57,917 nucleotides of DNA from positions 1 through 57,917 of the IMG/VR virus record IMGVR_UViG_3300043409_000324; one strand, given 5' to 3'. Of this stretch, positions 1 through 57,917 are shown piece after piece. The position numbers and the translations under genes were made by a program. The notes under the pieces were generated by a model. That model saw nothing but the letters and a program-made list of their open reading frames with translations. It did not search any database and was not told the origin of the DNA. Source of the DNA: a virus. Each line of letters opens with the position of its first letter. Position 1 is the first letter of the stretch.

Positions 1-329
1 ACTGACCAGACTAGACTTGATGTGGGTACTTGTTAAAAGCTGTTGCTAAAAGGGTGGGCTAACAACAGCCATAGATGAACACATCCCTTATGGGCTTTCT
101 AGGTGTATGTTCTAGATATTAGTGGTAGGTGGTATGTATTTCACTATGTGATATGTACCGTTCCCTACAGGTAATGGTAGTAGTTTCTTCACAGGACTTC
201 TACCGTTACCTTCATAGACACTATAGACATACATTGGGATAGGTTGTTATGAGTAGCAATAAATGCTACCATACCACCTTAGCTAGGCTATGTTTGTTTA
301 TTACACAAACTGTGTTAGCATAAAGTATT
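1..329. other. Non-coding leader with hairpins at the left edge
   Basis: I see no convincing gene here except bases 1-49. Those would complete the reading frame that runs off the right end of the window if the molecule is circular. The stretch contains several inverted repeats. One has 11-base arms at 170-180 and 200-210, with one G-U pair if transcribed. Another has 6-base arms at 253-258 and 264-269 around ATAAA. It precedes the first rightward gene and probably serves as its leader, although I found no convincing -35/-10 pair next to it. Confidence 0.5.
170..210. repeat. Inverted repeat, 11-base arms
   Basis: GGTAATGGTAG at 170-180 pairs with CTACCGTTACC at 200-210, with ten Watson-Crick pairs and one G-U pair in RNA. 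The loop is 19 bases. There is no T-tract on either side, so it is not a simple intrinsic terminator. A structured mRNA leader or a protein-binding site are both possible. Confidence 0.5.
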
Positions 330-611
330 ATGAACTATTACACCCGACAAGAGCTAGATGACAGAGGTTTAACAAACACATACCCCTACAGTGTGGCTAC
401 ACAGGCTTCACTAGCGTTACACAGAGGCTATGTAGATAAGATGCACCTATTCCACAGTGATGTTTATTATGTTAGAGCAGCACTGGAGAAAAACACAGGA
501 TATGTATTTCCCTTAGACAGAGTTGAAGATGCTATGAGAGCTGAGGGATGGAAAGAACACAGACACCTTCCAAGGAAGAAACAAGATGGCAACAAAGAAA
601 AGTACAGTTAA
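330..611 (+). CDS. Conserved small phage protein, unknown function
   Basis: 93 residues starting from an ATG with no clear ribosome-binding site. The segment YVRAALEKNTGYVFPLDRVE followed by an amphipathic stretch looks like a folded small domain. The C-terminus is Lys-rich. It is the first gene of the rightward arm and its 3' end overlaps the next gene at 586, so the two are probably translationally coupled. I recognise no functional family. Confidence 0.65.
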   Translation: MNYYTRQELDDRGLTNTYPYSVATQASLALHRGYVDKMHLFHSDVYYVRAALEKNTGYVFPLDRVEDAMRAEGWKEHRHLPRKKQDGNKEKYS

Positions 612-765
612 TGCTGCGAACAATTACACCAAGCCTACAATGCGTAAGGCGTTGGTAGCTAGGGTGAAGGCTGGTTCTGCTGGTGGAGATCCGGGAGAGT
701 GGTCTGCTAGGAAAGCACAGCTTGTAGCAAAGAAGTATAAAGCTGCTGGTGGTGGTTACAAATGA
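586..765 (+). CDS. Small basic phage protein
   Basis: 59 residues, beginning MATKKSTVNAANNYTKPTMR and ending ARKAQLVAKKYKAAGGGYK. This compact Lys-rich pattern recurs in small proteins near the packaging genes of aquatic phages. Function is unknown. The positive charge would suit nucleic-acid contact, but that is only inference. It overlaps the previous gene by 26 bases in another frame, and its stop overlaps the next start by 4 bases (ATGA). Confidence 0.75.
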   Translation: MATKKSTVNAANNYTKPTMRKALVARVKAGSAGGDPGEWSARKAQLVAKKYKAAGGGYK

Positions 766-995
766 AGCCTTCACAGAAGTCTTTAAAAGATTGGACAGAC
801 CAGAAGTGGACAACTAAGTCTGGTAAGCCTTCTGCTAAAACAGGAGAGCGTTATCTTCCTGAAGCTGCCATTAAGTCTTTAAGCTCTGCTGAGTATGCAG
901 CCACCACTAAGGCTAAGCGTGAAGGCACAAAGGCTGGTAAGCAGTTTGTTAAACAGCCTAAAGACATTGCTAAGAAAGTGAGCAAGTTCAGATGA
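762..995 (+). CDS. Small basic phage protein (possibly DUF5872-like)
   Basis: 77 residues. The core is WTDQKWTTKSGKP, then GERYLPEAAIKSLSSAEYAA and a basic tail with TKAGKQFVKQPKDIAKK. The pattern recurs in phages and may correspond to DUF5872, but I am unsure of the family number. Start and stop overlap both neighbours by ATGA, which indicates one tightly coupled operon. No catalytic motif is visible. Confidence 0.75.
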   Translation: MKPSQKSLKDWTDQKWTTKSGKPSAKTGERYLPEAAIKSLSSAEYAATTKAKREGTKAGKQFVKQPKDIAKKVSKFR

Positions 996-1261
996 TTAAA
1001 AAAGGCAGTGAAGAGTTTAGCGGGTATAACAAGCCTAAGGCTACGCCTAAGCATGCTACAAAGAGTCATGCTGTGTTAGCTAAAGAGGGTGACACAGTGA
1101 AGCTCATTAGGTTTGGACAGCAGGGTGTTAGTGGTGCTGGCTCTAGTCCAGACACTCCTAAGGACAAGGCTAGGCAGAAGAGCTTTAAAGCTCGTCATGC
1201 TGAGAACATTAACAAAGGTAAGATGTCTGCTGCATATTGGGCAGACAAAGTAAAGTGGTAA
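992..1261 (+). CDS. Conserved small basic phage protein
   Basis: 89 residues. It contains KSHAVLAKEGDTVKLIRFGQ and QGVSGAG, then a Lys/Arg-rich C-terminal half ending KGKMSAAYWADKVKW. This layout, a short beta-like N-terminus and a basic helix ending in AAYWA.KVKW, is one I associate with phage accessory proteins of unknown role. It is coupled to the preceding gene through a 4-base overlap. Confidence 0.75.
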   Translation: MIKKGSEEFSGYNKPKATPKHATKSHAVLAKEGDTVKLIRFGQQGVSGAGSSPDTPKDKARQKSFKARHAENINKGKMSAAYWADKVKW

Positions 1262-1276
1262 CTACAAGGAGAAACT

Positions 1277-1597
1277 ATGGCTACCGATGCAGAGAAAGTA
1301 AAGATGTACCGAGAGAAGGCTAAGGACACTACCATTCCTCAAGAGGTGCGTAACACCTACTTGGACAGAGCCAATGAGCTAGAGCGTAAAGCCTTTGAAG
1401 CCACTAAGGTTCCTGAGAAGAAGCTTGCTAAAGGTGGTGTTGCTTCTAAGAAGCCTATGCTTGCTATTATGATTGGTATTGGTAAGCCATCAAAAGCTCC
1501 TGCTAAAGGTAGTCCTGCTAAATATATGGAGTTTTCTAACAAAGGAAAACCAAAAGGCATGACCCCTGTTAAAGCAGCCCCTAAAAAGAAGAAGTAA
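1277..1597 (+). CDS. Hypothetical phage protein with AKGG motif
   Basis: 106 residues with a good ribosome-binding site (AAGGAG, 1266-1271). The N-terminal half is a charged helix (AEKVKMYREKAKD... RANELERKA). The C-terminal half is Lys/Pro/Gly-rich and contains KKLAKGGVASKKPM. The short (A/T)-K-GG-hydrophobic motif returns in several proposed virion proteins of this genome. Function unknown. Confidence 0.7.
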   Translation: MATDAEKVKMYREKAKDTTIPQEVRNTYLDRANELERKAFEATKVPEKKLAKGGVASKKPMLAIMIGIGKPSKAPAKGSPAKYMEFSNKGKPKGMTPVKAAPKKKK

Positions 1598-1613
1598 ATA
1601 GAAAGATTGTCTA

Positions 1614-2288
1614 ATGTATTTGACAAGTAACATCCCATATTTTAAATGTTGGGTTAGAAAAGAGTTTACGAATGGACATCAAAACTATCATGGGGAATAC
1701 ATACATGCATTAGCAGTGGCTGTTACCACCATGCCTGATAGGTGTCTTAGCTTTCAAGTTATCTTCACTGGATGTGAAGCGGATGATGGTAGTCAACCTA
1801 ATGTACATGGTGGTGCTATGTGGGCGAGGATGCCCATTACAGCTTTAGTTGGAGACATCCCTTTGGAAGTGTGGCCTGAGCGTATGAAGACTCACTTAGC
1901 ACAGCCTTGGGATTGTAGTAGTTACAACCACAGTATTATTCGTATTGATAGAGCACAGCCTTCTCCTTGGCTATGCAAGATTAATAATGAGTTTCACACA
2001 GGGCGGTATTTATTTACAGTTGATTATGCCGAGAGTGAGGTGTCAGAAGATCCTTCACAGCATAAACAAAGTCATGTGTTGATGTTGACGGACGCAGGGG
2101 AATGGACAGGTAATATAGTGGCTCTACCTAACAATAGAGTTAGAGTTACCAGTCCAGCGTATTGGAACACTGGAGAAGGAGCACCCGACTTCCGTCCCAG
2201 TCAGTGGGCGCATTGTGCGGAACAAGATGATTCGTACATGGATGCTAATGTTACTTTTAATAACCTATACATGGAGAGTGTGAAATGA
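1614..2288 (+). CDS. Conserved hypothetical phage protein
   Basis: 224 residues with several Trp/His-rich stretches (WARMPITALVGDIPLEVWPE, QPWDCSSYNHSIIRIDRAQP, GRYLFTVDYAESEV). It looks like a soluble beta-rich domain. I recall similar proteins beside terminase genes in aquatic podoviruses but know no function. There is no signal peptide or membrane segment. Its 3' end overlaps the next gene by 4 bases. A structural or head-accessory role is possible from position only. Confidence 0.75.
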   Translation: MYLTSNIPYFKCWVRKEFTNGHQNYHGEYIHALAVAVTTMPDRCLSFQVIFTGCEADDGSQPNVHGGAMWARMPITALVGDIPLEVWPERMKTHLAQPWDCSSYNHSIIRIDRAQPSPWLCKINNEFHTGRYLFTVDYAESEVSEDPSQHKQSHVLMLTDAGEWTGNIVALPNNRVRVTSPAYWNTGEGAPDFRPSQWAHCAEQDDSYMDANVTFNNLYMESVK

Positions 2289-2491
2289 TGAAAGCAAAGA
2301 TGATGGCTACTGGTGGTATGACTAAAAAGGGATATGCTGCTGGAGGTATGGCTAAGAAGGGCTATGCTGCTGGTGGTATGCCTATGGTTGAAAAGGGTGG
2401 AATGAAAGTACCAGCTTTTGCTGCTGACGGAAAAGGCAAGATGGCTAAGGGTGGTGCTGTTAAAGCACCAATGAAAGCTAAGAAGAAATAA
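2285..2491 (+). CDS. Short Lys/Gly/Met-rich repeat protein
   Basis: 68 residues built from tandem copies of about ten residues, MTKKGYAAGG / MAKKGYAAGG, followed by MAKGGAVKAPMKAKKK. It is low-complexity and strongly basic. The GG motif resembles tails found on other virion-region proteins of this genome. Function is unknown. A DNA- or capsid-binding peptide is conceivable but unsupported. Its last base is shared with the next start codon. Confidence 0.65.
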   Translation: MMKAKMMATGGMTKKGYAAGGMAKKGYAAGGMPMVEKGGMKVPAFAADGKGKMAKGGAVKAPMKAKKK

Positions 2492-2649
2492 TGGCTACTA
2501 AAAAGCAAACAGCTAAAGTGGCTAAGGTGATGGGGGAGTTTAAGGACGAAGGCTTGCACAGTGGTAAAGGTGGCAAGGTTGTTACCAACCCCAAGCAAGC
2601 CATTGCCATTGCCTTGTCTGAAGCTAAAGTGAAGCCTAAGAAGAAATGA
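2491..2649 (+). CDS. DUF6496-like small basic protein
   Basis: 52 residues. The pattern KVMGEFKDEGLHSGKGGKVV followed by QAIAIALSEA matches what I know of DUF6496, a short family of unknown function in phages and bacteria. It starts directly at the stop of the previous gene and its TGA overlaps the ATG of the next by 4 bases. Confidence 0.8.
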   Translation: MATKKQTAKVAKVMGEFKDEGLHSGKGGKVVTNPKQAIAIALSEAKVKPKKK

Positions 2650-2993
2650 ACAAAGAACCTAAGGTTAGAAGTTTAGGAAAAGTGTTAACAGCGGGAGCTG
2701 CTAACACTATCTACACTTGTCCTGATAATTTTATTTCAAAAGTTGTCTTGTTGTTTGTTTCCAATCATGGGGGCAACAACAAGACGATGACTGTCAAATG
2801 GACTGATGTTAGTGCTGGTGAAAGCTACTTTATTATTGGTGGATTTGTGTTGTCTGCAAATGGCTTTTTAAAACTTGATACAAGCTACCTTGTTCTTAAT
2901 CCCGGAGACACTGTTAGTATAACTCCAGAGGCTGGTGCAACCACCGATTCCACCATCACTGTAGAAGAACATTATGAACAAGGACTATTTTAA
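2646..2993 (+). CDS. Small beta-rich protein, possible virion accessory
   Basis: 115 residues, rich in Val/Thr/Gly and predicted to be all beta. It includes TIYTCPDNFISKVVLLFVSN and a C-terminal TDSTITVEEHYEQGLF. The layout resembles the 131-residue protein at 15842-16237, so the two may be distantly related small virion decoration or fibre-associated proteins. That is inference. It sits immediately before the terminase genes. Confidence 0.6.
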   Translation: MNKEPKVRSLGKVLTAGAANTIYTCPDNFISKVVLLFVSNHGGNNKTMTVKWTDVSAGESYFIIGGFVLSANGFLKLDTSYLVLNPGDTVSITPEAGATTDSTITVEEHYEQGLF

Positions 2994-2995
2994 TC

Positions 2996-3364
2996 ATGGC
3001 TAAAAGAGAATTAAGCGAACAACAGAAGAGGTTCATTGAGGTGTTATTTGCTGAGGCTGGGGGCAATCCTCACAAGGCAAGGCAGCTTGCTGGCTATAGC
3101 GAAGGCTACAATACCAAAGTCCTTATGGAAGTTCTTAAGGAAGAAGTGATTGAGGCTACACAGCTTTACATCGCCATGAACGCCCCTAGAGCAGCTATGG
3201 CTGTTGTTAGTGGCATTGCTGACCCTACAGAGCTGGGCTTGAAAGAGAAGCTCAATGCTGCTAAGGATTTGTTAGACAGGGCTGGTTTGGTGAAGACAGA
3301 GAAAGTTCAGGTGACAGCACCTAACGGCATCATGATTTTGCCAGCCAAAGACAGCGGTGAGTGA
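2996..3364 (+). CDS. terS: Terminase small subunit
   Basis: 122 residues. The N-terminus LSEQQKRFIEVLFAEAGGNP then KARQLAGYSEG is the helix-turn-helix signature of phage terminase small subunits. The rest is helical and would support oligomerisation. The protein recognises the packaging site on the concatemer and recruits the large subunit. It lies directly upstream of the large-subunit locus. Its stop overlaps the next (GTG) start by 8 bases. Confidence 0.85.
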   Translation: MAKRELSEQQKRFIEVLFAEAGGNPHKARQLAGYSEGYNTKVLMEVLKEEVIEATQLYIAMNAPRAAMAVVSGIADPTELGLKEKLNAAKDLLDRAGLVKTEKVQVTAPNGIMILPAKDSGE

Positions 3365-3839
3365 TAGAGATTTAGGGGCTTGGATATTACCCCAGCCCAA
3401 AGCAAAGGAAACATATGTTGCCATTCCAAAAATTAGAAAAACTATACCATTTGGTTATAGACAAGATGAAGAAGATGCTAACCTCTTGCAGCCAATTCCT
3501 ACAGAGCTTGAAGCGTTAGAACTAGCTAAGAAACATTTAAAACAGTATAGCTCTAGGCAGGTAGCAGCTTGGCTTACCACCACTACAGGTAGAACTATAA
3601 GCCATGTGGGATTGTTAAAGAGAATAAAGACTGAAAGATCGCATGGACGAAAATCCGCTACTTACCGCAACCTTGCCACAAGGCTCCAAAAAGCCCTTGA
3701 GCAAGCGGAAAGGTACGAAGAGAAATCTAAGAGGCTCGGCAGGGAAGACCAAACAGGATACTTCGAGTCAGAACAGTACATCAAGCTCACCGAATATATC
3801 GATAGTAAGCTCGCCAGAGACTCCTCTAGCGACACCTGA
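3357..3839 (+). CDS. HTH-containing protein between terS and terL
   Basis: 160 residues from a GTG start. LEALELAKKHLKQYSSRQVA followed by AWLTTTTGRTISHVGLLKRI reads as a recombinase/resolvase-type helix-turn-helix, then a coiled coil rich in Lys/Glu/Arg. It ends in three consecutive stop codons (TGA TGA TAG, 3837-3845). Its last 197 bases overlap the terminase large subunit frame, +1 relative to it. It may act as a separate packaging factor, or supply the N-terminus of terminase by +1 frameshifting at ACC-TGA (see findings). Confidence 0.7.
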   Translation: MSDRDLGAWILPQPKAKETYVAIPKIRKTIPFGYRQDEEDANLLQPIPTELEALELAKKHLKQYSSRQVAAWLTTTTGRTISHVGLLKRIKTERSHGRKSATYRNLATRLQKALEQAERYEEKSKRLGREDQTGYFESEQYIKLTEYIDSKLARDSSSDT

Positions 3840-5238
3840 TGATAGGGAAGTATTGTTTAAGCCCAATGCTGGGCCTCAAACATTCTTCTTAGCTTCCTCA
3901 GAAAGAGAAGTGTTATATGGTGGTGCTGCTGGTGGTGGTAAAAGCTACGCTATGTTGGCAGATCCATTGAGGTATATGGTACATCCACAGTTTTCTGGGC
4001 TGCTTCTTCGTCATACAACAGAGGAACTTCGAGAACTTATTTGGAAGAGTCAAGAGCTTTATCCAAAGATTTACCCCGGCATCAAGTGGAGTGAGCGCAA
4101 GATGCAATGGGAAGCTCCGTCAGGGGCTAGACTGTGGATGTCCTACCTTGATAGAGATGAAGACGTATTGAGATATCAGGGTTTGGCGTTTAGCTGGATT
4201 GGTTTTGATGAGTTGACGCAGTGGCATACACCATTTCCGTGGAACTATATGCGTTCTAGGCTGCGTACAGCAGCGTCAGACCTACCAATCTTCATGAGAG
4301 CTACAACAAATCCGGGTGGTCCGGGCCATGCTTGGGTGAAGAAGATGTTTATTGACCCTTCTCAGCCCGGTAAAGCGTTTGATGCGACAGATATTGAGAG
4401 CAGTACTACCCTAGTGTATCCCAAAGGACACAGCAAAGAGGGGCAACCACTGTTTAAGCGTAGGTTTATCCCTGCTATGTTGACGGATAACCCCTATTTG
4501 ATGCAGACAGGTGACTATGAGACTATGTTGTTGTCTCTTCCTGAGCACCAAAGGAAGCAACTACTAGAAGGAAACTGGGATATTGCTGAAGGTGCAGCCT
4601 TCACTGAGTTTAATAGGCAGATACATGTCGTGGAACCGTTCCACATACCAAGTAATTGGACTAAATTTAGGGCTTGCGATTATGGATACGGAAGTTTTAG
4701 TGCTGTGGTGTGGTTTGCTGTGTCTCCAAGTGAGCAATTGGTTGTCTATCGTGAGCTATATGTTAGCAAGGTGCTTGCCAAAGACCTCGCTCACATGGTG
4801 ATGAGGGCTGAAGAGAACGATGGCCCTATGAGATATGGGGTGTTGGACAGTAGTTGCTGGCATAAGAGGGGTGATACTGGTCCATCACTGGCAGAACAGA
4901 TGATTGCAGAGGGCTGTAGGTGGAGGCCATCGGATAGAAGTGCTGGAAGTAGGGTGGCAGGTAAGAATGAGCTGCATCGAAGGCTACAACTTGACCCCTT
5001 TACAGAAAAGCCAAGACTAGTTATAACAAGCAACTGTGTGAACACGATTGCTCAGCTACCTGTACTGCCTTTGGACAAAAGAAACCCAGAGGACATTGAT
5101 ACTAAAGCTGAAGATCACTTATATGATGCTATTCGGTATGGAGTTATGAGCAGACCTAGAAGTAGTTTGTTCGATTACAATCCATTAACCTCTGGCGGTA
5201 GTGGCATGAAGATGGCAGACCCCACATTTGGGTATTAA
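3643..5238 (+). CDS. terL: Terminase large subunit (ATPase and nuclease)
   Basis: 531 residues from the ATG at 3643. Walker A is GGAAGGGKS at residues 93-101 and Walker B is WIGFDE around 185-190. The C-terminal RNase H-like nuclease shows acidic residues in FRACDYGYGSF, YGVLDSSCW and KAEDHLYDAIRYG. It powers DNA translocation into the prohead and cuts the concatemer. The first about 65 residues are a Ser/Thr/Pro-rich stretch encoded over the preceding gene, and conserved sequence starts only at DDREVLFKPNAGPQ. The upstream frame is closed by a TAA at 3625, and the ribosome-binding site is weak. Confidence 0.93.
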   Translation: MDENPLLTATLPQGSKKPLSKRKGTKRNLRGSAGKTKQDTSSQNSTSSSPNISIVSSPETPLATPDDREVLFKPNAGPQTFFLASSEREVLYGGAAGGGKSYAMLADPLRYMVHPQFSGLLLRHTTEELRELIWKSQELYPKIYPGIKWSERKMQWEAPSGARLWMSYLDRDEDVLRYQGLAFSWIGFDELTQWHTPFPWNYMRSRLRTAASDLPIFMRATTNPGGPGHAWVKKMFIDPSQPGKAFDATDIESSTTLVYPKGHSKEGQPLFKRRFIPAMLTDNPYLMQTGDYETMLLSLPEHQRKQLLEGNWDIAEGAAFTEFNRQIHVVEPFHIPSNWTKFRACDYGYGSFSAVVWFAVSPSEQLVVYRELYVSKVLAKDLAHMVMRAEENDGPMRYGVLDSSCWHKRGDTGPSLAEQMIAEGCRWRPSDRSAGSRVAGKNELHRRLQLDPFTEKPRLVITSNCVNTIAQLPVLPLDKRNPEDIDTKAEDHLYDAIRYGVMSRPRSSLFDYNPLTSGGSGMKMADPTFGY

Positions 5239-5247
5239 AGGGTATTT

Positions 5248-7344
5248 ATGGCGACAAACAATTTCATGGATGACAAGTCCATTGGTTTAGAAGACAAGAA
5301 AGAGAATGATACTACACCATTTACAGGTGATAGTCTTTTAGTTTTTCTAAACGACAGATATACGAAAGCTGAAGAGAGCCGTAGACAGGACGAACAGCGT
5401 TGGTTGAGGGCTTATAGAAACTATCGTGGTATTTATGGACCTGATGTTAAATTTACAGAGACAGAGAAGAGCCGTGTATTTATTAAAGTGACAAAGACCA
5501 AGGTGCTTGCAGCATATGGTCAAATCACTGATGTATTATTTGCTAATAACAAGTTTCCTCTTAGTGTTGACCCCACTGTACTACCAGATGGTGTGGTTGA
5601 TTCAGTACATATCGATCCTAAAGCACCAGAAGGTGCAGAAGCAGAGACTGCTTCACCATTTGGGTATAAAGGCGATGGCAATCCCCTGCCTCCCGGTGCT
5701 ACATTAACATCTTTGATGGATCGTCTTGGTCCATTGAAGGATCAGCTTAAAGACACTGAGAATCTTAAGGAAGGTCCGGGAGTAACTCCTACTTCCATCA
5801 CCTTCCATCCTGCAATGGTAGCAGCTAAGAAGATGGAGAAGAAGATACATGACCAGTTGGATGAGAGTGGTGCTAATAAGCATCTTCGTTCCACTGCTTT
5901 TGAGATGGCTCTGTTTGGTACAGGCATCATGAAGGGTCCATTTGCTAAGACCAAAGAATATCCTAGTTGGGATGAAGAGGGTACTTACAAGCCTGAGATG
6001 AAGACAGTACCAGAGACATCACATGTCTCTATCTGGAACTTCTATCCTGATCCTGATAGCACTAACATGGAAGAAGCTCAATATATTATTGAGCGTCACA
6101 AGCTTAGTGCTACACAACTTAGGGCTTTAAAGAATCGTCCCTTCTTTAGATCTAATGTCATTGAAGATGTTATTGAGAGTGGTGCTTCTTACACTAAGAA
6201 GTATTGGGAAGATGACTTAAGAGACTATGCTCCCAATTTGGGACTAGATAGATTTGAAGTGTTGGAGTATTGGGGTAATGTTGACATTGACATGCTCAAA
6301 GAGAACGACATTGATATTCCTGATGCTTTGTTGGAAGCAAAGGAGTTGCAAGCCAACGTGTGGTTCTGTAACAATAGAGTGATTCGTTTAGTATTGAATC
6401 CGTTTAAGCCCGCCAACATTCCGTATTACGCTGCTCCTTGCGAACTAAACCCCTACTCTCTATTTGGCATTGGTGTTGCCGAAAACATGGACGACACCCA
6501 GACCCTCATGAATGGTTTTATGCGTATGGCTGTAGATAATGCAGTGTTGTCGGGCAACCTTGTATTCGAGGTGGATGAAACCAATCTTGTTCCCGGACAG
6601 GACATGTCTGTCTATCCCGGTAAAGTGTTTAGGAGACAGGGTGGTGCTCCCGGTCAAAGCTTGTTTGGAACTAAGTTTCCTAACGTGGCTGCTGAGAACT
6701 TGCAACTGTTTGATAAAGCAAGGCAGCTTGCTGATGAATCAACAGGCATGCCTTCCTTTGCACATGGACAGACAGGTGTTAGTGGTGTGGGTAGAACAGC
6801 CTCTGGCATTTCTATGTTGATGAATGCTGCATCAGGTAGTGTTAAAACCATCATCAAGAACGTGGATGATTATTTGTTAGCTCCTTTGGGTAAGGCTTTC
6901 TTTAGCTTCAATATGCAGTTTGATTTTGATCAAAGTATTAAAGGCGACTTGGAAGTTACAGCTAGGGGTACAGAGAGCTTGATGGCTAATGAGGTGAGGA
7001 GCCAACGCTTGATGCAGTTCTTGCAAATTGCAAGCTCTCCTGCACTGATGCCGTTTGCTAAGTTTCCTTACATTATTCGTGAGATAGCTAAGAGCATGGA
7101 TCTTGATCCAGACAAAGTGACTAACAACATGGAAGAGGCTATGCGTCAAGCTTTGCTGATGCAACAAGCTACAGCTCCTGCTCCAGCAGAAGGTGCTCCT
7201 CCTGTTGCTGGTCCAGAAGGTGGCCCTCCTCCAGTATCTGATATGACTGGTGGTGGTGGTGGAAATATTGGTGTTGGTGCTGCACCAGTGCCGGGTGAAC
7301 AAGGATTTGCTGGTAATGTCCAAGCTGTACCTCCCCAAGCTTAA
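5248..7344 (+). CDS. Portal protein (head-tail connector)
   Basis: 698 residues, a usual size for podovirus portals. It includes ESRRQDEQRWLRAYRNYRGI, KSRVFIKVTKTKVLAAYGQI and a central segment DDTQTLMNGFMRMAVDNAVL, typical of connector proteins that form the dodecameric ring at the packaging vertex. The C-terminus is Ala/Pro/Gly-rich and apparently disordered. It follows terL by 9 bases with the usual order terL-portal-scaffold-coat. The last 29 bases overlap the next gene. Confidence 0.9.
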   Translation: MATNNFMDDKSIGLEDKKENDTTPFTGDSLLVFLNDRYTKAEESRRQDEQRWLRAYRNYRGIYGPDVKFTETEKSRVFIKVTKTKVLAAYGQITDVLFANNKFPLSVDPTVLPDGVVDSVHIDPKAPEGAEAETASPFGYKGDGNPLPPGATLTSLMDRLGPLKDQLKDTENLKEGPGVTPTSITFHPAMVAAKKMEKKIHDQLDESGANKHLRSTAFEMALFGTGIMKGPFAKTKEYPSWDEEGTYKPEMKTVPETSHVSIWNFYPDPDSTNMEEAQYIIERHKLSATQLRALKNRPFFRSNVIEDVIESGASYTKKYWEDDLRDYAPNLGLDRFEVLEYWGNVDIDMLKENDIDIPDALLEAKELQANVWFCNNRVIRLVLNPFKPANIPYYAAPCELNPYSLFGIGVAENMDDTQTLMNGFMRMAVDNAVLSGNLVFEVDETNLVPGQDMSVYPGKVFRRQGGAPGQSLFGTKFPNVAAENLQLFDKARQLADESTGMPSFAHGQTGVSGVGRTASGISMLMNAASGSVKTIIKNVDDYLLAPLGKAFFSFNMQFDFDQSIKGDLEVTARGTESLMANEVRSQRLMQFLQIASSPALMPFAKFPYIIREIAKSMDLDPDKVTNNMEEAMRQALLMQQATAPAPAEGAPPVAGPEGGPPPVSDMTGGGGGNIGVGAAPVPGEQGFAGNVQAVPPQA

Positions 7345-7528
7345 AGGCTTTGTAAACACTCATGTGACATGGGATGCGTTCCTAGATTTACTTGATGCTG
7401 AAATTGAAAACAAGCAAAGAGATTTGGAACAAGCTTCAGATATGCGTGAGATTGGAAAGGCTCAAGGAGCCATTGCTGCTTTACGCAGATTGAAATATCT
7501 TAAGGATGAAGTTAATGTACTCAAATAA
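7316..7528 (+). CDS. Small helical protein downstream of portal
   Basis: 70 residues from the ATG at 7316. The frame is open further upstream, but that part is only a shadow of the portal's Gly-rich codons. It has an N-terminal FVNTHVTWDAFLDLLDAEIE, then a charged helix EIGKAQGAIAALRRLKYLKD. Small helical proteins of this shape commonly follow the portal in podoviruses and may be head-completion or assembly factors. Exact role unknown. Confidence 0.65.
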   Translation: MSKLYLPKLKGFVNTHVTWDAFLDLLDAEIENKQRDLEQASDMREIGKAQGAIAALRRLKYLKDEVNVLK

Positions 7529-8675
7529 CATGGCTAGGCTGTTTGCTGAAGGCGGCATGAATGATGAAGGTGGCACAGTAGATCCTGTGTCTGGTAATGA
7601 TGTACCTGCTGGTTCTTTACAGAACGAAGTGAGAGATGACATTGATGTAAAAATAAGTGAAGGTGAGTTTGTCATCCCTGCTGATGTTGTTAGATACATT
7701 GGTCTTGAAAAACTAATGAAGATTCGTGATGCAGCTAAAGAAGGTCTTGCTCGTATGAATGAGATTGGTCAGATGGGTAATGCAGAAGAGGTGACTAATC
7801 CAGAAGCGTTGCATGAGGGTGAAGAAGGCTTTGATTCTGAAATTGATGACATCATTCAAGAGGTGGATGGTGAGGCTATGGGAGAGAAGAAGTTTGCTGC
7901 TGGTGGCTTTGCTGAACCCGGTGTAGATCTTTTATCTAAATATAACATTCCTAAAACTTCATTAACAAATCCAGCTTTGGATGTTAGAGCATATAAAAAT
8001 AAAGATGGTAGAGTGATGTACATTACCTTCTTCAATGGTAAGCCCTCTATTGAAATACCTTCTGGATATGACTATGTTAGTTCTGCTGGTCAACTGTTAG
8101 CCGAAACAAAAACAGACACCACTAAAGTTGAGACACCTACAGCTACTGGTGACATTGGTGGTGGAGGTGGTGATGGTGCTACTGATGGAGGTGGTGCTAC
8201 TGTAGGCGGTAGTGGTATAGGAACTGGAACTGGTATAGGTAACTCAGCCATTGGTATTGCCATTGGAGCTGTTGCTAATGCCATTTCAAATGCAATAGGT
8301 CTTTCTAATGCTCCAAATCCTGATATTAGTGTTGTAGATGCTGTTGCTTCTCCTTCTGATGCTGCCGCTGCCGCTGCAGCCGCTGCTGCTGCTGCTGACG
8401 CAGATGATGCTGACTCTGGCCCCGGAGCTAATGCTGCTGCTGCAGCTTCTGCTGCTGCTGATGCAGATGATGCTGACTCTGGACCTGCTGCTAATGCTGC
8501 CGCTGCTGCTGCTCCCGGTGATGCTGCCGCTGCTGGTGATTCAAGTGGTAATACTGGTGGTGGTCCCGGTACTGGAGCAGATGGCGATAGCGCATTTGCC
8601 AGAGGTGGTCTTGTTGCTAAACGCATGAAGAAACCAACACTTGCTCAAAAAAGAGGCATTGCTTCTAAAAGATAA
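7515..8675 (+). CDS. Virion-region protein with Ala/Asp repeats and GG motifs
   Basis: 386 residues if read from the ATG at 7515, which sits 9 bases after AAGGA. The ATG at 7530 (MARLFAEGGMNDEGG) is an alternative. The conserved N-terminal domain reads VRDDIDVKISEGEFVIPADV, then VRYIGLEKLMKIRDAAKEGL. A Gly-rich linker follows, then two tandem copies of a segment containing ADADDADSGP flanked by poly-Ala, and a tail FARGGLVAKRMKK. Such proteins occur beside portals of aquatic phages, probably as virion components. Function unknown. The repeats make the length likely to vary between relatives. Confidence 0.7.
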   Translation: MYSNNMARLFAEGGMNDEGGTVDPVSGNDVPAGSLQNEVRDDIDVKISEGEFVIPADVVRYIGLEKLMKIRDAAKEGLARMNEIGQMGNAEEVTNPEALHEGEEGFDSEIDDIIQEVDGEAMGEKKFAAGGFAEPGVDLLSKYNIPKTSLTNPALDVRAYKNKDGRVMYITFFNGKPSIEIPSGYDYVSSAGQLLAETKTDTTKVETPTATGDIGGGGGDGATDGGGATVGGSGIGTGTGIGNSAIGIAIGAVANAISNAIGLSNAPNPDISVVDAVASPSDAAAAAAAAAAAADADDADSGPGANAAAAASAAADADDADSGPAANAAAAAAPGDAAAAGDSSGNTGGGPGTGADGDSAFARGGLVAKRMKKPTLAQKRGIASKR

Positions 8676-8686
8676 TACTATATAAT
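8659..8686 (+). promoter_or_regulatory. Sigma-70-like promoter before scaffold gene
   Basis: TTGCTT at 8659-8664 and a perfect TATAAT at 8681-8686, separated by 16 bases. The -35 matches consensus at only three or four positions. It overlaps the end of the preceding gene and would give a short leader before the scaffold gene at 8796. Confidence 0.5.
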
Positions 8687-8795
8687 TAGCATACTCAAGC
8701 CAGAGGTGGGCTGGTGAGTGTCAACAATTTCCCACCATATGGCTACCTATCTCCCTGCTATGCAGCTACAGTTAGCCCCAACTTAAAGGTATGTT

Positions 8796-9656
8796 ATGAC
8801 AGAAGCGGTAATTAATCAGAATCAACAAGCTCAGGCTTTCTCTCCCTTTGGTAAACGTAATGCTAACAAGGATAGGATTGAACAAGAAGAGGCTGAGTTG
8901 AAACAATTGGCTGAAGATAAGAGCAGCCCTCAAGAACCACAGGATGGTGAGGACAGCAACTTAAGCGCAGAAGAGAAAAGCTTTAAGAAGCGTTATGGAG
9001 ATCTGCGTAGACATTCTCAGCAACAGCAAGTGGGCTTGCAAAAGCAAATTGATGAGCTTCGCTCACAGCTACAGCAAAGTACAGAGCAGCAAATCAAGCT
9101 TCCTAAGAGTGAAGAAGAGTTGAATGAGTGGGCTAAAGCCTATCCTGATGTTGCAAAGATTGTTGAAACCATTGCAATTAAAAAGGCTAAGGAACAAACT
9201 CAAGCATTGGATGAACGATTCAAACAGCTAGATGAGCGTGAGCATAAGACATCTAAGGATAAGGCAGAATCTGAATTGATGCGTTTACATCCAGACTTTG
9301 ATGTTATTCGTGATGATGATGACTTTCACAACTGGGTTGAAGAACAACCTAAATGGATTCAAGACGCTTTGTATGATAATGAGAGTGATGCCGTGTCTGC
9401 TGCTCGGGCTATCGACTTATACAAAGCTGATAAAGGTATTAAGACCAAGAAAACTACACCAGATAAGGGTGCTGCTGAAAGCGTAAATACCCGTGGTAGT
9501 CGTTCTGCACCTACAGGTGAGAGCAAAGATGGTGTCTTTTATGAGTCACAGGTAAGTAAAATGTCTACCTTTGAGTACGAAAAGAATCAAGAAGCTATTG
9601 CTAAAGCATTACAATCAGGTAAGTTTGTATACGATATTAGCGGAAGTGCTCGTTAA
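8796..9656 (+). CDS. Scaffolding protein
   Basis: 286 residues, highly charged and Gln/Glu/Lys-rich, with long coiled-coil stretches (residues ~70-110 and ~125-165). It has no hydrophobic core typical of enzymes. Position between portal and major coat is the classic scaffold position, and composition and length fit. It would direct coat assembly into the prohead and then leave or be degraded. LPKSEEELNEWAKAYPDVAK and LMRLHPDFDVIRDDDDFHNW are segments I associate with podovirus scaffolds. Confidence 0.85.
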   Translation: MTEAVINQNQQAQAFSPFGKRNANKDRIEQEEAELKQLAEDKSSPQEPQDGEDSNLSAEEKSFKKRYGDLRRHSQQQQVGLQKQIDELRSQLQQSTEQQIKLPKSEEELNEWAKAYPDVAKIVETIAIKKAKEQTQALDERFKQLDEREHKTSKDKAESELMRLHPDFDVIRDDDDFHNWVEEQPKWIQDALYDNESDAVSAARAIDLYKADKGIKTKKTTPDKGAAESVNTRGSRSAPTGESKDGVFYESQVSKMSTFEYEKNQEAIAKALQSGKFVYDISGSAR

Positions 9657-9659
9657 GTA

Positions 9660-9687
9660 TTGACAAACCTGAAACAACTGGTATAAC
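9660..9687 (+). promoter_or_regulatory. Strong sigma-70-like promoter for the major coat gene
   Basis: TTGACA at 9660-9665 is a perfect -35. TATAAC at 9682-9687 matches five of six -10 bases, with a 16-base spacer. The start point would fall around 9693, at the edge of the palindrome centred on 9704-9705. A dedicated strong promoter suits the most abundant virion protein. Confidence 0.7.
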
Positions 9688-9691
9688 TTTA

Positions 9692-9717
9692 AGCAGGACT
9701 AGGTACCTAGTCTTGCT
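9692..9717. repeat. Palindrome at the predicted coat transcription start
   Basis: GACTAGGTACCTAGTC at 9697-9712 is a perfect 16-base palindrome. With one G-U pair the stem extends to 9692-9717, giving an RNA hairpin of about eleven pairs. No T-tract follows, so it is not a standard terminator. It could be a 5' stabilising stem on the coat mRNA or an operator. Confidence 0.65.
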
Positions 9718-9925
9718 CCTATGGGCCGTAACAATGCTAGCTACCATACCCCATAGAGTTATCTGTCACGCAAAACAATAAACTGTCAGAACAACCTGAA
9801 GTTTGTTGGCCTGTATAGACAAGTGGAGGCATCCCTGTTCTATACACACCCATCAAATACAGCCTCTGTGGTGATGTTCAGCGTATTTAATTATATGCCT
9901 AACACATATCTAGGAGGATATTAAA

Positions 9926-10996
9926 ATGGCCTTTCCAAAAGCAGTTGGCTACGGGAATCTACCTAATGGTAATTTCTCGCCAGTCATCTATTCAAAGCAA
10001 GTACAACTTGCATTCCGTAAAGCGTCTACTGTTGAAGACATCACCAATAATGATTACTTTGGTGAAATCGCAAACATGGGCGACAGTGTCAAAATCATTA
10101 AAGAACCTGAAGTGTCTGTTCAAAGCTACGCCCGTGGCACACAGATCACTGCTCAAGATCTGAATGATGACGACTTCACATTGGTTGTTGACCAAGCCAA
10201 CTACTACGCTTTCAAGATTGATGACATCGAAGCAGCTCACTCACATGTGAACTTCATGCAGATGGCTTCTGATCGTGCAGCGTATCGTTTGCGTGATCAG
10301 TATGACCAAGATGTATTGGGTTACTTGTCTGGCTTTAGACAGTCTGCCAAGCATGTCAATCCTGACACAGCTCGTACAGCAGCCGCTGGTACTAATGCAA
10401 TTACTGCTGCTGGTGCTGATGAGTTGTTGGCTACTATGAAGCTGAAAAAGGGTAGTTTTACCAACATCACTACTGGCTCTGCTGGTGAGCATTCAATTCC
10501 TTTGACTCCTCGCCTTCCCGGTGCTACAGCCCTCCCAACAGCAACAGCTTCTCCTTTGATGGTGATTGCTCGTATGGGTCGTCTGTTGGACACGCAGTTT
10601 GTAGATTCTGCTGGTCGTTGGTTGGTTGTCGATCCCATCTTTGTTGAGATGTTGAAAGACGAAGACAGCCGTATGTTGAATGGTGACTTTGGTGGTTCTG
10701 GTTTGCAGAACGGCTTGGTCATTAACAACTTGCACGGCTTCCGTGTGTATGTTTCTAACAACCTACCTAAAGTTGGTGGTGGTGCTGGTACTGCAGGTAC
10801 TGCAAACCAAAACACTGACTTTGGTGTGATTGTTGCTGGTCATGATTCTGCTGTTGCAACTGCTCAGCAAATTACTAAGACCGAGACATATCGTGATCCC
10901 GACAGCTTCGCTGACATCGTGCGTGGTATGCATCTTTATGGTCGTAAAATCTTGCGTCCTGAAGGCATCGTCACTGCTAAATACAACGCTGCTTAA
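9926..10996 (+). CDS. Major capsid (coat) protein
   Basis: 356 residues preceded by a strong AGGAGG site. The start MAFPKAVGYGNLPNGNFSPV and the segments NDYFGEIANMGDSVKIIKEP and QANYYAFKIDDIEAAHSHVN resemble HK97-fold coat proteins of podoviruses. It follows the scaffold gene, has its own strong promoter and precedes a head accessory gene. Assembles the icosahedral shell. Confidence 0.9.
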   Translation: MAFPKAVGYGNLPNGNFSPVIYSKQVQLAFRKASTVEDITNNDYFGEIANMGDSVKIIKEPEVSVQSYARGTQITAQDLNDDDFTLVVDQANYYAFKIDDIEAAHSHVNFMQMASDRAAYRLRDQYDQDVLGYLSGFRQSAKHVNPDTARTAAAGTNAITAAGADELLATMKLKKGSFTNITTGSAGEHSIPLTPRLPGATALPTATASPLMVIARMGRLLDTQFVDSAGRWLVVDPIFVEMLKDEDSRMLNGDFGGSGLQNGLVINNLHGFRVYVSNNLPKVGGGAGTAGTANQNTDFGVIVAGHDSAVATAQQITKTETYRDPDSFADIVRGMHLYGRKILRPEGIVTAKYNAA

Positions 10997-11007
10997 GGAG
11001 AAACTAA

Positions 11008-11502
11008 ATGGCAACTATTACTACTCTCTCAAACGCTGTTGGTGCAGGTACACAACCTAGCCGTAGTCTTCGCAACATGCCTTATGTTGTTGAAAACACT
11101 ATTAGCTGGTCTGCTGCTGTAACAGCTAAAGGCTCTGCCTTGGCTGCTGCTGATGTGATTGAAGCTCTTCAGATTCCTGCACAATCTATTGTGTTGGCTG
11201 CTGGCTTTGAAGTACTCACTGCAGCTACTGGTAGCTGTACAGTTAGCTTGGGTGTTACTGGTGTTACTGCTGCTGCTTATGTCTCTGCTTTTGCAGTGAC
11301 TAGCTCAGCTACTGCCGGAACCTATGCAACTCCAGCGGCTGCTGGCTATCCAATCGTGGTTGGAGCTGCTGACACATTGGACTTGCTGTTGGTTACTGAA
11401 ACCACTACATTAAGTGCTGGTTCAATCCGTGTCTTTGCTGTCATCGTTGACGCACAAGACCGTGTTGGTCCTGCTTCTGTAGACCGTGAGCAACTGGCCT
11501 AA
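11008..11502 (+). CDS. Probable head accessory or decoration protein
   Basis: 164 residues, Ala/Thr/Val-rich and beta-like, with SLRNMPYVVENTISWSAAVT near the start. It follows the coat gene by 11 bases with a good ribosome-binding site (AAGGAG) and is followed by an intrinsic terminator. Coat and this protein are therefore probably co-transcribed at high level. Position and composition suggest a capsid decoration protein. No enzyme motif is present. Confidence 0.7.
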   Translation: MATITTLSNAVGAGTQPSRSLRNMPYVVENTISWSAAVTAKGSALAAADVIEALQIPAQSIVLAAGFEVLTAATGSCTVSLGVTGVTAAAYVSAFAVTSSATAGTYATPAAAGYPIVVGAADTLDLLLVTETTTLSAGSIRVFAVIVDAQDRVGPASVDREQLA

Positions 11503-11517
11503 TAGCTAGTTGATACT

Positions 11518-11552
11518 GGGAGGGGCTTAACCGCCTCTCCCTTTTATTGTTT
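11518..11552 (+). terminator. Intrinsic terminator after the capsid genes
   Basis: GGGAGGGGC at 11518-11526 pairs with GCCTCTCCC at 11533-11541 (nine pairs including one G-U), loop TTAACC, followed by TTTTATTGTTT. It separates the capsid transcription unit from the tail genes. Confidence 0.9.
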
Positions 11553-11559
11553 AAAAAAT

Positions 11560-12270
11560 ATGTCTACATATCTTTCTTTAACGAATGAATTGCTACGAAG
11601 AATGGGTGAGGTCACTATGGACTCCACCGAATTCGATGGTGCTAGAAACATACAGTCTCTAGCAAAGAATGCTATCAATTCATCCGTTAGAGAATTGATG
11701 CACTCTGCACAAGAGTGGCCTTTTGCTCTTGTTACTTACACACAGACAATGACTGTGGGAACAGGAACATATTCTTTTCCTGCCACTTTGTCTAGTGTTG
11801 ATTGGGAAAGTTTCTATCTTAAGAAACTAACAGCAGCAGATAATGATCCTACTCGTCTGTCTGTTCTTACATATGTTGACTACTTAGACAACTATCGTCC
11901 CGGTGAGGACATGAATGGTACTGGTGGTTATGGTGTTCCCATTGCTGCTTATCAAACACAAGAATCTAAGTTTGGTGTGACTCCATTGCCTGATCAGGCT
12001 TATGAAGTTGAGTATAAGTATTGGTCTTTCCCTGCTGACTTAGCAGTATCTACTGATACATGTATTGTTCCAGATAGATTTACCAGTGTCTTACTTGATG
12101 GTGCTATGTTCTATATGCTCATGTTCAGGTCTAATGAACAAGGTGCATCCATTTATAAAGACAAGTTCGACAATGGCATTAGAATAATGCGTAGAGTATT
12201 GTTAGATGAGCCTTTGTATATGCGCTCAACGATGATTGTTAAGCCCTCGTTCAATCCTAGAGTGTTTTAA
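11560..12270 (+). CDS. Tail tubular protein A-like (head-tail adaptor)
   Basis: 236 residues. The N-terminus LSLTNELLRRMGEVTMDSTE, then NIQSLAKNAINSSVRELMHS and EWPF, matches the adaptor family that includes T7 gp11. It forms the ring between the portal and the tail nozzle. It comes directly after the capsid terminator and shares one base with the next start codon, so the two tail proteins are co-translated. Confidence 0.85.
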   Translation: MSTYLSLTNELLRRMGEVTMDSTEFDGARNIQSLAKNAINSSVRELMHSAQEWPFALVTYTQTMTVGTGTYSFPATLSSVDWESFYLKKLTAADNDPTRLSVLTYVDYLDNYRPGEDMNGTGGYGVPIAAYQTQESKFGVTPLPDQAYEVEYKYWSFPADLAVSTDTCIVPDRFTSVLLDGAMFYMLMFRSNEQGASIYKDKFDNGIRIMRRVLLDEPLYMRSTMIVKPSFNPRVF

Positions 12271-13826
12271 TGGCAGATAGAATTAGTGGTTATCCGGTAG
12301 TCTGTATTGGTGGAATGAACACCAATAAGGATGTACTGTCTCAAGGAGAAAGAGAACCCGGCTCTGCTATTCAGCTTATCAACTATGAGCCAGCTACAAC
12401 TGGTGGCTATAGAAGGATTAGTGGCTATAGTAATGACTATGGTACTTTAGCAGGTACAGGTAATGTGCTTGGTGTGTTTGTTTGTGAAGATATCAATAAT
12501 GGTATATTTGCATGTAGAAAGCCTTCAGCAGGTACAAACTATTTCTATAGGTGGAACACTGCTACTAGTGCTTGGGTTGCTGTAACAACTCCCGGCACTG
12601 TATCAATGGTGGGTGTTAAGAAGGTTAGGTTTACTCGCTACAATTGGGTGGGCGTTAAGATGGCTTTAGTGGATGGTGTTAATCCAGCAGCTATCTATGA
12701 TGGTACAACATACACACAAATCACACACACTAATGCACCAACAGCTCCTAAGTATTTAGCAGCTTTTAAGAATCATTTGTTTTTAGCTGGTGATCCGTCT
12801 GAGCCTTTCAATCTATACATCTCTTCTCCTTTAGCAGAGACTGATTTCAATCCAGCTAATGGTGCTGCTGTTATTAATGTAGGCTTTGAGATTGTACAGA
12901 TTAAAGCTTTTAGAGATACGTTGTATATCTTTGGTAAGAATGCTATTAAGAGTTTGACTGGCACTAATGTAGCTGACTTTGTTGTTAGTGAAGTGACAAC
13001 AAATCTAGGTTGTGTAGTACCTGACAGTGTGGTAGAACTGGGCGGTAGCTTAATATTTCTAGGACCAGATGGATTTAGACCTGTAGCAGGTACTAACAAG
13101 ATTGGTGACGTTGAGCTAGAAACTATTTCTAAGCAAATCCAATTTACAGTTAATGCCATCTTGCGTGAGCTTGTGGCTGAAGACATTGATCCAGAAACAT
13201 TAAGTTCTGTTGTTGTTAGAAAGAAGTCTCAGTTTAGATTCTTCATTCCAGCACAAGGAACTTTTGGATTGTTAGGTGGTTTGAGGGAAAGAGAAGGTGG
13301 GTTTGGTTTTGAATACTCACAACTCTTTGACTTCCCTGCTACCTGTGCTTCTAGTGGTTACATTGGTACTGATGAAGTAGTGATTCATGGTGACTCTACT
13401 GGTAAGGTACATAGACAGGAAAGTGGTAGCTCTTTTGCTGGTAGTGAAATTTTATCTGTCTATCAAACACCTTATTATTATTTCCAAGATCCTACAATTA
13501 GAAAGAACTTCTATAACCTCACTACGTTTTTACGAAGTGAGGGTGCTTCAACAATTAGTTTAGGTGTGTCATACGATTTTGATGATAGTCAGAATGTGTT
13601 CAATCCTGCTAACTATTCGATGACAACAACAGGGGCAGCAGCTTATTACAATGAAGCTGTCTATGATGCTGCTGCCATCTTCGATGGTAATCCATCACCA
13701 GTGGAAAAGACAAATATTGAAGGCTCTGGATTCTCCATTGCTTTTAAGTATGTGACTAACGATATAAATGCTAGTCATACAATTCAGGGCTTGGTCTTGA
13801 ATTATTCAATGAATGACAGACGCTAA
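12270..13826 (+). CDS. Tail tubular protein B / stabilisation protein-like (nozzle)
   Basis: 518 residues. It starts SGYPVVCIGGMNTNKDVL, continues with INYEPATTGGYRRISGY and shows repeated beta blades with KNHLFLAGDPSEPFNLYISS. This is the pattern of P22 gp10-like stabilisation proteins and short-tail nozzle beta-propellers. It plugs the portal after packaging and forms the tail nozzle. The preceding adaptor gene supports this. The last blade domain may contact fibres. Confidence 0.82.
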   Translation: MADRISGYPVVCIGGMNTNKDVLSQGEREPGSAIQLINYEPATTGGYRRISGYSNDYGTLAGTGNVLGVFVCEDINNGIFACRKPSAGTNYFYRWNTATSAWVAVTTPGTVSMVGVKKVRFTRYNWVGVKMALVDGVNPAAIYDGTTYTQITHTNAPTAPKYLAAFKNHLFLAGDPSEPFNLYISSPLAETDFNPANGAAVINVGFEIVQIKAFRDTLYIFGKNAIKSLTGTNVADFVVSEVTTNLGCVVPDSVVELGGSLIFLGPDGFRPVAGTNKIGDVELETISKQIQFTVNAILRELVAEDIDPETLSSVVVRKKSQFRFFIPAQGTFGLLGGLREREGGFGFEYSQLFDFPATCASSGYIGTDEVVIHGDSTGKVHRQESGSSFAGSEILSVYQTPYYYFQDPTIRKNFYNLTTFLRSEGASTISLGVSYDFDDSQNVFNPANYSMTTTGAAAYYNEAVYDAAAIFDGNPSPVEKTNIEGSGFSIAFKYVTNDINASHTIQGLVLNYSMNDRR

Positions 13827-13837
13827 GGAGAACTACC

Positions 13838-15832
13838 TTGACAGGTTATGTAAGACAATCCGCTGCTGATATTGTACCTACCGCAGTTGTACGGGCAGCA
13901 CCAATTAACAATGAGTACAATGCTCTGCGTGATGCTTTTGCTACTGCTGGTGGACATAAGCACGATGGTACTGCTGCTGAAGGACACCCTGTTCCTGTCA
14001 TAGGTGACACTGACTTATTAAATAAGATTGCCACTGATACAGCTAACAATCGTCATGGTGTGTTTGTTGAGGTGGCTGCGGCTGCTGTTGAACAGGTGCG
14101 CTTCCAAGATGGTGCTATTGTTCCAGTGACAGACAATGACATTGACTTAGGTACAAGTGCTCTAGAATTTAAAGACTTGTACATTGATGGTACAGCTAAC
14201 ATTGACAGCTTAGTTGCTGACACTGCTGACATTAACGGAGGCACAGTTGATGGTGCAGTTATTGGTGCATCCACTGCAGCAGCAGCTACAGTAACAAACT
14301 TAACAGTTAACACAGCAGCAACCATTGCTTCTGCTGATATTAATGCAGGTACTATTGATGGTGCAGTGATTGGTGGAGCCTCTGCTCAAGCTATTACAGG
14401 CACTACAATTACATCCACTGTTGGATTTGTTGGCGGTCTTACTGGTAATGTCACTGGTAACACAGCAGGTACACATACTGGTCCTGTTGTTGGTAATGTC
14501 ACAGGTAACTTAACAGGTAATGTAACAGCTTCCTCTGGTTCTAGCACATTCAACAATGTAACTATCAATGGCACATTGGACATGGATGCTGCTTCTGCAT
14601 CTACCATCACTAACCTACCATCACCAACCAACTCAGGTGATGCTGCTAGTAAGGGGTATGTAGATGCACAAGTAGCTGCTATTGTTGATAGTGCTCCTGC
14701 TGCTTTGGATACATTGAATGAACTTGCAGCAGCCTTAGGTGATGATGCCAGCTTTGCAACCACAGTAACTACCTCTATTGCAGCTAAACTTCCTTTGGCT
14801 GGTGGCACTATGTCTGGTGCTATTGCAATGGGTACATCTAAGATTACAGGTCTTGGTACTCCAACAGCAGGTACGGATGCAACAACTAAAACTTATGTAG
14901 ACACTGCTGATGCTTTGAATCTACTTAAGTCTGGTGGCACTATGAGTGGTGCTATCGCAATGGGTACTAATAAGATCACTGGAATGGGTGATCCTACTAG
15001 TGCTCAAGACGCTGCCACTAAGAATTACATTGATGTATTGTTTGGAAGTACATCTTCTGCTGCTGCTTCTGCAGCCGCTGCTGCAACATCTGCATCTAAT
15101 GCAGCCACATCAGAAACCAATGCTGGTAACTCAGCCAGCACAGCATCAACTGCTGCTACTAATGCTGCTGCTAGTTATGATAGTTTTGATGATAGATATT
15201 TAGGAGCTAAGAGCAGTACCCCTACTTTAGATAATGACGGTAATGCTTTATTAACTGGTGCTTTGTATTGGGATACGGTAGCTAATCAGATGCGTGTCTA
15301 TACAGGTTCTGTGTGGGTAGCTGCTGGTTCTGCTGTTAATGGCACATCGTCTAGACAAACATATACAGCTACAGCAAGTCAAACTACATTTGCAATTACA
15401 TATGATGCAGGATTTGTTGATGTATACTTGAACGGTGTTAGGCTTGTAGCTGGTTCAGACTTTACTGCTAGTAGTGGTACAAACATTGTTCTAGCTACGG
15501 GAGCCGCTGTAAATGATATAGTTGATATCATTGCTTATGGTGCTTTTAGTTTAGCTAACACATACACACAAGCTGCTGCTGATGCTAAGTTTATGCAAGC
15601 AGCTAATAACTTATCAGAACTTACAAATGCTGCTACTGCTAGAACAAATCTTGGACTAGCTATAGGTACAGACGTACAAGCATACGATGCAGATCTTGCA
15701 GCTATTGCAGCATTGACACCAACAAATACATATCTCATTACTGGCAATGGTACATCGTGGACTTCTGCTGCACCACCAGCTAGTTTATCAGCAGGTAAAG
15801 CAATTGCTTTTGCAATAGTTATGGGCTTCTAA
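13838..15832 (+). CDS. Tail fibre protein
   Basis: 664 residues from a TTG start that follows AAGGAGAACTACC. It has an N-terminal anchor domain with GHKHDGTAAEGHP, then repeated beta-helical segments (VDGAVIG, GNVTGNLTGN). Two copies follow of GGTMSGAIAMGT(S/N)KITGLG-like repeats ending in ATKxYxD, then an Ala/Ser/Thr coiled stalk. A C-terminal module has SRQTYTATASQTTFAITYDA and VDVYLNGVRLVAGSDF, common in phage fibres. It probably trimerises and binds the host surface together with the adhesins downstream. Confidence 0.85.
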   Translation: MTGYVRQSAADIVPTAVVRAAPINNEYNALRDAFATAGGHKHDGTAAEGHPVPVIGDTDLLNKIATDTANNRHGVFVEVAAAAVEQVRFQDGAIVPVTDNDIDLGTSALEFKDLYIDGTANIDSLVADTADINGGTVDGAVIGASTAAAATVTNLTVNTAATIASADINAGTIDGAVIGGASAQAITGTTITSTVGFVGGLTGNVTGNTAGTHTGPVVGNVTGNLTGNVTASSGSSTFNNVTINGTLDMDAASASTITNLPSPTNSGDAASKGYVDAQVAAIVDSAPAALDTLNELAAALGDDASFATTVTTSIAAKLPLAGGTMSGAIAMGTSKITGLGTPTAGTDATTKTYVDTADALNLLKSGGTMSGAIAMGTNKITGMGDPTSAQDAATKNYIDVLFGSTSSAAASAAAAATSASNAATSETNAGNSASTASTAATNAAASYDSFDDRYLGAKSSTPTLDNDGNALLTGALYWDTVANQMRVYTGSVWVAAGSAVNGTSSRQTYTATASQTTFAITYDAGFVDVYLNGVRLVAGSDFTASSGTNIVLATGAAVNDIVDIIAYGAFSLANTYTQAAADAKFMQAANNLSELTNAATARTNLGLAIGTDVQAYDADLAAIAALTPTNTYLITGNGTSWTSAAPPASLSAGKAIAFAIVMGF

Positions 15833-15841
15833 GGAAAATTT

Positions 15842-16237
15842 ATGGCAAATCCAAATATCACCAATGTAACAGCCATCTATGGCAATACAACTTATCTCAC
15901 TCCATCAGCTACAACTGCTGTAGTGTTGTTACCTAATGCTGCATCCTCTGGTAAAGTTTTTAAAATCAATCAGATTGTTGCTGCCAATGTTAATGGCTCT
16001 TCTGCTGTTAACACCACTGTTTCTATTTATAGCAATGGTGCTGTAGCTCAAGGCTCTGCCCCTTCTGGTGGCACTGCATTCCCAATTGTATCTACTGTGT
16101 CTGTTCCTGCAACAGCTTCTTTAATTGTTACAGATAAAACAACAGCTATCTATTTACAAGAAGGAACTTCTATTACAGTTACTTCAGGTACAGCTAGTGG
16201 CATTACTTATAGCATTAGCTACGAAGAAATTAGCTAA
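15842..16237 (+). CDS. Small beta-rich fibre-associated protein
   Basis: 131 residues. It is predicted all beta, with ATTAVVLLPNAASSGKVFKI and a C-terminus GTASGITYSISYEEIS. It sits between the tail fibre and the glycine-rich adhesins with a normal ribosome-binding site (AAGGA), so it probably belongs to the fibre assembly. The layout resembles the protein at 2646-2993. Confidence 0.65.
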   Translation: MANPNITNVTAIYGNTTYLTPSATTAVVLLPNAASSGKVFKINQIVAANVNGSSAVNTTVSIYSNGAVAQGSAPSGGTAFPIVSTVSVPATASLIVTDKTTAIYLQEGTSITVTSGTASGITYSISYEEIS

Positions 16238-16248
16238 GGAATAACGCC

Positions 16249-17133
16249 ATGTCAATGCGTTACGAAGGTGGGTTCATCACTGCCACGTTTAATCCGTTAG
16301 CAGCCTCTATTGACTACTTGATCATAGCTGGTGGTGGTGGTGGAGGCACTGGTAATGGAGGAGGTGGTGGTGGTGCAGGTGGATTCCTTACAGCCAATGG
16401 ACTAAATCTTACAGCGGGTGTAACGTACCCAATTATAATTGGTGCTGGTGGGTCGGCTGTTACTGGAGCGTCTGCAGGGAATAGAGGTTCAAACTCATCC
16501 TTATCTATTTTTGGATCTCCTACCGCTATTGGTGGCGGTGGTGGAGGAGGCGATGGAAACGCAGGAAACCTTGCTGCTTTAAGTGGAGGTTCTGGTGGTG
16601 GTGGTACTGGTGGCGGTGGAAGCGTTGCTTTACCCGGAGCTTCTGGAACTTCTGGTCAAGGTAATGCTGGTGGGGCTGGCTATCACGCAGGTGGGTTTTA
16701 TATTGTTGGTGGTGGTGGTGGAGGTGCTGGTGCAGTTGGTGGAAATTCATCAACAGTTGCATCATCCGCTGGTGTTGGCGGTGTTGGTGGTGCAGGTACA
16801 GCATCAACAATTACAGGTTCTTCTGTAACTTATGCTGGTGGTGGAGGTGGTGGTGATCATTCCCTTGGGGTTTCTGGTGCTGGTGGTGCTGGCGGTGGTG
16901 GTGCAGGTGGTACACAAAATAGTCCAAATGGTGTTTCAGGAACTGCCAATACTGGTGGTGGTGGCGGTGGTGGTGGAAATATAAACAATTCACAGCCGGG
17001 TGCTGGTGGTTCTGGTGTTGTAATTATTCGCAGCCTATCTGCAGCTACAGCTACTACAGGTTCTCCAACTGTGTCTTACAGCACCCAGTACACCATCTAC
17101 ACCTTCACATCTTCTGGCTCAATAAGGTTCTGA
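16249..17133 (+). CDS. Glycine-rich adhesin-like protein 1
   Basis: 294 residues with a short N-terminal anchor (YEGGFITATFNPLAASIDYL) and a large core of poly-Gly runs separated by short hydrophobic strands. The C-terminal cap contains GSGVVIIRSLSAATATTGSP and YTFTSSGSIRF. The pattern fits the glycine-rich domain seen in phage fibre-tip adhesins, where parallel polyglycine II helices form a sandwich. It is one of three paralogues (also 17141-18007 and 21119-21937). It probably determines host range. The repetitive codons make it prone to recombination. Confidence 0.75.
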   Translation: MSMRYEGGFITATFNPLAASIDYLIIAGGGGGGTGNGGGGGGAGGFLTANGLNLTAGVTYPIIIGAGGSAVTGASAGNRGSNSSLSIFGSPTAIGGGGGGGDGNAGNLAALSGGSGGGGTGGGGSVALPGASGTSGQGNAGGAGYHAGGFYIVGGGGGGAGAVGGNSSTVASSAGVGGVGGAGTASTITGSSVTYAGGGGGGDHSLGVSGAGGAGGGGAGGTQNSPNGVSGTANTGGGGGGGGNINNSQPGAGGSGVVIIRSLSAATATTGSPTVSYSTQYTIYTFTSSGSIRF

Positions 17134-17140
17134 GGATAAT

Positions 17141-18007
17141 ATGACTCAATACGCAGGAATGTGGACACGCACACAGCAGATGCAAGCTAAAGAGGCAAGC
17201 AACTGGCCTTCTCCTAATCCCACATTTGTCAACTACTTAGTGGTTGCAGGTGCAGGTGGGGGTGGTCCCGGTGCAGGTGGTGGCGGTGGAGCAGGTGGTT
17301 TATTAAGTGGCTCAAGCATGGCACTTACTGCCGGAACTACATACACAGTTACTGTGGGAGCAGGTGGTACTGGAGGTGGTGTTTATCCCGGTAGTTACGC
17401 AGATGCCACTGGAGGCACAGCCTCTACATTTAATGCAATCTCTACAACTGGTGGTGGTCGTGGAGGTGGTCAAAATTCACGGGGAATTGATGGTGGCTCA
17501 GGCGGTGGTGGTGGTGGTGGAACCAATGCACCAAATGAACAAAATGCAGGTACTGGAGTTGCTGGACAAGGTAATGCGGGTGCTGCAGGTGTTCAAAATA
17601 GTCGGGGTGGTGGTGGCGGTGGTGCAGGTGCAGCAGGTAGTGGATACACTGGTGGTGATGGCTTAACTTCATCCATTACTGGAACATCTGTTTATTATGC
17701 TGGCGGTGGTGGTTCTGGTGGTTATCAAAACAATACATTTGGTAATGGAGGCCAAGGAGGTGGTGGTGCAGGTACTGGTAATAATGCTTCTCCCGGTGTA
17801 GCAGGAACTGCAAACACTGGTGGCGGTGGCGGTGGTGGTGGAGAAGGTAGTACTTTTAGTACTGCTGGTGGAGGTAACGGTGGATCTGGTGTAGTAATTA
17901 TTTCTTCATCCACAGCAGCCTCATCTACCACAGGTTCTCCAACAGTAACCACAAGTGGCGGCAACACTATTTATAAATTTACAGCCTCTGGCTCAATTAC
18001 ATTCTGA
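17141..18007 (+). CDS. Glycine-rich adhesin-like protein 2
   Basis: 288 residues, a paralogue of the preceding protein. FVNYLVVAGAGGGGPGAGGG near the N-terminus, AGTTYTVTVGAGGTGGG, then long Gly-rich runs and the same cap (GSGVVIISSSTAASSTTGSP, IYKFTASGSITF). It starts 7 bases after adhesin 1 with its own ribosome-binding site (GAGGATAAT). The tandem duplication suggests diversification of receptor binding. Confidence 0.75.
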   Translation: MTQYAGMWTRTQQMQAKEASNWPSPNPTFVNYLVVAGAGGGGPGAGGGGGAGGLLSGSSMALTAGTTYTVTVGAGGTGGGVYPGSYADATGGTASTFNAISTTGGGRGGGQNSRGIDGGSGGGGGGGTNAPNEQNAGTGVAGQGNAGAAGVQNSRGGGGGGAGAAGSGYTGGDGLTSSITGTSVYYAGGGGSGGYQNNTFGNGGQGGGGAGTGNNASPGVAGTANTGGGGGGGGEGSTFSTAGGGNGGSGVVIISSSTAASSTTGSPTVTTSGGNTIYKFTASGSITF

Positions 18008-18014
18008 GGACAAC

Positions 18015-18434
18015 ATGGCACATTTTGCAAAAGTAGAAAACGGTATTGTTACACAAGTTATTGTGGCTGAACAGGACGTTATTGATTCTGGAATGTTTGG
18101 CACAGGTTGGGTGCAAACTTCTTATAACACTCATGGTGGTTGGCATCCCAATGGTCGTCCCTTGCGTAAGAACTACGCAGGTATTGGTTACATCTATGAC
18201 ATTTCCCGTGATGCGTTTATCCCGCCCAAGCTCAATGCGTCTTGGACATTGGATGAGGAAACTTGTCTTTGGATTGTTCCAGCTAGCGACCTTACAACAG
18301 AAACCGCAGTTGTGGATAACACCAATGGTGCTGATACCATCATTATTGAAATGAGTTCAAACGGTGCTGATAGTATTGTTGGCGGGGCGGATTCTATTAC
18401 GGGTGGTATAGATTTAGGTAACGGAGGCGTTTAA
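18015..18434 (+). CDS. Conserved phage fibre-region protein
   Basis: 139 residues from the ATG at 18015 (GAGGA upstream); the open frame extends further 5' but only as a shadow of adhesin 2. It contains MAHFAKVENGIVTQVIVAEQ, LRKNYAGIGYIYDISRDAFI and SWTLDEETCLWIVP. This is a domain I recall from fibre regions of cyanophage-like and freshwater phages, perhaps an assembly factor or a small structural protein. The C-terminus is a run of short Gly/Asp repeats (NGADSIVGGADSITGG). Confidence 0.75.
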   Translation: MAHFAKVENGIVTQVIVAEQDVIDSGMFGTGWVQTSYNTHGGWHPNGRPLRKNYAGIGYIYDISRDAFIPPKLNASWTLDEETCLWIVPASDLTTETAVVDNTNGADTIIIEMSSNGADSIVGGADSITGGIDLGNGGV

Positions 18435-20473
18435 TGTCCAAACAATACCCCGGCGGTTTAATTACCAAAACCCCTGTCGTGCCGACAAGTTTTTCTGCGC
18501 CCGGTATATGGAGTCTTAGCGACCAAGCCTATTGGCAGTCTCTTAATTCTTGGCCTTTTCCCCGTGACCCACAATTTAACTACGTCACCATGCTCTTGCA
18601 TGGAGATGGAACTAATGGCGCACAGAACAATACGTTCTTAGACTCATCCACAAACAACTTCACCATCACCCGCAACGGCAATACAACCCAAGGCACGTTT
18701 ACGCCTTATGGTAGTAATTGGTCAGCAAACTTTGCTTCTTCTTCAACTGATTATTTATCTGCGGCAAGCAATGCGGCTTTTGCTTTTGGTACTGGCGACT
18801 TTACGATGGAAGCGTTTGTATTTGCTACTGCAAGTCAAACAGATAACTGGATTATTGGTTTAGCAAATAATTGCTGGTTTAGAGTTGGCTCTGGCGGTGC
18901 TTTGGAGTTTTATAATGCAGTAACTTCAACAAGCACACTTGCAAGTTCTGCCATGCCCATAAATACATGGAATCATGTGGCTGTAGTAAGAAGTGGAACA
19001 GCTTTAACAATATATCAAAATGGTGTTTCTGTTGGTACTGCTACTGTATCAACAAATTTTAGTTCATCGGTTGCTTGCACTATCGGAAATCAAGTTGGTT
19101 ATGATAGGCGTTTTAATGGTTACATTTCTAACGCAAGGATTGTCAAGGGAACGGCAGTTTATACGGCGGCGTTCACACCAAGCACTACACCGCTTACCGC
19201 AATCACCAATACATCTTTGCTAACTTGTCAAAGTAACCGCTTTATTGACAACTCAAGCAATGCTTTTACGTTGACTGTTTCTGGCTCACCAAGCGTCCAA
19301 CGCTTCAGCCCATTTAGCCCTACAACTGCCTACTCCACAAGCGTGATTGGTGGCTCTGCCTATTTTGATGGAACTGCTGATAATCTCCAAACACCATCTA
19401 ATTCTGCGTTTAACTTTTCAGCCACAGATTGCACACTTGAGTTTTGGTACTACGGGGCAGGGTCAAGCGGTTTAGTTTTTGAGTTTGGTAGTTCAACGCC
19501 TGATACTGCGGCAATGCAATGTGAGTTTTCTAGTGGTACTTTGACGTTCAAACCAATTGGTGCAAGTAGTAGTTTCTTTGCTATTCAAAAAGATGCTTGG
19601 AATTACATAGCAGCAGTTAAGACAGGTACAACTTATTACCTGTATATCAACGGCACAAGAAACACATCGTCTACTGGTACTGCGGCATCAAGCAGTCAGA
19701 TTATTAACATTGGCGCAAGGAATGGCGGTTCAGTTGCACCGATTACTGGTTATCTTTCAGATTTCCGTGTGTCAAATACTGCAAGGTATACAGCCGCAAC
19801 AATGACTGTGCCAACAACGCCATCAACAGCAATTGCCAATACGCAGTTAATGCTGAACTACACCAACGCTGGCATCTTAGACAACGCCATGATGAACGAC
19901 TTAGAAACTGTGGGTAACGCACAGATTTCTACTAGCGTTAAGAAGTATGGTACTGGCTCAATGTATTTTGATGGTAGCGGTGATGGGTTAATTAGACCAG
20001 TTAGCCCCTTATTTGATTTTGGTAGTGGCTCATTTACTGTTGAATTTTGGGCTAATTGTGTAAGTACAAGTGGCTTTGGATTTTTTGTTAGTTGTTGGGA
20101 AGATTCTGGTGGTTCAGATGCCAATTCATCTTGGCTTATACGACTTAACAGTGGAACTGTTATTACTCACTTTATGCAAGGCACTGGTACTTTCAACACA
20201 TTGACATCAACATCAATAAGCACAAATACATGGTTTCATTTTGCTTGGGTTAAAAATGGCACAACACAAACAATGTACATTGATGGAACATCTGTAGCAT
20301 CTGGAACTGTAACTGGCTCAATGAATACAGCAGTAAGGTCATTAAGAGTTGGCTATCAAGGTGCGTCAACAAACTTTCTAAACGGCTACATAGACGACCT
20401 ACGCATCACCAAAGGCGTTGCTCGGTACACAGCTAACTTCACGGTTCCCGATCAGGCATTCCAATTAGGATAA
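18434..20473 (+). CDS. Adhesin with three LamG/concanavalin-like domains
   Basis: 679 residues. Three repeats, roughly residues 50-245, 305-455 and 505-672, each show the LamG-like pattern: (S/A)YFDGT or equivalent, FTMEAFVFA / CTLEFWYYG / FTVEFWANC, NTWNHVAVVRSG-type strands, and a closing (F/L)NGYI(S/D)(N/D)xRI(V/T)KG. Such jelly-roll domains bind carbohydrates. In the fibre locus it is most likely a receptor-binding protein for surface polysaccharide. It shares one base with the upstream stop (TAATG). Confidence 0.8.
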   Translation: MSKQYPGGLITKTPVVPTSFSAPGIWSLSDQAYWQSLNSWPFPRDPQFNYVTMLLHGDGTNGAQNNTFLDSSTNNFTITRNGNTTQGTFTPYGSNWSANFASSSTDYLSAASNAAFAFGTGDFTMEAFVFATASQTDNWIIGLANNCWFRVGSGGALEFYNAVTSTSTLASSAMPINTWNHVAVVRSGTALTIYQNGVSVGTATVSTNFSSSVACTIGNQVGYDRRFNGYISNARIVKGTAVYTAAFTPSTTPLTAITNTSLLTCQSNRFIDNSSNAFTLTVSGSPSVQRFSPFSPTTAYSTSVIGGSAYFDGTADNLQTPSNSAFNFSATDCTLEFWYYGAGSSGLVFEFGSSTPDTAAMQCEFSSGTLTFKPIGASSSFFAIQKDAWNYIAAVKTGTTYYLYINGTRNTSSTGTAASSSQIINIGARNGGSVAPITGYLSDFRVSNTARYTAATMTVPTTPSTAIANTQLMLNYTNAGILDNAMMNDLETVGNAQISTSVKKYGTGSMYFDGSGDGLIRPVSPLFDFGSGSFTVEFWANCVSTSGFGFFVSCWEDSGGSDANSSWLIRLNSGTVITHFMQGTGTFNTLTSTSISTNTWFHFAWVKNGTTQTMYIDGTSVASGTVTGSMNTAVRSLRVGYQGASTNFLNGYIDDLRITKGVARYTANFTVPDQAFQLG

Positions 20474-20506
20474 TCTGTTATAACTAATAACATATAAGGA
20501 CACACA

Positions 20507-21109
20507 ATGACTAAGGCAAGAACACTAGGAAACTTTGTTAGTAATGGTAATCCATTATCTGATGGAAGTTTAGCTGCTTCTGAAATAACAGGGTTGGCAA
20601 CAGTGGCTACAACAGGTAGTTATACTGATTTGACTAATGAGCCAACAGCTCCATCTGGAACTATTGTTGGTACAACAGATACACAGACATTAACAAACAA
20701 GACATTTAGTAATGACAAGATAGTAACTGCCAGAGAAACTATTACCATTTCAGCCACTGCTGCTACAGGTACTATTAACTATGATGTAGTTACACAAAGC
20801 ATTCTTTACTACACTACTAATGCTTCTGCAAACTTCACTATCAATGTTAGAGGAGATGGCTCTACAACATTGAACAGTATTATGAATACAGGAGAGTCTT
20901 TATCTTTTGTGTTCTTATCTACCAATGGTGCAACAGCTTATTACAACTCAGCTTTTCAAGTGGATGGTTCTGCTGTAACAGCTAAGTGGCAGGGAGGCAC
21001 TGCTCCTTCTACTGGCAATGCTAGTTCTATTGATGCCTATGTATACACTGTGATTAAGACAGGCAGTGCTGCATTCACTGTCTTAGCATCACAAACAAAG
21101 TTTGCTTAA
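20507..21109 (+). CDS. Fibre-like structural protein
   Basis: 200 residues. It has an N-terminal MTKARTLGNFVSNGNPLSDG, then TGSYTDLTNEPTAP and TDTQTLTNKTF, motifs common in phage fibre and baseplate-associated proteins. A beta-rich C-terminal domain contains ANFTINVRGDGSTTLNSIMN. It lies between the LamG adhesin and the third glycine-rich protein. It is probably a short fibre or adhesin carrier. Confidence 0.7.
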   Translation: MTKARTLGNFVSNGNPLSDGSLAASEITGLATVATTGSYTDLTNEPTAPSGTIVGTTDTQTLTNKTFSNDKIVTARETITISATAATGTINYDVVTQSILYYTTNASANFTINVRGDGSTTLNSIMNTGESLSFVFLSTNGATAYYNSAFQVDGSAVTAKWQGGTAPSTGNASSIDAYVYTVIKTGSAAFTVLASQTKFA

Positions 21110-21118
21110 GGAATAGTT

Positions 21119-21937
21119 ATGCCATTGTTTAGTATAACAGCAGCAGCTACTTCTAAGGCATTTGGCTTTGCAGCTTCTACTGGCCCTAGAGGACAACAAG
21201 CTTATACAACAGCAGGTACATACACATGGGTAGCTCCTGTTGGTGTGACATCAGTTTCTGTAGTTTGCGTGGGTGCTGGCGGTGGTGATGCAGACGGAGA
21301 TGATACCGATGGCTCAGCTGGTGGTGGCTTATCTTACGCAAACAATTATGCAGTAACTGCAGGAGCTTCTTACACAGTTATTGTAGGAGCTGGCGGTTCT
21401 CAAAGCGCAGGTGGTGCTTCGTCTTTTAACGGCACTGGTGTCTTATTTGCTGGTGGCGGTCAGACCTCTATTAATGGCTCACCAGCTCCCGGTGGTACTG
21501 GAAGTGGTTCTGCTAGAACTGGTGGTGGTACTGGTGGTGCTGGAGGTGGACCTAACGGTAACCCAACTGGTGGTGGTGGTGGTGCTGCGGGCTATTCAGG
21601 TAATGGTGGTCAAGGTGGGTATGATGGCAACCCTGCCAAAGCTGGTGCAGGTGGCGGTGGTGCTGGTGGTAATAGACAAGGCCAATCAGGTGGCGGTGGC
21701 GGCGGTGGTGTTGGCATACTGGGTGAAGGTGCTAATGGCATACCCGGCAACGGGGGCGGTAGCGGAGGAGCAGACGGAACTAGTGCTGGGACTGCAGGTG
21801 GTAATGGCGGTGCTTATGGTGGTGGCGGTGGAAGTGCAAACGGTGGCACAGGTGGGCGTGGTGCAGTAGGTGCTGTGCGTATTATCTGGGGATCAGGTAG
21901 ATTTTTTCCATCTACTAACACAGGAGATGTTGTCTAA
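21119..21937 (+). CDS. Glycine-rich adhesin-like protein 3
   Basis: 272 residues. After an N-terminal strand region with TTAGTYTWVAPVGVTSVSVV and CVGAGGGDADGDDTDGSAGG, most of the protein is poly-Gly separated by short motifs, with a cap GRGAVGAVRIIWGSGRFFPS. The TWVAP entry and VRIIWG exit are typical of glycine-rich phage adhesin domains. It is a third paralogue, more divergent than the tandem pair at 16249-18007. Confidence 0.75.
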   Translation: MPLFSITAAATSKAFGFAASTGPRGQQAYTTAGTYTWVAPVGVTSVSVVCVGAGGGDADGDDTDGSAGGGLSYANNYAVTAGASYTVIVGAGGSQSAGGASSFNGTGVLFAGGGQTSINGSPAPGGTGSGSARTGGGTGGAGGGPNGNPTGGGGGAAGYSGNGGQGGYDGNPAKAGAGGGGAGGNRQGQSGGGGGGGVGILGEGANGIPGNGGGSGGADGTSAGTAGGNGGAYGGGGGSANGGTGGRGAVGAVRIIWGSGRFFPSTNTGDVV

Positions 21938-22341
21938 TGAAACTCTACATAAAAATTAAAGATGGTGTTCCTTTTGAACATCCTATTATGGAAGAGAATT
22001 TTGTTCAAGCTTTTACTAGTATAGATATTAACAACTTACCAGAAGAATGGTCTGTTTTTGAAAGAGTAGCTGCACCAACTGTAGGTCCATATGAATTGAT
22101 TGAATCTTGCTCATATCAAATTGTAGAGGGTGTAGTTAAAGATGTCTGGGTTACTAGAGACATGACTACAGAAGAAAAACTAGAACAACAAAACAAGGTT
22201 AAGAGCAGGTGGAGGGGGGTCAGACTTGCTTCATGGATATTTGATGAAGCCACTTGTGCTTTTAAACCACCAGTAGCTATGCCAACAGATGGCAAAGAAT
22301 ATAAATGGGATGAACCAACAACATCTTGGATTGAAATATGA
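21937..22341 (+). CDS. Small fibre-region protein, possible assembly factor
   Basis: 134 residues. MKLYIKIKDGVPFEHPIMEE at the start and EYKWDEPTTSWIEI at the end resemble small proteins that follow fibre genes in aquatic phages, with a role perhaps like a fibre assembly chaperone. It shares one base with the upstream stop and overlaps the next start by 4 bases. Function not established. Confidence 0.65.
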   Translation: MKLYIKIKDGVPFEHPIMEENFVQAFTSIDINNLPEEWSVFERVAAPTVGPYELIESCSYQIVEGVVKDVWVTRDMTTEEKLEQQNKVKSRWRGVRLASWIFDEATCAFKPPVAMPTDGKEYKWDEPTTSWIEI

Positions 22342-22565
22342 AGCAAGAAATAAGTCACGAACAAATCTATGAACGCTTGTGTGCTGTAGAAGCCAAGGTA
22401 GATACCCTAGACGCAAACACTAAGATTGTTGTTGCAGCTTTCACAGCAGCCTCTGGTGCATTCACTATACTGGAATGGCTTGCTAAGGCCGTTAAACCTT
22501 TGATAGTCATTGGTGCTTTCTTCGGTGCTATATGGCTGGCTATAGAAAACAAGCTACATCAGTAG
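22338..22565 (+). CDS. Putative holin (two membrane segments)
   Basis: 75 residues. A charged N-terminus (EQIYERLCAVEAKVDTLDAN) is followed by two hydrophobic stretches, around residues 28-48 and 53-68 (PLIVIGAFFGAIWLAI). Size, topology and position at the head of the lysis cassette fit a class II-like holin that opens the inner membrane to the endolysin. No holin family is certain. A second membrane protein at 23681-24190 is a competing candidate. Confidence 0.55.
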   Translation: MKQEISHEQIYERLCAVEAKVDTLDANTKIVVAAFTAASGAFTILEWLAKAVKPLIVIGAFFGAIWLAIENKLHQ

Positions 22566-22696
22566 TATTAATATTTTTATTATCTTTTCCTGTTGTGTCC
22601 AAGGAGGAAAAGTATAGATGTGTTCGTTGGGCATGGACTGGAGATGTATACAACAGGAAGGTTGTATGTCTTGAATGGAAAAGAGTTGAGCGATGA
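22532..22696 (+). CDS. Small secreted protein in the lysis cassette
   Basis: 54 residues. The N-terminus MAGYRKQATSVVLIFLLSFP is a clear signal peptide (basic end, hydrophobic core), followed by a short mature part with two Cys (YRCVRW, KVVCLEW) that could form a disulphide in the periplasm. It overlaps the putative holin by 34 bases and the next gene by ATGA. Function unknown. Confidence 0.6.
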   Translation: MAGYRKQATSVVLIFLLSFPVVSKEEKYRCVRWAWTGDVYNRKVVCLEWKRVER

Positions 22697-23187
22697 TTGA
22701 TCCCCTCACCGCACTAGCTGGAATACAGAACGCAATCAGCATGGTCAAGAAGGCTAGCAAGGTTGCCAATGACTTAGGCTCTCTTGCCCCAATGATTGGG
22801 AAGATGTTTGATGCCAAGAGCACAGCTACCAAGGCATTGATTGATGCGAAGAAGGGCAAAGGTTCCAACATGGGAACTGCTCTTCAGATTGAGATGGCAC
22901 TTGAGCAAGCAAGAGCATTTGAAGAAGAACTCAAGATGCTCTTTATGACAACAGGTAAGGTTGACGTTTGGAACAAGATTAAAGCCCGTCAAGACCAGAT
23001 GGACATAGATGATGCTAGAGAACTCAGGTCTTTAGAAAAGGCAGAGAAGAAGGCTAAACAAGAAGAAGAAGAAATGCAACAGCTTGCCATCGTCATTGGT
23101 GGTGTTGCTTTTGTTTTGTTCTTGGTTGGAATTGGTATTTATGAGTTGATGGAATTCTGTGAAACCACCAGAAGGTGTGGACGGTGA
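22693..23187 (+). CDS. Membrane-anchored helical protein
   Basis: 164 residues. It begins MIDPLTALAGIQNAISMVKK, followed by long amphipathic helices, a charged coiled coil (ELRSLEKAEKKAKQEEEEMQ) and one C-terminal membrane span (AIVIGGVAFVLFLVGIGIY). Proteins with this start recur near lysis or internal-virion genes in marine podoviruses. Function unknown; a role in lysis or DNA ejection is possible. Confidence 0.7.
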   Translation: MIDPLTALAGIQNAISMVKKASKVANDLGSLAPMIGKMFDAKSTATKALIDAKKGKGSNMGTALQIEMALEQARAFEEELKMLFMTTGKVDVWNKIKARQDQMDIDDARELRSLEKAEKKAKQEEEEMQQLAIVIGGVAFVLFLVGIGIYELMEFCETTRRCGR

Positions 23188-23339
23188 ATGAATACCAGAA
23201 GACCTTTGATCTTTGCTTAAAGATATTTGTTTATGGGTGTGTCGCTTTGTGGTTTCTTGGTTTCTTAAAGTTTTTGCCTGATGACTTGTCAGACAAGATT
23301 GTTAATCTTCTACTTGGAAGGGTTGGATTGGGCAAATGA
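23184..23339 (+). CDS. Small single-span membrane protein (GTG start)
   Basis: 51 residues from the GTG at 23184, which overlaps the previous stop by 4 bases. It has a short polar N-terminus, one hydrophobic span (IFVYGCVALWFLGFLKFL) and a polar tail ending LLLGRVGLGK. No ATG start is available in this frame. Tight overlaps on both sides (GTGA, ATGA) support it as a real gene of the lysis cassette. Function unknown. Confidence 0.5.
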   Translation: MNEYQKTFDLCLKIFVYGCVALWFLGFLKFLPDDLSDKIVNLLLGRVGLGK

Positions 23340-23497
23340 AAGTAACACCATATCAACACAATGCAAACATGCTTCGTGAATATCAAAGAGTTATTCATCA
23401 GCAAAACTTAAAAGAACTTGAGAAGCTAAACCACCAACGCCAAGAGAAGATTAAAGCTCAGTGGGTAAAAGCAAATTCTGTGGATGTAATGGTATGA
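23336..23497 (+). CDS. Small charged helical protein
   Basis: 53 residues, MKVTPYQHNANMLREYQRVI then a Lys/Glu/Gln-rich helix. No signal peptide or membrane span. It is linked to both neighbours by 4-base overlaps, which is the main support. I do not recognise a family. Confidence 0.5.
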   Translation: MKVTPYQHNANMLREYQRVIHQQNLKELEKLNHQRQEKIKAQWVKANSVDVMV

Positions 23498-23721
23498 AAT
23501 ATTTATTATTGTTATTGCTGCTCACTGGGTGTGAAGACAGGTACAGATACTTCTGTCAAAACCCTGACAACTTTCATGCTGAGCAATGTCAAAAACCTAG
23601 ATGTCAATTCACACAGACATGCCCTGAGTATTTAGTTGCACCTATATTGGAGAAACAAATTGATAGAACTGCTAACAAAAATGATGACACCAAGCCAGCC
23701 AAAACCAAAGCTGACAACTGA
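23494..23721 (+). CDS. Small Cys-rich outer-membrane lipoprotein
   Basis: 75 residues from the ATG at 23494; the frame extends upstream to a GTG at 23461, but the ATGA overlap and signal sequence favour 23494. MKYLLLLLLLTGC is a lipobox, so the mature protein is lipidated at Cys13. The mature part has five more Cys within about 32 residues (FCQNPDN, EQCQKPRCQFTQTC). I have seen similar small lipoproteins in lysis cassettes of aquatic phages. An accessory lysis or superinfection role is possible. The true Rz1 homologue is at 24398. Confidence 0.7.
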   Translation: MKYLLLLLLLTGCEDRYRYFCQNPDNFHAEQCQKPRCQFTQTCPEYLVAPILEKQIDRTANKNDDTKPAKTKADN

Positions 23722-24190
23722 AGAGTTTGAGGTTAGGGTTTGGGGATTTGTAGTGGTGGCTATTACAGTCATCCTATTTGGCATTGTGTTTGCCTTATTG
23801 TATTCCGTCACCTTTGTGACACAGCCCATCAAGAGCATGGCTCCTATTGATCAAGCATATACCAAAATGCTTAATGATATAGTATTACTTATTGTAGGTG
23901 GTATTGGTGGTATTGTAGGTAAGAGGGCTGTTAACTCAGCACAGAATGCTTTTAAACCACCACAGCCTCCTATGATGCAGCAATGTGGTGGTGGCTATGG
24001 TAGTAGCTATGCTCCCCCACAGTCGGCCTATGGCCTACCTTCACAGCCTTTTGGTGCTATGCCTGTATGGAAGAACCCAGAGCTGGATGAAAGCTGGACT
24101 CCCGGTCCTCCACCAACAACACCTCCAGAACACATGGAGCCTGATGAGGACAGAGAAGAGATAGCAGCAGCTAGAAAAGAGGTGGACTAA
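23681..24190 (+). CDS. Two-span membrane protein, possible holin or antiholin
   Basis: 169 residues from the ATG pair at 23681/23684. A short cytoplasmic N-terminus (PKPKLTTEEFEVRVWGF) precedes a strong span (VVVAITVILFGIVFALLYSV) and a second one (NDIVLLIVGGIGGIVG). A Pro/Gly/Gln-rich tail follows and an acidic end EPDEDREEIAAARKE. It overlaps the lipoprotein gene by 41 bases and abuts the Rz gene (TAATG). Membrane topology and position suggest a lysis role. Confidence 0.65.
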   Translation: MMTPSQPKPKLTTEEFEVRVWGFVVVAITVILFGIVFALLYSVTFVTQPIKSMAPIDQAYTKMLNDIVLLIVGGIGGIVGKRAVNSAQNAFKPPQPPMMQQCGGGYGSSYAPPQSAYGLPSQPFGAMPVWKNPELDESWTPGPPPTTPPEHMEPDEDREEIAAARKEVD

Positions 24191-24660
24191 TGTTTCCTAT
24201 ACCACTTCCTTGGCTAATCATTGGTGCAATAGTTGCACTATTTGGTTCATATCAAACTGGTCATCATTACGGCTGGCTTGAGCGTGACGCTGATATGCAA
24301 GCAGAGATAGCTAAGAAGAATGAAGAAGCCCGTGAGATAGAGAAGAACATGACTATTAAACTTGCTGATAAAGAAACAGCATTAAGAAAGGCAAAGAATG
24401 AAATATCTAAAAAGCAAACTGCTATGCATGAGCTTGCTAACACTGGCAGGTTGCGCCTCCCCACCACCAGTTGTGTACAAACCAGCACAAGTTCCTCCCC
24501 TACCACAGGAGATAGCAGAGCCGATGCAAGCGAACTTGAGCGACAGACTATTGCAACTCTTATCGACATCGTTGCCGAAGGAGACAAAGCCATCGTCAAA
24601 CACGCAGCCTGTGTTACAGCCTACAACGAAATGAGGGAGTTGGTCAATGGTAAACGCTGA
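24190..24660 (+). CDS. Rz: i-spanin (Rz-like)
   Basis: 156 residues. One N-terminal membrane anchor (LPWLIIGAIVALFGSYQTG), then a long periplasmic coiled coil (residues ~30-85) and a second helix near the C-terminus. This is the layout of inner-membrane spanins. The Rz1 frame is entirely embedded in it (24398-24634), the classic lambda-type arrangement. The pair fuses inner and outer membranes in the last step of lysis. The 3' end overlaps the endolysin gene by 14 bases. Confidence 0.85.
   Translation: MFPIPLPWLIIGAIVALFGSYQTGHHYGWLERDADMQAEIAKKNEEAREIEKNMTIKLADKETALRKAKNEISKKQTAMHELANTGRLRLPTTSCVQTSTSSSPTTGDSRADASELERQTIATLIDIVAEGDKAIVKHAACVTAYNEMRELVNGKR
24398..24634 (+). CDS. Rz1: o-spanin lipoprotein (Rz1-like), embedded in Rz
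   Basis: 78 residues in the +1 frame inside Rz. MKYLKSKLLCMSLLTLAGC is a basic-hydrophobic signal ending in a lipobox, with the lipidated Cys at position 19. The mature part is Pro-rich (ASPPPVVYKPAQVPPLPQ), as in known Rz1 proteins, which anchor in the outer membrane and bind Rz. The ATG at 24428 is an alternative start that keeps the lipobox. Confidence 0.85.
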   Translation: MKYLKSKLLCMSLLTLAGCASPPPVVYKPAQVPPLPQEIAEPMQANLSDRLLQLLSTSLPKETKPSSNTQPVLQPTTK

Positions 24661-25261
24661 ACAATTAAGACAACTTAAGATTGATCCATCTTTGGCAGAT
24701 CCTTTTAATGAAACCTTTCAGAGGTTTGGTATTGTTACACCAGCACAACAGGCTTCATGGATTGGTCAATGTGGTCATGAGTGTGGCAACTTCCGTATCA
24801 TGGAAGAAAACCTGAACTATCGTGCTCCTACCTTGCTTAAGCTATTCCCTCAGCATCCTAAGCGAGTCTGGGGATTCACACCTGAGAGTGCAGCAGCTTA
24901 TGAGAAGCAGCCACAGAAGATTGCCAATAGGATTTATGGCAATCGTATGGGTAATAGGGATGAGGCTAGTGGGGATGGGTTCAGGTTCCGTGGCTCCGGC
25001 TTTCTCCAGCTAACTGGCATGAACAACTTCTTCCATGCAGGACAAGCCTTGGGCGTAGACTTCATTATGCAGCCTGAGCTGGTTCGTACACCTATGTACG
25101 CTGCTCAAACTGCTGGCTGGTTCTGGCAGACTCATAGGCTTAATCAGTATGCTGATAGTGGTGACATTCTTACCATGACAAAGCGTATTAATGGTGGCAC
25201 AATAGGACTTGAAGATCGTAAGAAGCATATCGAACATGCCTTACATGTACTAGGTGGTTGA
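24647..25261 (+). CDS. Endolysin, glycoside hydrolase family 19
   Basis: 204 residues. WIGQCGHECGNFRIMEENLN holds the catalytic His44-Glu45 pair and the second acidic site of GH19 chitinase-fold lysozymes. FRFRGSGFLQLTGMNNF is the substrate-cleft motif, and KRINGGTIGLEDR is a conserved C-terminal motif. There is no signal peptide, so export depends on a holin. It closes the lysis cassette right after Rz/Rz1. It cleaves the glycan strand of peptidoglycan. Confidence 0.92.
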   Translation: MVNAEQLRQLKIDPSLADPFNETFQRFGIVTPAQQASWIGQCGHECGNFRIMEENLNYRAPTLLKLFPQHPKRVWGFTPESAAAYEKQPQKIANRIYGNRMGNRDEASGDGFRFRGSGFLQLTGMNNFFHAGQALGVDFIMQPELVRTPMYAAQTAGWFWQTHRLNQYADSGDILTMTKRINGGTIGLEDRKKHIEHALHVLGG

Positions 25262-25304
25262 CTAAGCCAACTATTTGTGGTATGACAAGGTATAAAGATA
25301 TATA

Positions 25305-25616
25305 ATGCAACTACCCGCTTCTCTCAATATCGTTGGCAGAGAAGTGCCAATAATTGTAGTTGACGTATTCCCTGAGCAGCTTGGAGAATACAACTATGAC
25401 GATTATTCAATTAAAATAAAGTCTGGTCAGCACCCCTTAGCGGAGGCAGATACATTGTTACATGAATGTATACACGCTATAGACGACTGCTTCCAATTAA
25501 AAATGTCAGAAAGACAGGTGTATTGTTTAGCTGTTGGAGTGATAGCACTCCTTAGAGATAACAAAGATATGCTTGACTATTTAACTGAAGCAATAGAGAA
25601 ACCAAGAAACATATGA
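25305..25616 (+). CDS. Small zincin-like metalloprotease domain
   Basis: 103 residues. LLHECIHAID contains the HExxH zinc motif (His53, Glu54, His57), followed by a helical segment with ERQVYCLAVGVIALLRDN. Compact domains of this kind (SprT/ImmA-like or phage metallopeptidases) occur in many phages. Between the endolysin and the internal virion genes it might process virion proteins or act on a host protein. The third zinc ligand is not obvious (Glu68 in ERQVYCLAVG is a candidate). Confidence 0.7.
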   Translation: MQLPASLNIVGREVPIIVVDVFPEQLGEYNYDDYSIKIKSGQHPLAEADTLLHECIHAIDDCFQLKMSERQVYCLAVGVIALLRDNKDMLDYLTEAIEKPRNI

Positions 25617-27991
25617 AAGATTTTACATCCCAACAAAGAGAAGTTGTAGCCCGAAAGATTGGCTACGATGGTCCTATGCAGGGCTTTGATGAGTTTCTCT
25701 CATCCTCTCCTTCTTTGGCTATGAAGTATGCAACCATCACTGGCAAGTTTGCTGAGCGAATGGCTAAGGGTGGCTTGGTTAAAATGAAGAAGTATGCTGC
25801 TGGTGGTATTGTCATTCCTAAAGACCTCACTACACCAGAACAGAAGGCTGACTTCTATAATTCACAGATAGCTGCAGGTAAAACAAATGAAGAGATTAGA
25901 ACTGCTGCTGGTACACAATCTGATGCTGATTGGAACTACCTAACAAACCTAGCAGCCAGTAGACCAAAGACAACCAGTGCTGGTGGCATCACTGTATCAG
26001 CAGATGTCAAAGCTGGTACTGCTGATCAGAAAGGTTCTTTCTATAACACACAGCTAACTGCTGGTAAAACAGATGAAGAAATTAGAGCTGCTTCAGGAAC
26101 ACAAACAGAAGCAGACTGGCAAGCCCTACAAAACATTGCTCGTACACAAAGAGAAACTACTGGTGCTGTAACTGGTGGTGGTGATGTTACCTTCACTGAT
26201 GTTGGTGGTAAGCCACAGGCAGGTGAAGCTGCTCAAGTAACTGCTCAGAAGATTGCTACTAATGCAGGGCAGAACATTGACACTGCTGCAAGAGCAGATG
26301 AAATAGCAACCACTGTTACACCTGAGGCAGATATTACTGCAGACACCACTGCTGCTCCCGGAACCGCAAAAGCAGACACATATGGAGCCACACAAACTGC
26401 TGAAGACACAGCCAAACTTCTTAAAGGAGTTAAAGCAATTACGGGAACTGTAGATAAAGAGAGTCAAGTGGCTGCTCAGACAATGGAGGTTACTAGCTCA
26501 GCATTAAATAATTTAAAAGCTGCTCAAGGAGATGCAACCCTCATTACAAAAGGAGGCGTTCCTACCCTACCTTCTGGGTGGAAAGAGTTTAATGCAGAGC
26601 AAAAGATTGCTTGGTTCAATCAGAACAATGTTTCAGAACAAGGATTGTTAGCAGCAGGGGCTGCTAAATCAGATATTGATTTCATGAAAGCTAACGGTCT
26701 TAAAGAACCAGTATCAACAGAACGAACAATAAAAGAAGATGAAAAGATTTCATCCGGTGTTGATACGGTTAAAGCTGCTGAAGCTGTAGCTTCCACAGAA
26801 AAAGCTGCTGCTCAAGGAACAGTGACAGAAGAGATGACTGTTCAAGGTCAGTTGAATAAACTGATGAAAGATTTTGATTCAGGTAATCCACCACCTTGGG
26901 CTGCTGCTAACCTGCGTAATGTCACTGCTGTACTTGCAGCCAGAGGTCTTGGTGCTTCTAGCTTAGCGGGTCAAGCTTTAATTCAAGCAACTCTTGAATC
27001 TGCTTTGCCTATTGCTTCTGCTGATGCACAAGCTAATCAAGCAATGGCTGCACAGAATCTTTCTAACAAACAACAAACTGCTGTGCTTGCTGCACAACAA
27101 CGTGCTGCTTTCTTAGGGCAAGAGTTTGATCAAGCCTTCCAGTCTAAAGTTACTAACGCTGCTAGAGTGTCTGATATTGCTAACATGAACTTCTCTGCTC
27201 AACAGCAGATTGTTCTTGAGAATGCTAGAGCAGCACAGACAATGAATCTGGCTAACATGAGTAATCAACAAGCATTGGTAATGGCTAATGCTGCACAGAT
27301 GGCTTCACTTGAGACAGCCAACTTAAGTAATAAACAACAAGCTGCTGTTGTTAATGCTCAGGCATTCTTGCAGATGGATATGCAGAACTTGAGCAACCAA
27401 CAACAAACTGTATTGTTTAAGACACAGCAGATGACTCAGTCTTTATTATCTGATGCTGCTTCTTCTAATGCTGCTAAGCAATTCAACGCAGCCAGTACAA
27501 CTCAGGTTGATCAATTTAATAACACACTGTCTGCACAAGTTGGTCAATTTAATTCTTCACAGAAGAATGCTATTGCTCAGTTTAATGTAGACCAAGAGAA
27601 TGCTCTTAAGAAGTTTAATGCTGAATCACAGAACCAACGTGAAGTGTTTAATGCACAACAACGATTGGTGATTGATCAGTCTAATGCTCAGTGGCAGAGA
27701 GAAATCTCTACAGCCAACACAGCAGCTACCAATGCTGCTAACATGGTGAATGCTCAAATGTCACAGCAGATGACACTGACAGAATATAATAATGAGATAC
27801 AGATGTATCGTGACAGTGTTACACATGCTTGGCAGTCTGCTGAGAACGATGCTAACAGAGCAACTACATTAGCTGCTTCTGAAATTTCTGCTGCTGCTGC
27901 TATCACTGGTGCTGAAATTAAAGCAGATGGCGAGTCTTCAGCAGCCATTGGTGGGTTTATTGGAAGAGTATTATTTGGTGCTATAAAATGA
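25613..27991 (+). CDS. Probable internal virion protein with NLSNQQ repeats
   Basis: 792 residues. It has an N-terminal domain with SLAMKYATITGKFAERMAKG, GLVKMKKYAAGGIVIP, then two copies of a ~50-residue module (ADFYNSQIAAGKTNEEIRTA / GSFYNTQLTAGKTDEEIRAA). The second half is a long Ala/Asn/Gln helix with repeats such as NLSNKQQTAVLAAQ and QFNxxxxxQVxQFN, ending in a small hydrophobic Gly/Ala segment. It is free of catalytic motifs. Length, helical repeats and position suggest an ejected core protein that helps DNA cross the cell envelope. Confidence 0.7.
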   Translation: MKDFTSQQREVVARKIGYDGPMQGFDEFLSSSPSLAMKYATITGKFAERMAKGGLVKMKKYAAGGIVIPKDLTTPEQKADFYNSQIAAGKTNEEIRTAAGTQSDADWNYLTNLAASRPKTTSAGGITVSADVKAGTADQKGSFYNTQLTAGKTDEEIRAASGTQTEADWQALQNIARTQRETTGAVTGGGDVTFTDVGGKPQAGEAAQVTAQKIATNAGQNIDTAARADEIATTVTPEADITADTTAAPGTAKADTYGATQTAEDTAKLLKGVKAITGTVDKESQVAAQTMEVTSSALNNLKAAQGDATLITKGGVPTLPSGWKEFNAEQKIAWFNQNNVSEQGLLAAGAAKSDIDFMKANGLKEPVSTERTIKEDEKISSGVDTVKAAEAVASTEKAAAQGTVTEEMTVQGQLNKLMKDFDSGNPPPWAAANLRNVTAVLAARGLGASSLAGQALIQATLESALPIASADAQANQAMAAQNLSNKQQTAVLAAQQRAAFLGQEFDQAFQSKVTNAARVSDIANMNFSAQQQIVLENARAAQTMNLANMSNQQALVMANAAQMASLETANLSNKQQAAVVNAQAFLQMDMQNLSNQQQTVLFKTQQMTQSLLSDAASSNAAKQFNAASTTQVDQFNNTLSAQVGQFNSSQKNAIAQFNVDQENALKKFNAESQNQREVFNAQQRLVIDQSNAQWQREISTANTAATNAANMVNAQMSQQMTLTEYNNEIQMYRDSVTHAWQSAENDANRATTLAASEISAAAAITGAEIKADGESSAAIGGFIGRVLFGAIK

Positions 27992-28203
27992 AAAACTTTA
28001 AAAATTATTACAGCAAGCTTGATGGAATGGCTAACGCTAAACTGTCTAAGCCAGAAAAAGATACAGGTAAAGGTTTGTTATCTAAACCGTCTGGTAAGTC
28101 TGATGTAACTACAAAAGATTCTAAAGATGTTTTTGAGAAAGTATCTACTTACATTGCAGCAATTAGAAAACAAAAAGAGGAGTTGATAAATGGAAGATCC
28201 TAG
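27988..28203 (+). CDS. Small basic protein between core genes
   Basis: 71 residues, Lys/Ser-rich N-terminus and a C-terminal helix (VFEKVSTYIAAIRKQKEELI). Four-base overlap with the previous stop and 14-base overlap with the next gene. Not recognised; probably a minor virion or assembly protein by context. Confidence 0.6.
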   Translation: MKNFKNYYSKLDGMANAKLSKPEKDTGKGLLSKPSGKSDVTTKDSKDVFEKVSTYIAAIRKQKEELINGRS

Positions 28204-28663
28204 TTCTTTTCTGACAGCACCTATCCCCGGCATGTCTTTGACAGTAGAACCGGGCAGTGTACCTTGGGAGCAGCCTCCTCAGTATGTCACCATAGATGAT
28301 GTAGCTTCTTTCTATTCTGATAAGCTAGACAACCCAGAGGCTATCTTTGAGTTGATGGATTTGCTTGAGAACGGTATGCCCATCCTTACTATTGTTAATA
28401 CAATGGTGAAGTCATCTATCATGAAGGGCTTCCACACTGTTGATACAGGTTTCTTAGTCACACCAATCATTGTAGAAATCATTAAGACACTAGCAGAGTT
28501 GAATGATGTTACTTACACAGTAACTGCTGAAGATGCAGCTAATAAAAACACTGTAAACCCTGCAATCATTAAGCAATTGATTAAAGAAGCAAAGAATAAA
28601 GTAGAGAAAAATCCTGAAGCTGTTGTAGAGCGTAAAGGTTTAATGGCTAAAGGAGCAGCATAA
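28190..28663 (+). CDS. Conserved virion-region protein
   Basis: 157 residues. The start FLTAPIPGMSLTVEPGSVPW is a motif I recall from structural regions of aquatic phages, followed by a helical domain (ELMDLLENGMPILTIVNTMV) and a basic tail. I infer a virion or core-assembly protein. No enzyme motif. Overlaps neighbours on both sides. Confidence 0.7.
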   Translation: MEDPSSFLTAPIPGMSLTVEPGSVPWEQPPQYVTIDDVASFYSDKLDNPEAIFELMDLLENGMPILTIVNTMVKSSIMKGFHTVDTGFLVTPIIVEIIKTLAELNDVTYTVTAEDAANKNTVNPAIIKQLIKEAKNKVEKNPEAVVERKGLMAKGAA

Positions 28664-30081
28664 TGGGATTTAAACTAGGTTCATTTCTTGGTGGTGCAGC
28701 TAAAGGTGCAACAGAATTAATCGAAGAGAGAGAAAAAGAGAATGCTCTTCAGATTAAAGAGAGTATTAAAAACATGTACCACAACTATGCTGAGTACAGA
28801 AAAGAAACAGATAAGAAGAAAGAAGAGATTAGAGAAACAGTAGGCTCTCTTCGTTCCTTTAAATTTGCTGATGGTGTCTTAGATGATAAAGAGCTTATTG
28901 CTCTTGCTTCTGATTTACCAACGGCTAAATCTATTGCTACAGAATTACAGAAAAATCCAGCAGCCCTAGAAAAACTATCTAAGTCATTTATTAAATCAAC
29001 AGGTAAGATTCCTGAGGGGATGACTTTCAATGACTATGTTAATCAATATGGTAAAGTGTCTAAGATGGACGCTGCTGAGTTTGAACAAGCTGCTTCTGAC
29101 AAACAAGATGGCTTCTTGAATAAGATGGTGTATGGTAATAATGTAAATAAGATTAGAGCTGCTGCTGCTAAGTATGGCGTTACTGCTGAAGAGTTATACA
29201 ACGTAGGTGCAGCTAAGGGTTCTAAGTCTTTCCCAGCACTTCTTGAAGTTGACTATGCTAAGCTGCAGAAAACACCAGAGTTTAAAGATATTAAAGATAA
29301 AGCTATGGTTACTATGTACCAAGCAAAACAAGAAGGAACAGATGAGCAAATATTAGCAGCGGCTAAAAATATGGGTTTCATTAAGGGAACAGAACTTATG
29401 GCTGAACTTAAAGAAAAACCAAAAGAAACACAGCAAGATATAGAAATTGATTATGGAAAAAGAATTTTAGCAACTACTGATCCTAAGCAAAAGGCTAAAC
29501 TAACTAGCGAACTTAGAACACAACAAGAAATCTGGGCTAATCCATCGCTTAAGAAGTTGACAGATGGTGAGAAGATTACTACTGGTAATAAACTTGTTGG
29601 CTACAAAGGTATTATTAACTCCACTGTTGCAAACTATTTACCACCCGGCACTTTCAAGACTAATCCTATAACGGGTGATCTTGAAGTTAGCGAATTGGTA
29701 AAATCTGGTGATTTTGCTAAGGGTAAAAAAGCGGGTATGGAAGCAGCAATTGCTTTTGGTACAAACCCTGATGGTAAACCAAAGTCAAATGAGGATAAAC
29801 TTGCTTTGGCTTCTGTTGGTATACAGTTTGATCAAAGCGGTAAAGCATTTGCTCCTAAGGTTGAATTTGCTACTGAGGCAGCACCAGCACCAGTAGCACC
29901 ACTAAAAAGAGATGGGCGTGGTGGTGGGCCTATGGCTCCTAAGCCTAAGCCAGCCGCTGCTGCACCTGCACCTATTGATAAAGCAACAGCTAGAGCACAA
30001 GCTACAGCAGCTATAGAGGGTGGTGCAAAAGCTGGGGATGTAGCTAAACGATTTAAAGAAACATATGGTGAGGATTTATAA
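28663..30081 (+). CDS. Probable internal virion protein
   Basis: 472 residues. It starts MGFKLGSFLGGAAKGATELI, a small amphipathic Gly-rich segment, then a long charged helical region (KENALQIKESIKNMYHNYAE). The C-terminal third is Ala/Pro/Lys-rich with a final helix (DKATARAQATAAIEGGAKAG). It is immediately followed (no gap) by the giant protein at 30082. By context it is a second or third ejection-core protein. Confidence 0.65.
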   Translation: MGFKLGSFLGGAAKGATELIEEREKENALQIKESIKNMYHNYAEYRKETDKKKEEIRETVGSLRSFKFADGVLDDKELIALASDLPTAKSIATELQKNPAALEKLSKSFIKSTGKIPEGMTFNDYVNQYGKVSKMDAAEFEQAASDKQDGFLNKMVYGNNVNKIRAAAAKYGVTAEELYNVGAAKGSKSFPALLEVDYAKLQKTPEFKDIKDKAMVTMYQAKQEGTDEQILAAAKNMGFIKGTELMAELKEKPKETQQDIEIDYGKRILATTDPKQKAKLTSELRTQQEIWANPSLKKLTDGEKITTGNKLVGYKGIINSTVANYLPPGTFKTNPITGDLEVSELVKSGDFAKGKKAGMEAAIAFGTNPDGKPKSNEDKLALASVGIQFDQSGKAFAPKVEFATEAAPAPVAPLKRDGRGGGPMAPKPKPAAAAPAPIDKATARAQATAAIEGGAKAGDVAKRFKETYGEDL

Positions 30082-33000
30082 ATGGGAATGTTTGATGACT
30101 TAATCCCCGCTAAAACTAGTGGTGGGATGTTTGATGATTTAATCCCTGCTAAAACTAGTGGTGATGTGTCTGATGACTTGATGCCAGCTAAGCCTACGAT
30201 TCAGCAAATTGAAAGACAAGCTGCTCAGGGTTTAGAAGCTGAGCGAAAGGCTGCAGAGAAACCCGCCATCATCACCAAAGCTCCTATGCCTAGCAAGGCT
30301 AAGATTGAAGAAGCAACCAAGAAGAGCTTAGAACCCACCATTCCTTTTGAAGAGATATATAAAAATCCAAAGATATTTCCTGTAATTAAAGACTACATGA
30401 AGGTTCGCCTCAATGTCGAACAAGGAAAAGACCAGACAGACGAAGACTTTGCTAAAGACTTTATGGCACGAATGAGGTTTGAAGAGTACAACACCTTCTT
30501 AGGACTCATGCCAACTCTTGTTAAAATGCGTGAGGCCAATCCTGAAGAAGCCACATCTATGGCTTTAGGAAAAGAACTATTTAAACAAACAAGAAGTGTG
30601 TTCCAGCCCGGTGGTCAAGGCTATGGAAGTGCTGATGCTTTAGTTCCTTATTGGAATACACTCACCGCATTTGCTACAGACCCCCTTAGCTATGTTGGCT
30701 TTGTTGGTGGTAAAGTTGCGGGTCAGGTTGTTAAAATATCTGCTGCCCAAGAAGCTGCACAACTTGCTGCTGGAGCTGCTGCCAAAGGAAAAATTGCTTC
30801 CCTATTAACACCAACTAAAGGTAAAGCAATAGCTGGGGTGGCTGGTATAGAAACAGGATCAGGCATAGTACAAAGTCTACGCAGTCAACAATTAGATCAG
30901 ATGGTAGCTGAGAGCCTTGGCAAAGATGTAGAAGAACTTAGCGTAACACAAATGGCTGTTAGCGGAATTATCAATGGAGTGTTTGGGGGGTTGGAAGCTA
31001 AGACCGCTGTTACTAAGTTTGGTAAAACAGGGACAAAACAGTTTGAAGACTTAATTAAAAAGGCTAAAGAAAAAACACCAACAGATCCTAACGCACCTCC
31101 TACTAAAACAGAGGCAGCATTGTTGTCTCCTGTCGATGAGAACATGGACCTACTTGCTGAAGAGTTTATGAAGCAAGAGGGTGCTAAGATATTGGATGAG
31201 ATATCTCCCGCTGCTGCTTTGGTAGAGCCAGCTATTCGTAGAGACTTATCACAGAGAGCCATTCGTGTGGCTATGAATGTAATTGAAAACGATCCTACCT
31301 ACAAGGTTAAAGCAGGACAGAAAACCAGTACAGCTATTGCTGAAGTGTTCTCTGCTATGGACCAAGGACTTATTGATGACACCTTATTAGAGCAAGCCAT
31401 TAGAAAAGAAGGACTGAGTCCTGAACAGTTTGCTCAAGCTAACAGAGTGACAGTTACACAGGCTGCTCAGATTATGCAGCAATATTCCACAGCATCTAAG
31501 ACTCTTAATCGTCTGCGTCAGATTGATCCAGATGTTGCTAAGCAGGTGGATGCTTTGTATGGTGCTCCTGATGAATATACCTCTGCTATGGGCTGGTGGA
31601 TGGGAGCCTTCTTAAGAGCTGAGAGAGAAAGTAAAGCTGTCATGGTGAGTGGAATTGGTACTAGTGTGCGTAATGGTATTGGCACTGGTACTGGTTTAAC
31701 TTTAAATTCCGCAGCCTCTCTTATTGAAGGTACTCTGATGACTGTAGGTAAGACTTTATCAGGAGATGCCAAAGGAGCAAGGATAGCTACATTAAAAACA
31801 AGTATTAGTGACACCATTGAAAAAGCTTTTGGCTCTTGGTATTATCTATCCAAGGGTGACTTGTCTTCAGTGGTGACAGATGAATTACTAAAACACAATC
31901 CTAGTCTTAGGAACAACATCTTATCTTCTATGCAAGAAGATTCAACAGACCTATCTAAGTTTGCTCGTTTAATTAATAGTCTTAATGTGGCACAAGATGC
32001 AATATTTAGAAAAGCAATCTTTGCTCACTCTGTTGAAACTAAACTAAAAGATGTTGGTTTAGATATGTATGAACTTCTAGCACAAGGGAAAGTTATTCCT
32101 TCAGATGTTCTTAAAGAAGCTGCAGATGACACGCTGAAAGCTACCTTCTCATATATGCCTAAAGTACCTAAGAAAGGTATTAATACTTTAGAAGCTAAAT
32201 CTGAACAAATTGGTAACTACGTTGTTAAGGCTATTGAAGACACACCCTTCACTAGTTTAGTTGTTCCTTTCCCTCGCTTCATGGCTAATGCTATAGCCTT
32301 CCAATATAGATATAGCCCTTTGGGTGGTATTGCTGGAGCTGAGTCTGTTATCAGAGGCTCTAAGATGATGGCTAATGGGGATGCGGGTGGTGCTTCTCTT
32401 GTTAGAAAAGGACAAGAGAACATTGCTAAAGGCGTAGTTGGTACAGCAGCTTTGATTGCTGCCATAGATTACAGAGCTAACAACCAAGATGTTGAATGGT
32501 TTGAAAAGAAAAATAGTGATAATACAACAACAGACTTAAGAGGCTTGTTCCCATTAGGAGGAGTGACATTAGCTGCTGCTGACTTAATTGTTAAACAACA
32601 GCGGGGTCTTTCTATAAAAGTTGGTGGTGCTATAGAAGCACTGATTGGAATGAAGCTTCCAGCAGGTACTCAAACATATCTTGTAGATCAGATCATCTCT
32701 GCTGTCGATTCAGAAAGAGACACAGATAAACTGAGTGTAGCAATTGGTAGAGTTACTGGGGATTTTATTGGTAGATTTACAACTCCTTTTATTGTTAAAG
32801 ACATCTTCAACTTTGTTGATGCTATTCGTGAAGGAGGCTCTATTGCTAGAGATCCTAATGTAATTACATCAGATAAACCAGCAGATAAAATGTTAGAGGC
32901 AATGGGTAATAGACTTAAGTCTAAGATTCCTGTATTGAAGGAAGATCTACCTGAAGCTATTCCCCGTGTTAAACAAGGACCAATATATAAAGAAGGTGAA

Positions 33001-35142
33001 TACTTTAACAACTTAGTTGGTGTTCGTATTACACCTGAGAAAACACCAGAAGAAGTTGAACTGATATACCTTGGTATTGATCCATATAAACTGTTTGGTC
33101 AATCATCAGGCGATAAAGAATATGACAGAGCTTTTGTAGAAGCAGCTAATCCAGTAATTATTTCTACTATGCAAAGAGTAATGATGGATCAACGCTATCA
33201 ATCTAAGCCAGAAATTGAACAGAAAAAATCCATTGAGGACGCAGTTAGTAAAGCTCTTCTGAAAACAGCCAGACCACTTACAGAAGCTAAGTTTATGCAG
33301 AAAGACTTGAATCGTATATACAAGATGGAGTTTAATAAACTTCCTGCAGATACTCGTAAGATTATTAACAACAGGTATGCTGCTGAAAATAATGGTAAAA
33401 CATTAGAAGAAGCTAATGACTACATGAAAGTACCTGAGTATAAAACTAAACTTAAAGATCTTAAGTTTGCTACTGGTGGCATAGTTGCTGGTAAACTTTT
33501 TAAGGCGGGAGCTAAGGCTGCTGCTACAGGCACTGAGGGGATGCTAGAACTTATTAGAAAGACTAAGAATCCTGAAGCTCTTGTTGCCAATGAAATTAAT
33601 AATATTGTAGAAAATACTTTAAGTAAGACAGACTTAACAACTAAAGCAATAACCACACAACCTGCTGCTAAAGTTAAGAGCACAACTAAATCTGCTATGT
33701 CTGAACCTAAGCCAGTGGATGCAGAGATGGAGAAGCTGGTAACAGATGCTGAAGCTACATTCACTCCACCACCTAAGGTAGAGCCTGAGGTGTTGCCAGA
33801 GATTAAGATAGACCTTCCTATGGAGGTTGCTGTTCCTTTGTCTCCTTATAGGCAAGCACTAATTGAAAGCCCTAATCTTAATAAACCTAAGTTTGGTTCT
33901 GATTTTGAAACTAGACAAAAAACATTAGGGGTGTTAAGAGATATTAGAACAAACGCTTTTGATAAGCTAGTAGAGATGCCCAATGTAACAGCCAAACTTG
34001 AAGATGATGTTATTGCTGTAGCTCAGGGTGAATACAGAGCAGCAAAAGGTAAAGAGGTGGATGTTAATAATCAAGAAGCTATTACTGACTTCATTACTTT
34101 TGCCCTTCCTTTACAGGATAAATTAAAAAGCTTACGGAAAACATATAAAAATAAACCACCAGTAGTGCTCTATCATGGTACAAAAGGGGACGCTGATGAT
34201 ATTCTTGCTAAGGGTCTTACAGACCCCACCAGCTTAGACAAGGGTCATTCAGAAATGTCGGTGGGAGCCACCTCATTTACTAAAGATATTAGATATAACT
34301 TTGCTGGAGCTAAGGGCGGTAAGAACCCTTCACAGATTTTAGAGACTAGCATTCCTTACGCTGATTATGAATTCAGACGCATTAACATGCCAATGAGTAA
34401 GTATCAAGAAAGCGAAGGCTTTGGAGATATGAATACCATTGCTCGTTCCATCACAGGTAGTCCTACTGTGGCTCGACCTTTGGGACTACCTCAATCTGTT
34501 GGATTAAGAGAAACTGAAGATGCTTTTGTTGAGAGTGATAAACTAGTGCTTGGAAGAAAGACAGAAGAAGTAGCATCTAAACTTCCATTTGTAATAAAAC
34601 AAGATAAAATAGCTAGCCAAGGTTTTAAAAGATTAACCACTATTAGAGATAATTTCTTAACTCCAGATTCTTTAAAGCCAATTAAGAAAGGTGGGATGGG
34701 TAGTGAAGAAGTTCAAGCAACCACTGCTTATAGAATTATTAGGGATCTTGTTAGGAATGAGTTTACAGAAACTAAAGGGCTGGTAAAAACATCTCAAACA
34801 ACCCTCGGAAGACTTCGTAAGATAGCTACAGACAGAGCCTTTTTAAAAGATGCAGAAATAAATCCAGACATAGTTAACTTTATACCTGAGGTTATTACTT
34901 CTTTAGAAAGAGTGGGTAGTAAAGAGAAAGCAGAAGCTTTAAAGATATTAGAAAATCAATTTAATTACCTGCGTAAATACCAAACTGGAGATGGTGGGGG
35001 TAATGAAGAAATTACCCGTATCACCAGTGAACAAACTAAAGCAGTAGATGCTATTAGAGACTTGGTAGGTGGAACCTACAGAGATAAAGAAACTAAGAAA
35101 AGAATTGGCTTAGCTAAGGGTGGCCTAGCCAGCCGTAGATAA
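30082..35142 (+). CDS. Giant internal virion protein with ADP-ribosyltransferase-like motif
   Basis: 1686 residues. The N-terminus has three imperfect copies of GMFDDLIPAKTSG, a short motif seen in phage ejection proteins. The middle (to ~1080) is helical with Gly/Ala-rich amphipathic segments, e.g. MVSGIGTSVRNGIGTGTGLT. Around residues 1140-1160 is KFATGGIVAGKLF. The C-terminal part carries VVLYHGTKGDADDILAKGL (Tyr1364-His1365) and, about 30 residues on, VGATSFTKDIRYNFAGAKGG, which resemble the first two active-site motifs of ADP-ribosyltransferases and polyvalent-protein toxin domains. It ends KGGLASRR. It probably enters the host with the DNA; the enzyme activity is inference. Confidence 0.7.
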   Translation: MGMFDDLIPAKTSGGMFDDLIPAKTSGDVSDDLMPAKPTIQQIERQAAQGLEAERKAAEKPAIITKAPMPSKAKIEEATKKSLEPTIPFEEIYKNPKIFPVIKDYMKVRLNVEQGKDQTDEDFAKDFMARMRFEEYNTFLGLMPTLVKMREANPEEATSMALGKELFKQTRSVFQPGGQGYGSADALVPYWNTLTAFATDPLSYVGFVGGKVAGQVVKISAAQEAAQLAAGAAAKGKIASLLTPTKGKAIAGVAGIETGSGIVQSLRSQQLDQMVAESLGKDVEELSVTQMAVSGIINGVFGGLEAKTAVTKFGKTGTKQFEDLIKKAKEKTPTDPNAPPTKTEAALLSPVDENMDLLAEEFMKQEGAKILDEISPAAALVEPAIRRDLSQRAIRVAMNVIENDPTYKVKAGQKTSTAIAEVFSAMDQGLIDDTLLEQAIRKEGLSPEQFAQANRVTVTQAAQIMQQYSTASKTLNRLRQIDPDVAKQVDALYGAPDEYTSAMGWWMGAFLRAERESKAVMVSGIGTSVRNGIGTGTGLTLNSAASLIEGTLMTVGKTLSGDAKGARIATLKTSISDTIEKAFGSWYYLSKGDLSSVVTDELLKHNPSLRNNILSSMQEDSTDLSKFARLINSLNVAQDAIFRKAIFAHSVETKLKDVGLDMYELLAQGKVIPSDVLKEAADDTLKATFSYMPKVPKKGINTLEAKSEQIGNYVVKAIEDTPFTSLVVPFPRFMANAIAFQYRYSPLGGIAGAESVIRGSKMMANGDAGGASLVRKGQENIAKGVVGTAALIAAIDYRANNQDVEWFEKKNSDNTTTDLRGLFPLGGVTLAAADLIVKQQRGLSIKVGGAIEALIGMKLPAGTQTYLVDQIISAVDSERDTDKLSVAIGRVTGDFIGRFTTPFIVKDIFNFVDAIREGGSIARDPNVITSDKPADKMLEAMGNRLKSKIPVLKEDLPEAIPRVKQGPIYKEGEYFNNLVGVRITPEKTPEEVELIYLGIDPYKLFGQSSGDKEYDRAFVEAANPVIISTMQRVMMDQRYQSKPEIEQKKSIEDAVSKALLKTARPLTEAKFMQKDLNRIYKMEFNKLPADTRKIINNRYAAENNGKTLEEANDYMKVPEYKTKLKDLKFATGGIVAGKLFKAGAKAAATGTEGMLELIRKTKNPEALVANEINNIVENTLSKTDLTTKAITTQPAAKVKSTTKSAMSEPKPVDAEMEKLVTDAEATFTPPPKVEPEVLPEIKIDLPMEVAVPLSPYRQALIESPNLNKPKFGSDFETRQKTLGVLRDIRTNAFDKLVEMPNVTAKLEDDVIAVAQGEYRAAKGKEVDVNNQEAITDFITFALPLQDKLKSLRKTYKNKPPVVLYHGTKGDADDILAKGLTDPTSLDKGHSEMSVGATSFTKDIRYNFAGAKGGKNPSQILETSIPYADYEFRRINMPMSKYQESEGFGDMNTIARSITGSPTVARPLGLPQSVGLRETEDAFVESDKLVLGRKTEEVASKLPFVIKQDKIASQGFKRLTTIRDNFLTPDSLKPIKKGGMGSEEVQATTAYRIIRDLVRNEFTETKGLVKTSQTTLGRLRKIATDRAFLKDAEINPDIVNFIPEVITSLERVGSKEKAEALKILENQFNYLRKYQTGDGGGNEEITRITSEQTKAVDAIRDLVGGTYRDKETKKRIGLAKGGLASRR

Positions 35143-35568
35143 TACAACATGAGATAGTCTATCAAGAGGAACCTTGTAAAAGAGTTCACCTTGGTAGACA
35201 TATTTATTTCTAGACTCTTTAACTTCTGAATCTAATACAGCAGCAGCTTCGCAATGAAACAATGCTGTGCCATCTTTATTAATAGAGAAGAAGTGTGTAG
35301 GTAGTTCTTGTGTTAAGAGCTTCTTCTTCCTAGCAGGTACATTCAAATCTTCATAGGGAAACTCTACAGTTTTCCATGACAGTCTGACTTCTACCTCAGC
35401 GTACCCCACCAACAAGCTGTCTTTGTACAGATGCAGATCAATCCCATACCTGTCAGGATTGTCTCTAGCTTCCATATCCCAAAAAGAAGAGACATAGTTT
35501 TTAACTACATCTCTTCCAAACTTGTCGTAGGTATCGTGCAGTTCTTTATCAAACCGCTTGGTAGCCAT
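35125..35568 (-). CDS. Conserved phage protein, possible nuclease-like fold
   Basis: 147 residues from the ATG at 35568; the longer frame to 35694 only shadows the next gene. NPDRYGIDLHLYKDSLLVGY followed by AEVEVRLSW has the spacing of an Asp...Glu-x-(Glu/Lys)-like restriction-endonuclease core, but the usual Lys is replaced (EVEVR). The rest, ELPTHFFSINKDGTALFHCE and KYVYQGELFYKVPLD, is a conserved small-phage-protein pattern. It is the last gene of the leftward arm, and its 3' end overlaps the end of the giant rightward gene by 18 bases. Confidence 0.65.
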   Translation of the reverse strand: MATKRFDKELHDTYDKFGRDVVKNYVSSFWDMEARDNPDRYGIDLHLYKDSLLVGYAEVEVRLSWKTVEFPYEDLNVPARKKKLLTQELPTHFFSINKDGTALFHCEAAAVLDSEVKESRNKYVYQGELFYKVPLDRLSHVVLSTAG

Positions 35569-35737
35569 TAAGTCTTTCAATGTTATCGAAGTAGCCACGA
35601 TCAAATCCTCGTTGCCATTCCTTACCTGCCACAGATGATGGTTCATATTGATTGACCAACCATCCATGCCTGAAAGCTTTATAGCCCTGTTCAAATTGAA
35701 TACGCAATGGTGCAGATCGTTCAGACTTGACTTGCAT
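35549..35737 (-). CDS. Small RMF-like protein
   Basis: 62 residues. EQGYKAFRHGWLVNQYEP then GKEWQRGFDRGYFDNI resembles the two-helix ribosome-modulation-factor-like pattern found in small phage and bacterial proteins (GxxAFxxG...WxxGFxxG). Ribosome binding is only a possibility. It has a GGGGAA ribosome-binding site and overlaps the next gene by 20 bases. Confidence 0.6.
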   Translation of the reverse strand: MQVKSERSAPLRIQFEQGYKAFRHGWLVNQYEPSSVAGKEWQRGFDRGYFDNIERLNGYQAV

Positions 35738-35738
35738 G

Positions 35739-35945
35739 TTATTCCCCTGTAGGTTTATCGCCCTTGATGAGTTCGCCTATCTCTTCAAACTCACCAATAT
35801 AGATACTAAGAAAAGGCAACTTAAGTAGTATACCACTATAAGATACCAACTTATCCTGTGGTCCACCATCATCTATGATGTGACAGATGGTGTCATTGAA
35901 TTCAATGTCCAGTCCAATGCCTTGCCTTAGCTCTACAACAATCAT
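35739..35945 (-). CDS. Hypothetical small acidic protein
   Basis: 68 residues, beta-like, with VSYSGILLKLPFLSIYIGEF and an acidic start. Its ATG overlaps the nrdB stop by 3 bases. Not recognised. Confidence 0.6.
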   Translation of the reverse strand: MIVVELRQGIGLDIEFNDTICHIIDDGGPQDKLVSYSGILLKLPFLSIYIGEFEEIGELIKGDKPTGE

Positions 35946-36901
35946 GCTGCCTTACCCCATACATCATCCCAAGTACCAGTGGTAGCACCCTTGCTGTAGT
36001 CTGTTACACGTTGCTCAAAGAAGTTGGTGTGGCTAACACCAAGCATACCATCCACCCAAGGCAGAGGGTTCTTCTTGATCTTGTAGATGCCTTTCATCCC
36101 CATAGAGATGAGTCTGCGATCAGCAATGTAGCGAATGTATTGCTTCACTTCTTCTTTCGTGAGTTTCTCAACCTCAACCATTGAAAAAGCCAGATCCACA
36201 AACTGATCCTCCAGACCCACCATTTGATCTGCAATTTCCTTGATGCGGTCCGAAGTGCTCTCATCTTTGTTGTGCTTAACATACTCACGATACACCTTTA
36301 TCATGCCTTCAGCATGCTGAGTTTCGTCCACAATAGACCAAGCAATGATTTGGCCCAACCCCTTAAGCTTACCATTCCTTGCAAAGTTTAGCAACATAAC
36401 AAAGCTAGAGAATAGCTGCATGCCTTCACCGAATGCAGAGATGGCTGCAATTTTCTCAGCCATTGGTGCTGCACTCAGATTGTTAATGTAGTCATGCTTC
36501 TCCACCATCTCCCTATACTGTAGGAATTCATTGTAGGTGGATTCAGGTAAGCCTAAGGTTTCAATGAGGTGAGCATAGGCTGCTACATGCAGGGCTTCCC
36601 TACCTGCAAAGCCACTCATCATCATCCTCACTTCAGGCTGCTTGAACACTGGGATGTAGTGGTCATGGTATCCACTGCCAATGTCCAAGTCTCCTTGTAC
36701 AAAGAAGCGCAAGATCTTTGTTAGAAACTCTTGCTCTTGTTTGCTCAGCTTCTTATAGTCTTTAACATCCTCAGACATTGGTACTTCTGTATGAAGCCAA
36801 TGGCTCTGCTCATGTTGCAGCCAAGCATCATAAGCCCAAGGATACTTAAAGGGTTTGAATGTTGTACGCTCTTGCGTGATGTCTGTCTTAGTCTTTACCA
36901 T
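35942..36901 (-). CDS. nrdB: Ribonucleotide reductase small subunit, class Ia
   Basis: 319 residues from the ATG at 36901, which has GAAGGA just upstream; a GTG at 36913 would add four residues. The diiron-radical motif is intact: ExxHxxxY reads EALHVAAY (Glu102, His105, Tyr109), and the second half-site gives SAFGEGMQLF and DETQHAEG. It houses the tyrosyl radical that starts ribonucleotide reduction in NrdA. It follows nrdA with the starts almost touching, so the pair is co-translated. Confidence 0.93.
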   Translation of the reverse strand: MVKTKTDITQERTTFKPFKYPWAYDAWLQHEQSHWLHTEVPMSEDVKDYKKLSKQEQEFLTKILRFFVQGDLDIGSGYHDHYIPVFKQPEVRMMMSGFAGREALHVAAYAHLIETLGLPESTYNEFLQYREMVEKHDYINNLSAAPMAEKIAAISAFGEGMQLFSSFVMLLNFARNGKLKGLGQIIAWSIVDETQHAEGMIKVYREYVKHNKDESTSDRIKEIADQMVGLEDQFVDLAFSMVEVEKLTKEEVKQYIRYIADRRLISMGMKGIYKIKKNPLPWVDGMLGVSHTNFFEQRVTDYSKGATTGTWDDVWGKAA

Positions 36902-36902
36902 A

Positions 36903-38684
36903 TCATCCTTCACATGCTAAACAAGTTTCACCTTCTGCCACCTGCTTCAAATCAATATCGTCTTCAATACGTTGACGTTTAATCTGAGCACCCACCTTAT
37001 CTGCCTTACGCACCTTCTCTGAACGAAGATAGTATAGGCTCTTTAGTCCACTCTTCCAAGCAAGGAAGTGAATGGCATGTAGATATTTAATGGATACATT
37101 GGCAGGGAAGAACAGGTTAATGCTCTGTCCTTGGTCAATATATTTCTGTCTGTCTGATGCAAGCTCAACCAACCAACGCTGATCAATCTCCATAGCAGTC
37201 TTAAACACTTCCTTCAATTGATCAGAGATGTCTAGGTGCTGTACAGATCCTTCGTTGCTGATGATGGATGCCCACACATCATCATCGTCCATGCCCAGTG
37301 CAGCAAGTTGTGCTTTCAGGAACCTGTTCTTGTAAACGAATGACCCACTGAGCGTGTCTTGGCGAAATACATTCGCTCTGTACGGCTCGACTGAAGGGCT
37401 AGTATTACCCATGATAAGGCTGCTACTGGCATTAGGGGCAATAGCAGTGTGATGACTAAACCTTCTACGAATATTACCGTGACCAGCATCAATACAACTA
37501 CCACGCTGCTGCTCCAAGATAGAGTCAGCAATTAAACACGAAGAATGAATGTGCTTAAAGATTTCATTGTTAAAGCTCTTAGCCATCACACCATCGATGG
37601 CTACACCTTTCTTCTGTAAGAATGCATGAAAGCCTAGAGTACCTACACCAATGCTTCGCTCCATCATTGCGCTGTACTTAGCCCTAGCAATTGTTGATGG
37701 TGCTTTGTCGATGAAGTATTGCAAGACATTGTCTAGCATTTCCATAACATCTAAAATGAATCGCTTGTCATCTTTCCAGTCATCGTAGTATTCTAAGTTG
37801 AGAGAAGACAAGCAGCACACTGCTGTTCGTTTCTCGTTAGTTGGTAGGAAGATTTCTGTACACAAGTTGCTGCCATTAATCTTCAAGCCTTTGTCACTCA
37901 ACCACTTAGGCATAGCCTTATTAGCTGTATCAATGAACACCAAGTATGGCTCACCTGTCTGCATACGCAGGTCCAATATCTTCTGCCACAAATATTTAGC
38001 AGACACTGTCTCTACCACCTCACCACTGGAAGGATTCTTTAGCTGAAAGCTATCATCAAAGTCAGGATCTTTCATGGCCTTCTCAATGATGGTCATGAAT
38101 TCATCAGTGATGTTGATGCCGTGATGCAGGTTTAATGTGCGTACATTCTGGTCACCTGTAGGCTTACGCATCTCCAGAAACTGGATGATGTCAGGGTGGT
38201 GGATGTCTAGATAGGCAGCATAGCTACCCCGTCTTGTGCGTCCTTGGCGATAGGCCAATGAACTAGCATCGTATATCTTAAGGTGGGGCATAACACCAGT
38301 AGACTTATCATCGCCATTGCGGATACCAACATGAACCCCGACACCACCACCATACATGGATAGCCAATTAGTTTCTGATAGGTTATCGACCAAGCCTTCT
38401 GCACTATCATCCATATAGTTAAGGAAGCAGCTAATAGGGAAACCACGCTTAGAGCGACCAAAAGATAGGATAGGCGTAGAGTAGCTAAGCCAGTGCTTAC
38501 TACTGTAGTCATACAATCGCTGAGCATGCTCTTGACTTGACGCAAACGATTCCGAAACATATGCAAATCTTTCTTGAGGGCTAGCCTCTTCATCCTTCAT
38601 ATAACTCTCTCTCAATCTCTGGATGCCTAGCTCATCAAACAATGCGTCCCGAGACAGGTCAATGCTGACCTTAAACTTTGCCAT
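36903..38684 (-). CDS. nrdA: Ribonucleotide reductase large subunit, class Ia
   Basis: 593 residues. Active-site residues are all visible: Cys86 (ISCFLN), the NLCTE motif with Cys275 and Glu277, Cys290 (VCCLSSLN), the radical-transfer Tyr pair in KSLYYLRSEK, and the C-terminal CLAC pair that re-reduces the site. The protein begins almost directly at the catalytic barrel, without the ~90-residue ATP-cone. Overall activity control by ATP/dATP is therefore missing, as in many phage enzymes. It makes dNDPs for phage DNA. It starts behind a terminator, with CAGGAG upstream. Confidence 0.94.
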   Translation of the reverse strand: MAKFKVSIDLSRDALFDELGIQRLRESYMKDEEASPQERFAYVSESFASSQEHAQRLYDYSSKHWLSYSTPILSFGRSKRGFPISCFLNYMDDSAEGLVDNLSETNWLSMYGGGVGVHVGIRNGDDKSTGVMPHLKIYDASSLAYRQGRTRRGSYAAYLDIHHPDIIQFLEMRKPTGDQNVRTLNLHHGINITDEFMTIIEKAMKDPDFDDSFQLKNPSSGEVVETVSAKYLWQKILDLRMQTGEPYLVFIDTANKAMPKWLSDKGLKINGSNLCTEIFLPTNEKRTAVCCLSSLNLEYYDDWKDDKRFILDVMEMLDNVLQYFIDKAPSTIARAKYSAMMERSIGVGTLGFHAFLQKKGVAIDGVMAKSFNNEIFKHIHSSCLIADSILEQQRGSCIDAGHGNIRRRFSHHTAIAPNASSSLIMGNTSPSVEPYRANVFRQDTLSGSFVYKNRFLKAQLAALGMDDDDVWASIISNEGSVQHLDISDQLKEVFKTAMEIDQRWLVELASDRQKYIDQGQSINLFFPANVSIKYLHAIHFLAWKSGLKSLYYLRSEKVRKADKVGAQIKRQRIEDDIDLKQVAEGETCLACEG

Positions 38685-38705
38685 AGAAATACTCCTGATA
38701 GGGGG

Positions 38706-38730
38706 AAAAAAAGGGAGCCAAAGCTCCCAG
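38706..38730 (-). terminator. Intrinsic terminator between thyX and nrdA
   Basis: Read on the minus strand, GGGAGC-TTTG-GCTCCC is followed by seven T. It lies downstream of thyX and just upstream of nrdA in the same direction. It should end or attenuate transcription from the replication genes before the reductase genes. Confidence 0.9.
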
Positions 38731-38766
38731 AGGAAAGGTAGTTATACCTCAGATGGCTACTGCTTG

Positions 38767-39384
38767 CTATGCTGTAAACAGTGAAGGGAATAAGTTAGTT
38801 AGTACCCTCTTACATTCTTCTGCCACTTCACGATGTTCTTTCTGTGTTGCTTTGTCACAACGGATATCAACGTAGTGCATCCAGCTTCTCAGTGTACCAT
38901 TCATGTACATCCTACTGGTGGTCATACCTTCAGGTAACACCTTTCGTGCCACCTCCTTAGCTATACCCATGCCTAATGCAGCCTCATAGGACCGCCTAGA
39001 AGCCCTTAAAACATCCTGTTGTAGCTCCTGCCATACCCTCATCAGTTCACGGTCCTGTACGGGGATGGAGTTCTGTCTATTCTTATCGTCCTGCAGCCTT
39101 GCCTCACTAGTTTCATAGCGTGAGGAAATGGCATAGCGTTGTGAGAATTCTTGGAAGCTGAAGCTACGATGACGTAGGATTTGACGGGCAACGTCACGGG
39201 TAGTTTCAATTTCCATACAAACATTGACCATTTCAAATGGACTCCAGTGTTTGTTGTCCATCAAATACTTCAACAGCTTAGGTGCTGTCTCAGGATTGTC
39301 CTGATTCTCCGGGTTGCTCACCCTCGCCATGTAAGCTATCAGATGTTCCGCATTTGGTGTAGCCCATATCAACGTCACCCACAT
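38767..39384 (-). CDS. thyX: Flavin-dependent thymidylate synthase
   Basis: 205 residues from the ATG at 39384, which has AAGGA 7 bases upstream; a further ATG at 39402 is in frame but places the ribosome site inside the gene. RHRSFSFQEFSQR (71-83) is the ThyX signature RHRx7S that binds FAD and dUMP. It makes dTMP using methylene-THF and reduced flavin. Together with nrdAB it feeds phage DNA synthesis. It ends before a strong terminator. Confidence 0.94.
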   Translation of the reverse strand: MWVTLIWATPNAEHLIAYMARVSNPENQDNPETAPKLLKYLMDNKHWSPFEMVNVCMEIETTRDVARQILRHRSFSFQEFSQRYAISSRYETSEARLQDDKNRQNSIPVQDRELMRVWQELQQDVLRASRRSYEAALGMGIAKEVARKVLPEGMTTSRMYMNGTLRSWMHYVDIRCDKATQKEHREVAEECKRVLTNLFPSLFTA

Positions 39385-39523
39385 ATTTATTTCCTTCTTC
39401 AATGCCGTTCTTAAGGGCTGTAATTATACCGAGGTTGAGCAGGATGTTACGCTCTTCCCAATTTAAATCGAAGTGATAGGTTGCACTACCATCATCGTGT
39501 TCTGCTAACAGTTCTACATTCAT
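39290..39523 (-). CDS. Small conserved phage protein overlapping thyX
   Basis: 77 residues: MNVELLAEHDDGSATYHFDL then WEERNILLNLGIITALKNGI is a pattern I recall in small phage proteins. The last ~30 residues are coded over the start of thyX in another frame and look unstructured (SDSLHGEGEQPGESGQS). The overlap of 95 bases is long. Function unknown. Confidence 0.65.
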   Translation of the reverse strand: MNVELLAEHDDGSATYHFDLNWEERNILLNLGIITALKNGIEEGNKYVGDVDMGYTKCGTSDSLHGEGEQPGESGQS

Positions 39524-39912
39524 TCCTTTTTCCTTTCTGCTTTCTCTTCTTCTGTCTTCACCTTATGGCATGGCTTACACAACACCTGAAGGTTTTCTAT
39601 CTCACAGAAGATACGATCAATAAACATATCCCAACTAACAAAGCCTTCTGTTGGTGATACTACAGGTAGTATGTGATCTACCTGTACATCAGCAGCAACA
39701 AACTGTTTCTTACATTTGGCACACTTGTAATGCATTGCCAACTTGCCTGTCTTCTTATTAGTCTTCCTGCCAACGAAGGCTTCTTTAAGAGCCTTGTATT
39801 TAGGAGGCCAACGCCTAGACGCAGCTCTCAGTGCTGAGGTGACAAAGCTTCTAAACCTAGAGTCTGTCCACTCACCACCATTTCTTTTCTTATCTACCAA
39901 TTTGTGTATCAA
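39520..39912 (-). CDS. HNH endonuclease-like protein
   Basis: 130 residues. A zinc-ribbon HNH core is visible: CAKC (64-67), VQVDHILPV with Asp79-His80, NLQVLCKPCH (112-116) and KVKT. There is no intron or homing-type target-recognition domain, so it may be a free-standing HNH enzyme acting in packaging, recombination or host DNA breakdown. It sits among replication genes with 4-base overlaps. Confidence 0.85.
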   Translation of the reverse strand: MIHKLVDKKRNGGEWTDSRFRSFVTSALRAASRRWPPKYKALKEAFVGRKTNKKTGKLAMHYKCAKCKKQFVAADVQVDHILPVVSPTEGFVSWDMFIDRIFCEIENLQVLCKPCHKVKTEEEKAERKKE

Positions 39913-40090
39913 CTAAATGCGACATGTCAGCAGCATCGTAATGCACAAATAAATCTCTAGCAATTAATAAAGCTTCGTCAACATCTAAAGCAACAAACTC
40001 AGTTTGATACTTATCAAATTCATCCTCAATTACATGTTCAACAACATAGCCATTACTGGCTTCTCGAATTGTTACAGAGTTAACTTTCAT
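39890..40090 (-). CDS. Hypothetical small protein
   Basis: 66 residues, with TEFVALDVDEALLIARDLFV as the most conserved-looking part. It overlaps the HNH gene by 23 bases and the upstream gene by 4. Not recognised. Confidence 0.6.
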   Translation of the reverse strand: MKVNSVTIREASNGYVVEHVIEDEFDKYQTEFVALDVDEALLIARDLFVHYDAADMSHLVDTQIGR

Positions 40091-40263
40091 TCTAGTCCTT
40101 CCACATCCACATGACGAAAGATAATCTCATGTGCATCCATTCTTTCCAATGAGGCTGTTAGGTTCTCAATGAGTACCTCGCTCAACACTTCTTCATTCAG
40201 ATAGACATTAGGCAGGTCTTCTGGTTTAAAGAATACTTTTAAACTAATGTCTACAGCAATCAT
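40087..40263 (-). CDS. Hypothetical small acidic protein
   Basis: 58 residues, MIAVDISLKVFFKPEDLPNV and a Glu/Leu-rich helix. It fills an otherwise empty 170-base gap and is joined to both neighbours by ATGA overlaps, which is strong positional support. Function unknown. Confidence 0.6.
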   Translation of the reverse strand: MIAVDISLKVFFKPEDLPNVYLNEEVLSEVLIENLTASLERMDAHEIIFRHVDVEGLE

Positions 40264-40523
40264 AATTTTTCCAGTCTTTCTTCTACAAGTCTAGCATACC
40301 CAATGATGTCATGCCATGAGTCATGATACCAAGGATCACCATTAACAATGCGAGAGATTTTATTACAGATGAGATCAAGGCTTTCCTTCATATCATCATC
40401 CATCTCTTTCCATTCAGCACCAGACCTAACAGATTCTTTTAAAGCTTGTGAAACTCTAGAGACATCTTCTTTGTAGTTGCCATACCTAACACCTCGTTGT
40501 ATTAATGTATCATCTATGTTCAT
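40260..40523 (-). CDS. DUF6378-like phage protein
   Basis: 87 residues. LIQRGVRYGNYKEDV, KESLDLICNKISRIVNGDPW and HDSWHDIIGYARL match the helical pattern (RG..YG ... KI.RI ... DSW.DI.GYA.L) of a phage family I know as DUF6378, which is distantly MazG-like. A nucleotide-related role is possible. The number is from memory. Confidence 0.75.
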   Translation of the reverse strand: MNIDDTLIQRGVRYGNYKEDVSRVSQALKESVRSGAEWKEMDDDMKESLDLICNKISRIVNGDPWYHDSWHDIIGYARLVEERLEKL

Positions 40524-40858
40524 TGAATGCCTCCAATTGTTTTGGTGTTAATGGTGAAGCTGCCATCGCCAAAGCTATCATGATCTGCATTGTAAGAGAA
40601 GTCACCAACATCAGCAAACATCTTACCGCAATACTCAACAAGCTTATTAGCAAGCTCCTCATCTTCTTCCATGTGTTGAATGGTTGCTGCTAATATCGTA
40701 GCCATACCAATCAGGTTATTCACATCGTCTTCACTGATAGTGAGTGGACCAAAGCCACTGACTAACACTTGAAAGTTGTTTGTATATTTCCCATCCACAA
40801 TAGTAGGACGGAGGATTAGTGCAATGTCATTTGGCTTTAAGCTTGTGGAGGATTCCAT
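40520..40858 (-). CDS. Hypothetical phage protein
   Basis: 112 residues: a beta N-terminus (NDIALILRPTIVDGKYTNNF), a helix with NNLIGMATILAATIQHMEED and a polar C-terminus. It overlaps the exonuclease gene by 22 bases. I do not recognise a family. Confidence 0.65.
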   Translation of the reverse strand: MESSTSLKPNDIALILRPTIVDGKYTNNFQVLVSGFGPLTISEDDVNNLIGMATILAATIQHMEEDEELANKLVEYCGKMFADVGDFSYNADHDSFGDGSFTINTKTIGGIQ

Positions 40859-41538
40859 ATTTGTCCTTCATATCTTCGTAGAAAAAGAAGCCGAGCATTC
40901 TCTAAGACACGCTCAGCATTATCCTCATAAGCTTCCAACACTTTGTTGTATAGCTCAAGTTCATCTGTTGTGTCCCCAATTATCTTGGCTGCTTTCACTG
41001 GGCCAATACGGAACAATCCTTTGATGTTATCAGCAGCATCACCTGTCAGCATCTGCGTATACAGCTTAACCAAACCCTCTTCTGGTTTGATGTAGTAGCC
41101 TATACGCTTAACAAAGTTGTAATGCCAACCAACAATCTGATCTAAGTCTTTGTCTAAAGACACAATGACACAGTTGTCACCAAGCTTTGTAGCTTCAATG
41201 GCAATGGTGTCATCAGCTTCTTCACCCTCAGATATAGAAGCATTCCATTCCTTTACTAGATGGCTTCTAAGGAAAGCTAAGTGCTTTGGCTTAGGCTTGT
41301 CCACTCTGTTACCCTTGTAAGGCACAGTGGTAGCTATCTCATATCGGAAGTTGTTCTTACCTGTGAGGTGCATGCTCCAACTATCCACGAAGCAATCAGG
41401 ATAGATGTTATCAACACCGCACATGAGGACATCAACAATTAAACGATCCAGTGTTCGCTGTGCTGTTGCTTCGTCTTCGTCCTCACATGCAGATGCTGCC
41501 CGATAAGCGAAGATATCGCTATCGAACAGAGCTTTCAT
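40837..41538 (-). CDS. 5'-3' exonuclease (FEN/T7 gp6-like)
   Basis: 233 residues. The N-terminal ALFDSDIFAYRAA, the EADDTIAIEA motif, SLDKDLDQI and the helix-hairpin segment LTGDAADNIKGLFRIGPVKA are the metal-binding and DNA-binding signatures of the 5' nuclease family. It removes RNA primers and degrades host DNA in T7-like phages. It sits next to SSB and DNA polymerase, as in T7-like replication modules. Confidence 0.9.
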   Translation of the reverse strand: MKALFDSDIFAYRAASACEDEDEATAQRTLDRLIVDVLMCGVDNIYPDCFVDSWSMHLTGKNNFRYEIATTVPYKGNRVDKPKPKHLAFLRSHLVKEWNASISEGEEADDTIAIEATKLGDNCVIVSLDKDLDQIVGWHYNFVKRIGYYIKPEEGLVKLYTQMLTGDAADNIKGLFRIGPVKAAKIIGDTTDELELYNKVLEAYEDNAERVLENARLLFLRRYEGQIWNPPQA

Positions 41539-41958
41539 TTACAGAACATCCTCATCGTCTGCACTGATGCCACTGGCTGCAGAGTATTCAATCAAGTCAG
41601 TGACAACCAGCTTCTTCAATGAAGGGCTAACACCTTTCTTGTTCTTGTATGTCCAAGAGTATGAAGACACCAAGGCTTTGGCTTTGCTGCCATTACCAAT
41701 TGCTTCAGTAATCTCATCGTTGTCAATGTCATAGACACGCATAGGCTTCTCTGATTTGCAAGTGATGTACCTGCCCATATCAGACTTCTTATCTTCACCA
41801 GTCTGAACACTGATGCCCATCTCTTCCAATGCTTCAACAGCAGCATCAGACAAGTTGCACAAGTTCAACTGAAACTTACCAGACATCTCATTAATCTTAG
41901 TGTGCTGACACCAGAACAAATCAGCCTTAAGCTTAATCGCTTTCTTTTCTTCACTCAT
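41539..41958 (-). CDS. Single-stranded DNA-binding protein (T7 gp2.5-like)
   Basis: 139 residues from the ATG at 41958 (GGAG 7 bases upstream); the in-frame ATG at 41970 overlaps that site. A beta-rich OB-like core is followed by an acidic end ISADDEDVL, typical of phage SSBs that recruit polymerase and primase by their C-terminus. It is located directly between exonuclease and polymerase. Sequence similarity to gp2.5 is inferred from pattern, length and position. Confidence 0.8.
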   Translation of the reverse strand: MSEEKKAIKLKADLFWCQHTKINEMSGKFQLNLCNLSDAAVEALEEMGISVQTGEDKKSDMGRYITCKSEKPMRVYDIDNDEITEAIGNGSKAKALVSSYSWTYKNKKGVSPSLKKLVVTDLIEYSAASGISADDEDVL

Positions 41959-41991
41959 AATATTCTCCAATATAAAAACCCACCTCTATCG

Positions 41992-43707
41992 TTAGTGGCA
42001 CTCACGCCAGTTGTTACCAACTTTTCCTTCGGCATCAACTGGACAACGGAAACCTAAAGCCTCACCTGCCTTGGTTGCTGCTTGCTCTATGAGCCTAGCT
42101 GCTTCCTCTGCCTGATCTTCCTTAACTTCCCACTGTGTTTCGTCATGAACAAACGCTAACAGTTTAGCATTTATTCCCCTCTCTTGCAACAGCTTTGTTG
42201 ATTCAATAAGCCACTGCTTAGCCACAATAGCACCTGCACTTTGCAGCAATGTGTTCAAAGCAGCATGCTCAGATCTAACCCACACTCTCCTACCATCCAG
42301 TGCAGGGAGATGACCCTTAGCCATCAGTCTAGATATCTTCTTCTTCAAGGCAGAAAGGCCGGGTGTGTTATTGATAAAACTATCAATAAGTTTCTTGCCT
42401 TTGCTACTGTTACCACCAACAATCGATCCTGCCTTAGCAGCACCTGCTCCATACAGCACACCATATGTCAGAGTCTTGGTAACATTCCTAGCCTTCTTAT
42501 GCTCAGGGTTGTTATCGTCCTTCACAGTGCCTTTGTCAACTAAGCCAAAGCTCTGTGCATTAAACCAGTGGATGTCTCCTTTAAGCAACTCATCCATCCA
42601 CTCTTGGTCATTTAAGTAGTGACCTAAGCAGCGAAGCTCAATACCTGATAGGTCTACACCCACCTGCTTATACCCCTTAGGCACTGTCCATACCTCTCTG
42701 CACTCAGCACCATATGGACCACCCACTGCAGGGATCTGTGCCATGTTAGGACTGCTGTGTGTGGCTCTGCCAGTGACAGCACCATTGGTAGTGACTCTGC
42801 CATGCACCCTACCATCATCGGCTACCAGTTCAAGCCAACTGCTGATCTGAGCCACACGCTTTTGAATCATTAAGTATTCAGCTACAAGCTTTGCTTCAGG
42901 CAAGTCAATCTTCTCAAGTACAGCTTCATCCACAATGACATTGCCTTTGTCTGTCTTCTTTGTAAACACCACACCAAGCCCCGCCAATCGCTCAGCAATC
43001 TGCTGCCTACTACCTGAATTAAAAATGGTAATCTTATCTTTCAGTTGCTTGCCTGTCTTCTCAGAGATGCGTTGCTCTACGATGGGAGGGAACACTTTCT
43101 GCATGCTCTCTTCAATGTCAGACATGCGTCCACTCAGTGTGGCATGTAACACCATAGCCTTAGGCATATCAAGCATGAAGCCATTGTCTTCCATGCCTCG
43201 GCAGATCAGTGCCACCTCATGCTCAAGCTGTATGCTTTGTAGGGAAAACCCTTCTCTTATCATGGTTGTTGTCAGAAACTCATACAGTTTTCTGACAAGT
43301 TGAACATCCTGCTCACAATAGGTAGCCATCTCTTGTGTCCACCCACCATCGAAGTCAGTGAAGCCAATCTTGTAGCTACCTAATCGGTAGCCCCATGCCT
43401 CTAAGCTGTGAGGGGTGGGTGCTTTACCTTCTTTAGGGAGTACCACCTCAATGTCAGGTTTGTACAGCCGTGACATCACCAGTGTATCCACTAGCATGTT
43501 GGCAGGAATGCCAACACCCCATACCTTATTTAGTATGGGAGCATCAAAGCCAATGATGTTGTGGCCCACCACTTGCTCACCCTCTAAGTATTGCTGCAAG
43601 CTGTCGGCTTCCCGCCAGTGCCTCACCTCACCAGTAACGCTGTGCTTAGTAACACACAACCATATGGTGTCATGTTTCAGGTTTGTCTCTATGTCTAAGA
43701 AGATCAT
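41992..43707 (-). CDS. DNA polymerase, family A with 3'-5' exonuclease
   Basis: 571 residues from the ATG at 43707 (AAGGACAAGGACG upstream); the ATG at 43725 would add six residues. The exonuclease domain shows FLDIETN, VVGHNIIGFDAPI and YCEQDV. The polymerase domain shows motif A VDLSGIELR, motif B RNVTKTLTYGVLYGAG and motif C FVHDETQWEV. The fidelity/processivity position equivalent to E. coli Phe762 is Tyr415, as in T7. It replicates the phage genome. Confidence 0.95.
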   Translation of the reverse strand: MIFLDIETNLKHDTIWLCVTKHSVTGEVRHWREADSLQQYLEGEQVVGHNIIGFDAPILNKVWGVGIPANMLVDTLVMSRLYKPDIEVVLPKEGKAPTPHSLEAWGYRLGSYKIGFTDFDGGWTQEMATYCEQDVQLVRKLYEFLTTTMIREGFSLQSIQLEHEVALICRGMEDNGFMLDMPKAMVLHATLSGRMSDIEESMQKVFPPIVEQRISEKTGKQLKDKITIFNSGSRQQIAERLAGLGVVFTKKTDKGNVIVDEAVLEKIDLPEAKLVAEYLMIQKRVAQISSWLELVADDGRVHGRVTTNGAVTGRATHSSPNMAQIPAVGGPYGAECREVWTVPKGYKQVGVDLSGIELRCLGHYLNDQEWMDELLKGDIHWFNAQSFGLVDKGTVKDDNNPEHKKARNVTKTLTYGVLYGAGAAKAGSIVGGNSSKGKKLIDSFINNTPGLSALKKKISRLMAKGHLPALDGRRVWVRSEHAALNTLLQSAGAIVAKQWLIESTKLLQERGINAKLLAFVHDETQWEVKEDQAEEAARLIEQAATKAGEALGFRCPVDAEGKVGNNWRECH

Positions 43708-43870
43708 CGTCCTTGTCCTTATCATTTTGTTGGAGATTGTTAACTTTCTCCGACTGTTTGTAATCTTCTAATGAGTCTCTACCAAAGATGGCATTCCATC
43801 TTGATGCCCACTCTTCATCAGCTATTGACTTGGGACGCTGAGCATGTCCCTTTCCACCGTCACTCGTCAT
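43670..43870 (-). CDS. Small phage protein upstream of DNA polymerase
   Basis: 66 residues. MTSDGGKGHAQRPKSIADEE then WASRWNAIFGRDS is a short motif widely found in small phage proteins of unknown role. It overlaps polymerase by 38 bases and the next gene by 11. Confidence 0.75.
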   Translation of the reverse strand: MTSDGGKGHAQRPKSIADEEWASRWNAIFGRDSLEDYKQSEKVNNLQQNDKDKDDDLLRHRDKPET

Positions 43871-44090
43871 ATCTTTGCCACACCAGTACAGGCGTGTCCT
43901 CTCCTATGTAAGCACCCTCAATGTTGAAGACAATGTATTCATTTGCTTCCTCTTCAGACATACCATCCCTATCCATAAACACTTTGATTATTAGATCAGC
44001 ATCATAGACTAAGACCTCCACTCTCTTGTTGCCTTTCCATACGGAAGCTTGTCCTAGTATGGCATCGTCAAGGCCATCCCACTGTTTCAT
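43860..44090 (-). CDS. Conserved small phage protein
   Basis: 76 residues. VYDADLIIKVFMDRDGMSEE then ANEYIVFNIEGAYIGEDTP is a recurring phage pattern (short helix DRDGM, then beta strands). Found here between primase-helicase and polymerase genes. Role unknown. Confidence 0.75.
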   Translation of the reverse strand: MKQWDGLDDAILGQASVWKGNKRVEVLVYDADLIIKVFMDRDGMSEEEANEYIVFNIEGAYIGEDTPVLVWQRYDE

Positions 44091-45700
44091 AACATCATCC
44101 TTTCTATAGTGTCATCAATCTCAAACATTCTGCCAGTGTCTTTGTTATAAAGCAAGCTGCAAGCAGGACCAGTTTGTCCACTGTATCTGTTCTTTAACAC
44201 CCTCACCTTGGTGGTGTTACGCTCAATGGGATCGTCAGCCTGACCGTTCCTCTCAAGAGACACCACCATGTCACTAAGCTGTGCAATGGCTGCACTACCC
44301 CTTAGCTGAGCTAAGCTAGTGGCTGCACCTTCTTCATGTCCCTTGTCTGATGGACGCTTGAGGTGGCTAACAATGATGAGAGCAATGTTAGTTTCCTGCA
44401 CAAGCATGCGAAGCTTGGTCATGATTTCATCAATGGCTTTGCGTTCATCACCATTGTCCTGACTGGATACGATGATGCTGAGGTGGTCTAGGAATACATA
44501 CTTACAGCCTAGTCCCTTAGCCATATACTTCACACGATTGACAATGTTCTCAATGGCTGTGCTGCCGAAGTGGTCAAAGAAGTACAAACGTCCAGTGCCT
44601 AGAGTCTTCTCGAATGCGTCCTTGCGTACAGCATCAGACACCATAGATGTAGGCAGGTGCAGGGGTGTGTCAGCAGCAAGGCTCATCATGGATAGGCTAG
44701 TCTTACGCACACTCTCTTCAAGAAACATTAAGCCAATGCTGTCATCACAGTTCTGCAACAGATGCCAAACTATTTCCCTTAGGGTTTGACTCTTACCTAG
44801 TCCACTACCTGCTGTGAATGTAACCAGTTCACCTGCTCTGATGCCATAGGTAATATCATTCAACCCCTTCCAAGGATAGAAACAGTCTGCTGCCTCCATT
44901 GGTTTAGACACTAGCTCCCACAACCCAGTGCCACTAACAATACCATCAGGTATGAATGGCTCTGCTGCCCACCAACGGGATACGAATGCAGCCTCCTTGC
45001 TTTCAGCAAGCCACTCACATGCATCCTTGTATGAGGGATCAGGTTTAAATATCTTGCACTTGCTGCCAAACAATTCAGCAACTTCCTTTGCTGCCTTCTG
45101 CCCTGCCTCATCACCATCAAAGCACAGCACCACAGTTTCAAAGCTGTTGATGTATTCGTAGTTGGCTTTGGCATCCTTCAATGCACTACCTGCACCTGTG
45201 CGTATAGACACCACAGGATATTTACTGCCTGTCAATTGGTATGCAGCCAGTGCATCAAACTCACCCTCAGTGATGGTGAGATACTTACCATTGGATGGGT
45301 ATAGGTTCTGTCCAAACAATGTACCCTTGCTCCACCCACCCACTGTCGTAAACTTCTTATCCTTCACCTCTCTACGCTTAGCTGCCACCAGTTGTGAGTT
45401 GCTGTCGTAATAGGGGAAGTAGTAATAACCACCACTGCGAACAACCCCATAGCGTTCCATCGTGGCTTTGTTAATGCGTCTGTCTGATACAGACACACTA
45501 ACACCTTCGTTGTAGTCTTTAAAGAAAGAACTTGTGTCTTTCGTTTCTGTATCAACATCAATCACTTCAAGTCTTTCTTTGTTCATTGAGGGAATGTATG
45601 TGTTACATACAAAACATTTGGTGGACATGTCATCGTTGATGGACAAGCCATCACTACTGCCACATGTCTCACAAGGTAGGTGGGTTTTTAAGAATGTCAT
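44087..45700 (-). CDS. DNA primase-helicase (T7 gp4-like)
   Basis: 537 residues. An N-terminal zinc module (Cys10, Cys13, Cys29, Cys32) is followed by a TOPRIM primase (TITEGEFDALA, VVLCFDGDEAG). A RecA-type hexameric helicase follows, with Walker A AGSGLGKSQT, the Walker B-like KYVFLDHLSIIVS and LIIVSHLKRP. It unwinds the fork and makes RNA primers. The zinc module suggests primer-site recognition like T7. Confidence 0.94.
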   Translation of the reverse strand: MTFLKTHLPCETCGSSDGLSINDDMSTKCFVCNTYIPSMNKERLEVIDVDTETKDTSSFFKDYNEGVSVSVSDRRINKATMERYGVVRSGGYYYFPYYDSNSQLVAAKRREVKDKKFTTVGGWSKGTLFGQNLYPSNGKYLTITEGEFDALAAYQLTGSKYPVVSIRTGAGSALKDAKANYEYINSFETVVLCFDGDEAGQKAAKEVAELFGSKCKIFKPDPSYKDACEWLAESKEAAFVSRWWAAEPFIPDGIVSGTGLWELVSKPMEAADCFYPWKGLNDITYGIRAGELVTFTAGSGLGKSQTLREIVWHLLQNCDDSIGLMFLEESVRKTSLSMMSLAADTPLHLPTSMVSDAVRKDAFEKTLGTGRLYFFDHFGSTAIENIVNRVKYMAKGLGCKYVFLDHLSIIVSSQDNGDERKAIDEIMTKLRMLVQETNIALIIVSHLKRPSDKGHEEGAATSLAQLRGSAAIAQLSDMVVSLERNGQADDPIERNTTKVRVLKNRYSGQTGPACSLLYNKDTGRMFEIDDTIERMML

Positions 45701-45923
45701 AGCCCTTGTAAGTTACTTTGTTAGTCTTTAATACTTGTTCGTATCCGCTAAATAGCTTGGTCATTCTAGCATCGTGAAGACTATGGAGTCCAATTAATAA
45801 ATTGGCAAGCTCATCTTCTGTTGTATGTTTCTCTCTGTCCATTAACACCCACAAGATGGAGTCAATGTCCTCCTTAGTTATCCATGCTGCCATGATGAGA
45901 TCTTCTAGTTCATGTAGTTTCAT
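45669..45923 (-). CDS. Conserved small helical phage protein
   Basis: 84 residues. ELEDLIMAAWITKEDIDSIL and DELANLLIGLHSLHDARMTK form a two-helix domain I recall from replication modules of podoviruses. It overlaps the primase-helicase by 32 bases. Function unknown. Confidence 0.75.
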   Translation of the reverse strand: MKLHELEDLIMAAWITKEDIDSILWVLMDREKHTTEDELANLLIGLHSLHDARMTKLFSGYEQVLKTNKVTYKGYDILKNPPTL

Positions 45924-46249
45924 TTGAGTCCTTTTAAAATCTGCTTACCAAGATTGCTAAGCTTTTCAACTTCGTTGAAGTCATCAGGCTGTACCTCCTG
46001 ACCTAATCGCTGCACTTCATACATAGCGTGTTCACGTAAGGCTTGTCCCCTTGCTCGGATGGCTTCTGCAATAACTGTTGATGGATGAAACCAACCTACT
46101 GCCCACTCATCTGCAATCCTTGCACACGCCTCACGCTCCAAGCGAATGGCAGCTTTGATGGCATTAGCTTCCCAGTTATAGGGCTGTCCCTTCATAGAGT
46201 TCTCACGTTCAATGCGAGCAAACTCATCGTCTTCATCTGTATGTATCAT
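45920..46249 (-). CDS. Conserved small phage protein
   Basis: 109 residues, helical, with IRLEREACARIADEWAVGWF in the centre and a pattern (REACARIAD...AEAIRARG) common among small phage proteins of unknown role. ATGA overlaps with both neighbours. Confidence 0.7.
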   Translation of the reverse strand: MIHTDEDDEFARIERENSMKGQPYNWEANAIKAAIRLEREACARIADEWAVGWFHPSTVIAEAIRARGQALREHAMYEVQRLGQEVQPDDFNEVEKLSNLGKQILKGLK

Positions 46250-46392
46250 TTTACTGCCTCCATATACAAACCCACATTACCCAGTGCATAACCAACAAAG
46301 GCTATGCCTAGCCCAGTGTTCCCTTTGAATAGCAGATCCACTGCCACCACTGTATACACCACCCCAACAATTGCAATAAGCCATGCACTCAT
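46246..46392 (-). CDS. Small membrane protein
   Basis: 48 residues. MSAWLIAIVGVVYTVVAVDL then GLGIAFVGYALGNVGLYMEA gives two membrane segments. The frame is short but has ATGA overlaps on both sides. I have seen a similar 45-50-residue membrane protein (VG..Y...A.DL.F.G..GL...F..YA..NVGL) in podoviruses. Function unknown. Confidence 0.7.
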   Translation of the reverse strand: MSAWLIAIVGVVYTVVAVDLLFKGNTGLGIAFVGYALGNVGLYMEAVK

Positions 46393-46655
46393 GATTGCAC
46401 CTTAAACTCTTGAAGCACTCTTATAGTTGCTTTAATAAGTTCCATATCTTGAGTTGGCTCAGGCACATTACTTTCCCACCTCAGCAGGAATTCCAATTCA
46501 TCTACGATGATGGCTTCAATTTCATCTCTTGTCATTTGTTTCTCCTCTTTCATTAGTCGAACATATTGATCTGTCTTAGTGCAATAGCTTCTTATCCAAG
46601 CCTTGTCACTGTCACGTTCATACACTTCATTACAGTGTACACATCTGTACTTCAT
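46389..46655 (-). CDS. Small protein with zinc-ribbon-like start
   Basis: 88 residues. MKYRCVHCNEVYERDSDKAW and a third Cys in SYCTKTD could form a zinc-binding knuckle with His7. The rest is helical and acidic. It overlaps the integrase gene by 4 bases. Function unknown. Confidence 0.65.
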   Translation of the reverse strand: MKYRCVHCNEVYERDSDKAWIRSYCTKTDQYVRLMKEEKQMTRDEIEAIIVDELEFLLRWESNVPEPTQDMELIKATIRVLQEFKVQS

Positions 46656-47752
46656 ACCAGTCCCCTCATTTCCTGTGTCACTGTTGCACTACGCAAAGTG
46701 TTCTTGATGTAGGGTGTTAGGCTCTGCGGTGTGGCATGGCCTGACACTGACATGATGTTGGTGATGGGTACACCCACCTCAATCATCTCTGTGATGGCTG
46801 TCCTTCTCAAGTCCTGCAACACTAGGTCACTAGGCAAAGCAGCATCAGCTAAGATTTGCTTAGCCACTCTAGACAAGTTGAACAAGCTGTAAGGAACCAG
46901 CCCACCCTTCCTATCAGGAACATTAGAGGGTGCAATGTATTGCTGCCAACCAAACTCAGCATGCTGTTGTCTCAGCATAGTTAGTAGCCCAGTGCTTGTG
47001 GGAATGGTCACCCTAGACCTACGCTTGCTTTGTTCCAAGTGCAACACACCCTTCTCTAGGTCAACCTGATCCCACTTAAGCTTACGCATATCCCCCATAC
47101 GCTGTCCATATTCATAGCCCATCTGCACTATGAGTCCCACATTACGCCACTTGAATGTGGAGTAGGCAGTGTTCATGAATGCTCTCACATCTTCTCTGCT
47201 CCACACAGTTCTGCGAGGCTTGTCTGCCCTTCGTAGCACCTTGCTGAATGGATTGTGTGTGATGTAGCCATGACGAATAGCGAAGTTAAAGAGCAGTCTA
47301 TAGACAGCTAGAGTGTGGTTAGCTAAGCTAACACTGTGCTCAGCATGTTGTTCATATATCTTCTGACAATGTGGTGTGACTAAGCTTCCAAGCTTACACT
47401 GATACAGTGTCACTCCATTGGCCTTGCTGTCCTGCCACCCCTGTAGGTAGTAGATGTAGTCACGCTGTGCTTTAGCACTGAGCTTAGTGTAGGTGATGTT
47501 GTTCTTGTATGCCTTAACTAGATCAGCCACCTTCGTATTCACAGAGATATCTTTAAGATATCTAAGTTCTTTACGCCAGTTGTCTAGCTTAGCATTCAAC
47601 TCCTCAGCCAAAGCAAAGGCTTTGTCTTTGTTAGTGCCGAGCATAGTGCGTTCAACAACACCCGCATCCACTGCATCCTGAGGTGGGTTGTAGCGGTACT
47701 TGATGACACCTTCGGTGGCCTTAGCTAGTGTCACATAGCGAGGGAGATTCAT
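46652..47752 (-). CDS. int: Tyrosine recombinase (integrase-like)
   Basis: 366 residues. It has an N-terminal arm-type domain, a SAM-like core-binding region and a catalytic domain. The catalytic set reads Arg218 (YGQRMGDMRKL), a Lys in QSKRRSRV, QDLRRT with Arg316, His339 (VSGHATPQS) and the nucleophile Tyr348 (TPYIKNT). The HxxR position is Gln313 instead of His. No excisionase or repressor is apparent nearby and no intergenic attachment site can be recognised, so integration is uncertain. Genome resolution is an alternative role. Confidence 0.88.
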   Translation of the reverse strand: MNLPRYVTLAKATEGVIKYRYNPPQDAVDAGVVERTMLGTNKDKAFALAEELNAKLDNWRKELRYLKDISVNTKVADLVKAYKNNITYTKLSAKAQRDYIYYLQGWQDSKANGVTLYQCKLGSLVTPHCQKIYEQHAEHSVSLANHTLAVYRLLFNFAIRHGYITHNPFSKVLRRADKPRRTVWSREDVRAFMNTAYSTFKWRNVGLIVQMGYEYGQRMGDMRKLKWDQVDLEKGVLHLEQSKRRSRVTIPTSTGLLTMLRQQHAEFGWQQYIAPSNVPDRKGGLVPYSLFNLSRVAKQILADAALPSDLVLQDLRRTAITEMIEVGVPITNIMSVSGHATPQSLTPYIKNTLRSATVTQEMRGLV

Positions 47753-47973
47753 TCTTGTTCCCTTGCCTTCATCATCTGTTCAGCAAACCAATAGGCTCTG
47801 CTTGCCACTTCAGCATGTGGAATGTTATATGCACTGGTCATCAGTATAGCCATAGCCTTAGCTGCGAAGTAGTCACGCAGGGTCATGCCATCTTTGAATT
47901 GATCGGGGAATGCTGATTGCATGTTGTTGCTCTCCATGTAATTTCCTGCTGTTGTAAATTTTAAATCATTCAT
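47749..47973 (-). CDS. Small conserved phage protein (DYFAAKAM type)
   Basis: 74 residues. GMTLRDYFAAKAMAILM and RAYWFAEQMMKAREQE match a short phage family I recognise by DYFAAKAM and a C-terminal helix ending in MxKAR. Function unknown. It overlaps the next gene by 8 bases. Confidence 0.8.
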   Translation of the reverse strand: MNDLKFTTAGNYMESNNMQSAFPDQFKDGMTLRDYFAAKAMAILMTSAYNIPHAEVASRAYWFAEQMMKAREQE

Positions 47974-48802
47974 CTGTTCCTCCTAGTGCATAAAGTGTTT
48001 CAGCCATATCAATGAGTTCATCCTTCTTCATTAGCTTTTCTAGCCATCTATTTGGTATACCTTTCAAGCCATACTTACGTCCTGCTAACATACCAGTGAC
48101 AGCACCTAAAGTGTCAGCGTCAAAGCCCATGTTCACTGCCTTCACTAAAGCTTTCTCGAAGGTAGAAGTTTCTCTCACACATTCCCATGCCATGTTGTAT
48201 GTATACATGATAGTTCCTGTGGCATACGGATCACGATAGTGTTTGAGATAGTCGAAGCTGTCCTCTGCCTTGCCTGACATAAGCTCAGTCACAAACCCTG
48301 CAATGTAATGCACAGTGTCTGCATTACCATGTGTCATCAATGACACGGCTATGCTCTGTGCCACAGCATTAGGCATGTTGTTGTGATTGGCAAGCACAAT
48401 GGGAGCAAGCCTCATGATGGAGCCATTACCACTAGCACCATAACTACTGCTACCTGCATAGGGGTTTGTAACATCCATCCTGTGGATGGCTTCACTGCAT
48501 GTCCTACCAATGTCAAAGACATAATCTCTAGTACCGAAGTGGCCTGTCTTCTTCCACATCTTAAAGTTCATGGCAATGGCTTCAGGGTCAAAGCGTTTGC
48601 TGCTTATGTATGCATCGGCAATAGCCACAGCCATAGCGCCATCGTCTGTCCATTCACCTTCGGCAGTGTTGTGCATACCCCCACCCTCCATCTCTGTCAG
48701 TGTGTGTGTCATCTCATGTGGCCTCATGAATTCCAATGGAGCACCTAGTGCATCTCCAATGAACAGACCCATGAACATACCAATTGCTTTATCTTGATGC
48801 AT
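47966..48802 (-). CDS. ADP-ribosylglycohydrolase (DraG/ARH-like)
   Basis: 278 residues. The family motifs are present: FIGDALGAPLEF at 15-25, WTDDGAM at 51-57 (usual WTDDTxM, so the Thr is Gly here), GNGSIMR at 125-131 and GFDADTLGAVTG at 226-237. These supply the binuclear Mg site and cover the full family length. It removes ADP-ribose from a side chain or DNA base. In a phage it might reverse a host ADP-ribosyl defence, or tune the effect of its own ADP-ribosyltransferase. That is inference. Confidence 0.9.
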   Translation of the reverse strand: MHQDKAIGMFMGLFIGDALGAPLEFMRPHEMTHTLTEMEGGGMHNTAEGEWTDDGAMAVAIADAYISSKRFDPEAIAMNFKMWKKTGHFGTRDYVFDIGRTCSEAIHRMDVTNPYAGSSSYGASGNGSIMRLAPIVLANHNNMPNAVAQSIAVSLMTHGNADTVHYIAGFVTELMSGKAEDSFDYLKHYRDPYATGTIMYTYNMAWECVRETSTFEKALVKAVNMGFDADTLGAVTGMLAGRKYGLKGIPNRWLEKLMKKDELIDMAETLYALGGTDE

Positions 48803-48984
48803 TAAATGTCCGTATTCGTTACAGTTATTTCAAAATCAATACCATCACCTAACTTGTTGATGTCTTCACGCAACACATCACAAATCTTTTGAATAGTTTC
48901 CCAAGGACACAGGCAGTCTATGTTCATGTGTAGTACCTTTACACCGTCCATGTAACCTGCAATTTTTGTCTTGTTACTTAACAT
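48802..48984 (-). CDS. Hypothetical small protein
   Basis: 60 residues from the ATG at 48984, with AAAGGA 7 bases upstream; the longer frame to 49053 crosses a hairpin and lacks a ribosome site. GVKVLHMNIDCLCPWETIQK and an acidic C-terminus are the visible features. It abuts the ADP-ribosylglycohydrolase start. Not recognised. Confidence 0.6.
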   Translation of the reverse strand: MLSNKTKIAGYMDGVKVLHMNIDCLCPWETIQKICDVLREDINKLGDGIDFEITVTNTDI

Positions 48985-48998
48985 ATATGTTCCTTTAT

Positions 48999-49018
48999 GC
49001 AGGGGACTAAGCCCCTGC
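48999..49018 (-). other. Intercistronic hairpin
   Basis: GCAGGGG and CCCCTGC flank a 6-base loop, giving a strong 7-pair stem just before the 48984 start. There is no T-tract in either direction, so it is more likely an mRNA stability or processing element than a terminator. Confidence 0.5.
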
Positions 49019-49027
49019 CTTGGTTGA

Positions 49028-49870
49028 TTAAGCGAAGGCAATGTCTTCAGCAATGTTCCACAACTCTGAGTTGATGCGGATGTTCTCTCTCACACTGCTA
49101 ACAGGACGAGCCTTACGGATCACACCATTGGGGTGCTTGTCAGACAGGCTCTTAACGAATGCATTGCCACGGATGACACCTTCCTGAATACGATTGAACA
49201 CAGTGAATGCATCCATGTAGTTGTCTTGATAGCGAGAGATCTTCAACACATCGGCAATGGTTTGAGGGGTAGCATACACACCATTGGTCTGCTGTTCAAG
49301 CATGTCCCATCGTGTCTCAATACCACGCTTAGCCATGATCACTGACTGATGTGGGTCAAGTGTCACACCACGCAGTCTTTCAAGACGCTCCATCATGGTG
49401 GGCAATGTAGCCACAGTGTTACGAAGCATCTCTTCAAAGCCACTCAGTGCCTTGCTGTGGTAGATACGAGACTGGAAACCATCACCTGCAATGAGGCCAT
49501 TGTCACAGATGAAACGGAAGCAACCTGCAAACAATCTCACTGAGCCAGTGCCATCGTGAGAGTTGTAAAGAATAATCTCAGGACGAATGTCAGCAGTGCC
49601 GAAGTCAATGTCCCATGTCTTAGCGAAGGCTACCATGTGACCTGAGTGAGCAGGGTTGTTCTTACGGCTACGCTTTTGTGCTGCTTGCACTGGTGCATAT
49701 CCATAGTCTTGCATCACTGTGATGATGTCGCTTGTGTTCAATGACACATAACGATCTGTAAGTCGGTCAGCCTTGGTTGTGCTGAAAGCAGCGGGGGCAA
49801 GTTGTTGGATACGCTCTGTAGAGAGAGCAGAATTGTTAACATTGCGAGAGAAGATTACATGTTTAGCCAT
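49028..49870 (-). CDS. DUF932-family phage protein
   Basis: 280 residues. FAKTWDIDFGTADIRPEIIL, YNSHDGTGSVRLFAGCFR and FICDNGLIAGDGF match the DUF932 family (phage/plasmid-like proteins), with the conserved NSHDGT and CxNGL motifs. Its function is not established in relatives. It has its own plausible promoter (49917-49946) and a TAAGGA ribosome site within a copy of the repeated leader hairpin. Confidence 0.85.
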   Translation of the reverse strand: MAKHVIFSRNVNNSALSTERIQQLAPAAFSTTKADRLTDRYVSLNTSDIITVMQDYGYAPVQAAQKRSRKNNPAHSGHMVAFAKTWDIDFGTADIRPEIILYNSHDGTGSVRLFAGCFRFICDNGLIAGDGFQSRIYHSKALSGFEEMLRNTVATLPTMMERLERLRGVTLDPHQSVIMAKRGIETRWDMLEQQTNGVYATPQTIADVLKISRYQDNYMDAFTVFNRIQEGVIRGNAFVKSLSDKHPNGVIRKARPVSSVRENIRINSELWNIAEDIAFA

Positions 49871-49916
49871 GATGTTTCCTTAAGAAAAGTGAATGAGTGT
49901 CAGCAACTGACGCTTA

Positions 49917-49946
49917 ATTATAACCACAAAATTAGGGGCAGTGCAA
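49917..49946 (-). promoter_or_regulatory. Sigma-70-like promoter for the DUF932 gene
   Basis: On the minus strand, TTGCAC (49946-49941), an 18-base spacer, and perfect TATAAT (49922-49917). The -35 is weak. A 6-pair hairpin (TAGGGG/CCCCTA) lies upstream and could end transcription of the preceding small genes. Confidence 0.5.
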
Positions 49947-49958
49947 TACCCCTACAGT

Positions 49959-50177
49959 TTACTCAGGCTTTTTAGCCAAAGGTATTACATCCATCCAAGC
50001 CATCAGATGGATAGTGTCACCGAACATATCTAGGCAGTAGCTATACATGCCATCGATGTGATCGAAGTAGTAGACAGCCCCAGTGCGAGGGCATTGTACA
50101 TAGCTCTTAGGCTTCACTGAGTACAGTGGTGTCACTGGTTGCTTGTCGAAGTCCCTGATGTCCACTTCGCTTAACAT
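49959..50177 (-). CDS. Conserved small phage protein
   Basis: 72 residues with a strong ribosome site (AGGAGG). VQCPRTGAVYYFDHIDGMYS then YCLDMFGDTIHLMAWMDVIP is a small beta domain common in early regions of phages. Function unknown. Its first 71 bases overlap the preceding gene. Confidence 0.75.
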   Translation of the reverse strand: MLSEVDIRDFDKQPVTPLYSVKPKSYVQCPRTGAVYYFDHIDGMYSYCLDMFGDTIHLMAWMDVIPLAKKPE

Positions 50178-50325
50178 AATTTTCCTCCTGTAATAGGTGT
50201 AGTCGTTTCATCTCAGTGCCTTTGGCATAGCCTCGGACATAGTCTTTGCTCATCCACTGGTATGCCATACCTAAGCCACGTTGTCCATGTACAAAGCCTA
50301 GCTGATAACTAATGTCTACTTCCAT
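50107..50325 (-). CDS. Small protein with repeated Gly-helix pattern
   Basis: 72 residues from the ATG at 50325, inside the stop region of the 25-residue membrane peptide. GFVHGQRGLGMAYQWMSKDY followed by VRGYAKGTEM resembles the RMF-like pattern of 35549-35737. The C-terminal 23 residues are coded over the next gene. No clear ribosome site; re-initiation from the upstream peptide is likely. Confidence 0.55.
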   Translation of the reverse strand: MEVDISYQLGFVHGQRGLGMAYQWMSKDYVRGYAKGTEMKRLHLLQEENYVKRSGHQGLRQATSDTTVLSEA

Positions 50326-50393
50326 AGCATTAAAATCACAAATGCTATAGCAAAGAGAAGAGCAAACCATCCATATAAAGTTTCATCATCCAT
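50316..50393 (-). CDS. 25-residue membrane peptide
   Basis: MDDETLYGWFALLFAIAFVI then LMLWK: an acidic start, one membrane span and a Lys end. AAGGA lies 8 bases upstream of the ATG, inside the previous gene, and the downstream gene begins inside its last codons. It is too short for routine gene finding. Confidence 0.55.
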   Translation of the reverse strand: MDDETLYGWFALLFAIAFVILMLWK

Positions 50394-50553
50394 TTGCAAC
50401 ATCCTTTCTTTGTACTGGTGTAGCCAACAACCACTTGTCCCCAAGGTAACGAATGCTTCGCACCCACTGCCGTTGGTTGTGTCTATTGATACGCTTCTCT
50501 ACACCTTCGGTGTTGAACAGAGTGCGAACATGCTTTAACATCTTTGTATTCAT
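50386..50553 (-). CDS. Small basic phage protein
   Basis: 55 residues. LFNTEGVEKRINRHNQRQWV followed by RSIRYLGDKWLLATPVQRK is a family I recall in early regions of podoviruses (RHN.RQWVRS.R.LG..WLLA.P). Highly basic, perhaps nucleic-acid binding. It overlaps the membrane peptide by 8 bases. Confidence 0.75.
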   Translation of the reverse strand: MNTKMLKHVRTLFNTEGVEKRINRHNQRQWVRSIRYLGDKWLLATPVQRKDVANG

Positions 50554-50554
50554 T

Positions 50555-50752
50555 TCATTCCTTAACTATACGAAAGTTTCCTAAGTCTACCTGTTCTCTG
50601 TTGGCAAAGAACAAGCCATCAAGGTAGCGTTCCAGTGCATTTGATGCATCAGGTAGTGTGGCATAACGCCTTGGTTTGTAGTTGCCACTGTCTGTCACAT
50701 CAAACTCTAGGCAGTACCACTTGTCACGCAGTCTGGTTTGTATCTTGTACAT
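50555..50752 (-). CDS. Small early phage protein
   Basis: 65 residues from the ATG at 50752, 8 bases after AAAGG. YKIQTRLRDKWYCLEFDVTD then a helix DASNALERYLDGLFFANREQ and FRIVKE. Pattern: one sheet, helix, strand. Function unknown. It overlaps the previous gene by 29 bases. Confidence 0.65.
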   Translation of the reverse strand: MYKIQTRLRDKWYCLEFDVTDSGNYKPRRYATLPDASNALERYLDGLFFANREQVDLGNFRIVKE

Positions 50753-51023
50753 ATGCATACCTTTCATAAGAACGGATCTTGCTATCACCATCGGTGTTCT
50801 TAGTCACAAACTTGACTGCCACATTGTCAGAGTGTAGTCGCTGTATTAACAACGACAAGTCACAGTCTTCCTCAAGGTAGACATTGTCCTTGTACTGATA
50901 GCTGTAGCTGCTTACATCAGGGGCAATGCCTAAGTTGTCTAACACCTTACGCTTCACCTTACCCCATCCATGCCCTGCATCAGTGTATACAGTGATGGTG
51001 AATGTCTTACCTTTCTTTATCAT
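50724..51023 (-). CDS. Conserved small phage protein
   Basis: 99 residues. TVYTDAGHGWGKVKRKVLDN, SSYSYQYKDNVYLEEDCDLS and a C-terminal SKIRSYERYAYV match a small family common in phages (YTD.GHGW.KV.R..L..LGI...SSYSY). Function unknown. Confidence 0.82.
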   Translation of the reverse strand: MIKKGKTFTITVYTDAGHGWGKVKRKVLDNLGIAPDVSSYSYQYKDNVYLEEDCDLSLLIQRLHSDNVAVKFVTKNTDGDSKIRSYERYAYVQDTNQTA

Positions 51024-51286
51024 GATGTTAGTTCCTCAATGGTTCCTGCCAACACCACTGTCTTACCAGTAGCACCAACCACGAAGCTAAGCTTCATGAT
51101 GTTAGGATGTGATCTAAGTCCACAATTAGTCATGTATGTTTCCATCTGTCCTCTTTCATCGAAAGAGTGTTGACATCCATGTCCATTACTGAACTCCCAG
51201 TGCAGGGTGTAGGGTGGTGGTAGCACCTCCTCCGCTTTGATTGCCCACATCTTATCAATCCTTTCATACGAATCATCTTTGATCAT
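51020..51286 (-). CDS. Hypothetical early protein
   Basis: 88 residues, mixed alpha/beta, with HWEFSNGHGCQHSFDERGQM. Start and stop overlap neighbours by 4 bases. Not recognised. Confidence 0.6.
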   Translation of the reverse strand: MIKDDSYERIDKMWAIKAEEVLPPPYTLHWEFSNGHGCQHSFDERGQMETYMTNCGLRSHPNIMKLSFVVGATGKTVVLAGTIEELTS

Positions 51287-51471
51287 GCCAGTTCCTTTGT
51301 AGGGATAATGATAGTGTGTACCACATCCCCTTGTTTGTTATAAACATACAAGTGCAACTCACTGTTCTCCATGACGGAGTCAAGGTAGCACTCAACATAT
51401 CCATTGTTTTTACCAATGTTAATCACTGTGGAATTAACAAAGTTATCCAAGGTTTCTACTGTCAGTTTCAT
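51283..51471 (-). CDS. Hypothetical early protein
   Basis: 62 residues, beta-rich (INIGKNNGYVECYLDSVMEN, LHLYVYNKQGDVVHTIIIPT). It may be a small SH3/OB-like barrel. Not recognised. Four-base overlaps on both sides. Confidence 0.6.
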   Translation of the reverse strand: MKLTVETLDNFVNSTVINIGKNNGYVECYLDSVMENSELHLYVYNKQGDVVHTIIIPTKELA

Positions 51472-51920
51472 AGGTTATGTTCCATAATATATTTAGCATC
51501 GGCAATGTCTTTAGACAGTGCCTCTATCCACTTACCATCCTCAATGTACTTGTCAGCCGACTCAGTCAGGTTCTTAAGCACCCCTCGAATGTCAGCCTTA
51601 GCACCCTTGGAAATGACAGGGAATTGCTCATGTCGTTCCATGCCCCGAATGAATGCATACCAAACCTTTGACTTCGGAGTGTAGAAGGTGGTTGCAATTT
51701 CCTTACGCTCCCAGTGCTTAGTGTAGCTAGGGTGGACATAAGCATAGTGTTGCCCAAAGATTCGGGCAGTCTCTTCCTGCTTGGTGACTGTCAATGTGCA
51801 GAGAACTTCCCTTGCTTGGTTGAAGGTGGTGAATACATTGTTACCCTGCTCATCACAAGCATAGTCTTCATTGGACATCAGCACCCTGTAACCTTCGGTT
51901 GTTTTAATAATTTGATTCAT
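51468..51920 (-). CDS. Early protein with TFYTPK...YAFIxGM motif
   Basis: 150 residues. The N-terminal half is beta-like. The centre reads WERKEIATTFYTPKSK then VWYAFIRGMERH, and the end is helical. The same TFYTPK.K..YAFI.GM motif occurs in the next gene downstream, and a looser version at 54871-55083, so a small paralogous family is present. Ribosome site AAAGGAG. Function unknown. Confidence 0.65.
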   Translation of the reverse strand: MNQIIKTTEGYRVLMSNEDYACDEQGNNVFTTFNQAREVLCTLTVTKQEETARIFGQHYAYVHPSYTKHWERKEIATTFYTPKSKVWYAFIRGMERHEQFPVISKGAKADIRGVLKNLTESADKYIEDGKWIEALSKDIADAKYIMEHNL

Positions 51921-52102
51921 TTCTGTTCTCCTTTAAGTGCCAGTTCTTTTTCCATCCCCTTGATGAAGGCATAGTAGCCCTTTGTCTTTGGGGTGTAGAA
52001 GGTGGATGCTATTTGCTTAGGCTTCATTGACTTAGCAAGTTTGGGCAGGGTGACTACATAACACCTACCAAAAAAGTCTGCAGTAAATTCTATCTTAGTC
52101 AT
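51917..52102 (-). CDS. Small early protein, paralogue of the 51468 gene
   Basis: 61 residues from the ATG at 52102 (GGAAGGGG upstream). It is essentially the TFYTPK domain alone: KPKQIASTFYTPKTK then GYYAFIKGMEKE. It looks like a duplicated or split copy of its neighbour's domain. Function unknown. Confidence 0.65.
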   Translation of the reverse strand: MTKIEFTADFFGRCYVVTLPKLAKSMKPKQIASTFYTPKTKGYYAFIKGMEKELALKGEQK

Positions 52103-52358
52103 CACATGCCCCTTCCATAACATCACTCAGTTTAATGCCACTGCATAAGTCATCAGCACTATTCTCAAATGAGCTTCGAGTGTCATCAATAATTTCAATG
52201 ACACTTTCAGGTGGGTAATTCTCAATTGGTTCCCACAGAATAACATCCTCATGCTCCTCTGTTATCATTTCTAACACCTCATCGTATGTCTTATCATCGG
52301 GGTAGTCAGAGAGCCACTGACCGAGAGCAAAACGCTCACTCACTTTCATTCTGTTCAT
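52095..52358 (-). CDS. Hypothetical acidic early protein
   Basis: 87 residues, helical and strongly acidic (YDEVLEMITEEHEDVILWEP, DDTRSSFENSADDLCSG). An acidic DNA mimic is one possibility, without further support. The ribosome site AAAGGA is inside a copy of the repeated leader hairpin (52365-52378). Confidence 0.6.
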   Translation of the reverse strand: MNRMKVSERFALGQWLSDYPDDKTYDEVLEMITEEHEDVILWEPIENYPPESVIEIIDDTRSSFENSADDLCSGIKLSDVMEGACDD

Positions 52359-52552
52359 AATGTATTTCCTTTCAGGAGTTGTTCTCGTTTAATGAAGGGT
52401 AGGTAAACTTTGTTACCAAAGAATTGATGCTCAAACAATTGATCTTCAACGATCTTGTCTGAGTGTGCTCTCGCTGCTTTCAATGTCTTGAAAGAAGCAA
52501 CAGGGCTAGTGCTATTGGGATAACACACAATGAATTTGTATCTGTATCTCAT
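52355..52552 (-). CDS. Hypothetical small early protein
   Basis: 65 residues from the ATG at 52552 (GGGAG upstream, ATGA overlap with the previous stop). YRYKFIVCYPNSTSPVASFK with a following basic helix. Not recognised. Confidence 0.6.
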   Translation of the reverse strand: MRYRYKFIVCYPNSTSPVASFKTLKAARAHSDKIVEDQLFEHQFFGNKVYLPFIKREQLLKGNTL

Positions 52553-52737
52553 ACGATCTCCCATTTGTTGTATGAATCATTCATCCACTCATCAATAATT
52601 TCTTGTGGAAATTGTTGAGTATCTTCAACAGTGTAGTCTGTCCAGTGTTCAGACCTATCTCTGTTAACTTCCAACAGAAATTCTTCTGTTGTGTGTAAGG
52701 TAATCTTCCCTGTGTAGTCTGTGTTTTTAAACTGCAT
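52549..52737 (-). CDS. Hypothetical small early protein
   Basis: 62 residues from the ATG at 52737, one base after the preceding stop. FKNTDYTGKITLHTTEEFLL and an acidic tail. Not recognised. Confidence 0.6.
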   Translation of the reverse strand: MQFKNTDYTGKITLHTTEEFLLEVNRDRSEHWTDYTVEDTQQFPQEIIDEWMNDSYNKWEIV

Positions 52738-52738
52738 A

Positions 52739-53119
52739 TCACCACCATGAATCGTAGAACACTGCCTTGCCATCAGCAAGGGCTTGCCTTGCCACCTTGA
52801 CGAAGGTAGCTACGCTTTCGAGATCTTCGGAGTCTATCTCTTGAGCACCGAAGAAGAACCCATTGATAGGCACTAGCTTGTTGTTGCCAGTGTCCATCTC
52901 TAAACGATCAAGATCGTTAGCAGTGAGCCTCACTGTAGTGCAATTAAAGCTACCTTTAGCACCTCCCCTTTGGCGGTAGAGATCCTCCATCCAACCATGA
53001 AGTGCATTAAACTTACGCCAGTAGCAGATCTCCGTAGCACCATCACCCAGTGCCACATCAGTAGCTTTGTCACCCACCTTGTCAGCATCCACAATGAATG
53101 CATACATATCAAGTCCCAT
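52739..53119 (-). CDS. Conserved phage protein (MGLDMYA family)
   Basis: 126 residues from the ATG at 53119 (GAGGAAC upstream). MGLDMYAFIVDADKVGDKAT, ICYWRKFNALHGWMEDLYRQ, FNCTTVRLTANDLDRLE and an end VFYDSWW form a well-defined family that is widespread in phages and some bacteria. Function is unknown; the conserved Tyr/Trp/His residues suggest ligand binding. It is one of the most recognisable early genes here. Confidence 0.85.
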   Translation of the reverse strand: MGLDMYAFIVDADKVGDKATDVALGDGATEICYWRKFNALHGWMEDLYRQRGGAKGSFNCTTVRLTANDLDRLEMDTGNNKLVPINGFFFGAQEIDSEDLESVATFVKVARQALADGKAVFYDSWW

Positions 53120-53288
53120 AATTGTTCCTCGGAAAGTTAATGGTTGAATAATAGAAGTCGAGGATTTCATCCTCTGTTAGTTCAAAGTCTATGTCACCGA
53201 GTGCCACAGCAATGCCAATGTCATAGACATTCCGAGACATACCAGTCTCGAATATCAGCGGTGTGTTCATGTCACCTACAGCAAACAT
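53109..53288 (-). CDS. Hypothetical small early protein
   Basis: 59 residues from the ATG at 53288, which follows a GGTGG-type ribosome site; an in-frame ATG at 53309 is less likely. MFAVGDMNTPLIFETGMSRN then an acidic C-terminus with ALGDIDFELTEDEILDFYYS. Not recognised. It overlaps both neighbours. Confidence 0.55.
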   Translation of the reverse strand: MFAVGDMNTPLIFETGMSRNVYDIGIAVALGDIDFELTEDEILDFYYSTINFPRNNYGT

Positions 53289-53415
53289 GTACCACCATCC
53301 TGTCCTCATCCACTGTCAGCCATGCCTTCCGAGTGAATGAATCGTAAACAATAATGTCACCGACATTAATGATTGCCCCTGTCTTGCAACAGATACCTTT
53401 GTATCTAGCCTTCAT
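53272..53415 (-). CDS. Small early protein with CC motifs
   Basis: 47 residues: MKARYKGICCKTGAIINVGD then IIVYDSFTRKAWL and an end VVHVCCR. It looks like a minimal beta barrel (a pattern seen in phage proteins with GKCxxTGAxIxxGDxI). The two Cys pairs could bind metal. It fills an otherwise empty 100-base gap and overlaps both neighbours. Confidence 0.55.
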   Translation of the reverse strand: MKARYKGICCKTGAIINVGDIIVYDSFTRKAWLTVDEDRMVVHVCCR

Positions 53416-53606
53416 GATCCGTTCCATGTTGCCTCCGAATGTTGTTCTTCAATATGCCAAGTGCCTATCTTGACAGCCTCTGCTATGGTTTCTGCGAAAC
53501 CAATGTAACCCACTGCATCTGAGTCAGAGAACATCTCAAATATCTCAGCGTCCTTCTCCCATCTAACCCACACTTCGTAGCCCTTCTTATCAAGGATTTT
53601 CCGCAT
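53412..53606 (-). CDS. Hypothetical small early protein
   Basis: 64 residues from the ATG at 53606 (GGAG 8 bases upstream). KGYEVWVRWEKDAEIFEMFS then a helix with FAETIAEAVKIGTWHIEEQ. Not recognised. Confidence 0.6.
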   Translation of the reverse strand: MRKILDKKGYEVWVRWEKDAEIFEMFSDSDAVGYIGFAETIAEAVKIGTWHIEEQHSEATWNGS

Positions 53607-53925
53607 TGTATTTCTCCAAATATTTAAACAAATATTCCAGTGCCTCTGACTCTCTGTCAAAGGCTCGGTACTCACCATCCTCATCTATCCATTCACAAGA
53701 CACAGTCTTGGCAAACAGTACACAGTAGTCACCGACATGTTCCACATACCAGTCATCCATCAAGTTCAAGGCATAGTCCTTGAGATAAATCTCATGGCAA
53801 GCTTTTTTACATGTTGTGTCATCGACTCTAGTGAGTCGCTCCAGTTCTGATGGGTGGTTGTCAGATAACAACCCCATCACTGCATACTTAAACATAAATC
53901 TTTTATGTTCGTCATCGTCCATCAT
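53590..53925 (-). CDS. Hypothetical early protein
   Basis: 111 residues, MMDDDEHKRFMFKYAVMGLL start, central LKDYALNLMDDWYVEHVGDY, acidic helical C-terminus. No recognised domain. ATGA overlap with the gene upstream. Confidence 0.6.
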   Translation of the reverse strand: MMDDDEHKRFMFKYAVMGLLSDNHPSELERLTRVDDTTCKKACHEIYLKDYALNLMDDWYVEHVGDYCVLFAKTVSCEWIDEDGEYRAFDRESEALEYLFKYLEKYNAENP

Positions 53926-54326
53926 TTGAAATCCCTCATGTAAATTGCACCACGCTTAGTGCCTTCGGCATCAGCAAACACTTTCATTCCAACAACATCA
54001 GCCCTATCCACTGATTGCTCAGTGGCTTTGATGATGAAGCTTGAATACTTATAAGGGTTATAAGATACTTGCCTACCAACCATGCTAAGGAATTCATAGT
54101 GGCTCTCGACTCTGTCGCCATTGATCCACACCCCAGTAACTCCGGCATGGACATTCTTTCGCTTCTCTCGAAGCACCCTCTGTCGCCCTGCTTCGGACAC
54201 CTTGAACTTGCAACCCTCAAGCAACACAGTTTCACTGTGAGCAACAACTCTACCCTTTCGGTCACCTTCCAGTGCCTTAATGCTGAAGCATTTCTTGTGC
54301 AGATTGAAGTAAACGAAGACTCTCAT
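53922..54326 (-). CDS. Conserved early phage protein
   Basis: 134 residues. MRVFVYFNLHKKCFSIKALE, GRVVAHSETVLLEGCKFKVS and EAGRQRVLREKRKNVHAGVT form a pattern I know from many phage early regions. The basic second motif suggests nucleic-acid binding. It is preceded by a copy of the leader hairpin at 54331-54346. Confidence 0.82.
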   Translation of the reverse strand: MRVFVYFNLHKKCFSIKALEGDRKGRVVAHSETVLLEGCKFKVSEAGRQRVLREKRKNVHAGVTGVWINGDRVESHYEFLSMVGRQVSYNPYKYSSFIIKATEQSVDRADVVGMKVFADAEGTKRGAIYMRDFK

Positions 54327-54337
54327 TGTGTTTCCTT

Positions 54338-54415
54338 TCAGGAAAGCTTAGTTAATAACCAAAACTTTACAGCGACAAATGCTGCAAAGCAGAGCACACC
54401 TATTACATATTCCAT
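54338..54415 (-). CDS. 25-residue membrane peptide
   Basis: MEYVIGVLCFAAFVAVKFWL then LTKLS: one hydrophobic span with a basic end. AGGAG lies 10 bases upstream, overlapping the preceding stop. Its stop codon lies in the leader hairpin of the next gene. It is a second membrane micropeptide of the same size as that at 50316-50393. Confidence 0.5.
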   Translation of the reverse strand: MEYVIGVLCFAAFVAVKFWLLTKLS

Positions 54416-54416
54416 G

Positions 54417-54668
54417 TCATTCATCTCCTGTCGGAAGGAATGTCAGATTCCCATCTGTGTACCTCATATCAAACATCAGAGCTTTCGCCCTGTTTAGATA
54501 CTTCATAGCAGTCTCAGTGTCACCCATTGCCATCAGTTCCTGTGCATCGGACAACAGTCCGGCAAGCACCATCACACCACCTGATATCTTGTAAGTGAGA
54601 CTGTCCTTCACGCTTTCTTTGAAAGCTTGGAAGTCACAGCCATACATTTGCATTTCTTTATCTGTCAT
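54417..54668 (-). CDS. Hypothetical helical early protein
   Basis: 83 residues: KISGGVMVLAGLLSDAQELM, then TETAMKYLNRAKALMFDMRY. A short TPR-like helix pair is possible. The leader hairpin copy at 54673-54685 contains its ribosome site. Function unknown. Confidence 0.68.
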   Translation of the reverse strand: MTDKEMQMYGCDFQAFKESVKDSLTYKISGGVMVLAGLLSDAQELMAMGDTETAMKYLNRAKALMFDMRYTDGNLTFLPTGDE

Positions 54669-54859
54669 GTTGTTTCCTTTAGGAAGTTCAATGTGGGTTG
54701 CTTCAAAGTTACTAAGTAACCAAGCGAAGCAATGTCAATCATCACTTTGTGAGTGAGGGTTTTAGTCCCTGCAATGGAAGCAAAAAGCTTTGCTTTGTTA
54801 CATACAGGGTAGACTTGTTCTACTCCGTAGACGTTTCTAATTTCAACTATCATTTCCAT
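54665..54859 (-). CDS. Conserved small early protein
   Basis: 64 residues. IVEIRNVYGVEQVYPVCNKA followed by KLFASIAGTKTLTHKVMIDI is a pattern common in phage early regions (EIRNVYG...YP......F..LAGTKTLT). Function unknown. Leader hairpin copy at 54864-54877 with AAAGGA. Confidence 0.75.
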   Translation of the reverse strand: MEMIVEIRNVYGVEQVYPVCNKAKLFASIAGTKTLTHKVMIDIASLGYLVTLKQPTLNFLKETT

Positions 54860-54870
54860 GTTGTTTCCTT

Positions 54871-55083
54871 TCAGGAAGTTGCTTCAACCAGTGCATTTTC
54901 ACTGTCGATAGTGACAGCATCAAACACCTGTTGCTTCGTGCCTTTGTAACCCATCCCTTTAAGAATTGCATAGCAAGTCTTACCTTTAGAGGTGAGTCGC
55001 ATACCTTTCATCTCCAGTTTAAGACCTTGTCTTAAGCAACGAAGACGATAAGCATTGATTTGTTCCGGTGTAGTTAATACCAT
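54871..55083 (-). CDS. Conserved small early protein
   Basis: 70 residues. YRLRCLRQGLKLEMKGMRLT then SKGKTCYAILKGMGYKGTKQ matches a small basic phage family. The SKGKTCYAILKGM part is loosely like the TPKxKxxYAFIxGM motif of the 51468 and 51917 genes. Leader hairpin copy at 55088-55101. Confidence 0.75.
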   Translation of the reverse strand: MVLTTPEQINAYRLRCLRQGLKLEMKGMRLTSKGKTCYAILKGMGYKGTKQQVFDAVTIDSENALVEATS

Positions 55084-55438
55084 TTTGTTTCCTTTAGGAA
55101 AAGCGAAGCGACTTTGCTTCTGTTAAGACTTGTCTTAGCCCTAACAGAAACCCACTGTCTAGCACCGACCCCAGTGCCACAATGGAATTGTCTCTCATAT
55201 ACATTATCAACATGATGTATTAGCATGTCCTGTACATTTACCCTGTACAGACTGGGCTGATCCATAGTGATGATGCATACCTTGCTAATAGCATGCACCC
55301 TCACCGACTTCAGTCTTAATTTTTAAAGAACATTCGTTTGAAGCTTTGCTTCACAGCAGGGCTTCACCCTATAGAGAACGCTAGATAACATTCTGCAAAG
55401 CCCTAAGGCTTTACGCAAGGCTATCAAATAAGCTCTGC
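55084..55438. other. Non-coding gap within the early region
   Basis: 355 bases without a credible gene; a 76-codon minus-strand frame here lacks an ATG start. It contains two direct copies of CCTGTACA (55229-55236 and 55242-55249), each including the palindrome TGTACA, and several short hairpins: one at the end of the upstream gene (55428-55442) and an AAAGCC/GGCTTT stem around 55396-55412. It may hold an operator and a promoter for the genes below 55083, but no clear -35/-10 pair is visible. Confidence 0.5.
55229..55249. repeat. Direct repeat of CCTGTACA
   Basis: Two 8-base copies spaced 13 bases start to start, each containing the palindromic TGTACA. The spacing is little more than one helical turn, which would suit a repressor or activator. 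No regulator gene can be linked to it. Confidence 0.4.
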
Positions 55439-55442
55439 TTAT
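55428..55442 (-). other. Hairpin at the stop of the 55439 gene
   Basis: ATAAGC and GCTTAT surround a 3-base loop and include the stop codon. On the minus strand it is followed by TTGAT, a poor T-tract. It may be a weak terminator or a 3' stabilising stem. Confidence 0.4.
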
Positions 55443-56155
55443 ACAACAAATCCTGTCGTATCAAGCTTCGCTTTACCTTTAGCATACAGTCCGACAATGA
55501 CTTTGTCATCAAGGTGACGAACATCAGAGTTGTCTCCAGAGACAACAGGGATTCCCATAAAGCTTTGGGGAATGTCTTGTTCCTTTCGGAACACTACCGC
55601 CATTCTCATGTTGTTTAACAAAGCATTTTCGACATAAGGCTGAAAGCCTTCCACACCGGAATAGGAAAATGTCAGGTCATAGTTACTTGGTAACTCAGTG
55701 CGGTTTCCTCTCTTAGTGTAGTCATAGAATTGAATCTCAGGAAAAGCAGCAAATATGTTTACATATTCAATGCCATCAGTGTCAGTAAAAGCTACGCTTT
55801 CCCACCGAATGTCACTAGTACCATTCAATCTGACTAAAGGCTTTAAGCCTTGCTTGTTAGCCTTCTTGATAAGCTTAGCAATATCAACAACAAGTTGTTG
55901 CATGAAGCTGTTTCGCTCAGTGAAAAACCATGTGGTTTTATTGATCCTAGCTTGCTGAACAGAGCTGAAAGCTCCACGACCTGCAGTGTTGAGGCAAGCC
56001 ACATCACATTGAGCCTTTTTAGCCATTGGACAAGTGTTCCACTTGGTAGTGTTTGCCGGAGCTAGATAGAGAATGCCAGTTAAGAAACCTAAGGTTTCAC
56101 CCTTGATAGTTTTGGCATCGGACGATACAGAAAGCAGAGCTTTAGACTTGAACAT
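55439..56155 (-). CDS. Cys-motif protein, gp88/DUF7227-like
   Basis: 238 residues from the ATG at 56155 (a longer frame to 56203 lacks a ribosome site). GFLTGILYLAPANTTKWNTC, then MAKKAQCDVACLNTAGRGAF gives a Cys cluster C-x6-C-x3-C. LVRLNGTSDIRWES, IQFYDYTKRGNR, LTFSYSGVEG, VVSGDNSDVR and an end GLYAKGKAKLDTTGFVV follow. This matches a phage family I know as gp88-like/DUF7227; the Cys could bind a metal or Fe-S cluster. Function unknown. Leader hairpin copy at 56160-56173. Confidence 0.72.
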   Translation of the reverse strand: MFKSKALLSVSSDAKTIKGETLGFLTGILYLAPANTTKWNTCPMAKKAQCDVACLNTAGRGAFSSVQQARINKTTWFFTERNSFMQQLVVDIAKLIKKANKQGLKPLVRLNGTSDIRWESVAFTDTDGIEYVNIFAAFPEIQFYDYTKRGNRTELPSNYDLTFSYSGVEGFQPYVENALLNNMRMAVVFRKEQDIPQSFMGIPVVSGDNSDVRHLDDKVIVGLYAKGKAKLDTTGFVV

Positions 56156-56222
56156 TGTGTTTCCTTTAGGAAAGTTGTGGCAACATTGCCGTTGAGGTTT
56201 CAATTGTAGCGGTATCCAATAA

Positions 56223-56239
56223 CCCTGTCAATCACAGGG
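56223..56239 (-). terminator. Probable weak terminator after the 56232 gene
   Basis: CCCTGT and ACAGGG with a 5-base loop form a 6-pair stem that includes the stop codon of the gene. On the minus strand it is followed by TTATTGG, so the T-tract is poor. Confidence 0.45.
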
Positions 56240-56468
56240 CTTTTCTAGTGCCAATAAAGGTTTTACCTTTAAACAACAGGGCTTCATCATAACATCCCAT
56301 CCACTGCATTGCCTCAGCTTTGCTGAGTGTGTAGTGGGATTTCTTGAATCCGACACCAGTTACTTTGTAACCGAATTTCCTAGCAACTAGTGCCAATGAA
56401 TCGTCTTTGACAGCATAGACAAATGATGCAAGTGATGCAAAGAAAAGTGAAGGGATAATGTATTCCAT
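56232..56468 (-). CDS. Early membrane-anchored protein
   Basis: 78 residues. One N-terminal hydrophobic span (YIIPSLFFASLASFVYAV), then a basic domain with ARKFGYKVTGVGFKKSHYTL and a final FIGTRKAL. The start overlaps nothing; the leader hairpin copy at 56474-56485 is the perfect palindrome TTCCTTAAGGAA with the ribosome site in its 3' half. Function unknown. Confidence 0.6.
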   Translation of the reverse strand: MEYIIPSLFFASLASFVYAVKDDSLALVARKFGYKVTGVGFKKSHYTLSKAEAMQWMGCYDEALLFKGKTFIGTRKAL

Positions 56469-56494
56469 GATAGTTCCTTAAGGAAAGTTAAAAA

Positions 56495-56821
56495 TTAATA
56501 ACCACAATTAATTCTGAAAGCTTGGAAAGCTTTTGTAAAATGTTGCTTGTCGTTTGAAACCAGTGCAACAACATCGACCCAGCCAGCTTGTTCCATAGCA
56601 TAGGCTTCATCAGTTTTCTTTTGAATTGCCTTCAAAAGATCTTGGATTATTTTCCGAAGACTCTTGATATCTTCATCAATTACGCCCCTCTTTTTCAAGA
56701 AAGGTTTGACAATGGTATGCCATTTTTCATTGATACCGAAAATGTGATTCCCTTTTTCGGAACAAATCGATTCGGTTAAATCTAAAAACTTGTTGTCAAT
56801 TTTCATCTTCATGTCTTTCAT
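56495..56821 (-). CDS. First early gene, hypothetical helical protein
   Basis: 108 residues from the ATG at 56821; other in-frame ATGs lie at 56854, 56812 and 56806. Central ESICSEKGNHIFGINEKWHT, then KPFLKKRGVIDEDIKSLRKI and a long helix. No recognised domain. Its start region lies in the descending arm of a long inverted repeat (56811-56894), which would hide the start codon in RNA. It is the first gene behind the early promoter at 56978-57006. Bacterial-like composition and lack of a ribosome site are odd. Confidence 0.6.
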   Translation of the reverse strand: MKDMKMKIDNKFLDLTESICSEKGNHIFGINEKWHTIVKPFLKKRGVIDEDIKSLRKIIQDLLKAIQKKTDEAYAMEQAGWVDVVALVSNDKQHFTKAFQAFRINCGY

Positions 56822-56894
56822 TTTATAAGAAAGAGAATAAGTTCCCTTTTTCACAAGTTAAAAAGGAACCTTATTCTCATAAAATGAAAGACAT
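56811..56894. repeat. Long imperfect inverted repeat over the first early start codon
   Basis: Arm 1 runs from 56811 to about 56851 and arm 2 from about 56860 to 56894, with an 8-base loop. ATGTCTTTCATTTTAT (56811-56826) is perfectly mirrored by 56879-56894. After a 6-base insertion (AAGAAA) in arm 1, GAGAATAAG and CTTTTT pair on. The stem is about 35 pairs. It lies between the early promoter and gene 56495-56821. Confidence 0.85.
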
Positions 56895-56918
56895 GGGTTC
56901 AGGCGCATGCCCGCAGAT

Positions 56919-56988
56919 CTTCCTATATTTAAACAAAAGAAGATGCCAGCAAAGCTGTCATATCTTTTGTGATTATAAATATAGGAAG
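56919..56988. repeat. Imperfect inverted repeat overlapping the early promoter
   Basis: CTTCCTATATTTA (56919-56931) mirrors TAAATATAGGAAG (56976-56988), and ACAAAAGA (56933-56940) mirrors TCTTTTGT (56963-56970). The right arm contains the -10 of the early promoter, so the repeat may be a regulatory site or a structured element next to the origin. Confidence 0.7.
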
Positions 56989-57006
56989 TCAAGATAGAGT
57001 TGTCCA
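56978..57006 (-). promoter_or_regulatory. Early leftward sigma-70-like promoter
   Basis: On the minus strand, TGGACA (57006-57001), 17-base spacer, TATATT (56983-56978). Both hexamers match consensus at five of six bases with ideal spacing. It would drive the whole early region. Its -35 overlaps the first DnaA-like box (57000-57008). Confidence 0.65.
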
Positions 57007-57113
57007 CAGTTTGTTCTTGGCTCGGCTTGAGATGTTGTGGATAACTCCAGTGACTGCTGTGGATAACTTTGGATTTTGAAGGCTGTGGATAACTTTGGTT
57101 TTGCTGTTGATAA
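57000..57113. other. ori: Probable replication origin with five DnaA-like boxes
   Basis: TTGTCCACA at 57000-57008, then TGTGGATAA (reverse complement of the consensus TTATCCACA) at 57036-57044, 57058-57066 and 57084-57092, and TGTTGATAA at 57105-57113. Three are perfect consensus boxes. Start-to-start spacings are 36, 22, 26 and 21 bases. An AT-rich segment lies on the left. The cluster fits a host-DnaA-dependent origin. Confidence 0.75.
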
Positions 57114-57170
57114 CTATACTGATCGGGGTATAGCTTTAGGGTGGTGGATATACCGACCTTTCTGTCAAGG

Positions 57171-57197
57171 GGTTATGCCAAAAAAGCATAACCTTTT
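57171..57197 (+). terminator. Hairpin with T-tract right of the origin
   Basis: GGTTATGC and GCATAACC flank CAAAAAA to give an 8-pair stem followed by TTTT on the plus strand. It could block plus-strand transcription from leaving the origin. The T-tract is short, and the A-run in the loop is unusual. Confidence 0.5.
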
Positions 57198-57324
57198 CCG
57201 GTGGTTTTTAAGGTGGTGAACCGATTTTGAATCAGTATTCAAAGATCTTCTAAGTCCTTGAATTCATTGAAGATATCTTCTTCTTGAGTGAACTGCATTC
57301 TATGTCTTTGATTCACCTAAGATC

Positions 57325-57403
57325 TGCATCGCATCGCAGGGCTGCTACGGCTGCAGGGCTGGGCGGCAGCGTGGCGGGGCGGGGGCCAGCGGGGGGTGGT
57401 GCG
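57325..57403. other. G-rich island
   Basis: A 70-80-base stretch dominated by G and C, with GGGCTG repeats and runs of three to six G, inside strongly AT-rich flanks. It contains four successive G-runs that could form a quadruplex on the plus strand. Its composition is unlike anything else in the window. Confidence 0.6.
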
Positions 57404-57760
57404 TTATTGTATATGGCCTCGTACAAAAATCAGGAAAATAGAGCCTGTTAACCAAACTCCATTCTTGGCAGCTCCCACACCGTCATAGAAATAATATTTC
57501 ATAACAAAGCTGCAGATGAAACAATCGATCTGCACCGTCAACTACCCAGAGATGTGTACACGCTAGTATAGGAAATGTTCAGTATATTAAACAAAAGGAC
57601 AGATCAACTATGCATATAAAATTGCACAAGGTGCTAGTAGTAGTAACATATATGTTACTGGATAAGAACTGTTCTCATTGAAGTTTCATGCAAACTTAGA
57701 CACCCCTATGGACCATTTGTTAAACAGCTAACATATCTGAACATCCCCTACAGAAAAAGC

Positions 57761-57788
57761 TTGACATTGGTTTCAATATGTGTAAAAC
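57761..57788 (+). promoter_or_regulatory. Rightward sigma-70-like promoter at the right end
   Basis: TTGACA (57761-57766, perfect), 16-base spacer, TAAAAC (57783-57788, four of six). If the molecule is circular it would transcribe across the junction into the rightward arm. Confidence 0.5.
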
Positions 57789-57917
57789 TACCCGTACCTG
57801 CACCATGTATGCCTTTATGCATACAGGCGATACGAAACAAAGTATGAGCTACCTTCCGGCTACAGGTAAAGAAATGAGCTTGCAATCGGCTGCTGAAGAG
57901 AAAAGACTCGGAGAGAG
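57778..57917 (+). CDS. Partial open frame at the right edge
   Basis: From the ATG at 57778 (alternatives 57805 and 57844) the frame is open to the last base, 46 codons plus two bases. It has no good ribosome site. The end SLQSAAEEKRLGE is helical and, if the sequence is circular, continues in frame from base 1 as RLTRLDLMWVLVKSCC and stops at 47-49. It may be a small basic protein transcribed from 57761. Function unknown. Confidence 0.4.
   Translation, partial: MCKTTRTCTMYAFMHTGDTKQSMSYLPATGKEMSLQSAAEEKRLGE

Follow-up and report, generated by a model that had tools for sequence, protein, structure and literature searches.

The 57,917-nucleotide stretch of viral DNA analyzed here (the window) harbors an array of DnaA boxes that, judged from its sequence, is very likely bound by the DnaA protein of the host. 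Its main function may be that of a replication origin in a phage without an RNA polymerase, a reading for which the chances are close to, and slightly short of, even. As predicted, positions 57000-57113 contain five 9-mers within one mismatch of TTATCCACA in 114 bp, three of them perfect (Table 1). Four of the five boxes share one direction and box 1 is inverted. The start-to-start distances are 36, 22, 26 and 21 bp, so that the proposed interval of about two helical turns agrees only roughly with three of the four gaps, the 26-bp gap being off phase. The only other perfect box in the whole window is located at 18311. The best 114-bp segment obtained in 300 dinucleotide shuffles held three boxes (at most one mismatch) and one perfect box, compared to the observed five and three, and none of 1679 permuted 9-mers reached five boxes or three perfect ones in the real sequence. 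This bears out the expected excess over shuffled sequence. A chance cluster, whose expected number is far below one, was rejected on the basis of the shuffles, the permuted 9-mers and the conservation in relatives, and can be dismissed with near certainty.

Table 1. Features of the array and its surroundings in the window
Feature	Position	Strand	Remark
Replication genes (family-A DNA polymerase, primase-helicase)	41992..45700	-	
First genes of the early block, downstream of the array (119-aa ORF, 78-aa ORF, GP88-family gene)	55439..56854	-	
Second long hairpin, leader of the first early gene	56810..56895	-	z = -8.7; similar hairpin in relatives
AT-rich dyad/hairpin, 70 bp	56919..56988	-	Conserved; adjoins box 1, then invariant AAGATCTGCG
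Alternative -10, TATAAT	56972..56977	-	In most relatives 21-22 bp away from box 1
Candidate leftward early promoter, TGGACA-17-TATATT	56978..57006	-	Sigma-70-like; from sequence only, 10/12
DnaA box 1, TTGTCCACA	57000..57008	+	One mismatch; inverted relative to the other four
DnaA box 2, TTATCCACA	57036..57044	-	Perfect
DnaA box 3, TTATCCACA	57058..57066	-	Perfect
DnaA box 4, TTATCCACA	57084..57092	-	Perfect; found in only some relatives
DnaA box 5, TTATCAACA	57105..57113	-	One mismatch; found in only some relatives
Conserved near-palindrome region, GGTGGTGGATATACCGACC	57138..57157	.	Far edge of the array; includes degenerate box ATATCCACC on the - strand
Conserved AT-rich intergenic block, GATCTT repeats	57224..57330	.	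Opposite side of the array
G-rich island, several G-runs	57340..57403	+	83% G+C; 38 G and 15 C of 64

Relatives were retrieved via the GP88-family gene beside the array, and the 30 closest ones containing that stretch were compared. The array was located at the same place in 29 of them. It consists of a fixed three-box core (inverted box, 36 bp, box, 22 bp, box), which is often accompanied by one or two more boxes. Across 28 distinct rows the identity of the box columns was 94%, whereas that of the spacers was 70% (P = 7e-7, to be taken as a guide only, as both columns and sequences are related). The slot of box 1 is occupied by TTATCCACA, TTGTCCACA, TTATTCACA or TTATCAACA in these rows, and changes in the boxes are mostly restricted to forms that still resemble a DnaA box. 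One of the three core boxes in L005 reads TTATCCCCA, and two alignment rows are offset by one base. The single exception among the 30, L027, retains the flanking palindrome and the hairpin and carries other repeats in place of the boxes. A further relative, L127, possesses four perfect boxes 21 bp apart at about 180 bp from the hairpin and the promoter. The displaced array of L127 together with the boxless L027 indicates that the array behaves as a separable module. The replacement repeats of L027, in the region L027:4800-5700, include two copies of a CCCGATCAGGACATTT motif and possibly reflect a different initiator or host. Arrays of other spacing (11-12 bp in L040 and L042) or position occur in the more distant relatives L040, L042, L062 and L063.

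Arrays of this kind are not confined to the clade. The three-perfect-box pattern was present in at least 120 viral-contig stretches, compared to a single one for a scrambled pattern with the same letters. Among 106 distinct viral-contig arrays, neighboring boxes shared their direction in 383 cases versus 36 with opposite directions. The same-direction spacings peaked at 11-12, 19-23 and 29-32 and were rare at 13-18 and 24-28; because two spacings of 19-31 were built into the search pattern, only the shape inside that range and the peak at 11-12 are informative. Peaks of this kind would be expected if a protein occupied a single face of the helix. Unrelated phages repeat the exact consensus, and do so in phase with the helix, which makes binding of host DnaA the natural reading. 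The boxes could also be iteron-like and bind a phage-encoded protein, with only a superficial likeness to DnaA boxes, and direct repeats at a spacing of 21-26 bp do resemble plasmid iterons. However, no Rep-like protein was found in the window, where many early genes lack an assigned function, and the unrelated phages sharing the same 9-mer belong to different host groups, which makes such sites highly improbable.

Use of one viral-contig array as query located T7-like isolates with comparable arrays. Shigella phage A7 and Klebsiella phage ZK1 each contain eight boxes in their direct terminal repeats of 177 and 292 bp, respectively, and Enterobacter phage phiEap-1 has five perfect ones in its 195-bp repeat. 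Related arrays were found by BLAST in about 20 more Klebsiella and Proteus phages, the boxes themselves being checked in Koku and ZK1 only. The left ends of T7 (1-1200) and SP6 (1-1500) are devoid of boxes. Near-identical arrays occupy the two ends of G021, a contig that has a PolA gene and in which no RNA polymerase was detected; most viral contigs are fragmentary, however, which makes a missing RNA polymerase in them weak evidence. A small box cluster was also observed in Lactococcus phage WRP3 (L233:2453-2543), in a gap between opposing gene blocks.

The phage had been described as T7-like, which is only partly appropriate. PolA and the primase-helicase fit this label, but TerL and the portal place the phage with the HMO-2011-type podophages. 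TerL is 61-79% identical to that of HMO-2011 and the CRP isolates over most of its length, and an HMO-2011-type portal, which is SU10-like, and coat protein are present according to profile matches only. The best matches of PolA (577 aa) are HTVC103P-type pelagiphages (44%). Besides PolA and the primase-helicase, the window encodes ribonucleotide reductase, ThyX, a 5'-3' exonuclease and a tyrosine integrase. The integrase gene is located at 46652-47752; neither an attachment site nor a tRNA was recognised with it, and no tRNA was found elsewhere in the window. A weak CII-like match occurs at 46389-46655 and an ADP-ribosylglycohydrolase gene at 47966-48802 in the early region. No match to the DnaA C-terminal domain was obtained in the window, and a search of bacterial genomes with the primase-helicase, aimed at the host, gave no match either.

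The predicted absence of a phage RNA polymerase was confirmed, as there is no match to RNA_pol (PF00940) in the window; the same search gave strong matches in five T7/SP6-like records and none in five close relatives. The reasoning built on this absence, namely that DnaA acts because a polymerase is missing, does not hold in general. The T7/SP6-like phages A7, P483, phiEap-1, ZK1 and Koku carry arrays and encode a T7-type RNA polymerase as well. Conversely, 11 TerL- or PolA-related isolates or records, including HMO-2011, CRP-1, -3, -9 and -207, HTVC033P and HTVC103P, lack a cluster of perfect boxes; each has between zero and two of them, never in close proximity (one-mismatch boxes were checked in four). 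Thus, the sites are probably useful to the phages, yet not simply a substitute for a missing polymerase. Phased arrays at the junction of early and late genes or inside the terminal repeat might instead represent a recurrent module of many podophages, repeatedly gained or exchanged, by which incoming phage DNA captures host DnaA for a function common to different replication strategies. This proposal, held with somewhat less than even confidence, would take in the T7-like phages with their own RNA polymerase.

The proposal that DnaA starts replication withstood the comparison in part: the boxes are real, clustered and conserved and lie in an origin-like setting at the early/late divergence beside an AT-rich dyad, but the link to the missing polymerase was not supported as reasoned. 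The array is located in an intergenic region of about 1.4 kb, from which the early (leftward) and late (rightward) blocks diverge. Cumulative GC skew is lowest at the contig start, a neighbor of the array once the sequence is drawn as a circle, and highest at 35.3 kb, the point of convergence of the gene blocks; since the skew tracks gene direction exactly, it cannot separate replication from transcription. Three features favor an origin in this phage: it encodes no RNA polymerase, it has the AT-rich dyad, and its array lies at the point of divergence, at which the skew also turns. Host DnaA would bind the array cooperatively and a DnaA filament would open the adjoining AT-rich DNA, on which the phage primase-helicase and DNA polymerase would begin replication. 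The AT content reaches 70% in 50 bp within the dyad and 64-66% in the block at 57224-57330. Near the array, no unwinding-type 13-mers were demonstrated and, by eye, no clear run of DnaA-trios was seen. Further arguments against an origin are the lack of a match to the IHF consensus in 56800-57400, L027, which keeps hairpin and palindrome without boxes, and the cultured HMO-2011-type phages without an array. Furthermore, the arrays in terminal repeats of polymerase-bearing phages imply that such an array need not be an origin, and they keep a transcriptional, a titrating and a terminal role under consideration.

The dyad next to box 1 is itself conserved. All 26 of its pairs are kept in 16 sequences, with eight pairs changed on both sides, and its covariation score is 0.287 compared to 0.096 after shuffling and at most 0.146 after sliding; these changes fall into few haplotypes and thus represent a small number of independent events. 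Folded as RNA, the dyad is much more stable than shuffled sequences (z = -6.7). It could act either in RNA, as a leader structure, or in DNA, as a dyad. A search of Rfam near the array returned no plausible family, and the eukaryotic microRNA matches at 56809-56896 merely mirror the long hairpin.

The array could mainly be a switch for early transcription, with replication starting elsewhere. The early genes read away from it and, as predicted, the -35 of the best leftward promoter candidate, TGGACA, falls within box 1. In relatives the candidate promoter mostly scores 8-10 (of 12), and the overlap is kept in 27-28 of them. The distance from box 1 to the -10 is also steady in nearly all relatives, at 16-17 bp (TATATT or TATTTT) or 21-22 bp (TATAAT). 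However, the -35 would persist by conservation of the box alone, as it is part of the box. With TGGACA as the -35, DnaA at box 1 would repress; with TATAAT as the -10, box 1 would lie at about -39, lacking a good -35, and DnaA would activate, the other boxes providing cooperativity in both cases. The four additional boxes exceed the needs of a simple operator, and the best-scoring sigma-70 matches of phiEap-1 and A7 are hundreds of bases away from their arrays. In L127 no such box is found near the promoter, which together with the boxless L027 indicates that promoter gating is not essential. A switch is regarded as unlikely to be the main function. Of the predicted gating of early transcription by DnaA, the promoter overlap is confirmed. 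Because box 1 lies within or beside the early promoter, the favored origin model adds a probable, secondary modulation of early transcription by DnaA in this clade.

Alternatively, the array might act as a DnaA sink comparable to datA, in which high-affinity boxes multiplied by phage replication sequester host DnaA, halt host initiation and free resources for the phage. The mostly perfect consensus boxes in one direction would suit this purpose, as would the presence of arrays in many unrelated phages, some with their own RNA polymerase, and DnaA titration on the E. coli chromosome is reported in PMC12371093. However, any location would serve for titration, yet the arrays adjoin conserved control elements at the early/late junction or the genome end, and no clear gain is apparent within one lytic cycle. 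A sink is considered unlikely.

The location of some arrays suggests a further role, in which boxes at or in a direct terminal repeat serve concatemer processing, end protection or the first steps of entry, with DnaA being architectural. It is supported by the arrays inside the terminal repeats of A7, phiEap-1 and ZK1, by the two contig ends of G021 and by nine of the 42 contigs of the window family, which break inside the G-rich island 230-290 bp beyond the array. These breaks are ragged (3-55 bp from the marker) and lie in a G-run, as expected from poor coverage, and G003 closes elsewhere with an overlap of 127 bp. A physical genome end in the island was hence not accepted. No terminal repeat is demonstrable in the window either. 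Relatives run on from 57917 to base 1 after about 60 bp, which indicates that the contig end is not a natural end and that the window is nearly a whole genome. Taken together, a terminal function has a low probability for this array. A foreign or chimeric origin of the tail (57320-57917) was rejected, as it aligns to relatives throughout. Two observations concern this region. The short block GTATATGGCCTCGTNCAAAAATCAGG at 57409-57434 is present in 42 viral-contig stretches. Within 57761-57917 plus 1-126, a candidate rightward promoter with TTGACA at 57761 precedes about 250 bp that are nearly invariant in relatives with surroundings of about 74% identity; this stretch is possibly a late leader or regulatory RNA, and its part at 57786-57917 showed no unusual stability when folded.

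From their genes alone it is not evident how podophages that lack an RNA polymerase of their own start replication. The array provides a concrete candidate start site that is conserved across an uncultured clade, and the arrays in terminal repeats of culturable T7-like phages make a role of DnaA in these phages directly testable in laboratory strains. They also show that it would be too simple to take a box array as a stand-in for the phage polymerase. For a Pseudomonas phage, an origin with DnaA boxes has been assigned by Ori-Finder (PMC11512268). The open-access literature searched contained no description of DnaA-box arrays in the terminal repeats of phages; one in a subscription journal is possible.

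Compared to bacterial oriC, for example that of E. coli, the candidate origin shares clustered TTATCCACA boxes and same-direction runs beside AT-rich DNA. It differs in having no dnaA gene and no match to the IHF consensus site in 56800-57400, and in having one inverted box that separates the AT-rich dyad from the direct run. Like datA and other DnaA-titration loci it comprises a few strong boxes in a short intergenic stretch, but it is placed at the early/late junction beside a conserved hairpin and, again, lacks the IHF match. In lambda- and P1-type replication regions host DnaA participates, and the window resembles them as phage DNA with host DnaA sites. In contrast to these, no O/P- or RepA-type initiator was identified in the window, and the phage supplies PolA and a primase-helicase. 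The family-A polymerase and primase-helicase are shared with T7-type replication, whereas a single-subunit RNA polymerase was not found in the window. With the HMO-2011-type phages it has a homologous TerL and oppositely oriented early and late blocks in common. However, HMO-2011, CRP-1, -3, -9, -207 and HTVC033P have no perfect-box cluster, and a motif search of the window PolA did not detect the CXXCXGXG zinc motif, two copies of which are reported for the PolA of this group together with a partial DnaJ domain (PMC9038755). A7, phiEap-1 and ZK1 differ in their T7-type RNA polymerase and in the placement of the array inside a defined terminal repeat, but they share with the window a phased DnaA-box array between packaging and early genes.
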